From: a virus
Virus record (IMG/VR): IMGVR_UViG_3300038701_000336
Span: 1 to 37,720 of that record
DNA length: 37,720 nt
Direction: 5' to 3' (one strand)
Shown here piece by piece: positions 1-37,720 of the stretch. Made by a program: the position numbers and the translations under genes. Numbering within the stretch: the first letter of the stretch is position 1; every line of letters begins with the position of its first letter. The notes beneath the pieces were generated by a model. The model saw nothing but the letters and a program-made list of their open reading frames with translations. It searched no databases and was not told the origin of the DNA.

Positions 1-2
1 GT

Positions 3-137
3 GTAATAATGCGTGAGAACATGGCGCAAATGGATTTACAGGAAACTATATTGCAAACGCCACCTGTTTTAGTATTGGAAGAATTTCAGAACGTACAAGG
101 TCGGAAAGTAAGAACAGAACAGAATTTGCAGATTTAA
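3..137 (+). CDS. Possible C-terminal end of an upstream gene (partial)
   Basis: This frame is open from the window edge to a TAA at 135-137 and encodes about 44 residues ending in KVRTEQNLQI. It could be the tail of a gene that begins before the window, or a short ORF starting at the ATG at 9. No family is recognisable. The next gene has its own promoter box just downstream, which fits a gene ending here. The second plus frame is also open from 17, but it has no plausible start before 146. Confidence is low because the stretch is short. Confidence 0.3.
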   Translation, partial: VIMRENMAQMDLQETILQTPPVLVLEEFQNVQGRKVRTEQNLQI

Positions 138-140
138 TCG

Positions 141-148
141 TATATTTG
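141..148 (+). promoter_or_regulatory. Bacteroidota-type -7 promoter box (TATATTTG)
   Basis: TATATTTG matches the TAnnTTTG -7 element and lies 21 bases before the ATG at 170. It runs into TGTAAACAAA, close to the dyad that follows the -7 boxes at 21010 and 27200. No good -33 TTG is seen at the usual distance. Confidence 0.5.
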
Positions 149-169
149 TGTAAACAAAAAAATAGACAC

Positions 170-616
170 ATGTTTAAATTAAACATTGACCTTACAACAT
201 TCAACGAAAGAAAGCCATTCGACCCAGAAAACATTGAAGAAACAATTGGGATAATTGAATTTGATGATTTCATTCCCTTCATTGCCTACGTAATGGCTGA
301 GTTAAACCCAAGCGATAAAAAGGTTTACATACTTGCGTATGGCGAAGACGAAGATGAAGATGGCTTTGTTTTTGTTGACCACATGACTTGCAATATTATA
401 GACCTAATTGAGAGTCAAGTAAAAGACTTAATTGATGAGGGGTGTATTAATAACGTATTTTTATTCGCTAGAGACAATTACAACGATGCTTATGATTTAG
501 CATTAGACATGAAGGAGCAAACTGGAATGTTAAAGTGGCAACTAGAGATGGTTATAGAGATGGATGAGCCAACAATAAGTAATAAAGGCGTTCGTGTAGA
601 CCTATCAGTTAATTAA
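170..616 (+). CDS. Hypothetical acidic protein
   Basis: The protein has 148 residues, is strongly acidic, and carries an EDEDEDG run around residue 56. I do not recognise a family; there is no signal peptide or membrane segment. The ATG at 170 is preferred over a TTG at 146 because the -7 box at 141-148 overlaps that TTG, and because the AATAGACA leader seen before other genes here ends just ahead of this ATG. An intrinsic terminator at 666-695 closes the unit, so it looks monocistronic. It sits between the window edge and a non-coding RNA candidate, and nothing in that context suggests a function. Confidence 0.7.
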   Translation: MFKLNIDLTTFNERKPFDPENIEETIGIIEFDDFIPFIAYVMAELNPSDKKVYILAYGEDEDEDGFVFVDHMTCNIIDLIESQVKDLIDEGCINNVFLFARDNYNDAYDLALDMKEQTGMLKWQLEMVIEMDEPTISNKGVRVDLSVN

Positions 617-665
617 CCGTACATTTGTTTCAGCCCGTTTCGGGTTAGTTCCTTGCCGAACAATT

Positions 666-695
666 AGCCGTTGCAGAAATGTAGCGGCTTTTTTA
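666..695 (+). terminator. Intrinsic terminator, 10-bp stem with GAAA loop
   Basis: AGCCGTTGCA (666-675) pairs with TGTAGCGGCT (680-689), including two G-U pairs, around a GAAA tetraloop. A run of five T follows. It ends transcription of the acidic-protein gene, and a new promoter box begins two bases after the T run. Confidence 0.85.
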
Positions 696-696
696 T

Positions 697-704
697 TATA
701 TTTG
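697..704 (+). promoter_or_regulatory. -7 promoter box (TATATTTG) for the 711-1020 transcript
   Basis: TATATTTGTG directly follows a terminator and precedes about 330 bases with no credible ORF. This suggests a dedicated promoter for a non-coding RNA. A TTG lies further upstream (671-673), but its 23-base spacing is longer than usual. Confidence 0.5.
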
Positions 705-710
705 TGTTTA

Positions 711-1020
711 TACACTTCGGGGTTAAAAGAGTTGACCGAAGGTTCTAGGCAAGGAACGAAAAAGCTCAACCAGATTATTTGAAGTATTGAAAGCCCTGCA
801 TCGAGCAATGTCGTCCTACTGACAACTCGGCAATAAAGCATAACGTTGTATCAACGGTGAACTGTGGGGTTAGTTATTGTAAGTTTCACTAGGGGAAACA
901 AAGAGAACGGATACAGCGATTGAGGTGGTTCTCGAATATGGCAATACGGTAGATGCTTACTAAACAAGTGTAAAAGGCAAATAAACCTAATATGCTTGAA
1001 TAGAGTAGGTGTGTCTTTTT
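711..1020 (+). ncRNA. Candidate structured non-coding RNA (about 310 nt)
   Basis: This is a gene-free stretch between a promoter box (697-704) and a terminator-like hairpin. Visible stems are GTTGA 731-735 with TCAAC 766-770 enclosing GTTC 742-745 with GAAC 754-757; CGAG 802-805 with CTCG 826-829; CGTTG 844-848 with CAACG 852-856; GTTTC 883-887 with GAAAC 895-899; GAGAAC 903-908 with GTTCTC 928-933; and GTAAG 879-883 with CTTAC 956-960. It closes with AAAAGGCA 972-979 pairing to TGTCTTTT 1012-1019 around ACCTA/TAGGT. I see no tmRNA, RNase P, 6S, group I or group II signature. It could instead be a long 5' leader of the glycosyltransferase operon. The class is unknown. Confidence 0.5.
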
Positions 1021-1034
1021 GTTAAATTTACAGT

Positions 1035-1256
1035 ATGAACGCAATCATAAAAGAACTCGATGACTCTGGTCAACTCATAAGGCTAATGCGTGAAGGTTTT
1101 ATTTCTTGGACTATTATGAGGAATAAGGACATCTACCTTACTTATGAAGTTCATCGGAAAATGGGTAAAGGCTACAATCAAGCGGTTCGAGACACAGCCG
1201 ACCAATTCGATATGTCGGACAGGTATATTCAGAAGATTGTAAAAAAGATGAAATGA
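1035..1256 (+). CDS. Small helix-turn-helix-like protein
   Basis: The 73-residue protein has a C-terminal half (about residues 40-73, GKGYNQAVRDTADQF then SDRYIQKIVKKMK) that reads as a helix-turn-helix with a basic recognition helix, so DNA binding is likely. It is the first gene of the sugar operon and its TGA overlaps the next ATG by four bases, indicating translational coupling. The ATG at 1035 lies within 15 bases of a T-rich promoter-like stretch (TTTTTGTTAAATTTA). It may be a local regulator, but this is inferred from its fold-like pattern and position only. Confidence 0.6.
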   Translation: MNAIIKELDDSGQLIRLMREGFISWTIMRNKDIYLTYEVHRKMGKGYNQAVRDTADQFDMSDRYIQKIVKKMK

Positions 1257-2008
1257 AGTTCGAGATAATCTGCACAGGTTGGAACTGCGCTTCATACGTT
1301 GATAAATGCGTTCAATCGGTTCTTAATCAATCTTACGATAATTGGCACTTGCACTTAATATCGGACGGCTCAACCGATGGAACGTGCAACGCTATCAAAG
1401 GCTGGGAAAGTGAAAACATATCCGTACATATTTACAATGAGAACAAAGGCGCGGCACTTAGGCGGTTACAAGCAATAAGACCACTTGACAGCGAAAGCGT
1501 TTGTTTGTTGCTTGGATTAGATGACGAACTGTTACCTAATTGCTTAGAGCGCGTTAAACGAGAATACGATAGCGGTAAGTGGATGACCTACGGTAATTGG
1601 GTTGACCAACACGGCAACGGATTACCAGATAGCTTTGATTTGAACTTCAACCATCTAACGCATCGAAACAGAGATTACAGGAAAGTCATGTATCGGTCAA
1701 CTGCACCTAACACATTCAAGAAGTTTCTATTTGATGAGATACCAGATGAAGATTTTAAAGTATTCGGAAAGTGGATTGACAACGCAACCGAAACCGAACT
1801 AATGTTCTCATGTTTGGAGATGTGCGGAAAAGACAGAATCGGAGTTATCACAGAACCTATCTACCTTTACAATCGCGCAAGGGTTGGCGGCACTATGAAA
1901 CGAACTTACATTCACAACGGACAAAAGATGTCAGGTTCTGAATACAAAATGAAAGTGATTTACTCGGAAGTGATTAAACGTAAAAAGAAACCACTATTGA
2001 AACGATGA
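1253..2008 (+). CDS. Family 2 glycosyltransferase
   Basis: The 251-residue protein begins with a GT-A fold pattern: an N-terminal beta strand, NQSYDNWHLHLISDGSTDGT (about 25-44, nucleotide-sugar binding), and an LDDE motif at 89-92 that stands for the DxD metal/sugar-nucleotide site. Glycosyltransferases of this family transfer a sugar from a nucleotide donor to a glycan or protein acceptor. It lacks membrane helices and so is probably cytoplasmic. It overlaps both neighbours by four bases and is coupled to a second glycosyltransferase and a sugar-nucleotide dehydratase, so the three probably act in one pathway. Donor and acceptor cannot be predicted. Confidence 0.88.
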   Translation: MKFEIICTGWNCASYVDKCVQSVLNQSYDNWHLHLISDGSTDGTCNAIKGWESENISVHIYNENKGAALRRLQAIRPLDSESVCLLLGLDDELLPNCLERVKREYDSGKWMTYGNWVDQHGNGLPDSFDLNFNHLTHRNRDYRKVMYRSTAPNTFKKFLFDEIPDEDFKVFGKWIDNATETELMFSCLEMCGKDRIGVITEPIYLYNRARVGGTMKRTYIHNGQKMSGSEYKMKVIYSEVIKRKKKPLLKR

Positions 2009-2913
2009 AAGTTCTAAACATCAGTACCAACGATTGGGCGAACTATTCCTATTCTAACGCGGTTGCATTGCGTTCTGTTGGCGTTAAATGCGATGGGTTA
2101 AAGATATACCCGCACTCATTCGGCTATGACCATCAGCACCCGTTAGCTACACCACACGAAATAAAATACGCTGTTAACAATTACGACATTGTTCAGATAT
2201 TCAATAGCGATATTCGGATGCTGCAATTGATAAACGGTTACAAGGGTAGGGTAATTGTTTACCACACTGGAACGGCATACCGAAGAAACCCTAAAGACCT
2301 CAATAGGCTATTCAATAGAGTGGTCTGGAAAACGTGCATAGCGCATGGAGAGTTTGCAGGACAAGGCGCAAAGAATGAAGTTTACATAGATAGAGCTGTT
2401 GATATTGATAATATCAAACCATCTTACAGGTTAGCGTCAGGCAATTGGAAGTTCATTCATTGTCCATCAAATCCAAAGGTCAAAGGAACAGAAGCAATCA
2501 AACGAATGATGGATGAGTGCGGTGCGAACTTCAAAGCACACACGGAGATTCTTAACCACTCTAAAAGCCTTGACCGTATGCGAGATTGTGACATATACGT
2601 TGAATTGTTTTCGCCAAAATTAAACGGAAAGGTTTATGGTCATTTCGGAATCACGGCTATTGAAGCCGCTGCAATGGGTAAGGTGGTTGTTACTCAGAAT
2701 CTGAGTTCAGACGTTTACGAAAAGAACTACGGAGATTGTCCTTTGATATTGACCAAAGATGAAAGCGACTTTAAGAACCACATTCATTGGCTGATGAATA
2801 TGGACGATGAAGAACTGCGAGGATTGCAACAAGCGCATCGGAAGTGGGCGGTTGAGAAACATTCATTCAAGGCAATGGGTGAAAGGTTGAAGGGAATACT
2901 TGAATATGATTGA
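2005..2913 (+). CDS. GT4-like glycosyltransferase
   Basis: The 302-residue protein has a GT-B type C-terminal pattern: HCPSNPKVKGTE near residues 152-163 and GHFGITAIEAAAMGKVVVT near 212-230, the usual E-x7-E/nucleotide-sugar region of group 1 transferases. It is somewhat short for the family, with a reduced N-terminal domain. It overlaps the upstream GT2 gene (ATGA) and the downstream dehydratase gene. It is likely cytoplasmic and acts sequentially with the GT2 enzyme. The target may be virion protein, modified DNA or a host surface glycan; the sequence does not decide. Confidence 0.85.
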   Translation: MKVLNISTNDWANYSYSNAVALRSVGVKCDGLKIYPHSFGYDHQHPLATPHEIKYAVNNYDIVQIFNSDIRMLQLINGYKGRVIVYHTGTAYRRNPKDLNRLFNRVVWKTCIAHGEFAGQGAKNEVYIDRAVDIDNIKPSYRLASGNWKFIHCPSNPKVKGTEAIKRMMDECGANFKAHTEILNHSKSLDRMRDCDIYVELFSPKLNGKVYGHFGITAIEAAAMGKVVVTQNLSSDVYEKNYGDCPLILTKDESDFKNHIHWLMNMDDEELRGLQQAHRKWAVEKHSFKAMGERLKGILEYD

Positions 2914-3754
2914 CCTTGAAAAGTTCTTAAATAGAGAACCTGAAACGTTCAGCGATGTTGACTTTGGCAATAAGAAGATACTTGTAACGGGTGCAGCTGG
3001 GTCTATTGGCTCAGAGATTTGCAGAAAGCTGAAAGGGTTTGACGTTACTGGGTTTGACCAATCCGAAACAGGTCTATTTGAGTTGCGTAATGAAACAGGC
3101 GTTAAGGTCATATTAGGCAACATCGTAACCGATTACGAGGTAGTCAGGCATTTCGATTATGTGTTTCATTCTGCCGCATACAAGCACGTTGGAATGATGG
3201 AGGAATTTCCAGAACAAGCATGGCGAACTAATTTAGTAGGAACTCGAAGATTAGTTGAAAATTTCAGAGGTGAAAGCTTTGTGTTGGTTTCAACTGACAA
3301 GGCGGCTAATCCAAAGTGCGTAATGGGTAAATCCAAGAAAGACGCGGAAGATATTGTGATGGGTTGGGGCGGTTCGGTTGTTCGGTTTGGCAATGTGATA
3401 GGCTCAAACGGTTCAGTCCTTACTATTTGGGAACGGCAATTGAAACAAGGTCAACCGTTGACTGTAACGGACAAAGAAGCAACACGCTACTTTATGACTA
3501 TTCCAGAGGCTGCATCGTTAGTGATTGAAACGGCTATGTTTAAGCAAGGAAAGTATCTTCTTGATATGGGTGAACCAATCAATATAAACGACTTAGCAGA
3601 ACGCTTTATTGAAATGTCAGGTGTTGAATCTAGTATCGTTTACACGGGTCTAAAGAAAGGCGAAAAGCTACACGAACAATTGACCGATAACGAACATCGG
3701 TTACCAACTTCGCACCCTAAGATATTTGAGATTAAAAAAGACAACTTGTACTAA
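2906..3754 (+). CDS. Nucleotide-sugar 4,6-dehydratase/epimerase, CapD/WbpM type (SDR)
   Basis: The protein has an NAD(P)-binding Rossmann motif TGAAGSIGSE near residue 30, SAAYKHV near 90, and the active-site region STDKAANPKCVMGKSKK near 130-145. The MGKSK gives MxxxK in place of the usual YxxxK, which is the altered triad known from WbpM/CapD-type UDP-HexNAc 4,6-dehydratases. It matches only the soluble catalytic domain; no membrane segments are present. The ATG at 2906 is preferred over a TTG six bases earlier; both overlap the glycosyltransferase gene. It probably makes the unusual activated sugar used by the two transferases. It ends in a long hairpin shared with the convergent gene. Confidence 0.88.
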   Translation: MIDLEKFLNREPETFSDVDFGNKKILVTGAAGSIGSEICRKLKGFDVTGFDQSETGLFELRNETGVKVILGNIVTDYEVVRHFDYVFHSAAYKHVGMMEEFPEQAWRTNLVGTRRLVENFRGESFVLVSTDKAANPKCVMGKSKKDAEDIVMGWGGSVVRFGNVIGSNGSVLTIWERQLKQGQPLTVTDKEATRYFMTIPEAASLVIETAMFKQGKYLLDMGEPININDLAERFIEMSGVESSIVYTGLKKGEKLHEQLTDNEHRLPTSHPKIFEIKKDNLY

Positions 3755-3790
3755 ACAACATTAAAACGATTGTTTAGTAGTCTGTTGTCT
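3734..3790. terminator. Bidirectional terminator between convergent genes
   Basis: TACTAAACAA (3749-3758) pairs perfectly with TTGTTTAGTA (3770-3779). An outer stem AGACAAC (3739-3745) pairs with GTTGTCT (3784-3790). On the minus strand the outer stem is followed immediately by a T run (A run at 3734-3738), so it is a good intrinsic terminator for the 3789-4289 gene. The plus-strand dehydratase stop codon lies inside the stem. Confidence 0.75.
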
Positions 3791-4289
3791 AAATCTTACC
3801 GTATAAGTAACTATCAGAGTTGACGTTTATAATACCGCCTAACTTCTTATTCAATAGCGCGTAGTCTCTTACAGCTTGCTCACGCATTTCATCTTTGATG
3901 TTAGGGTGGTCGTTAAAGTCAACGCCCCAAAGTTTAATCTCTTCTGCCTTGTAAAAGTGATACGCAACACCACACGCAACAAACGGTGAATTGTTTGAAG
4001 ATGGTATAAACTCATGCCATCGGTCGTTATGTGCTGCAATGTTTTTCAGTTTTATCTTCTGGACACGCGGTAAATAGCCCCAATCTTCCAAATGAGTAAA
4101 GAACAAATCGACCTTTAATGATTCGATTGCCTTTAACCTTTCGGCATTGAATACCGAAGGACGGTCAACGCATACGTTACGACCACAACCTTCGACATCG
4201 TTAACACCAATAGTCAGGTGACCATCGGGTTTGAAATGCTTTGCGCTTTCGCCTAAACCAATAACGTGAATTGTGTTCTTGTATTCCAT
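3789..4289 (-). CDS. Rossmann-like protein, MptE/DUF115-like (function unknown)
   Basis: The 166-residue protein starts with MEYKNTIHVIGLGES, a beta strand and glycine loop of Rossmann type, followed by HLTIGVNDVEG and, near the C terminus, EEIKLWGVDF. This resembles 6-hydroxymethylpterin diphosphokinase MptE-like/DUF115-type proteins that often accompany surface-sugar genes, but the match is by pattern only. The ATG at 4289 is chosen because a TATATTTA promoter box lies just upstream at 4317-4310; a longer form from 4334 would include the promoter region. It converges on the sugar operon and shares its terminator. Confidence 0.65.
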   Translation of the reverse strand: MEYKNTIHVIGLGESAKHFKPDGHLTIGVNDVEGCGRNVCVDRPSVFNAERLKAIESLKVDLFFTHLEDWGYLPRVQKIKLKNIAAHNDRWHEFIPSSNNSPFVACGVAYHFYKAEEIKLWGVDFNDHPNIKDEMREQAVRDYALLNKKLGGIINVNSDSYLYGKI

Positions 4290-4309
4290 TACCGTCCGTT
4301 TCGTGTCGG

Positions 4310-4317
4310 TAAATATA
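4310..4317 (-). promoter_or_regulatory. Minus-strand -7 box (TATATTTA)
   Basis: On the minus strand TATATTTA is one base off TAnnTTTG. It sits about 20 bases before the ATG at 4289, with TTG further upstream (4342-4340). It supports the shorter start of the Rossmann-like protein. Confidence 0.4.
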
Positions 4318-4325
4318 GTAAACAA

Positions 4326-4345
4326 CGGTTGCAATTTTACAACCG
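4326..4345 (+). promoter_or_regulatory. Hairpin abutting the protease start codon
   Basis: CGGTTG (4326-4331) pairs with CAACCG (4340-4345), and the protease ATG begins at 4346, the base immediately after the stem. No Shine-Dalgarno sequence is present. The stem could restrain translation initiation of the head operon or act as an operator. Confidence 0.45.
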
Positions 4346-5464
4346 ATGGAAGGAAATATTTTCATTTACGGAGACATCTACCACGACCAAAGCGAAAATG
4401 CTAAGGAATACGGGGCGGTATCTCTAAAATCGGTTACAGACCAGATTAACGCGGCAAAAGATGCTGATACGTTGGTTGTTCACATTCATTCAAGAGGCGG
4501 AGATGTCAACGAAGGTTGGGCTATTCACGATGCGATTGTAGCAACGGGAAAAGAGATAATCACCATCAATGAAGGTATGGTAGGTTCAATTGCAACTGTT
4601 CCATACTTGGCCGCTAAAAAAGAAAACAGAAAATCACTTCCAAACGCTAAGACGTTCATTCATAATCCGTGGGGTGGTCTTATGGGAGATGCTAAGGAAA
4701 TAGCCAAGTATGGCGATGACCTTAAAAAAGAAGAGGAGAAACTAGCTAAGTTCTACGCTGAACAAACAGGCCACGACATCGAGGACATCATTTCTAAGAT
4801 GGACGCTGAAAGCGAGTTCACGGCAGAAGAAGCTAAAGAACTTGGATTCGTTGGTTCAATCAGCGAGCCATTGAAGGCGGTAGCCAAATACACACCAAAG
4901 ATAAAACAAACTAATAAAGTTGATATGTCAGAAGTAAAAGACGAATTGAAGGAACAAAAAAGCCTTCTAACAAAAATCATGGACAAATTGAACATGAACA
5001 AAAAAGCATTAGCCTACACGTTGGACAATGGAGACATTGTTGAAACAGAAGGTGATGCAGAACTAGCTGAAGAGCAAGTATTAATGATGGACGGTGAGCC
5101 ATTGGGAGAAGGCACTTACACGCTTGAAGACGGAAGAAGTGTTACCGTTGACGCTGAAGGTGTTGTAACATCTATTACAAGCGAAGAGGGCGAAGATGAA
5201 ATGGAAGCATTGAAGTCTGAAAACGAAGAGTTGAAAGCTAAGTTGGAAACGATGGAGGCCGAAGCAAGCAAAAACACTGAACTACTCGAAGAGGTAAAAG
5301 GTGAGGTTGCTAAGTTGGCTAAGATGCAATCCACTTACAAGCCGAAAGCACAAGCACCATCTTTCAAGAAACCAACGTCAGACGTTGACGGGAAAGAAGC
5401 AAAAGAAAGCTACGAAGAAATCAAAGCACGTAGAAAAGAAAAACGAAACAAGAAAACTAAGTAA
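4346..5464 (+). CDS. Prohead protease (ClpP-like) with scaffold-like C-terminal region
   Basis: Residues 1-175 form a ClpP/S14-like serine protease: SRGGDVNEGWAIHDAI at about 49-64, the nucleophile in VGSIATV (Ser81), FIHNPWG (His106), and MDAESEFTAEEAKELGFVG with Asp153 as the likely third catalytic residue. Residues 190-372 are acidic, charged and coiled-coil rich (ELKEQ..., LKSENEELKAKLETMEAE) and end in a lysine-rich tail, as expected for an internal scaffold. Fusing maturation protease and scaffold in one protein is known for tailed phages. It lies immediately before the major capsid gene. An internal start could yield scaffold alone, but this is not proven. Confidence 0.9.
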   Translation: MEGNIFIYGDIYHDQSENAKEYGAVSLKSVTDQINAAKDADTLVVHIHSRGGDVNEGWAIHDAIVATGKEIITINEGMVGSIATVPYLAAKKENRKSLPNAKTFIHNPWGGLMGDAKEIAKYGDDLKKEEEKLAKFYAEQTGHDIEDIISKMDAESEFTAEEAKELGFVGSISEPLKAVAKYTPKIKQTNKVDMSEVKDELKEQKSLLTKIMDKLNMNKKALAYTLDNGDIVETEGDAELAEEQVLMMDGEPLGEGTYTLEDGRSVTVDAEGVVTSITSEEGEDEMEALKSENEELKAKLETMEAEASKNTELLEEVKGEVAKLAKMQSTYKPKAQAPSFKKPTSDVDGKEAKESYEEIKARRKEKRNKKTK

Positions 5465-5466
5465 TC

Positions 5467-6585
5467 ATGGCAGATATTATTAACCCATCTGATTTAACCT
5501 TTAATGGTGAGGAAGTAAGAGCAATTTCCGAAGCCATTATGGAAGAGGTGTTCGCTAAACCAGCGTTGACCGAAGTATTAACCGCTTATACAGGCATCAA
5601 GGCAAAGAAGCAGATTGCTTTCTTAGGTCGATTGAATGGACTTGTCGGACAAGCATCTGACACAAGTCAATGCGCTCCTGTTGAGAACACGGCAGGAATT
5701 ACCAACACTGAGAAGTTCTGGAATCCTGTTTTCATTGATGACAGATTCTCAGAATGTTGGACAGACCTATTGGACACGTTCTTCATCTACGGAACTCAAA
5801 ACGGTTTGAATAAAGCCGATTTGACAACTACTGATTTTGCTGATTTCTTCATCGAGCGTTATCAAGATGAAATATTCGAGGCAATGCACCGATTTATTTG
5901 GTTCGGAGACACGGATGCGGCTACAATCGCTGCAAGTCCTGCGGGCAACTTTGCGGTTGCAGGATTCGTTGCGAAACGATGGAACGCGATTGACGGAATT
6001 TGGAAACAACTTTACGCGATTGCAGCGGCTGATTCTAATCGTAGAACATCAGGAACGGGAACAATTAGCGCAAAAAATGACGAAGCGTTAGCGGCAGACC
6101 AAGAATTTGATGACACTGATATCACTAATAGAGTGGTTACAAAAACACTAAGAAAAGTCATTACGGGTGCTGATTATAGACTTAAAGACAAACAGGATAA
6201 AATCATCCTTGTAACTGAATCTGTTGCAGACCAATATGTAGCTGAACTTGAAGACGAAACTTCTAACGGAATTGATGTGGCGTTTGAATACCTTCAAGAT
6301 GGTGTTGCGGTATTGAAAAGACGAGGTGTGACAATTATCTCACTTAGCTTCTGGGATAGAATGATTAGAGGTTACACATCGAACTCAGCAGGTACAGGTT
6401 ACTTTAGACCTCACCGTATTCTAATGACGACAAAAGCAAACCTTGCCTTTGGAACAGAAGAAGAAGGTAACCTATCTGAGGTAGATATTTTCTACAACAA
6501 ACGATTGAAACAAAACTACTTTGACTTTGGAGCAAACCTTGACACGAAAGTGTTGCAGGACTACATGGTTCAAATGTCATACTAA
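5467..6585 (+). CDS. Major capsid protein (HK97-fold type)
   Basis: The 372-residue protein directly follows the protease/scaffold gene with a two-base gap, the standard position of the major capsid protein. It has no cleavable N-terminal delta domain of its own, consistent with a separate scaffold. The central region (about 155-330, TGADYRLK, IILVTESVADQYVAEL, GVTIISLSFWDRM) and the C-terminal strand region (RILMTTKANLAFGTE) fit coat proteins of Bacteroidota siphophages. The call rests on context, length and overall pattern; no single diagnostic motif exists. Confidence 0.85.
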   Translation: MADIINPSDLTFNGEEVRAISEAIMEEVFAKPALTEVLTAYTGIKAKKQIAFLGRLNGLVGQASDTSQCAPVENTAGITNTEKFWNPVFIDDRFSECWTDLLDTFFIYGTQNGLNKADLTTTDFADFFIERYQDEIFEAMHRFIWFGDTDAATIAASPAGNFAVAGFVAKRWNAIDGIWKQLYAIAAADSNRRTSGTGTISAKNDEALAADQEFDDTDITNRVVTKTLRKVITGADYRLKDKQDKIILVTESVADQYVAELEDETSNGIDVAFEYLQDGVAVLKRRGVTIISLSFWDRMIRGYTSNSAGTGYFRPHRILMTTKANLAFGTEEEGNLSEVDIFYNKRLKQNYFDFGANLDTKVLQDYMVQMSY

Positions 6586-6598
6586 AAACTAGAAACAC

Positions 6599-7174
6599 AT
6601 GGCAACTTGTGATAATTTAACAGCAGGCATTTTATATGACTGCGATAACCCACCATCGGGTGGTGCAAATGACAGATTGATTCTGTTCAATTACGATGAT
6701 ATTAACGGCAATGTGACCGTTGATCCAACTAATTCGTTATTGTTCACAGACATCACACTTGCATCAGGTGTAACGGGTTATGTATTTGAAGGATTGAACA
6801 ACTCCAACGAACCGCGTTCAGCGATGGTCAAAGGGCGGTACGTGAACGGTTACGACCATGAAGTCATCTTCAAAGTGTTCAAGAACTCACCAGACGCCAA
6901 AGCACAACTGCAAAAGCTAGATGGTGCTAAGGTTGTTGCATTGGTTCAGAACAACCATAAGGGTGAAAATGGTAACGCGGCCTTTGAGATTTACGGTTAC
7001 GAAACAGGATTGCGACTTCAAGAACTTGAAAGAGTAATTTCAGACAGCGAACTACAAGGAGCGTACAACGTGAACATCAGAAACGATGAAGTTTCTCGAC
7101 CAAGTTCATTGCCTCACACACTTTGGGATACTAACTTCGCAACTACTAAGGCAATTGTAGATAGTTTAGTGTAA
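6599..7174 (+). CDS. Probable major tail (tube) protein
   Basis: The 191-residue protein is beta-rich without charged clusters, and begins MATCDNLTAGILYDCDNPPSGG. The second half (GYDHEVIFKVF, AKAQLQKLDGAKVVALVQNN, AAFEIYGYETGLRL) resembles tail-tube-like proteins found beside the capsid gene in Bacteroidota phages. It may instead be a head decoration protein. It is the last gene before a strong terminator (7202-7230), so its transcript with the capsid gene is insulated from the portal unit, which fits high expression of a major virion component. Confidence 0.6.
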   Translation: MATCDNLTAGILYDCDNPPSGGANDRLILFNYDDINGNVTVDPTNSLLFTDITLASGVTGYVFEGLNNSNEPRSAMVKGRYVNGYDHEVIFKVFKNSPDAKAQLQKLDGAKVVALVQNNHKGENGNAAFEIYGYETGLRLQELERVISDSELQGAYNVNIRNDEVSRPSSLPHTLWDTNFATTKAIVDSLV

Positions 7175-7201
7175 GATTGACGTAAGATTGATTGTGAAGG
7201 G

Positions 7202-7230
7202 GGCGAGGTGGTTAACATCTCGCCTTTTTT
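7202..7230 (+). terminator. Strong intrinsic terminator after the capsid/tail-protein unit
   Basis: GGCGAGGTG (7202-7210) pairs with CATCTCGCC (7216-7224) around GTTAA, and is followed by TTTTTT (7225-7230). It separates the capsid genes from the portal operon. A promoter-like TTAAATTAG follows at once, and the next ATG is 15 bases after the T run. Confidence 0.9.
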
Positions 7231-7244
7231 GTTAAATTAGGACA

Positions 7245-7826
7245 ATGAACGTACAAGAACTAAAGGACAAGTTAGAAGGGTTTAGACCTTCAATCCTAGT
7301 AAGTGGCAAAGAGATAGATAAAAACGATGAAAACGTAAAAGATTTCATTGAATTGTATTACCAATTAACGGGAAACCGTGTTGGCGAAGGTACGTGTCGA
7401 AATTGTATCTTTGATGCGTACATGGAATTGTCCATGAAAACAGATAAACAACTAAAACAATTAGTTATGCCGAGTAAATACAAGATGCGTGAAGGTAGAG
7501 TAGTGGTTTTTAACAACACGGACTACACTAACGCGAATATGACCGATGATGTTGCATTGGAAATGGTAGGATTCAACGTTAAACACGCTGGAAACTTCAT
7601 TAACGGTGACGAACTTTTAAGCGATTACAAGCCAAAGAAAAAAGCCAAAGCAAAAGAGGTGGTTTCAGAGGTTGAAAGTAGTGTTAAGGTAGATGAAGTT
7701 GAAGCAGATGAACACGATGGTCTAACCTTGGAAGAGGTTAAAGAACTTTACAAAGCAAAAAAAGGCAAAAAGCCGCATTGGAAATGGAGTTACGACACCA
7801 TTTTAGAGAAGTTGAATGAGGATTGA
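7245..7826 (+). CDS. Hypothetical head-region protein with C-terminal helical domain
   Basis: The 193-residue protein has an N-terminal domain with KNVKDFIELYYQLTGNRVGEGTC-type helices, a lysine-rich linker (PKKKAKAKEV, about 130-138) and an acidic stretch. A C-terminal module LTLEEVKELYKAKKGKKPHWKWSYDTI follows, looking like a small SAP/HeH-type helical domain. It overlaps the portal gene by 11 bases. Its position suggests a head or packaging accessory role. No family is assigned with confidence. Confidence 0.75.
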   Translation: MNVQELKDKLEGFRPSILVSGKEIDKNDENVKDFIELYYQLTGNRVGEGTCRNCIFDAYMELSMKTDKQLKQLVMPSKYKMREGRVVVFNNTDYTNANMTDDVALEMVGFNVKHAGNFINGDELLSDYKPKKKAKAKEVVSEVESSVKVDEVEADEHDGLTLEEVKELYKAKKGKKPHWKWSYDTILEKLNED

Positions 7827-9183
7827 TCTGGCTAAAATACAAAAGCGGATAACTCGAAGGGATGACCGCAAGTATGGCATTATCAACTATGATGATGACA
7901 ACGCATACCCACAAAGAACGGTAGATATTGTCAATGGTTCGGGTGTTGCAAAGTCCTGCATTGACATTTTCCAAAAGTTCATTAACGGTGGTGGATTTGT
8001 AACGGGTGGTGACAACTTAGTTAACCCCGATTTGACCACAAATGAACTACTGCGTAAGCATACGATGGACTACGCAAAACATAAGGGTTTCGCTATCCAT
8101 TTCAACTACACGCTTACAGGTGAAGTTGCAAGTGTTGATTATGTTCCTTTCGCTCATTGTCGTTTAGGGGTAAACAAAGACACGAACGAAGTAGACAAGA
8201 TTGCAATTTACGACAATTGGGACAGAGAAAAAAGCAAGAAGGTCAATAAAGATGACATTGATTACATAGATGTTTACGACCCAAGACCAGAGGTTGTAAT
8301 GGGTCAGATAGAAGCGGCAGGTGGTATTGAGCAGTACAAAGGTCAGGTTTACTATCACGGTGAACAGGGTGAGTTGATTTACCCGTTAGCATACTATGAC
8401 AGTGAACTTGAAGATATTGAAACAGACAGTCAAATAAAGCTGTTCAAGTATCGGAACATCTCAGGTAGCTTTATGGCTTCGCATATGCTTGTAAGGTATG
8501 GACAAGCTGAGGGCGGTGGTTACGGTGGTGCAGGAATTGAACCGCCATTAAAAGATGAAGCGAGAGCCGATATATCATTTGAAGAGGATGATATGGTTGA
8601 CAACTTGAAAGAGTTTCAAGGTGCTGAGAACTTCAACCGCATCATGTTGATTGATGCTGAAACACCAGATCAAAAACCAGAACTTGTACCGTTCACTCAT
8701 CAGAATAACGACAAGCTGTTCGAGTACCACGAAACATCCACGCAGAACAACATCAGAAAGGTGTTTGCCATTCCTACTGTATTTCTTGACGCTGTTTCGG
8801 GAAGTCTTGGTTTAAGTAAAGAACTTGAACAAGCGGTTGACTTTTACAACAAGATGACGGTTGATGAACGCGCTATAATTGAGCAATGTTACTCTAAGAT
8901 ATTTCAAGCTGATTACAAGATAAAAGAACTCGTTCTTACTGATGTTGCAGATGTTGACGAAGAAGAAGCGGCAAGACAGAAGATAGCAGATGCACAGGCT
9001 GTGCTTCGTGGTTCGGTTGGTGGTGTTACTGCATTGATAACATTGCAACAATCAATATCAGCAGGAACTACGAGTGTTGGCGCGGGTGTTGCTATGATTA
9101 AAGAAATATACGGATTCACAGAAGAAACAGCTAGAGCGATGCTTGCGGGTGTTGAAGAACAACCAAATCAGATAACAGAATGA
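7816..9183 (+). CDS. Portal protein
   Basis: The 455-residue protein has the architecture of a phage portal: an N-terminal segment with AYPQRTVDIVNGSGVAKSCIDIFQKFI, a beta-rich wing, a long helical stem region (FEYHETSTQNNIRKVFAIPTVFLD at about 300-325) and a C-terminal acidic/helical crown. The stretch NNIRKVFAIPTVFL with the following LGLSKELEQAV is typical of portals of this group. It forms the dodecameric DNA gate at the capsid vertex and binds terminase during packaging. It overlaps its neighbours on both sides. The terminase genes are unusually distant, near 27.9-29.5 kb. Confidence 0.85.
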   Translation: MRIDLAKIQKRITRRDDRKYGIINYDDDNAYPQRTVDIVNGSGVAKSCIDIFQKFINGGGFVTGGDNLVNPDLTTNELLRKHTMDYAKHKGFAIHFNYTLTGEVASVDYVPFAHCRLGVNKDTNEVDKIAIYDNWDREKSKKVNKDDIDYIDVYDPRPEVVMGQIEAAGGIEQYKGQVYYHGEQGELIYPLAYYDSELEDIETDSQIKLFKYRNISGSFMASHMLVRYGQAEGGGYGGAGIEPPLKDEARADISFEEDDMVDNLKEFQGAENFNRIMLIDAETPDQKPELVPFTHQNNDKLFEYHETSTQNNIRKVFAIPTVFLDAVSGSLGLSKELEQAVDFYNKMTVDERAIIEQCYSKIFQADYKIKELVLTDVADVDEEEAARQKIADAQAVLRGSVGGVTALITLQQSISAGTTSVGAGVAMIKEIYGFTEETARAMLAGVEEQPNQITE

Positions 9184-9695
9184 ACAGACTGATAAGCATA
9201 ACAGATTTCACAAACAACAAGTACGTTAGTCAGAACTTGGATGAACGAGACATTGACCCTGTTATTGACGAGGCGCAGGAGTTTGATTTGAAACCCGTAC
9301 TTGGCCGCGAGTTGTATTTAGACTTCATCAATAACGTAACGGTAACTAAATACGATGAGTTACTGAACGGTAAGACTTACACGCCAACGGGCTACACTAG
9401 CGCGGTTCGTTTTGAAGGCGTTAAAGAAGTATTAAAGTATTACGTGTACGCGCGTATGGTTGTTTTGGACGGTGTTAAGAATACAAATTCGGGGTTCGTG
9501 CAAAAGACCTTAGAGAACAGCGAAAGGTTAAGTGGAACACAACGCACGCAAATGATAGCGCAGGCAAGAAGCGGAGCGAAAGCACACGAAGATGAAATGA
9601 TTTTCTTCTTGAATAACTTTTATACGGATTACCCACTATGGCAATGTAGTCTTAGAAAAAATCAAGGTTTCGGATTTAGAATGAGAGCAGTATGA
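9180..9695 (+). CDS. Head-tail connector-like protein (DUF6712-like)
   Basis: The 171-residue protein is mostly helical: IDPVIDEAQEFDLKPVLGRELYLDF near residues 27-50 and VKEVLKYYVYARMVVLDGV near 81-99. This pattern recurs directly after portal genes in Bacteroidota phages and resembles gp6/gp15-type head completion proteins that dock under the portal. The gene overlaps the portal stop by four bases (ATGA) and the next gene by four. The assignment is from pattern and synteny. Confidence 0.65.
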   Translation: MNRLISITDFTNNKYVSQNLDERDIDPVIDEAQEFDLKPVLGRELYLDFINNVTVTKYDELLNGKTYTPTGYTSAVRFEGVKEVLKYYVYARMVVLDGVKNTNSGFVQKTLENSERLSGTQRTQMIAQARSGAKAHEDEMIFFLNNFYTDYPLWQCSLRKNQGFGFRMRAV

Positions 9696-10459
9696 GTGTA
9701 TTTAGCGAATTAGATAACATGGTATTGAGGGAAACCTCAAACCCACCATTAACAACCAAAGGTTCAGAACTCACCTTTGAGCAAATGGACGCGCGAATAA
9801 TTGCAATGTATGACGTTGTTCAAAGCATTGTAAGTGGTGTTAATGTAACGGCATACGATGCTGGAACTACTTACGATAAGTTTGATTCTGACATTACAAA
9901 AAGGTATGCAAGTTATGATAGTCGTATTTGGGAGGCGGCATACGTTGGTTCACCTAGTACGTTTTCAGGTCAAACGCCAGAAGAAGGTGTTTATTGGACT
10001 CAGGTCACGTTAGCCGAGTTGATGCCTAACATTCTACCGTTAGCAAACTTTGCAACACACATATCAAACACTAATAACGCTTGTCCTACTTATTGCGCTA
10101 AGTTAACTATTCCGAGTGCAGACGTATTGCAACTAAACTCAACGCCTCAAACTATTGTTGCAGCGCAAGGAGCAGGAACTATAATTGAGGTTATTAGCGC
10201 GAGCGTTAAGATGGTTTACAATTCAGCAGCTTATGCCACAAACACAGATCTTCAGTTAATGACAAGCGGTGGCAATATTAATTTAGCTAGAAACACAGAG
10301 ATTCTTTTGTCAACATCTGATAAAATAAGGTCTTTTGCAATAACGGAAGGTGATATAATTGAAAATACTGCTTTAGTAGTTACTACACGAACAGGAAATC
10401 CAACAGCGGGCGATTCAGACATTACCGTGTACGTGCTTTACAGAATAATCAACGTTTAA
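9692..10459 (+). CDS. Virion structural protein, unknown
   Basis: The 255-residue protein is rich in T, S, A and beta-forming residues. The part around 58-105 (TYDKFDSDITKRYASYDSRIWEA, then GQTPEEGVYWTQV) resembles small carbohydrate-binding modules found in phage adhesion proteins. The C-terminal half (from about 130) is a beta domain. It follows the connector gene with a four-base overlap and ends the head operon. A decoration or fibre role is possible but not shown. Confidence 0.65.
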   Translation: MSVFSELDNMVLRETSNPPLTTKGSELTFEQMDARIIAMYDVVQSIVSGVNVTAYDAGTTYDKFDSDITKRYASYDSRIWEAAYVGSPSTFSGQTPEEGVYWTQVTLAELMPNILPLANFATHISNTNNACPTYCAKLTIPSADVLQLNSTPQTIVAAQGAGTIIEVISASVKMVYNSAAYATNTDLQLMTSGGNINLARNTEILLSTSDKIRSFAITEGDIIENTALVVTTRTGNPTAGDSDITVYVLYRIINV

Positions 10460-10500
10460 TACAAACCGTCAAGCATTGGAACTGCAAGACAAAAAGAGAC

Positions 10501-10806
10501 ATGAAAGCAGATATGAACTTACAGGACTACATTAGCGAAATATTAGTAGCTGGGGGCGGTGTTGCAACAACTGTTACGGCTTACGTACAAGGTAAAAAGA
10601 ACGCTAAATCAACCGAACTTGACAATGTAGCAAAAGCGATAACTATTTGGCAGGACACGGCTAGGTCGTTGCAAGATGAACTTTCAAATGTTCAAGAAGA
10701 ACTTAAAGTTATTCGTCAGAATCATGAAGATTGTGAGAATAGCAAGAAGCGATTAGAACAGAAGGTTGAGGAAATGGACAAGCGTATTTGCGACCTTGGC
10801 AAGTAA
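10501..10806 (+). CDS. Small membrane-anchored coiled-coil protein (lysis-associated?)
   Basis: The 101-residue protein has one hydrophobic segment (about residues 12-30, ISEILVAGGGVATTVTAYV). A long charged coiled coil follows (about 45-98, with heptads such as LQDELSNVQEELKVIRQN). One helix plus coiled coil near endolysin genes suggests a holin-, spanin- or anchor-type protein. The first ATG at 10501 is used; MNLQ at 10513 is an alternative. It lies in a small run ahead of the metallophosphoesterase and amidase genes. Confidence 0.65.
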   Translation: MKADMNLQDYISEILVAGGGVATTVTAYVQGKKNAKSTELDNVAKAITIWQDTARSLQDELSNVQEELKVIRQNHEDCENSKKRLEQKVEEMDKRICDLGK

Positions 10807-10882
10807 GAAAGTCTGGTGCAAAGTCCGACCCGTAGAATGTTCAAAGCATTGCATCAGAACAGGACAATGTGATAGTAAAGGA

Positions 10883-10917
10883 TAATTCGTAATTTGCAAA
10901 TCGCGATACGCGAATTA
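10883..10917. promoter_or_regulatory. Nested palindromes upstream of 10928 gene
   Basis: TAATTCG (10883-10889) and CGAATTA (10911-10917) form an outer inverted repeat. Inside it lie TTTGCAAA (10893-10900) and TCGCGA (10901-10906). The cluster ends 11 bases before the ATG at 10928. It may be an operator or a leader hairpin. The rest of the gap 10807-10882 shows no clear feature. Confidence 0.4.
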
Positions 10918-10927
10918 AAAACACAAC

Positions 10928-11128
10928 ATGAGCGCATACCACGACAATCAAGGCATCAGAGAAGCGATTGACCGCATACTTAGACGCAACGCTAAACGGC
11001 AAGCTAATCAAGGATTGGAAACCACAGACGAACAGAAGGAACGTGACGCGAGAGAATGGCAAAACGATCTAATCCAAATCTCAAAGCTAGATAAGGACTT
11101 TGCAGATACATTGCACGTTGAGGAATAA
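10928..11128 (+). CDS. Hypothetical small charged protein
   Basis: The 66-residue protein is hydrophilic and helical (GIREAIDRILRRNAKRQ; DEQKERDAREWQNDLIQ). No signal peptide or membrane segment is present and no family is recognised. It is separated from the next gene by 13 bases and probably belongs to the operon with the metallophosphoesterase. Codon use matches neighbours. Confidence 0.6.
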   Translation: MSAYHDNQGIREAIDRILRRNAKRQANQGLETTDEQKERDAREWQNDLIQISKLDKDFADTLHVEE

Positions 11129-11141
11129 CTAAAACCAAAAC

Positions 11142-12170
11142 ATGGGAAACCGAACTGTAAAAGGTCAAATTGTACTTGAATACCTGAACGATGAAGTAAC
11201 TAAAGACCTTCCAAGTAAGTCACTTGCACAATTGATTTACAAGAAAAACAAAAAGGTTTTTAAAGACGTTGAAAACGCACGAGACATTGTAAGGTATTAT
11301 CGGGGACAAAAAGGAGATGAAAACAGAAAGCGTTCTGGGGCTAAAAAGTTCTCTACTGAAAAAGCACAACACGCTAAATCGTTAGGAGTTTCAAACCCTT
11401 TCGGACTTCCAGAAACAGATGAAGAGGAGTGGCCTCCTTTTGAATTGCCAAAGGGAGCGACTAGAATACTTCTGCTATCTGACATTCACGTACCTTATCA
11501 CAACATTCAATCGTTAACCGTTGCTATCAAATATGGCAAGGAAAAGAAATGTAACGCGGTTGTGTTAAACGGTGACACGTTGGATTGTTACGCACTTAGC
11601 CGATACGAAAAAGACCCACGAAAAAGAAAGTTCAGCGAAGAATTAGAATCATGCCGAGAACTATTGGGAATACTTCAAAAAGAACTTCAATGCCCTATAT
11701 ATTTCAAGTTAGGAAACCACGAAGAAAGGTATGAAGCATACCTAAGAACTAAAGCACCCGAACTACTTGGAACATCAGAGTTCACGTTAGACACTTTGCT
11801 AAAGTTCGGTCAATACGGATGCACGTTAATACAAGACAAGCGAATAATCAAAGCTGGACGGTTGAACATCTTACACGGTCACGAGTTCGGGCGTTCGGTA
11901 TTCAGTCCTGTTAATCCTGCGAGAGGTTACTACATGAGGGCTAAAGCTTCTGTTATCTGTGGTCACAACCATCAAACATCAGAACATACTGAAAACAACT
12001 TAGAAGGAAAGATTGTGACAACATGGTCAACGGGTTGCCTTTGCGAAATGCACCCGCAATACATGCCGATTAACAAGTGGAATCATGGCTTTGCGTTTGT
12101 CGATGTTGACCCGTCAGATGGTAGTTACGAGGTAGATAACTTTAGAATTATTGACGGTAGGTTACGATGA
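11142..12170 (+). CDS. Calcineurin-like metallophosphoesterase
   Basis: The 342-residue protein carries the full metallophosphoesterase motif set: DIH at 114-116, GDTLD at 144-148, GNHE at 191-194, LHGHE at 244-248 and GHNH at 274-277, which coordinate two metal ions. An N-terminal extension of about 105 residues is basic and helical (YKKNKKVFKDV, RSGAKKFST), perhaps a DNA-binding part. Such enzymes in phages include nucleic-acid phosphodiesterases and phosphatases; the substrate is not predictable. It overlaps the amidase gene by four bases. Confidence 0.9.
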   Translation: MGNRTVKGQIVLEYLNDEVTKDLPSKSLAQLIYKKNKKVFKDVENARDIVRYYRGQKGDENRKRSGAKKFSTEKAQHAKSLGVSNPFGLPETDEEEWPPFELPKGATRILLLSDIHVPYHNIQSLTVAIKYGKEKKCNAVVLNGDTLDCYALSRYEKDPRKRKFSEELESCRELLGILQKELQCPIYFKLGNHEERYEAYLRTKAPELLGTSEFTLDTLLKFGQYGCTLIQDKRIIKAGRLNILHGHEFGRSVFSPVNPARGYYMRAKASVICGHNHQTSEHTENNLEGKIVTTWSTGCLCEMHPQYMPINKWNHGFAFVDVDPSDGSYEVDNFRIIDGRLR

Positions 12171-12577
12171 GAGATATTGACAAAATAATAGTTCATTGTT
12201 CAGCAACTCCCGAAGGACGCGATGTTTCGATTGACGAAATACGCGATTGGCACGTTAACGGTAATGGATGGTCGGACATTGGTTATCAATGGGTAATAAC
12301 GTTAGACGGTAGCATTGAAAAAGGAAGACCCGAAAGTAGGTCAGGCGCACACGCTAAAGGGCATAACAGCCGTTCTATTGGCGTTTGTTACGTTGGCGGT
12401 GTAGATAGTGATATGAAACCAAAAGACACACGCACAGGCGCTCAAAAAGAAGCGTTGAGATGCTTGTTGATTGACTTATTAGGCCGATACCCGAACGCTG
12501 AAATCATTGGTCACAGAGATATAAGTTCTAAGGCTTGTCCATCGTTTGACGCAAAAACAGAATACTTAACTTTGTAA
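12167..12577 (+). CDS. N-acetylmuramoyl-L-alanine amidase (endolysin)
   Basis: The 136-residue single-domain amidase_2 enzyme is close in size to T7 lysozyme. The zinc ligands are His10 (IIVHCSAT), His116 (IIGHRD) and Cys124 (KACPSFD), with Tyr40 in the SDIGYQWVI segment as the expected catalytic tyrosine. It cleaves the amide bond between N-acetylmuramate and L-alanine for host lysis. There is no signal peptide, so it needs a holin or another exit route. Small membrane proteins at 10501 and 14525 are candidate partners. Confidence 0.93.
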   Translation: MRDIDKIIVHCSATPEGRDVSIDEIRDWHVNGNGWSDIGYQWVITLDGSIEKGRPESRSGAHAKGHNSRSIGVCYVGGVDSDMKPKDTRTGAQKEALRCLLIDLLGRYPNAEIIGHRDISSKACPSFDAKTEYLTL

Positions 12578-12578
12578 C

Positions 12579-12944
12579 ATGGCAATAGTAAGGAAATCAG
12601 ATAACGTAATTGAATTGACCATTAACGGTTCAGATGGTAACCCTATCACTATAACAGGAATGACAAATCTTGAAGTGGTCGCTTATCAACTGCCGAAAAC
12701 AATCATTCAAAGATGGCTGTTAAGTGATGCTGAAATCACAATTGAAAACGATGCGGGGGGTGTTGTTTCGGTCAACTTCGATAGGGCTAACACCAAACTG
12801 TTAAACTTCAAAATTGACAATTGCAAACTTGAAGTTATTGCATCGTTTACAGATGCGAACTTTGCAGACAACATCAGACGCGAAGTTGACACGGACATTG
12901 AACTGACATTTGTTGAGGACAGCCCAACTGCATACGAAACATGA
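12579..12944 (+). CDS. Probable tail/baseplate structural protein
   Basis: The 121-residue all-beta protein opens with DNVIELTINGSDGNPITITGMTNLEV, a pattern like the N-terminal domain of baseplate upper/fibre anchor proteins. It overlaps the large adhesin gene by four bases, so it is probably an adaptor or partner of that fibre. The family is not certain. Confidence 0.6.
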   Translation: MAIVRKSDNVIELTINGSDGNPITITGMTNLEVVAYQLPKTIIQRWLLSDAEITIENDAGGVVSVNFDRANTKLLNFKIDNCKLEVIASFTDANFADNIRREVDTDIELTFVEDSPTAYET

Positions 12945-14338
12945 TAACAGCAACGGCAACATTACGTAGTTCAATAAGTGTAACAGCAACGCTTAAAAGC
13001 ACTCAGGTAGGTAGTTGTCCAGATGCAACGGTTCAAGTTAACGGTGTAGATGTTGACACGGTTGCAAGTGGTGGCACATACGACCAAGCGATTCACGATA
13101 GCGCGGGGGCTGATGTTGGAACGGATGCAAATCCTTCTGTTGTTGGTGATGCTACGGTTGAAAATAGTGATTCGAGTTATTCGGAAACGGTCAAAGCTGA
13201 GGGTAATTTGGTGTTACCAAACATTACTTTCACAGATAGTGATGGCTCAACTTCTAGTGTTCCAAGTGTTCAAGACATTACGGCTACGCCTTGCGTAGCA
13301 TCAGGAGGTTCAATATCCGTAGCATTATCCGATAGTTCACCATCAGTAGGAGACACCATTACAATCACAGCAACAGCTTCGGATTTTACACCTGACAGCT
13401 ATTTGTATTTTGCTTACGACGAAGCGACCAACGAACTTACATTTATTGCGGAACAGGCGAGTAACATAGCGAATTGGACAATCAGCATAGATCAAGGAGA
13501 GCATATTGTTTACGTACTAGGTGTTGAAAACGGAACGCCTGACGACATTACAGCGTTTGGTACTGCAACAGTTGATATTCAAAGTGGTTTTTTACTTGAT
13601 GTGGTAAGTATTCAAGGTGTAGCGTTTAGTACGAGACGATTAAAATCTTCAATAACAACATCATGTTTCGTAAGGCGTTCATTAGATAACTCACAAGATA
13701 CATTCGGCTATATAGGCGAAGATTTGGACGAGGCGGCAGTATTAGATTTTGTTGGGGCTGGCAACGGGTTTCAGCTTACGCTATACGACCAAAACGGAAG
13801 CAATGATGCTACACAGCCATCGGCATCATTACAGCCACAATTGGTAATATCAGGAACAGTCCAAAAAATCAACGGAAAACCTGCTATCTATGTTGACGAG
13901 TATTACATGGATTTCACGCCAATATCAGTAGAATGGGCGTTTATTGTAGCGCAACGTACAGGTGCTAATAATGCAGTTGACTGCGTTGTTGGGGGGAGTG
14001 CTTCATTTATAGGCTGGGGCGGCAGCATAGGTGCTATAAACGGCATTTACATATATGACGGAATTTCTACGTTTCTCAATAGCGGAATTGATGATACAAA
14101 TGCACATCAGATGTCTGCAAAGTTTGACTCATCAGCACAATTATGGGTAGATGGGGTTTTAACTGGAACTGCAAATGTACCGTCTGCAACGGTTTCTAGA
14201 ATTGGTGCAAGAACGGTGAATGAAGCCACTAATAGTCTACGCGGACTAATCGGTGAAATTATACTTACAACAGACGATCAAGCATCAAATCGTTCAACTA
14301 TTGAATCAAATCAATCAACCTATTGGGGAACGCCATGA
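12941..14338 (+). CDS. Tail fibre/adhesin with arabinofuranosidase-like and LamG-like domains
   Basis: The 465-residue protein has an N-terminal Thr/Ser/Ala-rich beta region, an Ig/PKD-like domain near 125-205 (SVALSDSSPSVGDTITITAT) and a C-terminal part from about 215. The segment AFSTRRLKSS, CFVRRSLDNSQDTFGY, FVGAGNGFQLTLYDQNGSN and the later NGKPAIY is typical of alpha-L-arabinofuranosidase B catalytic-like domains in phage adhesins. The concanavalin/LamG-like end (SAKFDSSAQLWVDG, LRGLIGEIILTTD) suggests glycan binding. It probably recognises a host surface polysaccharide and may cut it. The gene overlaps both neighbours. Confidence 0.75.
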   Translation: MITATATLRSSISVTATLKSTQVGSCPDATVQVNGVDVDTVASGGTYDQAIHDSAGADVGTDANPSVVGDATVENSDSSYSETVKAEGNLVLPNITFTDSDGSTSSVPSVQDITATPCVASGGSISVALSDSSPSVGDTITITATASDFTPDSYLYFAYDEATNELTFIAEQASNIANWTISIDQGEHIVYVLGVENGTPDDITAFGTATVDIQSGFLLDVVSIQGVAFSTRRLKSSITTSCFVRRSLDNSQDTFGYIGEDLDEAAVLDFVGAGNGFQLTLYDQNGSNDATQPSASLQPQLVISGTVQKINGKPAIYVDEYYMDFTPISVEWAFIVAQRTGANNAVDCVVGGSASFIGWGGSIGAINGIYIYDGISTFLNSGIDDTNAHQMSAKFDSSAQLWVDGVLTGTANVPSATVSRIGARTVNEATNSLRGLIGEIILTTDDQASNRSTIESNQSTYWGTP

Positions 14339-14535
14339 TTTTACAATTTGACACACAGCAAGAAGCAGACGAGCGTAATAAGTTTGAGGCGTTTAAACGA
14401 GGATGTCAAACACCTACTGTTTTCTGGTGGAAACGCGCAGAATTGAACGAAAATTCAGGTAAGTGGGAACTTGATGTAGGCGATGGTGATGGATTGACGG
14501 ATGAAGAACTTGCAATGGCGATTGATGAAGATTGA
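14335..14535 (+). CDS. Hypothetical small acidic protein
   Basis: The 66-residue protein starts at the ATG overlapping the adhesin stop (ATGA at 14335-14338). A start 12 bases earlier is possible but would lengthen the overlap. It contains FWWKRAEL in the middle and an acidic end (DVGDGDGLTDEELAMAIDED). Proteins like this follow fibre genes in several phages and may act in fibre assembly. No family is recognised. Confidence 0.6.
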   Translation: MILQFDTQQEADERNKFEAFKRGCQTPTVFWWKRAELNENSGKWELDVGDGDGLTDEELAMAIDED

Positions 14536-15172
14536 CGCAAAAGTCATAATGATTCTTTCGCTGATTTGCGTGATTGCGTTTCTCATTTTGCGTAATGGGT
14601 GCAACCGTCAAGATGTTGGCAATATTGACATTGAGGCTCTGTATGATAGTCTTGAGCGCGTTATAGTTTCGGAATTACCACCACCAGACACGATTGAAGT
14701 TGAAAAAGATGTGATTCGATGGTTACCATCTGCAACGGTTTACGATACAATCTACGTTGACGGTGTAACGAAATACGTCTATAATGACGCGCCAATAGAC
14801 ACGGCAGCGATTCTAAGCCACTATTTAACGCAAGCTGTCACATATATCGACACGATTCGAGATAGTAGCTTACAGGCCGTTATACGAGACACTATATTTA
14901 GAAACAAGATAGTAGGTAGGGGGTTTGGTTATAAGCTATTGCAACCAACTACAATCAAGAAAATTGACAATAGAGATAAGTTCCAACTCATTGCATCATT
15001 CCAAGCGGGTGGAGGTATGACTTATGCCAACACTCCGAGCGCTTTACACGTTGGCGCAGACTTAGGTTTGAAGTTCAAAAACGGCACTTACATGAGTATC
15101 GGTTACATGGCGGGAACTTCGCACTACGCTACGCTAAGAGTAGGTCAGGTTATCCGACTGAAAAAGCGTTAA
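14525..15172 (+). CDS. Membrane-anchored protein, spanin-like
   Basis: The protein has about 215 residues. One transmembrane helix sits near the N terminus (about 7-23, VIMILSLICVIAFLILR). The following part is predicted to lie outside the membrane, with a helical stretch and a C-terminal beta-rich domain (GRGFGYKLLQP, GADLGLKFKNGTYMSIGYMAGTSHY). N-in topology next to endolysin and fibre genes suggests an inner-membrane spanin or phage-encoded envelope protein. The ATG at 14525 is preferred over 14501 because it reduces overlap with the preceding gene. It is convergent with the minus-strand regulator-like gene and overlaps it by 23 bases. Confidence 0.6.
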   Translation: MKIDAKVIMILSLICVIAFLILRNGCNRQDVGNIDIEALYDSLERVIVSELPPPDTIEVEKDVIRWLPSATVYDTIYVDGVTKYVYNDAPIDTAAILSHYLTQAVTYIDTIRDSSLQAVIRDTIFRNKIVGRGFGYKLLQPTTIKKIDNRDKFQLIASFQAGGGMTYANTPSALHVGADLGLKFKNGTYMSIGYMAGTSHYATLRVGQVIRLKKR

Positions 15173-15380
15173 GTATTTCCTTGTAAAGAAACATCAACTC
15201 AGCATCAAAGCATTTGTATTTCTCAAAACGCTGAATAGTTTTCAAACTTCTACCCGTTAAACGCGACATTTCAGATTGAGACATTTTTGACCTACGTAGT
15301 GATGTCAGGTCTTGAACTTTTCCGCACCAATGAAGCATAAAATCAGCCTTAATCACCTCAATATCAATATGTTTCTCCAT
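15150..15380 (-). CDS. XRE/Cro-like helix-turn-helix protein
   Basis: The 76-residue protein carries SLRRSKMSQSEMSRLTGRSLKTIQRFEKYK (about residues 27-56), the five-helix XRE pattern in which SQSEMSRLTGRSLKTIQRFE is the helix-turn-helix. It is probably a transcriptional repressor or activator. It is transcribed in the same direction as the integron-like cassettes and lies just beyond the last attC-like site. Whether it belongs to a cassette is unclear, because no complete attC follows it. Its 3' end overlaps the spanin-like gene. Confidence 0.8.
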   Translation of the reverse strand: MEKHIDIEVIKADFMLHWCGKVQDLTSLRRSKMSQSEMSRLTGRSLKTIQRFEKYKCFDAELMFLYKEILNAFSVG

Positions 15381-15411
15381 GCGTCAAATTTGTCGTTAAG
15401 TTTAGCAATAA

Positions 15412-15449
15412 GTTGTGGTGCATTAAAACGTCCGCTTCGCCACCACAAC
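15412..15449 (-). other. Terminal 38-base mini-cassette or attC remnant
   Basis: CACCACAAC (15441-15449) and GTTGTGGTG (15412-15420) face each other around 20 bases with no ORF. They match as the two ends of one cassette, but the L'-R' half expected further left is missing. It marks the distal end of the array. Confidence 0.5.
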
Positions 15450-15743
15450 AATGTATATAAGCAATAAAAAATACTACTGCTTAGGTTTCTTCAAGGCATA
15501 TTTCTTTTGCCAAGCTTGTCGCTCAAAATCTAAAAATTCAATAAGGTATTCTAATGCTTTTACCTTATCAAAGTCTTTGATTTCTTCTTCTGTAAAATCG
15601 CTTTCTATTTCAAACGTACACTCTTCTGTAGTGTCCATTAAAAACTGCTGTAATTGTTCAAATGTGTATTCCATAATTTTTAGATTTTGTTTAGTGGTTC
15701 TATTCCGTATTTTTTACTGCTCATATACTCGACCGTTATGTGT
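15441..15743 (-). other. attC-like site 7, about 300 bases, with an ORF inside
   Basis: The R'' box is ACACATAAC (plus-strand GTTATGTGT 15735-15743) and the R' box is GTTGTGGTG (plus-strand 15441-15449). The L'' arm just inside 15735 pairs with the L' arm just outside 15449 over about 22 bases with two G-U pairs. The spacer holds the 15474-15674 gene. The site is far longer than usual attC sites of roughly 60-150 bases. Confidence 0.65.
15474..15674 (-). CDS. Hypothetical small acidic protein located inside an attC-like site
   Basis: The 66-residue protein is acidic and helical (MEYTFEQLQQFLMDTTEECTF; FTEEEIKDFDKVKALEYLIEFLDFERQ) with a basic end (KKYALKKPKQ). No family is recognised. Its stop codon touches the L' arm of attC-like site 7, and its start lies about 50 bases inside the L'' arm, so the whole gene occupies the site's spacer. 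It could be an insertion into the spacer or the product of two cassettes fusing. Confidence 0.6.
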   Translation of the reverse strand: MEYTFEQLQQFLMDTTEECTFEIESDFTEEEIKDFDKVKALEYLIEFLDFERQAWQKKYALKKPKQ

Positions 15744-15753
15744 AATTATTTTG

Positions 15754-15978
15754 CTAATTATCGCTTATTAATAAACTTGTTGCGTAACATAAACCTATTG
15801 TTAATACACTAAGCATTAGTAAAGTTCCACGACCTCTAATGTTTGTTGTCATTTCTACAAACCACAAAGGGTCAAAGCTTATAAACCAGCCTATACCATA
15901 AACCACCGCAAAACAACATACACATAACAACGTGTATAAAAAATACTTATTTGTCTGCTTAATTCTTAAATTTTTCAT
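15754..15978 (-). CDS. Cassette gene: two-helix membrane protein
   Basis: The 74-residue protein has two predicted transmembrane helices (about 12-34, YFLYTLLCVCCFAVVYGIGW; and about 52-70, GTLLMLSVLTIGLCYATSLL) separated by a short loop. Its ATG at 15978 lies inside the preceding attC-like site 6, about 50 bases before the recombination point at 15928. Roughly the first 17 residues are therefore encoded by the neighbouring cassette's attC spacer, and no good in-frame start exists after the junction apart from a TTG at it. Function unknown; holin-like or membrane-stress proteins of this size are common among cassette genes. Confidence 0.6.
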   Translation of the reverse strand: MKNLRIKQTNKYFLYTLLCVCCFAVVYGIGWFISFDPLWFVEMTTNIRGRGTLLMLSVLTIGLCYATSLLISDN

Positions 15979-16056
15979 CTTTACTTTTTTTATTTATTAA
16001 TATTAAATTCTGTTTATTTTTAATCGTACTTTTCATACACCCAACCGTTGTAAAAC
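15920..16056 (-). other. attC-like site 6
   Basis: R'' GTTTTACAAC (plus-strand GTTGTAAAAC 16047-16056) matches the upstream end of the same cassette (16266-16275). L'' GTGTATGAAAAGTAC pairs with L' GTATTTTTTATACAC, with G-U pairs. R' is GTTATGTGT (plus-strand ACACATAAC 15920-15928). The spacer is very AT-rich and holds the start codon of the next gene. Confidence 0.8.
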
Positions 16057-16061
16057 ATAAG

Positions 16062-16259
16062 TCACAGACTTTCACCATCTAATTCAGCATCAAGATAGGC
16101 TTGCGAGTTAGCTTCATCAGGGGTCAACCCGTCTTTGTAATAATCCTCATAATGGTATTCATCTACATAGTGTATATTTTCATCTGTGTGTTCTGAATCT
16201 GCCTCATAAAGCAGTCGTTTACATTCCTTTTTCCAATCTTCAAATGGCATTTTCATCAC
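16062..16259 (-). CDS. Cassette gene: hypothetical acidic protein
   Basis: The 65-residue protein contains a Tyr/Asp/Glu/His-rich middle (HYVDEYHYEDYYKDG) and a C-terminal TPDEANSQAYLDAELDG stretch. No family is recognised. It has two consecutive Met codons; the first (16259) gives a leader of only six bases after the R' box GTTGTAAAAC at the cassette edge. The stop lies six bases from the R'' box of site 6, so the cassette is almost entirely coding, as typical for integron cassettes. Confidence 0.65.
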   Translation of the reverse strand: MMKMPFEDWKKECKRLLYEADSEHTDENIHYVDEYHYEDYYKDGLTPDEANSQAYLDAELDGESL

Positions 16260-16265
16260 ATTTAC

Positions 16266-16364
16266 GTTTTACAACACAGGCTAAAATCAAAAGCCCATAT
16301 CAGGTTAGTATTTCAATTTGTGTTCAGTAGTTGGGCTTCAATTTTTAGCCAAACCGTTAGGCAC
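16266..16364 (-). other. attC-like site 5
   Basis: R'' is GTGCCTAAC (plus-strand GTTAGGCAC 16356-16364) and R' is GTTGTAAAAC (plus-strand GTTTTACAAC 16266-16275). GGCTAAAA (16279-16286) pairs with TTTTAGCC (16343-16350), and AGCCC (16292-16296) pairs with GGGCT (16333-16337). The shared AACGGTTTGG sequence next to R'' recurs in sites 1 and 2. Confidence 0.85.
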
Positions 16365-16390
16365 AATAAAAAAATACTACGTTCGTGCAT

Positions 16391-17035
16391 CTAAAAAAGA
16401 GTGGTTTGAATACTCGGTTTATAACTTGCATCATATCTTTTGTTTTGCCCTTTTGGATAAGGTAGTGTTTCAAATCTAAGTTTTTCATTTAATTTACGTT
16501 TTGTTCTTTTGTCTGCAACAAAGTAATAATATCTTGCCTTTCCAGTAGTTAGTTCTATTCTATCAACTAATTCAGGGTTTATTTTATCTTCGTGCCTTTG
16601 GTGTCTTTCTGTTCCATCTTTCATTATGTATATTTTTTGACCTTCACCACCTATTCCAGTATAAACCCAATTAGTTGCTTGGTAAATATACCCGTGATGC
16701 CCTTGTCTTAAATCTGAATAAGATATTATTACTTTTGGTTTGGGTAGCATATTCAGGCATTGGGAAATAAAAAATGAAGTAGTATTCCTTTCAAGGTCAT
16801 CATTTGTAATTAGCCTGTTAAGTTCTAATAAGTCATAAGGTTCCCAAGCCTTCATTTCAATATAATTTGGTGGCATACCAAAAGAACAAACACCCACAGT
16901 TATATTATTTTCGTTTAAAAGGGCAAAACAAAAACTAACACTCGGTATTCTATGAGCATAATGTTTCTTTAAAAACCACTCTTTTACCGTTTCTGTTTTT
17001 ATGCTTTGTACCCTGTATTTATCTTTTATGCTCAT
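16391..17035 (-). CDS. Cassette gene: Mom-like DNA-modification protein
   Basis: The 214-residue protein has the GNAT-derived pattern of phage Mu Mom-type proteins: KKHYAHRIPS (HY at 25-26), a strand pair ending VGVCSFGMPPN (48-57), YDLLELNRL (67-75), KVIISYSDLRQGHHGYIYQATNWVYTG (101-127). Mom adds a carbamoylmethyl group to adenine in DNA and blocks many restriction enzymes; that this protein does so is inferred. The C terminus is basic and ends QTTLF, a weak match to a sliding-clamp peptide. The gene is AT-rich relative to phage genes nearby and fills a complete integron-like cassette with matching ends (GTTAGGCAC/GTGCCTAAC). Confidence 0.78.
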   Translation of the reverse strand: MSIKDKYRVQSIKTETVKEWFLKKHYAHRIPSVSFCFALLNENNITVGVCSFGMPPNYIEMKAWEPYDLLELNRLITNDDLERNTTSFFISQCLNMLPKPKVIISYSDLRQGHHGYIYQATNWVYTGIGGEGQKIYIMKDGTERHQRHEDKINPELVDRIELTTGKARYYYFVADKRTKRKLNEKLRFETLPYPKGQNKRYDASYKPSIQTTLF

Positions 17036-17053
17036 TTACCGTATTTTTTAAAA

Positions 17054-17150
17054 GTGCCTAACAATGTGTATAAGTAATGGCACATAAAACTTTGTAGCTT
17101 ATTTGAAAATGTGTACAAGTGCCACTACTCATACACTCGTCCATTGGGGC
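17054..17150 (-). other. attC-like site 4
   Basis: R'' is TTTGCCCCAAT (plus-strand ATTGGGGC 17143-17150; the last base departs from AAC) and R' is GTTAGGCAC (plus-strand GTGCCTAAC 17054-17062). L'' GTGTATGAGTAGTGGCAC pairs with L' GTGCCATTACTTATACAC over 18 positions with two G-U pairs. This is the best long-stem example in the array. Confidence 0.85.
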
Positions 17151-17163
17151 AAATTGCCTTCGG

Positions 17164-17481
17164 TCATGTTTCTTCATTTAAGATTTTACCCAGCTTAATA
17201 ACGAAATGCTGACCTTTAGCATTATCGCTCCATTCGGGTCGCGGTTTACGCAACATTATCCCCTTACATTCAACCCTCATGGTAGGTGCGTATTTAGCGT
17301 AGCCGTTCCGAAATTGAACAATATCAAAGTCCTTGAAATTGGTTTCATAAACACGAACAAAGCCGTCAGATGTTAATCGTTTAATCCAGTATTCTTTTAT
17401 GTTTCGATATTCTTCTTTCTTCACTCCTGAAGCAATCATATCGAACCATTTCTTTTTTAGTGTAAGGTGTAATGTTGTCAT
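17164..17481 (-). CDS. Cassette gene: ASCH-domain protein
   Basis: The 105-residue protein matches the ASCH (PUA-like) fold: LHLTLKKKWFDMIASGVKKEEYR (about 4-26), FDIVQFRNGYAKYAPTMRVECKGI (about 52-75), and a final HFVIKLGKIL strand. The conserved GxKxxEYR element is present. ASCH domains bind or act on RNA or modified nucleosides; some are RNases or N4-acetylcytidine amidohydrolases. The exact activity is unknown. The cassette has ends GTTGGGGCAAATTG and its near complement. ASCH proteins occur in phages and in integron cassettes. Confidence 0.75.
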   Translation of the reverse strand: MTTLHLTLKKKWFDMIASGVKKEEYRNIKEYWIKRLTSDGFVRVYETNFKDFDIVQFRNGYAKYAPTMRVECKGIMLRKPRPEWSDNAKGQHFVIKLGKILNEET

Positions 17482-17509
17482 ATGTTAAATCTTAAATTCC
17501 CAAAACATT

Positions 17510-17685
17510 CAATTTGCCCCAACGACCGAGCGGTGAAACGCCACTCAATCCAAACTTCACCCATAGAACAAATCATTCCATGAAACAGTACATCCCCCAA
17601 CAGGGCATAAAGCAAATGGTGGCGCTTCAAAAGCTACCGTGGAGGCTGCGCCACCACTCGCTTTATCCGCTCGGTCGTTGGGCGT
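17510..17685 (-). other. attC-like site 3 (long, with internal hairpin)
   Basis: R'' is ACGCCCAAC (plus-strand GTTGGGCGT 17677-17685) and R' is GTTGGGGCAAATTG (plus-strand 17510-17523). The L arms GACCGAGCGG (17524-17533) and CCGCTCGGTC (17667-17676) pair perfectly over 10 bases. A second hairpin lies in the spacer, with GGTGGCGC pairing GCGCCACC (about 17622-17656). There is no ORF within the spacer. Confidence 0.85.
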
Positions 17686-17687
17686 AA

Positions 17688-17882
17688 TTAAACTTCAACT
17701 TTTTTCACCTCGTATTTAACGCCATCGTTTGAGTAGTTGTCTGCTATCGAATTTGCAAGCTCATAGTCGTCAATCTTCAAAACATCGCAATCAGGTGCAT
17801 CAGATGAAACGAAATATCCCTTTTCTTCATTTTGGCAGATATAGAAAACCCACCCACCTTTTTTAGTAAAAATCACGTACAT
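17688..17882 (-). CDS. Cassette gene: hypothetical protein
   Basis: The 64-residue protein starts MYVIFTKKGGWVFYICQNEEKGYFVSS and ends in a Lys/Val-rich strand; it is probably a small alpha/beta protein. No family is recognised. The stop lies only a few bases from the R'' box of site 3, and the start is about 18 bases after the R' box of site 2. Both cassette ends match (GTTGGGCGT/ACGCCCAAC), so this is an intact cassette. Confidence 0.65.
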   Translation of the reverse strand: MYVIFTKKGGWVFYICQNEEKGYFVSSDAPDCDVLKIDDYELANSIADNYSNDGVKYEVKKVEV

Positions 17883-17899
17883 TTTTCATTCAATTAACT

Positions 17900-17996
17900 A
17901 CGCCCAACAAAACCTAAAACCAAAAGCGAGGGCGAGTTTCGCTTTCAATTCGTATGTATTCAGTTCGCTTCTGTTTTTAGCCAAACCGTTAGCAAC
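17900..17996 (-). other. attC-like site 2
   Basis: R'' is GTTGCTAAC (plus-strand GTTAGCAAC 17988-17996) and R' is GTTGGGCGT (plus-strand ACGCCCAAC 17900-17908), a good GTTRRRY box. The L arms CTAAAAACAGAAGCGA and TCGCTTTTGGTTTTAG pair at 15 of 16 positions counting one G-U. The stop codon of the upstream cassette gene lies within R''. Confidence 0.85.
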
Positions 17997-18195
17997 CATT
18001 TTCAAGTCGCTCTATCAGGTTGTTTATCGGTTGGTTTGTAAATGAATCTGGCTTGTAGCCCCCATTAATAACATCTTCCATTAAGTCACGTAATTCTTTT
18101 ATTGTATCTAAATCGCTATCATTAATAAAACGGTTGATAACACTACATATATGTAATGCCTTGTCTTTATCTTCTAAGTTCTGTTCTTTGCTCAT
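17989..18195 (-). CDS. Cassette gene: hypothetical helical protein
   Basis: The 68-residue protein is helical and acidic (MSKEQNLEDKDKALHICSV; LDTIKELRDLMEDVINGG; INNLIERLENGC). No family is recognised. The TAA stop overlaps the R'' box of attC-like site 2, so the gene ends inside the recombination site. The expected matching 5' end (GTTAGCAAC on the minus strand) is not found upstream, so this first cassette has lost or changed its leading edge. Confidence 0.6.
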   Translation of the reverse strand: MSKEQNLEDKDKALHICSVINRFINDSDLDTIKELRDLMEDVINGGYKPDSFTNQPINNLIERLENGC

Positions 18196-18210
18196 TGTTT
18201 TAGTATTTTA

Positions 18211-18300
18211 AGTTGGTGCAGTAATTTATTTAAGGTCGGCACTACACATAGCCAAACCGTTGAGGAAAATCGCCTTCGGTCGAACAAACATAAAACATTT
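18211..18300 (-). other. attC-like site 1, degenerate (start of array)
   Basis: The R'' side is recognisable: CCTCAACGGTTTGGC on the minus strand (18265-18251) shares AACGGTTTGGC with sites 2 and 5. The stretch further out (about 18258-18282) is closely similar to the R'' surroundings of site 4. A short stem TGTAGT/ACTGCA follows, but no GTTRRRY box is found. It marks the proximal edge of the array. Confidence 0.5.
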
Positions 18301-18332
18301 TTGCAAGCAATACAAATAAATTTATATATTTG
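18300..18332 (+). promoter_or_regulatory. Early promoter, TTTG-N21-TATATTTG
   Basis: TTTG (18300-18303), a 21-base spacer and TATATTTG (18325-18332) match the Bacteroidota consensus. The ATG of the next gene is 22 bases downstream. This promoter opens the plus-strand early region just beyond the cassette array. Confidence 0.7.
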
Positions 18333-18354
18333 CATCAAATCAATAATTAAAACC

Positions 18355-18603
18355 ATGACTAAAAAAGTAATTGATAAGGACGTAGCTGTTCCGACTAACT
18401 CTGAATCTGGGCTAGGACGTCCACTTAAATATCCGTGGAACAGAATGAAGGAAGGCGATAGCTTTCTTGTGGAATCAGAAAACGCTATTCCTGCGAGTAT
18501 TTGCAGCGCGGGTGTCAGATACTTTGAAAGGAACGAAAAGCAGTTGAAAGTAATTTACAGAACCGTTGAAGGTGGGTTTAGGTTTTGGGCAATAGCTAAG
18601 TAA
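18355..18603 (+). CDS. Hypothetical small protein, first gene of early region
   Basis: The 82-residue protein contains GRPLKYPWNRMKEGDSFLV (about 22-40) and RFWAIAK at its end, a pattern common in short phage and plasmid proteins that may be DNA-interacting. The start at 18355 is chosen because the promoter's -7 box lies at 18325-18332, within a longer open frame. No catalytic motif is visible. Confidence 0.7.
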   Translation: MTKKVIDKDVAVPTNSESGLGRPLKYPWNRMKEGDSFLVESENAIPASICSAGVRYFERNEKQLKVIYRTVEGGFRFWAIAK

Positions 18604-18623
18604 TAACAATTAAAACAACAACG

Positions 18624-18848
18624 ATGAAAGTAGAAGTAAACGAAAGCAAATCAGAAAAAGACATTGAATTTCCTTGTTTGATGAAATTTGAAGAAACTAT
18701 AATTCTAGCAACTGAATATGGTTGTCAAGGGATAGAAGGGTTTTGTCTTAAAAAAGGCAAGTCATTTAAAGAAGTTGGTGATTTTCATGACAGTTGGACA
18801 ATTGATTTCAAACCATTCAAAGGCACTATAACCCTATCAAACGATTAA
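18624..18848 (+). CDS. Hypothetical small protein
   Basis: The 74-residue acidic protein looks like a small beta protein (EFPCLMKFEETIILATEYG; DSWTIDFKPFKGTITLSND). No family is recognised. It follows the previous gene by 20 bases with an A-rich leader, so it is probably co-transcribed. A GGGAG/CTCCC hairpin follows its stop. Confidence 0.6.
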   Translation: MKVEVNESKSEKDIEFPCLMKFEETIILATEYGCQGIEGFCLKKGKSFKEVGDFHDSWTIDFKPFKGTITLSND

Positions 18849-18852
18849 AAAA

Positions 18853-18874
18853 GGGAGCGCACGAAGCAACTCCC
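18853..18874 (+). other. Hairpin between early genes
   Basis: GGGAG and CTCCC flank a short loop after an A run. No T run follows on the plus strand, so it is a weak attenuator or processing site rather than a clear terminator. Confidence 0.3.
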
Positions 18875-18909
18875 ATAAACACAAATAGACACACGAAATT
18901 ACGAAACAA

Positions 18910-19269
18910 ATGAGGCAGATAAAATTTAGATACAAATGGAATGGTAATTGGTATTACATCGACTTTAAAAACGACAATCTTAGGGAAAAGTTTGAGGAAT
19001 ACGAGAACAGAAAAACAACGCATCTTGAGCAATTCACAGGATTGAAGGACAAGAACGGTGTTGACATTTACGAGGGTGATATAATCACCTACGATGGAGT
19101 AGATGGAGACGCTAGTTTTAACCGTAGAAAATCAAATGTTATTATGTGCGAAGACGGATGTATAACTCCTTTTTATGAAGATTACGGAAGTTCTTCTGGG
19201 GTTTTATATCATTCTGAATTTAATTTCGATAGCGTTGAAGTAATCGGAAATATTCATGCCGACAATTAG
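18910..19269 (+). CDS. YopX family protein
   Basis: The 119-residue protein has the YopX signature: a start of the form MRQIKFRYKWNGNWYY, then QFTGLKDKNGVDIYEGDII (about 41-59) and a final strand SVEVIGNIHAD. The family is widespread in phages and its biochemical role is unknown. The 5' leader includes an AATAGACA element (18884-18891). Confidence 0.88.
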   Translation: MRQIKFRYKWNGNWYYIDFKNDNLREKFEEYENRKTTHLEQFTGLKDKNGVDIYEGDIITYDGVDGDASFNRRKSNVIMCEDGCITPFYEDYGSSSGVLYHSEFNFDSVEVIGNIHADN

Positions 19270-19275
19270 AATAAA

Positions 19276-19428
19276 ATGAGAAAAGGAATAATCAACATGA
19301 TTCACAACTCTAAAGACCTTGACGAATTGCATAAGGTCTGGGAACAAATCAAACAGTACAACTTATGGCAAGATGAAACTATCATGAGTTGGTACGACTT
19401 CAAGTACAATTTAATAGGAAACATTTAA
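19276..19428 (+). CDS. Hypothetical 50-residue protein
   Basis: This is a short ORF starting MRKGIINMIHNSKDLDELHK and rich in Trp/Tyr near the end (NLWQDETIMSWYDFKYN). It fits between the YopX and Rad52-like genes with small gaps and shares their codon use. No family is recognised. It is followed by the AATAGACA leader of the next gene. Confidence 0.55.
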   Translation: MRKGIINMIHNSKDLDELHKVWEQIKQYNLWQDETIMSWYDFKYNLIGNI

Positions 19429-19440
19429 ACAAATAGACAA

Positions 19441-20148
19441 ATGGACAAGCTAGAAGCACTAAAGAACCCAATTAAACCGCACGAAATACATTGGCGGATT
19501 CAAAGCGCAAGAAACGGAAAAACAACCGTAGTTCCTTACCTAACTAACCGTTGTGTAATGGAGCGATTTGATGAAGAGTTTGGTGCGTTAGGATGGAAAA
19601 ATGAGTTCGTAGAATGGCGCGGAAAAGGTGTTAAATGCGGTATATCTGCAAGGCATGAGCATAGCGGTGAATGGATTACAAAGTTCGATGGTGCAGATGA
19701 AACCAATATTGAATCTACAAAGGGCGGTTTTTCAGATAGCATGAAAAGGGCTGCCGTTCAATGGGGTTTAGGTCGCGACCTATACGATTATCCAATGATT
19801 CAAATTCAAGGTGAACACAAATACCTAAGCCGACAACACGAATCAGAACTAAACCAAATAGCTGAAAACATAAGCACAGGTCAGGCGGTTTCCGATTATG
19901 TTTTAATTGGCGCAAGCACACCACCTAAGAAGCAAACTGCACCACCTACTGCACCACCTAAGACAGTAATCAAAGATGGTTCAAATGAATACATGGCTAT
20001 TGTCGATTGGATTGTTAACGGCAAAGTCAACAAGGATGGTGAGTTGGTTTACGGCACTTTAGAAAAAGCTAAGAAAACTTACAGCATCTCAGAAGATGTT
20101 GAGAATAGCCTAAAGCAAAAGATTCAATCACTAGCAGAATTGTCATAA
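19441..20148 (+). CDS. Rad52-like single-strand annealing protein
   Basis: The 235-residue protein has an N-terminal Rad52/22-type annealing domain (about 1-140): RCVMERFDEEFGALGWKNEF, WITKFDGADETNIESTKGG and FSDSMKRAAVQWGLGRDLYDYP are hallmark segments. A Pro-rich linker (APPTAPPKT, about 163-171) leads to a small helical C-terminal domain. Phage annealing proteins coat and pair single strands for recombination-dependent replication and DNA repair. It probably works with the SSB-like protein at 23332 and the nuclease at 22191. An AATAGACA leader precedes its ATG. Confidence 0.88.
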   Translation: MDKLEALKNPIKPHEIHWRIQSARNGKTTVVPYLTNRCVMERFDEEFGALGWKNEFVEWRGKGVKCGISARHEHSGEWITKFDGADETNIESTKGGFSDSMKRAAVQWGLGRDLYDYPMIQIQGEHKYLSRQHESELNQIAENISTGQAVSDYVLIGASTPPKKQTAPPTAPPKTVIKDGSNEYMAIVDWIVNGKVNKDGELVYGTLEKAKKTYSISEDVENSLKQKIQSLAELS

Positions 20149-20390
20149 TGGAATGGATAAGCGTTAAAGACGAGTTACCAATCGTAAATATTGAAGATGG
20201 TGACTTCAAAACAAGTAAAAAAGTAATAGCGTTTTTTAGGAACAAAGAACATTATTGGTGCGAATCAGTAACCCTTAAATTGTGGTGCGAAGATGATGAG
20301 CCTGAATGGTATTATGACTACGATAGCGAAATTGTTACAGGAAATAAAATAACTCATTGGATGCCACTGCCTAAACCACCAAAGCCATGA
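20148..20390 (+). CDS. DUF551 family protein
   Basis: The 80-residue protein shows the family pattern: MEWISVKDELP at the start and ITHWMPLPKPPK at the end. The family is common in phages and has unknown function. The gene begins one base into the Rad52-like stop codon (TAATG) and overlaps the next by four bases, so it is tightly coupled. A second member lies at 31427. Confidence 0.85.
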   Translation: MEWISVKDELPIVNIEDGDFKTSKKVIAFFRNKEHYWCESVTLKLWCEDDEPEWYYDYDSEIVTGNKITHWMPLPKPPKP

Positions 20391-20629
20391 GTAAAGAACT
20401 TTGGGAACATCAGCGCGAAACGCAGATAATGGCTAAGATGGACGCGGTAACCTTCATGGAAATTCCAGAAGAAACACGCGAACAGATGGACGTTAAGGAA
20501 ATAGACTTTCCAGAATGGCGAAAGGTGTACGAACAGGATTATAAATGGAAGGAACTGCACAAAGATTTCGTTGAGAAGCTGAAAGCACGTAAGGAAAGGG
20601 AAGCGCAAATAAGAGCAGAGAACAAATGA
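20387..20629 (+). CDS. Hypothetical charged helical protein
   Basis: The 80-residue protein is hydrophilic and helical (IPEETREQMDVKEIDFPEW; LHKDFVEKLKARKEREAQIRAENK). No domain is recognised. It has ATGA overlaps with both neighbours, indicating one coupled transcript. Confidence 0.65.
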   Translation: MSKELWEHQRETQIMAKMDAVTFMEIPEETREQMDVKEIDFPEWRKVYEQDYKWKELHKDFVEKLKARKEREAQIRAENK

Positions 20630-20970
20630 CCGACCCATCTAAACAGATTGAGGACTTGAACGCCTACGTAAACAGGTACTACAATTGCAACCGTCAAGAT
20701 GGTAACGAGTTGTCGCTATTGCTTCAGAAGATAACCGCGCTATTGTACTACTTAGAAAGCGTCAGAAGCGATGTCCACGACCTTTACGAGAATAAGGTCT
20801 ATGAGTTGGTCAAAGATGGTTCAAGCGTTGCAAGGGCTATCAATGAGGCTAATGTAGCTTATCCTCAGATGTACCAACTTAGGCGCATAATGACTTCGGG
20901 GTATAGGATAGCCGATGCAATACGTACCAACATTAGTTATTTAAAATCAGAGCGCGGCACAATTAGCTAA
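20626..20970 (+). CDS. Hypothetical helical protein
   Basis: The 114-residue protein is predicted helical throughout (NELSLLLQKITALLYYLESVRSDVHDLYENK; YQLRRIMTSGYRIADAIR). No family is assigned. It is the last gene before the promoter at 20988-21017 and ends this transcription unit, though no clear terminator is visible. Confidence 0.65.
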   Translation: MTDPSKQIEDLNAYVNRYYNCNRQDGNELSLLLQKITALLYYLESVRSDVHDLYENKVYELVKDGSSVARAINEANVAYPQMYQLRRIMTSGYRIADAIRTNISYLKSERGTIS

Positions 20971-20987
20971 AGTTTTTTTGAAAGTTC

Positions 20988-21028
20988 TTGTTTAATAAAT
21001 ATTTATGTGTAGATTTGTGTAACACAAA
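20988..21028 (+). promoter_or_regulatory. Promoter with 15-bp dyad operator (copy 1)
   Basis: TTG (20988-20990), a 19-base spacer and TAGATTTG (21010-21017) form a consensus promoter. TTTGTGTAACACAAA (21014-21028) is a perfect inverted repeat about a central A and overlaps the -7 box and expected start site. A nearly identical copy lies at 27178-27218. Confidence 0.75.
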
Positions 21029-21048
21029 CACAGATAAACACAATAGAC

Positions 21049-21174
21049 ATGGAAATTACAATTGAACAAATGGAGAAAGAACTAAGAAACATTAACTTTT
21101 TTGTAGGTGGTTTAACCGATGAAGGTATTAAGCATTACTATAAAAAAATGAAGTCTCAAAATAAGATAGCATAA
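21049..21174 (+). CDS. Hypothetical 41-residue protein
   Basis: This is a short ORF directly behind promoter copy 1, with the AATAGACA leader ending at its ATG. It is helical and basic at its end (GIKHYYKKMKSQNKIA). Position and leader support it as real. No family is recognised; as the first product of an early promoter it could be a small host-interaction protein. Confidence 0.55.
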   Translation: MEITIEQMEKELRNINFFVGGLTDEGIKHYYKKMKSQNKIA

Positions 21175-21197
21175 TAACGCCCCACAAACTAAACACA

Positions 21198-21458
21198 ATG
21201 GAAAAAGAAACAACAGTAACTTGGAACGGTTTAAAGCTGACCGTTCACTACGAAGAAAACGGCTATCCTGATGTCATTCTACTTGACGTCTATTGCGAAG
21301 ATGCACCGATAACATTCCTTGAAAAGGTGCAGGAATGCAAAGACATTGTAGGCGAGGTTGCTACATTGGTCGGTGAGGTCTGGTCGGAAACAATCAACGA
21401 AGAACCAGACATCTTTGACCGCGCTGATTATTATTACGAAATGCAGAACGAGAAATGA
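21198..21458 (+). CDS. Hypothetical acidic protein
   Basis: The 86-residue acidic protein has ETTVTWNGLKLTVHYEENGYPD at the start and FDRADYYYEMQNEK at its end. No family is recognised. It overlaps the next gene by four bases (ATGA). Position suggests an early-expressed accessory protein. Confidence 0.65.
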   Translation: MEKETTVTWNGLKLTVHYEENGYPDVILLDVYCEDAPITFLEKVQECKDIVGEVATLVGEVWSETINEEPDIFDRADYYYEMQNEK

Positions 21459-21733
21459 AAATATACGTAGGAAAAAATAAGAAACAGGCTAAAGAAATAA
21501 GTCTAAAAGAATTGATTGCTAAATGCTTGAAGAGTGAAGATTGTGAAGTGTTGGATATTGATAGGTTTTCGGACGACAGTGCAAGCTGGTTATCTCTGAG
21601 AAAGGACAATAAAAAATACGTTATTGATTTGCAATTCGATTTTGATGTAGAAGATGATAACATCATTGAGGGCTTTGAAATATGGAAATCCAACTATGTT
21701 TTGGATGAAGAAAACATGAAAAAAATAATATGA
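21455..21733 (+). CDS. Hypothetical protein
   Basis: The 92-residue protein has a basic N-terminal half (KIYVGKNKKQAKEISLKELI) and an acidic second half (IDLQFDFDVEDDNIIEGFEIWK). No domain is recognised. It overlaps both neighbours by four bases. Confidence 0.65.
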   Translation: MKIYVGKNKKQAKEISLKELIAKCLKSEDCEVLDIDRFSDDSASWLSLRKDNKKYVIDLQFDFDVEDDNIIEGFEIWKSNYVLDEENMKKII

Positions 21734-21906
21734 AAAGATACGCAGTAACCATAGACCTTTACGTGTACGCTGATTCTGATCAAGATGCTATCAAACAAGC
21801 TGATGACATTGCTAAACAGATGGACTTGGACAACGACAACAAGGCAAGCGTCCAGAGCATACACGAGCAATCATTCGGACAACTAACTTCAAGAAAAGTG
21901 AAATGA
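21730..21906 (+). CDS. Hypothetical 58-residue protein
   Basis: A short ORF with ATGA overlaps on both sides, which makes it credible despite its size. It begins with a beta strand (MKRYAVTIDLYVYAD), followed by an acidic helix (SDQDAIKQADDIAKQMD). The layout resembles small phage beta-alpha proteins of unknown role. Confidence 0.6.
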   Translation: MKRYAVTIDLYVYADSDQDAIKQADDIAKQMDLDNDNKASVQSIHEQSFGQLTSRKVK

Positions 21907-22190
21907 AACACACAGACAGCCAAAGACAACGCCTAAAGGACTATCTCGACAAAGGACAATCAATCAACCCTTTGCAAGCGTTCAATCAAATAGGCACAAT
22001 GAAACTATCAACCAGAGTGTCAGAATTGATTAACGAAGGTTATCCAATTAGCAAAGAATGGGTAACAGTTCAGAATCGGTTTGGTGAATATGTTAGGGTT
22101 ATGAAGTATTCAAAGCTATCTTGCAAGTATGTTAAAAGGCATGGTGAAAGTTGTACGCTAAACAATAACTGTAAATACCCAAACTGTTAA
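21903..22190 (+). CDS. Helix-turn-helix protein with Cys-rich tail
   Basis: The 95-residue protein has an N-terminal winged-helix-like segment typical of phage HTH proteins (QRQRLKDYLDKGQSINPLQAFNQIGTMKLSTRVSELINEGYPI, about 7-49). Its C terminus holds four Cys (CKYVKRHGESC...NNCKYPNC) that could bind zinc. It is probably a DNA-binding regulator. It ends one base before the start of the nuclease gene. Confidence 0.7.
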   Translation: MKHTDSQRQRLKDYLDKGQSINPLQAFNQIGTMKLSTRVSELINEGYPISKEWVTVQNRFGEYVRVMKYSKLSCKYVKRHGESCTLNNNCKYPNC

Positions 22191-22478
22191 ATGCGTAGAG
22201 CAGCCCGTGTTGATAGTAATCAACCCGAAATTGTAGAAGCATTGCGGAGGTTTGGCGCTGCCGTATTAGTGACAAGCCAACTAAAGGGCGCAATGGACTT
22301 GCTAGTTGGGTACAATGGCAATACATACATTGTAGAAGTCAAAGATGGGGATAAACCACCAAGCCAAATAAAACTAACCAAAGGTGAATTGAAATGCAAA
22401 GCCATGTTTGAAGCGGTAGGCGTTACATACCACGTAATTAAATCAGTTGACGAGGCTATTGAACTAATCAACCAATGA
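22191..22478 (+). CDS. VRR-NUC/PDDEXK-like nuclease
   Basis: The 95-residue protein fits a minimal PD-(D/E)xK nuclease: an N-terminal helix, GAMDLLVGYNGNTYIVEVKDG (about 33-53) giving the D...ExK active site, then KLTKGELKCKAMFEAVGV and a final strand. Small VRR-NUC-like phage nucleases act on branched DNA or as resolvases; exact activity is unknown. It sits in the recombination/modification cluster and overlaps the next gene by four bases. Confidence 0.75.
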   Translation: MRRAARVDSNQPEIVEALRRFGAAVLVTSQLKGAMDLLVGYNGNTYIVEVKDGDKPPSQIKLTKGELKCKAMFEAVGVTYHVIKSVDEAIELINQ

Positions 22479-22669
22479 AACCAAACGAGCTAATACACTC
22501 TACAAGCGTAGGAAAGGTTTATTACAAGTGGACTGATGGTAAGGGTGTAAGACACTATCTTATCAAGTTCAAGGACGGTAGAACGCTTTGGACTAACTCG
22601 ATTGACATTGTCAAAGATGAACTAAAGGAAAAGGAAAAGACTAACGATAATCAACTCAACTTGTTTTAA
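22475..22669 (+). CDS. Hypothetical protein with C-terminal clamp-binding-like motif
   Basis: The 64-residue protein has a small beta core (VGKVYYKWTDGKGVRHYLIKF) and a lysine/glutamate-rich tail ending NDNQLNLF. QLNLF at the very C terminus fits the QLxLF peptide that binds the bacterial beta sliding clamp. It lies between nuclease and methyltransferase genes, the latter also ending in QLQLF. Clamp binding is inferred from the motif. Confidence 0.65.
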   Translation: MKPNELIHSTSVGKVYYKWTDGKGVRHYLIKFKDGRTLWTNSIDIVKDELKEKEKTNDNQLNLF

Positions 22670-22674
22670 TCACA

Positions 22675-23319
22675 ATGGAAAGGTCAAAGATAGAATTGCA
22701 CAACATGGACTGCATGGAGGCCATGAAACAAATGCCTGACAATGCTTTTGATTTGGCTATTGTTGACCCACCTTATGGTATTGATTTAGCTAATATGAAT
22801 ATGGGTACAGGCAAATCAAAAAAAGCGTCTAAAATAGAAAACCGTAAATGGAAGCCTAAAGATTGGGATAAAAATACACCTACAAAAGAATACTTTGATG
22901 AGCTTTTTAGGGTGAGTAAAAATCAAATTGTTTGGGGCGGGAATTACTTTAAACTACCACCTTGTTATGGTTATGTGATTTGGGATAAAGAAATACCTAT
23001 AGGTTTGTCTTTTTCTGATTGTGAAATGGCTTGGCATAGCTTTAAGAAAGCAGCGAGAATGTTTAGATATTCTGCATACCTTGACAAAAAAAGCAAGTTT
23101 CATCCAACCCAAAAGCCAGTCAAACTATACGATTGGCTGTTGAGAAACTACGCAAAGGAAGGCGATAAGATATTAGACACACACCTTGGCAGCGGCTCTA
23201 TTGCTATTGCTTGCCACAACCTAAAGTTTGATTTAGTAGGCTATGAACTAGATTATGACTACTTTAACGCGGCAACAGAACGGCTTGAAAAACACAAACG
23301 ACAATTACAATTATTCTAA
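22675..23319 (+). CDS. Site-specific DNA methyltransferase (N6-adenine/N4-cytosine, beta class)
   Basis: The 214-residue protein has DPPYGI at 31-36 (catalytic motif IV) near the N terminus and DTHLGSGS at 168-175 (SAM-binding motif I) near the C terminus, the beta-class order. HPTQKP at 143-148 is a typical companion motif. At this size the target recognition region is minimal. It probably methylates phage DNA against host restriction; no matching restriction gene is seen. It ends QLQLF, a clamp-binding-like peptide. The motif I reading HLGSGS departs slightly from FxGxG. Confidence 0.9.
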   Translation: MERSKIELHNMDCMEAMKQMPDNAFDLAIVDPPYGIDLANMNMGTGKSKKASKIENRKWKPKDWDKNTPTKEYFDELFRVSKNQIVWGGNYFKLPPCYGYVIWDKEIPIGLSFSDCEMAWHSFKKAARMFRYSAYLDKKSKFHPTQKPVKLYDWLLRNYAKEGDKILDTHLGSGSIAIACHNLKFDLVGYELDYDYFNAATERLEKHKRQLQLF

Positions 23320-23331
23320 ACAACAATCAAA

Positions 23332-23697
23332 ATGAGCAACGAATTAACAGGTAAAATCAAAGTAATCAGCGACACGCAAACGTTCGAAAGCGGGTTTCAA
23401 AAGCGTGAGTTTGTCGTAACAACTAACGACCCGAACTATCCACAGGACATCAAACTTGAGTTTACAAAAGACAAGTGCGGCATTTTGGACACTTACAAGG
23501 TAGGTCAGGATGTGAAGGTTAGCTTCAATCTTAGAGGTTCTTATTACGAGCCTAAAGACGCTTACTTCGTCAATCTTCAAGCGTGGAGAATTGAGTTGAA
23601 CTCAGAAGATGGTGTTGACCATATCGTACATGAAGCGAAGGTTAACGCACAGCCTAAAAATGTTGATGATGTTGGCGAGGATGATTTGCCGTTCTGA
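23332..23697 (+). CDS. DUF3127 single-stranded-DNA-binding-like protein
   Basis: The 121-residue protein has an OB-like beta core (LTGKIKVISDTQTFESGFQKREFVVTT; QDVKVSFNLRGSYY), a low-complexity acidic linker and a C-terminal DDLPF like the tail of bacterial SSB. DUF3127 is a Bacteroidota-rich family with that layout. It likely protects single strands during phage replication and works with the Rad52-like protein. It is the last gene before the structured leader of the Mom-like gene. Confidence 0.85.
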   Translation: MSNELTGKIKVISDTQTFESGFQKREFVVTTNDPNYPQDIKLEFTKDKCGILDTYKVGQDVKVSFNLRGSYYEPKDAYFVNLQAWRIELNSEDGVDHIVHEAKVNAQPKNVDDVGEDDLPF

Positions 23698-23950
23698 TGT
23701 ACAATGTTATAATTGTAGTTGTGGCGAGCTTCGGGGTGTCCTCGGAGGAGATGAAAATCTTTTGAGACACAACTACTTTTAATTAAGAAATAAACCGTAT
23801 ATTGCGGTGTCGCTTCTCCACAATGAGCGATTCGTAAAACCTCAGTATTATGAAATTTTATTTAGCCGATACGGGAAAAACAACAGGCCAGCTGAGGTGT
23901 CTTGTTGGGCTTTGGAGAGCCTCCCGTTCGGTATTTAAAAACCTCAGCAA
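23698..23950 (+). promoter_or_regulatory. Structured leader upstream of the Mom-like gene (two hairpin domains)
   Basis: Domain 1 has GTAGTTGTG (23715-23723) pairing perfectly with CACAACTAC (23768-23776), followed by TTTT. Domain 2 has CCGA-ACGGGA (23866-23876, one-base bulge) pairing with TCCCGTTCGG (23922-23931). CCTCAG occurs at 23840-23845 and 23942-23947, the second three bases before the ATG at 23951, while CTGAGG lies at 23892-23897 and could pair with either. This looks like a switchable RNA controlling translation. Two tiny ORFs (23697-23765 and 23850-23975) run through it. Confidence 0.55.
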
Positions 23951-23975
23951 ATGGGAAAATTCAAAAAAGATTTAA
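23850..23975 (+). CDS. Possible leader ORF overlapping the Mom-like start
   Basis: This 41-residue ORF (MKFYLADTGKTTGQLRC...) runs through the domain 2 hairpin and ends 25 bases inside the Mom-like gene in another frame. In phage Mu, com overlaps mom and its small protein opens the mom mRNA; the layout here is similar but this ORF has one Cys only and is not Com-like. It may instead be an accidental frame within a structured RNA. Confidence 0.25.
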   Translation: MKFYLADTGKTTGQLRCLVGLWRASRSVFKNLSKWENSKKI

Positions 23976-24652
23976 TCTACGATAACCAAACATCTCTTTG
24001 GGGTTCTAAAGAAATAGTTGGTTTTGGTAGTGAGGATTGGCACGTTAGAGAGATTGATAGAAATCTAGCTAACGAAGTCATTGTTAAAAACCATTATTCA
24101 AAGAAGTTTTATAACGCTACATACATTCATTTGGGTGCATTCATAAACGGTGAAATGCTAGGCGTTTTACAATATGGTTATGCTATGAATCCTGCAAGCT
24201 GCGGTAGTGTGGTAGAAGGTACGCAAATGGATGAATACTTAGAACTCAATCGAATGTGGTTAGATGACAAGGCGGAACGAAATAGCGAAAGTAAAGCCAT
24301 AAGCTATTCACTTAGATACATACGGTCAAAGTTTCCAAAAATAAAATGGATTCAAAGTTTTGCGGATGAACGTTGCGGATGCTTTGGAATAGTTTACCAA
24401 GCTGCAAGTTTTGACTTTTACGGTGAACACGTTTCTACTTTTTGGACTATTGACGGTGAAGTTTACCACAATAGCTTAATGACAAGAAACCCGAAACTTA
24501 GTAAAAGTGCAAAGTTTTTACAGGACAATAAAGAACGTGCCACAAGTGAAGAACTAAGACAATTTAGATACATTAAATTCATTGATAAGCGTTGGAAGAA
24601 AAAGTGTTTGCTTGAGGAGAAGCCGTATTTGAAACATTATAACAACGACTGA
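23951..24652 (+). CDS. Mom-like DNA-modification protein
   Basis: The 233-residue protein is close in length to Mu Mom and has the family pattern: KNHYSKKFYN (HY at 48-49), GEMLGVLQYGYAMNP (67-81), YLELNRMWL (96-104), SFADERCGCFGIVYQAASFDFYG (136-158). Mom converts adenine in DNA to N6-carbamoylmethyladenine and blocks restriction; this role is inferred here. The gene follows a structured leader that probably restrains its translation, as expected for a toxic modification function. A second, divergent Mom-like protein is encoded in the integron-like array at 16391. A conserved C-terminal basic region is present. Confidence 0.82.
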   Translation: MGKFKKDLIYDNQTSLWGSKEIVGFGSEDWHVREIDRNLANEVIVKNHYSKKFYNATYIHLGAFINGEMLGVLQYGYAMNPASCGSVVEGTQMDEYLELNRMWLDDKAERNSESKAISYSLRYIRSKFPKIKWIQSFADERCGCFGIVYQAASFDFYGEHVSTFWTIDGEVYHNSLMTRNPKLSKSAKFLQDNKERATSEELRQFRYIKFIDKRWKKKCLLEEKPYLKHYNND

Positions 24653-24653
24653 A

Positions 24654-25268
24654 ATGGCTAAAGACAAGAAATCTTTTGTCGCTTACTGCGATTGGTTAGA
24701 ATCATTTGAAGAACTTTCAGACGAAGAAGCTGGGAAGCTAGTTAAACATCTTTTCAGATACGTTAGCGACTTGAACCCAGATGCTCCCGACAAGCTAACA
24801 AAAATGATGTTTATTCCGATTAAGCAAGCGTTGAAACGCGACCTTAAAAAGTACGAAGGGTACATTCAGAAGCAAGTTGAGAACGGTAAAAAGGGCGGTA
24901 GACCTAAAAAGCCAACAAAACCCAAAAAACCCAAGCCTTTTTCTGAAAACCCAACCGAACCCAAAAAAGCTGATAATGTTAATGATAGTGTTAATGTTAA
25001 TGATAGTGGTAATGAGTTCTTTAAAAATGAAGAACTAAATAGTGTTTTTTTGGATTTTATTGAGCATCGAAAGCAGATGAAAAAGAAGATGACCAATAAG
25101 GCGATAACTATGATGGTAAACAAGCTGAAAAATCACAAGCCAAATGTTGCTATTAAGATGCTAGAGAACAGCATTGAGAATGGTTGGTCTGGTGTGTTTG
25201 AATTGAAAGGAAGCGACAAACCAAAAGAATACGACTTTAAAAACTTTGACAACGTAGAATACCCATGA
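24654..25268 (+). CDS. DUF6291-like replication protein
   Basis: The 204-residue protein begins with KKSFVAYCDWLESFEELSDEEAGKLVKHLFRYV, typical of DUF6291/phage replication organiser proteins. A basic Lys/Pro linker (about 80-105) and a low-complexity NVNDSVNVNDSGN repeat follow, then a C-terminal helical domain (about 125-195). Such proteins probably bind the origin or recruit helicase. It overlaps the DnaC-like gene by four bases, supporting a joint role in initiation. Confidence 0.8.
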   Translation: MAKDKKSFVAYCDWLESFEELSDEEAGKLVKHLFRYVSDLNPDAPDKLTKMMFIPIKQALKRDLKKYEGYIQKQVENGKKGGRPKKPTKPKKPKPFSENPTEPKKADNVNDSVNVNDSGNEFFKNEELNSVFLDFIEHRKQMKKKMTNKAITMMVNKLKNHKPNVAIKMLENSIENGWSGVFELKGSDKPKEYDFKNFDNVEYP

Positions 25269-25921
25269 GCCACATTCAAGACTACCTTAACAACATTAAC
25301 AAGAACGAGAACCGTTTGCATTTAAACCAATACGGTGAAGAGAAATTCAAAGGTGCTAGAGCTACATTTGTAGAATGCTGTAAGTCAGTTGTTCCGAAAT
25401 GGCAGGACAAGCACCCAGATGTTACTGACAACCTAGTTAGATACATTGTGCAATCAAAAAGGTTTGAAGGCGACTTAACTAAAGGTTTGATATTGGTCGG
25501 AAGTACGGGTGTCGGAAAAACAGTTTATTTGAAAGCGCTTAGTTTGATAATGGGTTACTCGCATCAATTCAGGTTCAAAATTTACACTGGTTTTGAAATG
25601 GAGCGAATATACCAGCTAGACCAGTCGCATTCTGATGCTTACCCGCTAGAATCAGCTTTGTCAAGTAAGATGTTCGGAATAGATGATTTAGGCGAAGAAC
25701 ATAGTTCGATTAAGCGTTATGGAACTGAGATAAACGTAGGCATTGACACCCTTACCCGAAGACATCAACTGTACGTAAACAAAGGTTATCTGACATTTGC
25801 AACTAGCAACTTGAATATTGATATGATTTGCAAGAAGTACGGCCAAAGAATCGAATCACGTGTTTACGAAATGTTCAACGTAATAGGGGTTAAAGGCGAA
25901 GATTTAAGAAAAACGAAATGA
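25265..25921 (+). CDS. DnaC-like helicase loader (AAA+ ATPase)
   Basis: The 218-residue protein has Walker A GSTGVGKT (79-86), Walker B FGIDDLGEE (137-145), sensor-1-like ATSN (179-182) and arginines RIESR (195-199). It matches DnaC/IstB-type ATPases that load the replicative helicase. No helicase gene is visible in the window, so it probably loads the host DnaB, or a phage helicase lies elsewhere. It is coupled to genes on both sides. Confidence 0.9.
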   Translation: MSHIQDYLNNINKNENRLHLNQYGEEKFKGARATFVECCKSVVPKWQDKHPDVTDNLVRYIVQSKRFEGDLTKGLILVGSTGVGKTVYLKALSLIMGYSHQFRFKIYTGFEMERIYQLDQSHSDAYPLESALSSKMFGIDDLGEEHSSIKRYGTEINVGIDTLTRRHQLYVNKGYLTFATSNLNIDMICKKYGQRIESRVYEMFNVIGVKGEDLRKTK

Positions 25922-26001
25922 CACTACTAGCAATATTAAGCGCGGCTATCACGCTTGGAATGGTAGCACAATTAATAATCACAGATAACCAAAACAAATA
26001 G
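25918..26001 (+). CDS. 27-residue membrane peptide
   Basis: This tiny ORF overlaps the DnaC-like stop by four bases (ATGA) and encodes one hydrophobic helix (LLAILSAAITLGMVAQLII) with a short polar tail. The position suggests it is translated. Its function is unknown, and similar small membrane peptides occur in phage early regions. Confidence 0.45.
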   Translation: MTLLAILSAAITLGMVAQLIITDNQNK

Positions 26002-26005
26002 ACAA

Positions 26006-26449
26006 ATGGAACATCAAGAACGAGAACGAATTATTGAAATACTAAATGAACATGGAAGCATGATAGGTAACGATTCAAGAGAAACAAACGAACTAATTAA
26101 GCTGATGAAACAACTGAACTGCTCAACTCAAAACAAAACACTAGAAGCTAAAATCAAATCTGAAATGCTTTACTTAGCTAATGTGATGGGGTATGTTTGC
26201 GATAAGAAAACGAACAAATCAAGGCAAAAAGAAGTAATCGCTCAAAGGGATGCGATTGCAAGGCTTACTTTTCAGAAGTACGACAAATACACTAGAATCA
26301 ATCAAGTTGTTGCAGAGTTCTTTGACAAAGACAGAACAACGGGAATTCACATGAACTACCGAACGGAAACAAGACATGAACTCAAAGACTATCTGTTCAT
26401 GTACTATTACAATAAGTTAGTTGAAGAATCAGTAAAAGAAGCGGCATAG
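26006..26449 (+). CDS. DnaA domain IV-like DNA-binding protein
   Basis: The 147-residue protein has, in its second half, SRQKEVIAQRDAIARLTF (72-89) followed by INQVVAEFFDKDRTTGIHM (98-116). This parallels the DnaA box-binding domain, in which RDHTTVxHA is the signature. There is no AAA+ domain. It may bind phage origin sites or block host DnaA boxes. An AATAGACA leader (25997-26004) precedes the ATG. It lies next to the loader gene, fitting a role in initiation. Confidence 0.7.
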   Translation: MEHQERERIIEILNEHGSMIGNDSRETNELIKLMKQLNCSTQNKTLEAKIKSEMLYLANVMGYVCDKKTNKSRQKEVIAQRDAIARLTFQKYDKYTRINQVVAEFFDKDRTTGIHMNYRTETRHELKDYLFMYYYNKLVEESVKEAA

Positions 26450-26519
26450 CGCGCCAAACAACAGGAATCAATAACAAACAAGTGCTATCAACTCAGGTAG
26501 TGCGATAAAACACACTAAG

Positions 26520-26972
26520 ATGAAAACAGTAACTAAAGAACAGGTAAAGAAAGCGTTGAACAACCGAACGAAAGAAGATATACTCAATGAACTATTCCCG
26601 CCTGAGTTCAAAGCGGGAGAATGGGTTATTGGTTGGCATAGTAAATCAACTCCTGACAATTTTCATGAAAAAGCATGGCAGATTGAGGAAATTAAAGGTA
26701 AATACGTTTATCGAGTTGGTTTAGAAGGATACAATACAGAAATAGACAACATCCGCCACGCCACACCCGAAGAGATAGAATCTGCTACTTGGAAAGAGGG
26801 GGAGTTGTATCGGGTTAAAAAAGAGAGGGGTTGGTGTTTGAGGGTTTCAGCTAATGTGGTTGGACATTTTTACATTTACGGATATTACGACGGACAACCA
26901 ATACCTTGCAAAACCTACGAAAAGATACAAACTTGCAGTTGCGGATTCTGCGTTAAAAAGAAGGAAGGATGA
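26520..26972 (+). CDS. Hypothetical protein with Cys-rich end
   Basis: The 150-residue protein has FKAGEWVIGWHSKSTPDNFHEKAWQI and IRHATPEEIESATW in a beta-rich body, and a C-terminal CSCGFCVKKKEG that could bind metal. Similar short phage proteins with a WVIGW/RHATPEEI pattern exist, but I cannot name a family. The 70-base gap before it shows no clear promoter. It overlaps the next ORF by four bases. Confidence 0.65.
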   Translation: MKTVTKEQVKKALNNRTKEDILNELFPPEFKAGEWVIGWHSKSTPDNFHEKAWQIEEIKGKYVYRVGLEGYNTEIDNIRHATPEEIESATWKEGELYRVKKERGWCLRVSANVVGHFYIYGYYDGQPIPCKTYEKIQTCSCGFCVKKKEG

Positions 26973-27070
26973 AACAGCACAACATCTACTTAGAGAAACG
27001 CTACATGATTCCTGCTATCATTGCGGGGGTGTGGGTTGGAATTAACATAGCTAATTGGTTGATGCAATGA
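26969..27070 (+). CDS. 33-residue membrane peptide
   Basis: This short ORF has ATGA overlaps on both sides. A short basic N terminus precedes one hydrophobic helix (YMIPAIIAGVWVGINIANWL). Overlaps on both sides make it credible. Function unknown. Confidence 0.5.
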   Translation: MKQHNIYLEKRYMIPAIIAGVWVGINIANWLMQ

Positions 27071-27159
27071 CAATCACAGAGTACCTAATATCAATTCACA
27101 AAGATTGGGCTTTCATTCTGAGTGATGAACCTGAGAAGCAATTAACGCTATTCGATTAA
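27067..27159 (+). CDS. 30-residue peptide ending in a clamp-binding-like motif
   Basis: This short ORF is coupled by a four-base overlap and encodes MTITEYLISIHKDWAFIL... ending EKQLTLFD. QLTLF is a near-ideal beta-clamp binding peptide. Its size and early position would suit a host replication modulator, but this is inferred. It is the last ORF before promoter copy 2. Confidence 0.5.
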   Translation: MTITEYLISIHKDWAFILSDEPEKQLTLFD

Positions 27160-27177
27160 AGTTTTTTTGAAAAACAC

Positions 27178-27218
27178 TTGCGGGTTAAATACTTTTGTGT
27201 AGATTTGTGTAACACAAA
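27178..27218 (+). promoter_or_regulatory. Promoter with 15-bp dyad operator (copy 2)
   Basis: TTG (27178-27180), a 19-base spacer and TAGATTTG (27200-27207), with the same TTTGTGTAACACAAA dyad at 27204-27218. The sequence upstream also repeats copy 1 (TAAAGTTTTTTTGAAA at about 27157-27172). Confidence 0.75.
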
Positions 27219-27229
27219 ACGACAAAGAC

Positions 27230-27454
27230 ATGACAACTCAAGAAACTTTTAAATTAGCAAACGAAATAACAGAAAAACAAGCGTTGAACATCGTTTCAGA
27301 ATGGGAAAACAACAATGATTCTAAAAGCATTGAAACCTATACTATTTTAAGAAGGTTAGGCGACTCTGTTCAATTGGCTTGTGCTATGACAATAGCCGAA
27401 AAAGAAAATGACAAAGGGTGTTCTGAAATGTACAGGATTGCTTATGCTTCTTGA
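27230..27454 (+). CDS. Hypothetical helical protein
   Basis: The 74-residue protein is acidic and helical (TFKLANEITEKQALNIVSEWE; SVQLACAMTIAEKENDK). No family is recognised. It is the first gene behind promoter copy 2, so it is likely early and strongly expressed. Confidence 0.65.
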   Translation: MTTQETFKLANEITEKQALNIVSEWENNNDSKSIETYTILRRLGDSVQLACAMTIAEKENDKGCSEMYRIAYAS

Positions 27455-27492
27455 TTTTGTCCAGTTTTTTAACTAATAAACAAGACAAACAC

Positions 27493-27570
27493 ATGAATAA
27501 AGAAATTGAAAATCAACAAGATACAGGAAACTACCTATTGACCAAATCTGATGTAGGTGGAATTATATGA
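27493..27570 (+). CDS. Possible 25-residue peptide
   Basis: This short polar ORF (MNKEIENQQDTGNYLL...) sits between two better-supported genes, with an A-rich leader. It ends five bases before the next likely start. Evidence is limited to position and leader. Confidence 0.35.
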   Translation: MNKEIENQQDTGNYLLTKSDVGGII

Positions 27571-27574
27571 AATC

Positions 27575-27745
27575 ATGAAAGAAACTAAAAAGCAATTAAA
27601 TTACATTAGGTTTATAGAGGAAGAAACGGGTGTAAAATACAATGGAACTACAAAATCGGAAGCAAGTAAATACATATCTGAAAACAAAGATAAAATACCA
27701 TACTCTTCTACTGTGAATATGTGGTCATTAGTAAAAGGATATTAG
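27575..27745 (+). CDS. Hypothetical basic protein
   Basis: The protein of about 56 residues has KKQLNYIRFIEEETGVKYNGTTKSEASKYISENK, which resembles the short TG...T..EAS..I pattern of DUF3072-like proteins. The ATG at 27575 is preferred to a GTG at 27557, which overlaps the preceding ORF. It is followed by a structured, gene-free stretch leading to the terminase genes. Confidence 0.55.
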   Translation: MKETKKQLNYIRFIEEETGVKYNGTTKSEASKYISENKDKIPYSSTVNMWSLVKGY

Positions 27746-27763
27746 TTTTCATTATGATAAAGC

Positions 27764-27831
27764 TGTGAAGGGAATCAGCTAGACCAAAATCCCACAATTA
27801 AACTTGCGAAGACAGAATGGTGCAGCAAGTT
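27764..27831 (+). ncRNA. Structured segment upstream of terminase genes
   Basis: AGCTG/CAGCT (from about 27764) and ACTTGC/GCAAGT (about 27801-27830) form two hairpins just before an intrinsic terminator. The stretch may be a small RNA or the 3' end of the early transcript. I see no known RNA class. Confidence 0.35.
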
Positions 27832-27859
27832 AGCCCTGACGAAACGTTGGGGCTTTTTT
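27832..27859 (+). terminator. Intrinsic terminator before the terminase operon
   Basis: AGCCCTGACG (27832-27841) pairs with CGTTGGGGCT (27845-27854), two G-U pairs included, around an AAA loop. A run of six T ending at 27859 follows. A TATCTTTG box (27861-27868) starts one base later. Confidence 0.88.
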
Positions 27860-27860
27860 G

Positions 27861-27868
27861 TATCTTTG
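27861..27868 (+). promoter_or_regulatory. -7 box (TATCTTTG) directly before the terminase gene
   Basis: TATCTTTG matches TAnnTTTG and lies four bases before the ATG at 27873. Transcription would start at or near the start codon, giving a leaderless message. No -33 TTG is found at the usual spacing. Confidence 0.4.
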
Positions 27869-27872
27869 AAGT

Positions 27873-28283
27873 ATGGCACACCCAACAAGAATATTCAATA
27901 CGCCTGACGAACTCGAAAAGGCTTGGAATGAATATAAGGATGATTTAAAAGAAAGGTCTAAAGAATGGCCTATTGTTCAGTATGTTGGAAGAAACGGAGA
28001 TAAGAAAATTCATTATCCAAAGTTGCCTAAAACAAAAGATGACTTTGAGGTTTGGTGTAAAAACAAATATGGATGTGTGGAACAGTACTTTAAAAATCAA
28101 GATGGATATTATGATGACTTCATTCCCCTCTGTTCGCATATTAGGAAAGAGTGCAGAGCCGACCAAATTACTGGAGGTCTACTCGGACAATACAACGCAA
28201 GCATCACACAACGATTGAACGGACTAGCAGATAAGACCGAAACCAAAGACACCACAGAGCCGCGAGTGTTTAAAATTGACTGA
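27873..28283 (+). CDS. Terminase small subunit
   Basis: The 136-residue protein lies directly ahead of the large subunit, overlapping it by one base. TRIFNTPDELEKAWNEYKDDL near the start and CRADQITGGLLGQYNASITQRLNGLADKTE near the end match small terminase proteins of Bacteroidota phages; the latter part forms the oligomerisation/large-subunit contact. It recognises phage DNA for packaging. The gene follows a terminator and may be leaderless. Confidence 0.85.
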   Translation: MAHPTRIFNTPDELEKAWNEYKDDLKERSKEWPIVQYVGRNGDKKIHYPKLPKTKDDFEVWCKNKYGCVEQYFKNQDGYYDDFIPLCSHIRKECRADQITGGLLGQYNASITQRLNGLADKTETKDTTEPRVFKID

Positions 28284-29479
28284 TGTTCGAGGTAACCACA
28301 GCGGTTAGAAAGATGCTTGCCTTAAAAGGTAAGAACAAGATTATACAGGGTGCTACTTCAAGCGGTAAGACCTACGGCATCATTCCGATACTTTACGACA
28401 AGGCACTTGAAACGCCCAACACGCTGATAACTATTGTGGCTGAGACAATACCATCATTGAAGGATGGATGCGTTAAGATATTCCAAGATTTCATGTTTAA
28501 CGAAGGTAGATGGCGTGAGGATTGTTGGTTGGGAAACCCGATGCAATACACGTTACCTAATCGCTCAAAGCTGCAATTCAAGTCCTTTGATAGCGAAGGA
28601 AAAGCAAAGGCAAGCGGCAAGCGTGAAATACTGTTTATCAACGAGGCTAACCACGTACCATTTGCAATAGCTGATGCGTTGATGATACGTACAACTAGAG
28701 AGGTTTGGATTGACTTCAATGCAGATAGTGAGTTCTGGGGTCATACTGAACTACTCAAAGAGCCTAACACGGACTTTCTAAAACTTACCTACTTGGACAA
28801 TGAATCCATTCCTTCGGGTACGTTAGAGAAGATGCTGACACGTAAGGCCAAAGCGGAACAAGAAGAACGCGAAGGACGAAAGGGCTATTGGTGGAACTGG
28901 TGGCAAGTTTATGGACTTGGTGAGATAGGAAGGCTGCAAGGTGTAGTCTTTAACAATTGGTCAGAGATAGAACGAGTGCCAGACGGTGCAAGGTTTATCG
29001 GTTACGGTGTTGATTTTGGTTACACGAACGACCCTACGACTGTTGTCAAAGGTTACGAGTATAACGGTCAAAGGATATACGATGAGGTGGTATATCAAAC
29101 GGGGTTACTCAATAACGACATTGCAGACCTATTGAAAGCTAACGGAATAACGAAACGCGATATTGGCTATGCTGATAGTGCCGACCCGAAAAGCATTGCA
29201 GATATAAACCGCTATGGATTCAGGTTGAAGCCCGTTGTAAAGGGTGCTGATTCAATCATGTACGGTGTAGGTTTGATGCAGGAGCAACCGTTCAAGATAA
29301 CGAGTAGGTCGCTTAACTTTAAGAAGGAGTTGAATAACTACTGTTGGGCAAAGGACAAGGACGGCAGTGAGATAAATAAACCGATAGACGCATTTAATCA
29401 CGCTATTGATGCTGCGAGATATTTAGAAATGATGGTTAAATTAAAACCCGTTTACAAACCGATAAAAATGAGATACTAA
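28283..29479 (+). CDS. Terminase large subunit (packaging ATPase/nuclease)
   Basis: The 398-residue protein has Walker A GATSSGKT (23-30), Walker B plus catalytic Glu in ILFINEAN (116-123), and an RNase H-like nuclease domain with Asp residues in YGVDFGYTND (241-250), YADSADP (296-302) and HAIDAARY (373-380). It drives DNA into the prohead through the portal and cuts concatemers. It is full length for the short PBSX/Terminase_3-like group. It overlaps both neighbours by one base. Confidence 0.95.
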   Translation: MFEVTTAVRKMLALKGKNKIIQGATSSGKTYGIIPILYDKALETPNTLITIVAETIPSLKDGCVKIFQDFMFNEGRWREDCWLGNPMQYTLPNRSKLQFKSFDSEGKAKASGKREILFINEANHVPFAIADALMIRTTREVWIDFNADSEFWGHTELLKEPNTDFLKLTYLDNESIPSGTLEKMLTRKAKAEQEEREGRKGYWWNWWQVYGLGEIGRLQGVVFNNWSEIERVPDGARFIGYGVDFGYTNDPTTVVKGYEYNGQRIYDEVVYQTGLLNNDIADLLKANGITKRDIGYADSADPKSIADINRYGFRLKPVVKGADSIMYGVGLMQEQPFKITSRSLNFKKELNNYCWAKDKDGSEINKPIDAFNHAIDAARYLEMMVKLKPVYKPIKMRY

Positions 29480-29742
29480 TGAAAAAGATACTAATAGCAA
29501 TAACAGCTTTGACAATTGTAGGATGCCAAGAACAATCGTGTACGGAGTGCGTACAGACCATTACGGTCAAGTATTACTCACCAAGTTCAGTTGTGATAAA
29601 AAAAGAAGAGAGTGAGAACGTGAGAGTGATTTGCGATGAAGATGCATTGGAAGGTGTAGATGGTGCTTTCGTAATGAGTGAGGAGAGTTTCGGTAATAAG
29701 GGGCACTACAAGCAAACGACAAAGTCAACCACCTGTAATTGA
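29479..29742 (+). CDS. Phage lipoprotein
   Basis: The 87-residue protein has a lipoprotein signal peptide: MKKILIAITALTIVGC, with Cys16 at the lipobox (TIVGC). The mature part is short, has four more Cys (SCTECV, VICDED, TTCN) and no membrane segment. Candidate roles are outer-membrane spanin or superinfection exclusion. It is coupled to the terminase gene and to the next gene. Confidence 0.75.
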   Translation: MKKILIAITALTIVGCQEQSCTECVQTITVKYYSPSSVVIKKEESENVRVICDEDALEGVDGAFVMSEESFGNKGHYKQTTKSTTCN

Positions 29743-30455
29743 AAACAGCCATAACAATAAACGGTAACCCCGTTGAAGTTCCAAGCGATTGGAGCGAAAT
29801 AACATACGGGCAATTCCTACGGTTAAAGGATGCTGACACGGACGCTAAGATACTTTCAGTCTTTACGGGTGTTGATAGTCATCACTTCGAAGATATTGCA
29901 CCTAACGTCCTGCAAGCGATTCTATTGCCAACGTATGAATTAGGTGAAGTGCCGACTATTGATGAACCTTTGATATTAGGTAAGCCAGTGCCAACGTCTA
30001 TCGGCAAGATGGAATACGCAAGGAAAGTGAACTGCGACAACCTGCAAAAGAAATACTCAGATGAAGAAGTTGTTGGTAGGATGGTTGCGGTGTATTGCGC
30101 TGATGGTATCAAGGATGAGGATATTGAGGCAATGCATGAACGGCTACTTAACGAACCGATAACACAAGTCATATCGGCTGGTAAGGTTATTTCCGACCAA
30201 TTTATTGAGTTGCAGAAATCAGAGGAAAAGATACCATCGCCACAGTATGAAAGCGAAGAACTAAGGGCGGGAATCAAAGAGTTTGCTAAGTATGGAGTGT
30301 ATGGGTTGGTGCGTGGCATAGCATTGCGGCACGGTTGCACAATGGAAGATGTTTACAAATGGCCTTATAATTCCGTACTTTTGGAACTACGCATATCGGC
30401 AGAAGAAAATGCGTATCAAAGGAAGTTGAACAAGATATTGAGTAAGCAGAAATGA
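29739..30455 (+). CDS. Hypothetical protein, possible tail assembly chaperone
   Basis: The 238-residue protein starts at a TTG that overlaps the lipoprotein TGA (TTGA). It begins AITINGNPVEVPSDWSEITYGQFLRLKD and ends in a helical LELRISAEENAYQRKLNKILS stretch. Beta-rich N terminus and helical C terminus before tail genes resemble tail chaperones, but the match is weak. A TTG start also occurs at 33682 in the same arrangement. Confidence 0.5.
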   Translation: MKTAITINGNPVEVPSDWSEITYGQFLRLKDADTDAKILSVFTGVDSHHFEDIAPNVLQAILLPTYELGEVPTIDEPLILGKPVPTSIGKMEYARKVNCDNLQKKYSDEEVVGRMVAVYCADGIKDEDIEAMHERLLNEPITQVISAGKVISDQFIELQKSEEKIPSPQYESEELRAGIKEFAKYGVYGLVRGIALRHGCTMEDVYKWPYNSVLLELRISAEENAYQRKLNKILSKQK

Positions 30456-30658
30456 CAATAAACACTATCACATTAGCAACAATCGCAGTTTTATCAGTGT
30501 TAATGCTTGCTACCTATTTCTTTAATGACATTCATAATACATGCAAAGGAAGGGATGAGCCAATACGAAAGATTACGCATTGTAAAAACGTAATTTTTTA
30601 CTTGTTCTTTTGTTGTTTGTGGTTTGGATTGTTGTGTATAGTATATTTAAGCAAATGA
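30452..30658 (+). CDS. Small membrane protein with two helices (holin candidate)
   Basis: The 68-residue protein has two hydrophobic helices (about 4-23 and 47-66) separated by a charged loop with two Cys. The size and topology fit a class II holin, but it lies among tail genes, distant from the amidase gene at 12167. It overlaps both neighbours by four bases. Confidence 0.6.
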   Translation: MTINTITLATIAVLSVLMLATYFFNDIHNTCKGRDEPIRKITHCKNVIFYLFFCCLWFGLLCIVYLSK

Positions 30659-31110
30659 GCAGCATCATAACCATAATCGAGAGCGTTGTTAACGACATTC
30701 CAAGTAAGCCGAATTTCATACACGGTCAAAAGGGTTGGCAGAACATTGAAAGCGATGAAAGCGCGTTTCCTGCTGTTTACTTAGATGAGCCTATAACAAG
30801 CGATGACACGTTTCATCAAGGCGGTCTGGTCGAAGAAACCTATCCTTTGCAAATGATGTTCTTGGACAAAACAGAACTAAGGCAAACACCCGAACAGTTG
30901 CGGCCAACGGTTGATGCTATGCGAGAACTCAGGTGGCAGTTTGTTCTAAGGATGAAAGCAAAGAAGAACGTAAACGGTGAACACATCTTCAGAGAGATAA
31001 CCAACATTAGGACTATTGACGTTTACAATGTATTTGATGTGAATATATCAGGCGTTATTATTACATTCAATGTCACACCACTAAATTCAGATTCAGTATG
31101 CGTGTCGTAA
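30655..31110 (+). CDS. Neck/tail completion-like protein
   Basis: The 151-residue protein starts at ATG 30655, overlapping the preceding stop (ATGA); an in-frame start at 30610 would lie inside the previous gene. It has alpha/beta character (SIITIIESVVNDIP; YPLQMMFLDKTELRQTPEQLRPTV; VFDVNISGVIITFNVTPL), as in tail completion or terminator proteins. Position within the neck gene run supports this. No motif is diagnostic. Confidence 0.55.
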   Translation: MSSIITIIESVVNDIPSKPNFIHGQKGWQNIESDESAFPAVYLDEPITSDDTFHQGGLVEETYPLQMMFLDKTELRQTPEQLRPTVDAMRELRWQFVLRMKAKKNVNGEHIFREITNIRTIDVYNVFDVNISGVIITFNVTPLNSDSVCVS

Positions 31111-31427
31111 AAGGCGGAACAAAGAAAGTCAGCGAAAGGAAACAGCGTAAGAAGTGGCAAGATGACAAAGCTAAAGCCGTTCATCATGTTATGGGTAACC
31201 TTGTTCGTGATGCTCAGAAGATGGAAAGTAAGGTTATCAATAAGATACTCGTTGACCACTTAGGCCGTAAGCTAACGTTTGAAGATGTGGGCAAGATTGA
31301 GCGGGTGAAAACAGATAACGGCTACGTTTTGAAATATGACAATGAGATGATAGGAGAACTACGTACCTTTCACCACAAAGACAAAGACGAGGACAAGAAC
31401 TATCAGATAACCTTTCAACCATTCTAA
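31098..31427 (+). CDS. Hypothetical basic protein
   Basis: The 109-residue protein is very basic at the N terminus (KGGTKKVSERKQRKKWQDDKAKAVHH) and then beta-rich. It overlaps the preceding gene by 13 bases and the next by one. No family is recognised; it may be a small neck or assembly factor. Confidence 0.6.
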   Translation: MRVVKGGTKKVSERKQRKKWQDDKAKAVHHVMGNLVRDAQKMESKVINKILVDHLGRKLTFEDVGKIERVKTDNGYVLKYDNEMIGELRTFHHKDKDEDKNYQITFQPF

Positions 31428-31708
31428 TGGGTTATATTGAAATAATAGATGATGAGAATAACATGGTTACTATTGACCAAAGATGGTATCATAGGCTTTT
31501 GGCCGCGAAAGACAAACTTGATTTAGTAGGAAAGGGATGGATAAGCGTTGGCGAAAGACATCCAAAAGCGTTTGAAATACTTGAGGGAATAGATATGCCG
31601 AACAGAACAGTACACAGGTGTCATCTTGTTTGCGGAACTTTTCAAGACACAAAAACAAGTAAGGAGGTTAAAATCACTCATTGGAAATACGCAACTGAAC
31701 TACCGTAA
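31427..31708 (+). CDS. DUF551-like protein
   Basis: The 93-residue protein has GWISVGERHP in the middle and EVKITHWKYATELP at its end, the two conserved edges of DUF551. It is the second member in this window (the first is at 20148), but is placed among virion genes. The function of the family is unknown. Confidence 0.7.
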   Translation: MGYIEIIDDENNMVTIDQRWYHRLLAAKDKLDLVGKGWISVGERHPKAFEILEGIDMPNRTVHRCHLVCGTFQDTKTSKEVKITHWKYATELP

Positions 31709-31710
31709 TA

Positions 31711-32178
31711 ATGAGTGTAACGAAGAAACTACTTGAAAAGATAGGCGAAGGGCTTGTGAAACAGTTCAAGGATAGCATTGAGCCTGTCAGAGCGTCTGGA
31801 CGCACCGCTGATAGCATTCACGCGGTTGCAACAGATTCAAGTGTTGAGGTATTAGCAGACCGTCACATTTGGGCGTTGGAGGATGGGAGAGGTCCGACAC
31901 GTTCGGGAGCGAAGGCAAGCAACCCTACATTGTTTGAACGTATCAAAGAGTGGGCACAGATACGCGGAATAGTTACCAATGTGAGCGACCCTAAAGAATT
32001 AGGAATAGTATACGCTATCACTAAGAAAATTCACAAGAAAGGTTGGAAGCCGAGATTAGACAAGCCGTTGACAAAGGTCATACAGTCCATTGATGAAGAT
32101 TCGTTATTACGTGATTTGATTGCGTCACAGGTTACCATCTACAATGACAGAGTTGTTAAATCAGTTAAAGAACTATGA
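31711..32178 (+). CDS. HK97 gp10-like tail/neck protein
   Basis: The 155-residue protein has ASGRTADSIHAV (about 28-39), HIWALEDGRGPTRSGAKASN (about 51-70), TLFERIKEWAQIRGI (about 72-86) and YAITKKIHKKGWKPR (about 100-114). These are typical of gp10-like neck or tail completion proteins, with an ALEDG turn and a KKGWKPR segment. It overlaps the next gene by four bases. Confidence 0.75.
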   Translation: MSVTKKLLEKIGEGLVKQFKDSIEPVRASGRTADSIHAVATDSSVEVLADRHIWALEDGRGPTRSGAKASNPTLFERIKEWAQIRGIVTNVSDPKELGIVYAITKKIHKKGWKPRLDKPLTKVIQSIDEDSLLRDLIASQVTIYNDRVVKSVKEL

Positions 32179-33248
32179 GTTTCTTAATAACACGCAGACC
32201 AGAAAAGCTATTCACAGGAACGATAAAGTTCAGTAGGTGGACTGCATTATCGAACCCTTACATATTTGAGTTTACCCGTGCTGACTTCAATGTTTTCAAC
32301 ACCGCAATCCGTAACGCTTACTCAACAACATTACCAACGGTCTGGACAAATGCAAGTCCAATTCTGTTGCCTTTATACATTCAAGCGGGCGATAACATCT
32401 ACGTGAATAGCGGTGTGTATAACGGGGTTTACGAAGTTGAATCTGTAAACGGTCAATACATAACGCTAAATACTCCGTTTATTGGTAACGGTGGTTCTGG
32501 ACGTGTTAACCTAGCTGAATCAATTAGCAACTTCAAAGCGTCAATTTCGGTACATGATGCGGTAACAAATAACGTTATTGACACGTTCTACCCAAAGCCC
32601 GATAGTACAGGTTTCTTATTGCAAGACGTTTCGGGCGTTATTCGTTCGGTTGTTGAAACAGCTTTCGATGCCAATCAATCGGACATCAATGTTGCTAACA
32701 AAGGAATATCAGGCAGCTTCTACATTACTTACGGTGCTACCTACACTTTGACAACAGTAGCGGGTGAATCGTTTGACTTTACGATTGAAGATGTTCAAGA
32801 CCCGAACATTTACTATTGGATAAGTGCAGCTAAACAGATAACGGGTGATGTTTCTAATGGTATAGATGGTATCGGTCAGAACATGAAGGAATACGTACCG
32901 AAAAACATCAGCGGTTCGGATGCTAAGTTCTTGACCATGTTTGAGCGTCCTACCTACTTTGAAGGGTTTCCGTTTACGTTGTCGTTCCTTTACGATGCTG
33001 ACTTTGAAGATGTCTACTTAGATAGACACCAACAAGATGTTAATGTCAACGGGGTAGATGTTGGAGCAGAATCAGAGGACACGCTATTGGTAACTGGTAA
33101 AGGGTATGTAAATCAAATGAAAGTCAGGACACCCAACACGGGCGCGTCAGCTTTTGAGGTTTGGTTAGAAACGGGTGACGAAGTTGAAAACGGTTACGTG
33201 CTTGATGGGTATTTCGCAACAGGCTACGCTAACGCAAATGCAGGATAA
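32175..33248 (+). CDS. Tail structural protein
   Basis: The 357-residue protein is beta-rich with many T, S, N and G (GDNIYVNSGVYNGVYEVESV; FTIEDVQDPNIYYWISAAKQITG). It lies among neck and tail genes, and tail-tube or baseplate use is likely. The family is not recognised. It is followed by a one-base overlap with the next gene. Confidence 0.6.
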   Translation: MSFLITRRPEKLFTGTIKFSRWTALSNPYIFEFTRADFNVFNTAIRNAYSTTLPTVWTNASPILLPLYIQAGDNIYVNSGVYNGVYEVESVNGQYITLNTPFIGNGGSGRVNLAESISNFKASISVHDAVTNNVIDTFYPKPDSTGFLLQDVSGVIRSVVETAFDANQSDINVANKGISGSFYITYGATYTLTTVAGESFDFTIEDVQDPNIYYWISAAKQITGDVSNGIDGIGQNMKEYVPKNISGSDAKFLTMFERPTYFEGFPFTLSFLYDADFEDVYLDRHQQDVNVNGVDVGAESEDTLLVTGKGYVNQMKVRTPNTGASAFEVWLETGDEVENGYVLDGYFATGYANANAG

Positions 33249-33685
33249 TGAGAGTAACGGAAATACTAACGGTTGATTATGTTGATTGCACGCCTGAGCA
33301 ACCATTTCAATTAGCGTGGTTAAACTCTTTGGGTGGTGTTGATACATGGGTGTTCCAAAGACATCAGGAATACAAGTTGGACGCAAAGGACATGGACGAG
33401 TTCATGCCAGTTATCAACTATCTGCAAGTATCTAACGGTCGGCAACGGGTGTTGAAGAAAGACGCTTATATGATGGTAAGACTTGGATATGAGCAATTGA
33501 CGCAGCAACAGGTAGTTGGAATTAAAGAGTTACTAATAAGTCCGTTAGTTAAGTGGATTGACGGAACTAACGAAACGGTTGTAATTGTAAAAGATGGTTC
33601 GTTTGATTTATATGATACGGGTGAAAGCAAATTCAATTTAGAGTTTGACATTGTAATGCCTAAACTTTACACCAATTCGTTTTGA
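33248..33685 (+). CDS. Tail/baseplate protein
   Basis: The 145-residue protein has FQLAWLNSLGGVDTWVFQRHQEY (about 21-43), a WLNxxGGxDxWxF pattern seen in tail/baseplate genes of Bacteroidota phages. A C-terminal strand (SKFNLEFDIVMPKL) follows. It precedes a large baseplate protein whose TTG start overlaps its stop. The exact position in the tail is unknown. Confidence 0.65.
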   Translation: MRVTEILTVDYVDCTPEQPFQLAWLNSLGGVDTWVFQRHQEYKLDAKDMDEFMPVINYLQVSNGRQRVLKKDAYMMVRLGYEQLTQQQVVGIKELLISPLVKWIDGTNETVVIVKDGSFDLYDTGESKFNLEFDIVMPKLYTNSF

Positions 33686-35691
33686 GTGATTTGATCATTA
33701 AAATAGGAGACGATGACATCGACTTGAAAGTTGATGAAGTAATTGCTATTACCAAACAGGCGGCAAAGGTCGGAGACTTCTCAACCGTGTTGGCAGATGG
33801 TACTAACGAGGTGAAGATACCGTTGACACCACGTAACATAGCGATACTTGGTAACGCTCATATCATTGAAACCGATAGCGAAAAGCCTTATTCACGTTTG
33901 GACGCTACATTGATACAAGAAGGTTACCAAACAATCCAAGATGGTTACGCAATAGTAAAGAGTTCAGCTAACGACTTTTCATTGCAGTTGATAGGCGGTA
34001 ACGCTTCGTTCTTTGATTTGATTAAAGACATAGAACTTCGCGACTTAGAGTTATCGGAATACGACCACTTCTGGACAAATGGAAATGCGTTCATTCAACG
34101 CAACAGAACAGAGGGGTTGATTTACGCAGTGTTTGAACAAGGCATGGACGAGAACACCATGCGGACTTATAGTTCAACACCTAACGACAGGTTTGCGGTA
34201 CATACCGATATGCTTCTTCCATCGTTCTACGTTAAGACGTTGGTTGAAAAGATATTCAGTGAGCAGGGTTATTCGTTTGTCACAGATCTATCAACCGAAG
34301 ATATTTACGACAAGGCTGTTCTGTTCTGTTCTGAAATAGGGAACAGGGGTGAGGATATGAGTTACCACGATGCGACCGTCCGAAACTTCGCAGACCAAAC
34401 AACGGTATCGGGTGACTTTCCAGATGGTGAAACGTTTCGATTGTTTGCAGATGCAACGGTTGACGCTCCGACATCAAGTTACACATCGGGTGCTGAGTTC
34501 TTAACTGCATTGCAAGGTGATGGAACAGATGGAAGTAGATTCAATTTAACAGATAGCTGTTCGTTAACCGTTGACCTTGAATTGGAGATTGATAATCCAC
34601 CAAGTCCTAACGGAACGGTGCAGGTCACGTTCTACGTTGACCACACAACAGAATCGGGAATCGTAACCGAAAACTTAGGAACGTTTGACGCTGTTATTGG
34701 TACTAACAATTACTCACTAACGGTTGATATTGACGTTGAGGAGTACGAAGGCGAAAACTACTTCGCACCACGTTTTACTTACTTCACATCAACACCTACG
34801 TTCTCACCTTTGATTGTCAAAGAAGATAGCACGTATTCAGTTAGTAACGTTACGTTGTTGTATAACACGGAAGTGTCAAGCGTGTTTCCATTCAACTACC
34901 TTATCAGAGGGTTGTACTTGCCAGATATGAAACAAGGTGAGTTTCTTAAAGAGTTGGCGCGAATGTATCAATGGGTTTTTGATGTTGACGAAAGGACGCG
35001 AACAGTAACGGCTAAACGCTTTGACCAAATAAAGGAAAGCATACCCGAAGCGGTTGACCTATCTGAAAAACTACACGCTGAGGACATCGTAATCAATTAC
35101 GGTCTGGATGGTTTCGCACAAACAAACGCGCTGAGATACCAAGAAGATGACGAAACCAAATACGATGCGGTTGGTTATATTGACGTTGCTGACACTACTT
35201 TAAAGGCCGAAAAGAACTATGTTCAGATGTCCACCTTTGCGGCAACCTCAACGCGATTAAGGTTTGAAACGGTCAACGCACCTTACGTGCCGATATTTGA
35301 AGAAGGTTCACCCGCTAACGGGTTGACAGATAGAATCCTATTAGTTAGGCGGTCGAATCCATTCGATGAAAATGTGAACTTTTATCGTGCAGGTAGTTCA
35401 CCCGAAAACCTGCCAACGGATGACTTGACCTTTGCATACTTCGCAGAAGCGGGAAACAATGATAGTTTAGACTTTCCTACGTTGATTAGACGCTTCTATC
35501 AAACGGTTATTGATATGAATGTGAAAGGTAAAACGGTTGACTGTAAGCTGAATCTAAACATCAAGGACGTTCAAAACTATGACCCTTTCAAACCCGTTTA
35601 CATTGAGCATTTCGGGAACTATTTCTATTGGGAAAAGTTGAGCAACTATGTTAAAGACAAGTTGACAAAAGTCAAACTGATTAAGATATAA
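33682..35691 (+). CDS. Large tail/baseplate protein
   Basis: The 669-residue protein begins at TTG 33682 (TTGA overlap with the preceding stop); no nearer ATG in frame would keep its beta-rich N terminus. It has many beta segments and FPFNYLIRGLYLPDMKQGEFLKELARMYQWVFDVDE (about 407-442), a common baseplate hub-like stretch. It probably forms the distal tail or baseplate hub upstream of the tape measure. The call is by context and length. Confidence 0.65.
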   Translation: MSDLIIKIGDDDIDLKVDEVIAITKQAAKVGDFSTVLADGTNEVKIPLTPRNIAILGNAHIIETDSEKPYSRLDATLIQEGYQTIQDGYAIVKSSANDFSLQLIGGNASFFDLIKDIELRDLELSEYDHFWTNGNAFIQRNRTEGLIYAVFEQGMDENTMRTYSSTPNDRFAVHTDMLLPSFYVKTLVEKIFSEQGYSFVTDLSTEDIYDKAVLFCSEIGNRGEDMSYHDATVRNFADQTTVSGDFPDGETFRLFADATVDAPTSSYTSGAEFLTALQGDGTDGSRFNLTDSCSLTVDLELEIDNPPSPNGTVQVTFYVDHTTESGIVTENLGTFDAVIGTNNYSLTVDIDVEEYEGENYFAPRFTYFTSTPTFSPLIVKEDSTYSVSNVTLLYNTEVSSVFPFNYLIRGLYLPDMKQGEFLKELARMYQWVFDVDERTRTVTAKRFDQIKESIPEAVDLSEKLHAEDIVINYGLDGFAQTNALRYQEDDETKYDAVGYIDVADTTLKAEKNYVQMSTFAATSTRLRFETVNAPYVPIFEEGSPANGLTDRILLVRRSNPFDENVNFYRAGSSPENLPTDDLTFAYFAEAGNNDSLDFPTLIRRFYQTVIDMNVKGKTVDCKLNLNIKDVQNYDPFKPVYIEHFGNYFYWEKLSNYVKDKLTKVKLIKI

Positions 35692-35694
35692 GCA

Positions 35695-37720
35695 ATGGCA
35701 GAAGAATTTACAAGACTGGTCAAAATAGGAATAGACGAATCGTTTATCAAAGCTAGTATTGCCAATGCTGACAGGTTAGCTAAGTCAATAGACGAACTCA
35801 AACAAACTAAAAAAGAAGAGGGTCAACTATCTGCCGAACAAGAAGGGCGACTAAAGGCCTTAACGGCTGAACGCAACAAGAACATTCAAGTAGTCAAACA
35901 GGCTAACCTACTCACTTCTGAAACCATCAAAGGTCAGGAAAGGCTAAAAGCGCAACTATCTGTTTTGACGGCTCAGTACAACAAGCTAACGACTGAAGAA
36001 CAGAACAACACCAAAGAAGGTCAAAGGCTGCAAAAGCAGATACTTGACACCACTAACGAACTCAAGGCTAATGAAAAAGCGGTAGGTAATAACCGTAGAA
36101 ACGTAGGTAATTACGAGGATGCTTTGAAGGGCGTAGCTGACCAGATAAACGTAATGGGTGTTAATCTTGGTGGATTGGGTAATCAATTGAAAGCACAAAA
36201 GGAAAGCGTACAAGCGGTAGGTACAGCTATGAAGGCAAGCGCGGTATCAACGGGCGGCCTATCTGGTGCTTTGAATATTCTAAAAGTTGCGTTAATATCA
36301 ACAGGAATCGGTGCTATTGTAGTTGCACTTGGTTCGATGGTTACATTCCTAACCCAGACCAAACGGGGTTCGGAACTATTGGCACAAGGAATGTCAGCGT
36401 TAGGTGCAACTATCTCAGTAGTTGTTGACCGTATCTCAGGAATAGGTGAAGCGGTTACAAACGTGTTCACGGGTAAGGGTAGCGTGTTGGACGTATTGGA
36501 TGCCACAAAGAACGCATTTAGCGGTGTTACGGATGAGATACAGCGAGAGGTCAAAGCGTCAACCGAACTTGAAAAGCGTATGCAGAAGCTACGTGATTCG
36601 GAGCGCGACCTGATTGTATCAACGGCTCAACGTAATGCAGAAGTTGCAAAGCTACGTGTAACCATTGAAGATCAAAGTAAATCAGAAGAAGAACGATTGA
36701 AAGCGGCTCAACGTGCAACAGCCTTACAACGTCAAACCATCGAAGAGGAGAAAGCGTTAGCGCAGGAACGTGTTGACATTATACAGGCGCAGTTAGCACT
36801 ATCTGAAAACCTTGAAGAAGATGAACAAAGGTTAGCCGATGCGAAAGCAATGCGTTTTCAAGTGGAAGAAAGGGCGACTACCAGACTTGTTGAATTGAAC
36901 AACAAAGAGGTTCAGCTACGTAAACAGATAGCGGCTGAAAAAGAGAAGGCAACGGCAAGCGTAACGGGTTCTATTGAAAAGGAAATTGAAACAGATGAAG
37001 AACGCCAAAAGAAAATAGAAGAAGGTTACCAAGAAGAAAGGCGTCTAATTGAACAACAGGCCGAACTGAAGAAATCACAGGCCGAAATTGAAATAGCCAA
37101 TGCAGAAGAAAGGGCGGAGCGTATTGCTTTTATTGAGCGAGAAGCACTATTTGAGAAGCTAAGAAGTATCGAAGATGAAACAGCGGCTTACACGGCTTCT
37201 GCCGATATGGTCGGGGCGGTTGACGAAAAGAAGTATGCTAAACAGTTAGCCGAACGCGCAAAGTATGAAGCTGAATTAGCAGCGATTGACAGAGAAGCGA
37301 AAGCCGATGAGTTCAACCGTGAAATGGAGTTGCTTCAAGGGCGTGAAGAACTTGCAAATCAACAAGCTGAAATTGAGATTGAAAACGTTGAGGAACGTGA
37401 ATTAGCAAAACAGAAGATTGCGCTTAAATTCTTAAATGAACGTTTAGCTATCATGGAACAATCGGCTATGCTTGATGATGTTCTAACTGATAGGGAAATA
37501 CAAAATCTGCAAAAGGTACGGAATGAGATAGAGATACTTCAAAACAGAATCAACAATCCAGATAATAAGACGGTAGCCGATATGATAGGGCTGTCCGAAG
37601 AAGGTCAGGAAAAGTTGATGCTAGGAATGGAAGTTGTCAATAGCGTATTGCAATCCGTACAACAAGCAACACAACAAGCAACTGAAAACAAGTTAGCTGG
37701 AATTGATAGAGAACTTCAAG
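35695..37720 (+). CDS. Tape measure protein (partial, runs off the window)
   Basis: The frame is open from ATG 35695 to the window end (about 675 codons, no stop). It starts MAEEFTRLVKIGIDESFIKAS and is dominated by long charged coiled coils (for example KLTTEEQNNTKEGQRLQKQ and EERQKKIEEGYQEERRLIEQ). A hydrophobic region near residues 185-225 (LNILKVALISTGIGAIVVAL) is typical of tape measure proteins, which fix tail length and enter the host membrane. It follows the tail genes as expected. Confidence 0.9.
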   Translation, partial: MAEEFTRLVKIGIDESFIKASIANADRLAKSIDELKQTKKEEGQLSAEQEGRLKALTAERNKNIQVVKQANLLTSETIKGQERLKAQLSVLTAQYNKLTTEEQNNTKEGQRLQKQILDTTNELKANEKAVGNNRRNVGNYEDALKGVADQINVMGVNLGGLGNQLKAQKESVQAVGTAMKASAVSTGGLSGALNILKVALISTGIGAIVVALGSMVTFLTQTKRGSELLAQGMSALGATISVVVDRISGIGEAVTNVFTGKGSVLDVLDATKNAFSGVTDEIQREVKASTELEKRMQKLRDSERDLIVSTAQRNAEVAKLRVTIEDQSKSEEERLKAAQRATALQRQTIEEEKALAQERVDIIQAQLALSENLEEDEQRLADAKAMRFQVEERATTRLVELNNKEVQLRKQIAAEKEKATASVTGSIEKEIETDEERQKKIEEGYQEERRLIEQQAELKKSQAEIEIANAEERAERIAFIEREALFEKLRSIEDETAAYTASADMVGAVDEKKYAKQLAERAKYEAELAAIDREAKADEFNREMELLQGREELANQQAEIEIENVEERELAKQKIALKFLNERLAIMEQSAMLDDVLTDREIQNLQKVRNEIEILQNRINNPDNKTVADMIGLSEEGQEKLMLGMEVVNSVLQSVQQATQQATENKLAGIDRELQ

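Follow-up and report, generated by a model that had tools for sequence, protein, structure and literature searches.

Is the row of short genes in this phage genome an integron-type cassette array and, if so, which way do its cassettes run and what exchanges them? The window, which is the whole IMG/VR virus record (37,720 bases), carries genes for portal, head protease, terminase, Erf and DnaC-like proteins on the + strand; its closest TerL relatives occur in Flavobacterium and Elizabethkingia phages, and those of its portal protein in Bacteroides and Cellulophaga phages. From 15412 to 18290 the genes are short and all lie on the minus strand. A sequence-only reading had proposed for this region an integron-type array in a phage without a visible IntI, with six minus-strand attC-like sites separating the genes. 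The array itself proved sound, being supported by an independent covariance model, by complementary cassette ends and by the different cassettes that related phages carry at this locus. The sites are real too, but profile and covariance models place seven of them, not six, within 2.9 kb (15443-18265), and they separate the genes only in part: some halves of attC sites fall within the coding sequences of P0004 and P0006, and P0007 lies wholly in an attC loop.

The cassettes have their first bases at 15412, 15735, 16047, 16356, 17143, 17677, 17988 and 18259, the one at 17143 reading ATT instead of GTT. In the list that follows, the end match is the agreement between a cassette's start and the reverse complement of its own end, and R1 is a covariance model described below.

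15150..15380, minus strand: HTH gene P0008, adjoining the array; a homologue (68% identity) has the same place beside the array in the related phage locus L014
15381..15420, + strand: attI-like array end, which cassettes join at GTT (15412)
15412..15734, + strand: cassette 1; end match 9/10; gene P0007 (15474-15674, minus) within the attC loop
15443..15741, + strand: attC of cassette 1, with a long loop; profile score 67.0; 22-pair stem
15735..16046, + strand: cassette 2; end match 10/10; gene P0006 (15754-15978, minus), its 5' end overlapping its own attC
15922..16053, + strand: attC of cassette 2; R1 40.6 bits, E 5.4e-9
16047..16355, + strand: cassette 3; end match 10/10; gene P0005 (about 16062-16259, minus)
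16269..16362, + strand: attC of cassette 3; R1 29.2 bits, E 4.3e-6
16356..17142, + strand: cassette 4; end match 9/10; Mom-like DNA-modification gene P0001 (16391-17035, minus)
17056..17149, + strand: attC of cassette 4; R1 40.8 bits, E 4.8e-9; R' box begins ATT, not GTT
17143..17676, + strand: cassette 5; end match 9/10; gene P0002 (17164-17481, minus; phrog_625, 1.4e-23)
17510..17687, + strand: attC of cassette 5, nested hairpins with core 17595-17683; core profile score 25.8, R1 14.3 bits, E 0.026
17677..17987, + strand: cassette 6; end match 10/10; gene P0003 (17688-17882, minus)
17902..17994, + strand: attC of cassette 6; profile score 29.3; R1 19.7 bits, E 1.1e-3
17988..18258, + strand: cassette 7; end match 9/10; gene P0004 (17989-18195, minus), its 5' end overlapping its own attC
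18135..18265, + strand: attC of cassette 7; R1 33.6 bits, E 3.3e-7
18259..18290, + strand: truncated start of an eighth cassette, directly seen to resemble the start of cassette 5 (GTTGAGGAAAATCGCCTTCGGTCG versus ATTGGGGCAAATTGCCTTCGGTCA)

The borders were placed by eye before their complementarity was tested. Starts and ends agree at 66 of 70 positions, a sum reached by one of 5040 start/end pairings, the true one (the mean being 39.3). Elsewhere in the genome, random GTT/AAC pairs give at least 9 matches in 0.095% of cases. As in integron cassettes, each start (GTTRRRY) is complementary to the cassette's own R'' box. The complementarity is far above chance, and the border pair quoted as an example in the sequence-only reading (GTTAGGCAC at 17062-17054 and GTGCCTAAC at 16364-16356) is exact. 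A profile trained on other phages scored five window sites at 25.8 to 67.0, while shuffled genomes yielded a mean of 0.1 site at ≥25 and a maximum of 31.5 in 60 shuffles. R1, built solely from 11 attC sites of one Algibacter chromosome and run with filters off on 13-21 kb of the window, detected six of the seven sites, all on the + strand (four at E≤5e-6, one at 1e-3 and one at 0.03, the E-values of the tool being rough). Its best minus-strand match (18.5 bits) is the reverse of its first-listed site, 17056-17149. The site at 15443-15741, which has an ORF in its loop, was missed by R1 and is placed by its profile score and border. The canonical attC sites of Shewanella M16-3 and TJE1 gave no R1 match.

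For each of the six sites that were folded, the prediction favors the gene-sense strand, with a margin of 0.2 to 3.6 kcal/mol (the core of the cassette 5 attC has a DNA fold z of -4.4 on that strand), and two of the six fold no better than shuffled DNA. That the sites are hairpins between short genes would suit ordinary intergenic hairpins or transcription terminators between early phage genes; such elements do not, however, predict that spacers and boxes are conserved and asymmetric, that a model trained on a bacterial chromosome detects the sites, or that end pairing is specific to each gene, and the end pairing and covariance model refute that explanation for practical purposes. The sequence-only reading had gone further and called the complementarity specific to IntI cassettes. 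Terminators are indeed not its source, but complementarity alone does not establish IntI as the enzyme, because matching chromosomal arrays adjoin an IntI-like recombinase that lacks the IntI-specific domain.

With at least two attC sites close together and no integron integrase nearby (a TIGR02249 search of the window found no IntI-like gene, in agreement with the initial reading), the locus has the makeup of a CALIN. Searches for known relatives returned little: no Rfam family matched, a megablast of the region against 50,697 phage records found no close relative, and a distant search against phages gave short matches only. A loose box-plus-stem finder was dropped after returning dozens of chance sites, in favor of the profile and covariance models, and class 1 integron plasmid regions were dropped as training data for containing too few attC sites. 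Apparent half-sites in Cellulophaga phages and at 18260 were, where checked, full sites with one half inside coding sequence.

Which way do the cassettes face? A site in chromosomal arrays reads RYYYAAC, 3 nt, stem, loop, stem, 6 nt, GTTRRRY, and comes after its gene on the same strand. In the window, this asymmetry reads on the + strand, against the genes, so that the usual cassette, whose gene is co-oriented with an attC at its 3' end, is not what we find (attC +, genes minus). Since the sites point opposite to the genes, an attC lies 5' of each gene. A covariance search of the kind suggested by the sequence-only reading, here with R1, did return several hits in the region, on the + strand instead of the expected minus strand; the minus orientation assigned to the sites had to be abandoned, because their asymmetry and the breakpoints described below both put the attC top strand on +. 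The cassettes are thus inverted with respect to their genes. A standard CALIN in gene orientation, acquired from a host integron, with attC 3' of each gene and the cut in a minus-strand R' box, is what published phage CALINs are described as, and the symmetrical border complementarity would fit it equally. We regard it as very unlikely here, given that site asymmetry and covariance score are on + only, that breakpoints fall at RYYY/AAC and that its cut would split the coding sequences of P0006 and P0004.

To ask how general this arrangement is, IMG/VR was scanned for the oriented motif, blind to genes, which yielded 57 contigs. Among the scored viral sites, 110 opposed the genes on both sides and 1 was co-oriented, counts that are not independent events because many IMG/VR contigs overlap in content. 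Bacterial sites (Algibacter plus five other loci) were co-oriented in 19 cases and opposed in none, and ORFs between sites at 15 chromosomal loci amounted to 125 kb co-oriented versus 4.3 kb opposed. The inverted form is also present in cultured isolates, namely Polaribacter phage P12002L and four Cellulophaga phages. Judged from sequence, the reversed arrangement recurs in dozens of related phages, and the inverted orientation of phage cassettes looks new.

Comparison with related phages places the breakpoints. The window matches L006 over 103 bases at 99%, starting exactly at TAAC and covering the attC and leader of cassette 6, behind which L006 has an unrelated gene; it matches L014 over 109 bases at 92%, again starting exactly at TAAC, in the attC and leader of cassette 3, with a different gene behind them. 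These breakpoints at TAAC indicate that an attC moves together with whichever gene follows it on the gene strand, in keeping with what the inverted orientation predicts. At the attI-side end of the array, L014 has the HTH homologue and the array end of the window next to a different cassette; this locus thus differs in content between related phages, a comparison that the sequence-only reading had proposed as a check. The attI-like ends share 31 of 40 bases, exactly from CACAAC to the ATG of the HTH gene, and differ beyond. Because no clear L box is evident, the attI of the window is a putative one; P0008 would be an apparent phage anchor on that side of the array.

The attC and gene start of cassette 2 show 78% identity with Cellulophaga phage phi13:2. 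That phage, phi19:3, phi18:3 and phi46:3 have a constant AACAATGTTATATAAC at the array end, to which different sequence is joined exactly at RYYY/AAC, and one cassette is shifted relative to its neighbors among them. Some other Cellulophaga breakpoints fall at a shared 5' leader and not at attC. Sites, borders, orientation and cassette differences between phages can all be read directly in these genomes.

Could the array be a fossil, its cassettes formerly shuffled by an integrase but passed on today as one block, with homologous recombination between phages as the only route of exchange? The mutated R' box at 17143, which perhaps leaves the cassette 4 attC inactive, points that way, as do degenerate phage sites, the window's lack of a recombinase gene and breakpoints in shared leaders. 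Neighboring pairs of detected viral sites have ≥7 complementary bases in only 24% of cases (2.4% for non-neighbors), and the phage arrays are, to go by their sites, partly degenerate. Even so, five of the six closely examined conserved junctions fall exactly at AAC, and whole cassettes recur in different contexts (13 pairs, from partly redundant contigs), so we judge a fossil array unlikely.

The phages appear to draw on cassettes of their own. Chromosomal array regions totalling 299 kb contain a homologue of only 1 of the 148 phage cassette ORFs, whereas 85 match at least two searched viral loci (own locus included, contigs partly redundant); on this basis, the phage cassette pool looks separate. 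One idea is that an inverted cassette is antisense in its partner's array, which could explain the separation.

What, then, exchanges the cassettes? A genome scan with one attC motif from the window pointed to an Algibacter genome, listed as an uncultured isolate, in which an array with 13 or more attC sites comes after an IntI-like gene. Each of the 12 pairs of consecutive sites has 8-10 complementary end bases (mean for non-neighbors, 4.7), which makes this array an integron by anatomy. Of 149 Flavobacteriaceae genomes, 130 had R1 matches at E≤1e-6, with up to 22 candidates scored per genome (a number that some genomes reach), as did 1 of 22 control genomes outside Bacteroidota. The likely hosts of the reversed-array phages carry large integron arrays that were apparently overlooked, published surveys having listed few integrons in this phylum. 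Four genomes (Algibacter, Aequorivita, UBA6772 and Owenweeksia) have the IntI-like gene next to an array, and in each it adjoins attI and a cassette array, as an IntI gene would; several other homologues are at contig ends or have no array in reach. The Algibacter protein scores 212.8 bits with TIGR02249, in two pieces and below the cut-off of 265 (Shewanella IntI, 394.4), and its alignment lacks about 45 IntI-specific residues, that is, the additional domain specific to IntI. None of 33 genomes searched has an IntI above the cut-off, a set that is not a random sample because it was chosen through one attC motif. For these three reasons, we do not call the Flavobacteriaceae recombinase IntI.

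A recombinase of this type is absent from the window, P12002L and the Cellulophaga phages, and no close relatives of the Algibacter protein were found in viral contigs. Three viral records have a shorter homologue, which in a 266 kb virus lies beside an attI-like end and several inverted cassettes in a row. A tyrosine recombinase beside the Cellulophaga arrays, gp038, was considered as the integrase; it has no NCBIfam match at 1e-10 and carries a Phage_int_SAM_5 domain, and was therefore treated as an ordinary phage integrase. Because the window encodes no detectable IntI-like recombinase, we infer that this phage most likely depends on a recombinase of its host that acts in trans.

We consider it quite probable that the locus is an integron-type array of inverted design, with seven cassettes and a remnant, in a Bacteroidota phage, and that its cassettes are exchanged by such a host recombinase in trans. 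Each cassette would be a DNA unit bounded by G^TTRRRY with attC 5' of the gene, which would be read along the attC bottom strand; cassettes would be gained, lost and reordered by crossover at the + strand G^TT (RYYY/AAC on the gene strand). The enzyme would most likely be a tyrosine recombinase of the host, of the same IntI-like type as those that adjoin Flavobacteriaceae arrays, working during infection, and a few related viruses may use a copy of their own. Points that we count against this explanation are the missing recombinase gene and lack of a clear attI in the window, the partial degeneracy of phage arrays, the Cellulophaga breakpoints at shared leaders and the R' box mutation of cassette 4.

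As for cargo, P0001 matches Pfam Mom (3.4e-31) and phrog_1384 (3.8e-51). A Mom-like gene lies directly downstream of an attC in P12002L, Mom homologues occur on attC-bearing contigs in three IMG/VR phages, and the arrays of the Cellulophaga phages and of P12002L include genes annotated as methyltransferases; most cassettes encode small proteins without assigned function. A counter-restriction role is plausible for the Mom-like and methyltransferase cassettes. The array may thus serve as an exchangeable accessory gene set, with a DNA-modification gene here and methyltransferases in sister arrays, whose benefit would most plausibly be evasion of host restriction.

Phage-borne arrays had been thought little described when the region was first read. 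In fact, phage CALINs as such are already known: Qi et al. 2023 (PMC9892861) reported phage attC clusters that lack an integrase, as in the window, as well as recombination by IntI1 of attCs from phages, among them one of P12002L, whose sites are of the same type as ours. For sites of this type, IntI1 recombination has been published only for P12002L attC2 (PMC9892861), which we infer to be the site at 30005-30059 of L017. Their study, unlike the present analysis, does not cover systematic inversion of genes and attC, Flavobacteriaceae arrays or the Cellulophaga phages. Sedentary chromosomal integrons such as the Vibrio superintegron share long attC cassette arrays with end complementarity, also seen in Flavobacteriaceae chromosomes; they differ in that phage genes are antiparallel to attC and that the recombinase neighboring Flavobacteriaceae arrays lacks the IntI-specific domain. 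Spirochaete (Treponema) integrons likewise have one component in unusual orientation, but there it is the integrase gene that is reversed (PMC9668308), not the cassette genes relative to attC. IntegronFinder 2.0 (PMC9024848) names one complete integron in Bacteroidetes proper, in Salinibacter; a review (PMC8618304) lists Bacteroidota among phyla with integrons; and taxon-specific attC models (PMC8352920) do not include Bacteroidota. We found no literature on Flavobacteriaceae integrons or inverted cassettes in a search whose scope excluded preprints and most subscription journals, and the novelty of both is provisional.

Integrons have been thought rare in Bacteroidota, and phage arrays occasional passengers. 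We lean, with some reserve, toward a broader view: Bacteroidota may possess a second class of integron, widespread but mostly overlooked in current surveys, that depends on an IntI-like recombinase devoid of the IntI-specific domain, and their phages may keep a separate, inverted cassette pool for the same machinery, exchanged among phages and antisense, hence silent, if swapped with the host. Should the evidence hold up, integron arrays served by an atypical recombinase are present in most Flavobacteriaceae, and the phages of these bacteria share their type of recombination site but have inverted cassettes, anti-restriction candidates among them. If true, this would provide phages with a modular means of changing counter-defence genes, would offer natural variants (same attC and borders, different gene) that bear on how cassettes arise, and would make the need for the IntI-specific domain in cassette recombination testable.

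In the terminal stretch (L203) of an IMG/VR virus 266 kb long, an IntI-like recombinase gene is accompanied by an attI-like end and by inverted cassettes that follow one another in a row and have complementary ends. This locus is a candidate phage-encoded integron:

14964-17846 (L203): IntI-like recombinase gene, attI-like end and inverted cassette row

Long attC arrays also occur on Flavobacteriaceae chromosomes (L105 and L205-L215), the longest with at least 22 sites within 20 kb; published surveys list very few integrons for such genomes. Among the 22 genomes outside Bacteroidota scanned with R1, the covariance model built from Algibacter attC sites, the sole match was in a Trichodesmium assembly (G216:C38:28541-28671), on a contig that may be a contaminant.

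Two modification genes in the window are placed amid its ordinary phage genes:

22675-23319, + strand: DNA methyltransferase gene
23951-24652, + strand: second Mom-like gene (phrog_1384, 5.5e-58)

Because the second Mom-like gene has this setting, the cassette-borne Mom gene is an extra copy.

In the window's attC 15443-15741 and among viral sites of roughly 200 bases, some loops have room for a small ORF; P0007, the ORF of the window's first cassette, lies wholly within the loop of attC 15443-15741.

Near-identical attC sites accompany non-homologous genes in 21 site pairs. Window 17677-17994 and 6459-6902 of another phage (L006) share attC, leader and final cassette bases around unrelated ORFs, as do window 16047-16362 and 1594-2200 of a further phage (L014). 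Such shared surroundings of unrelated ORFs may bear on the origin of cassettes.
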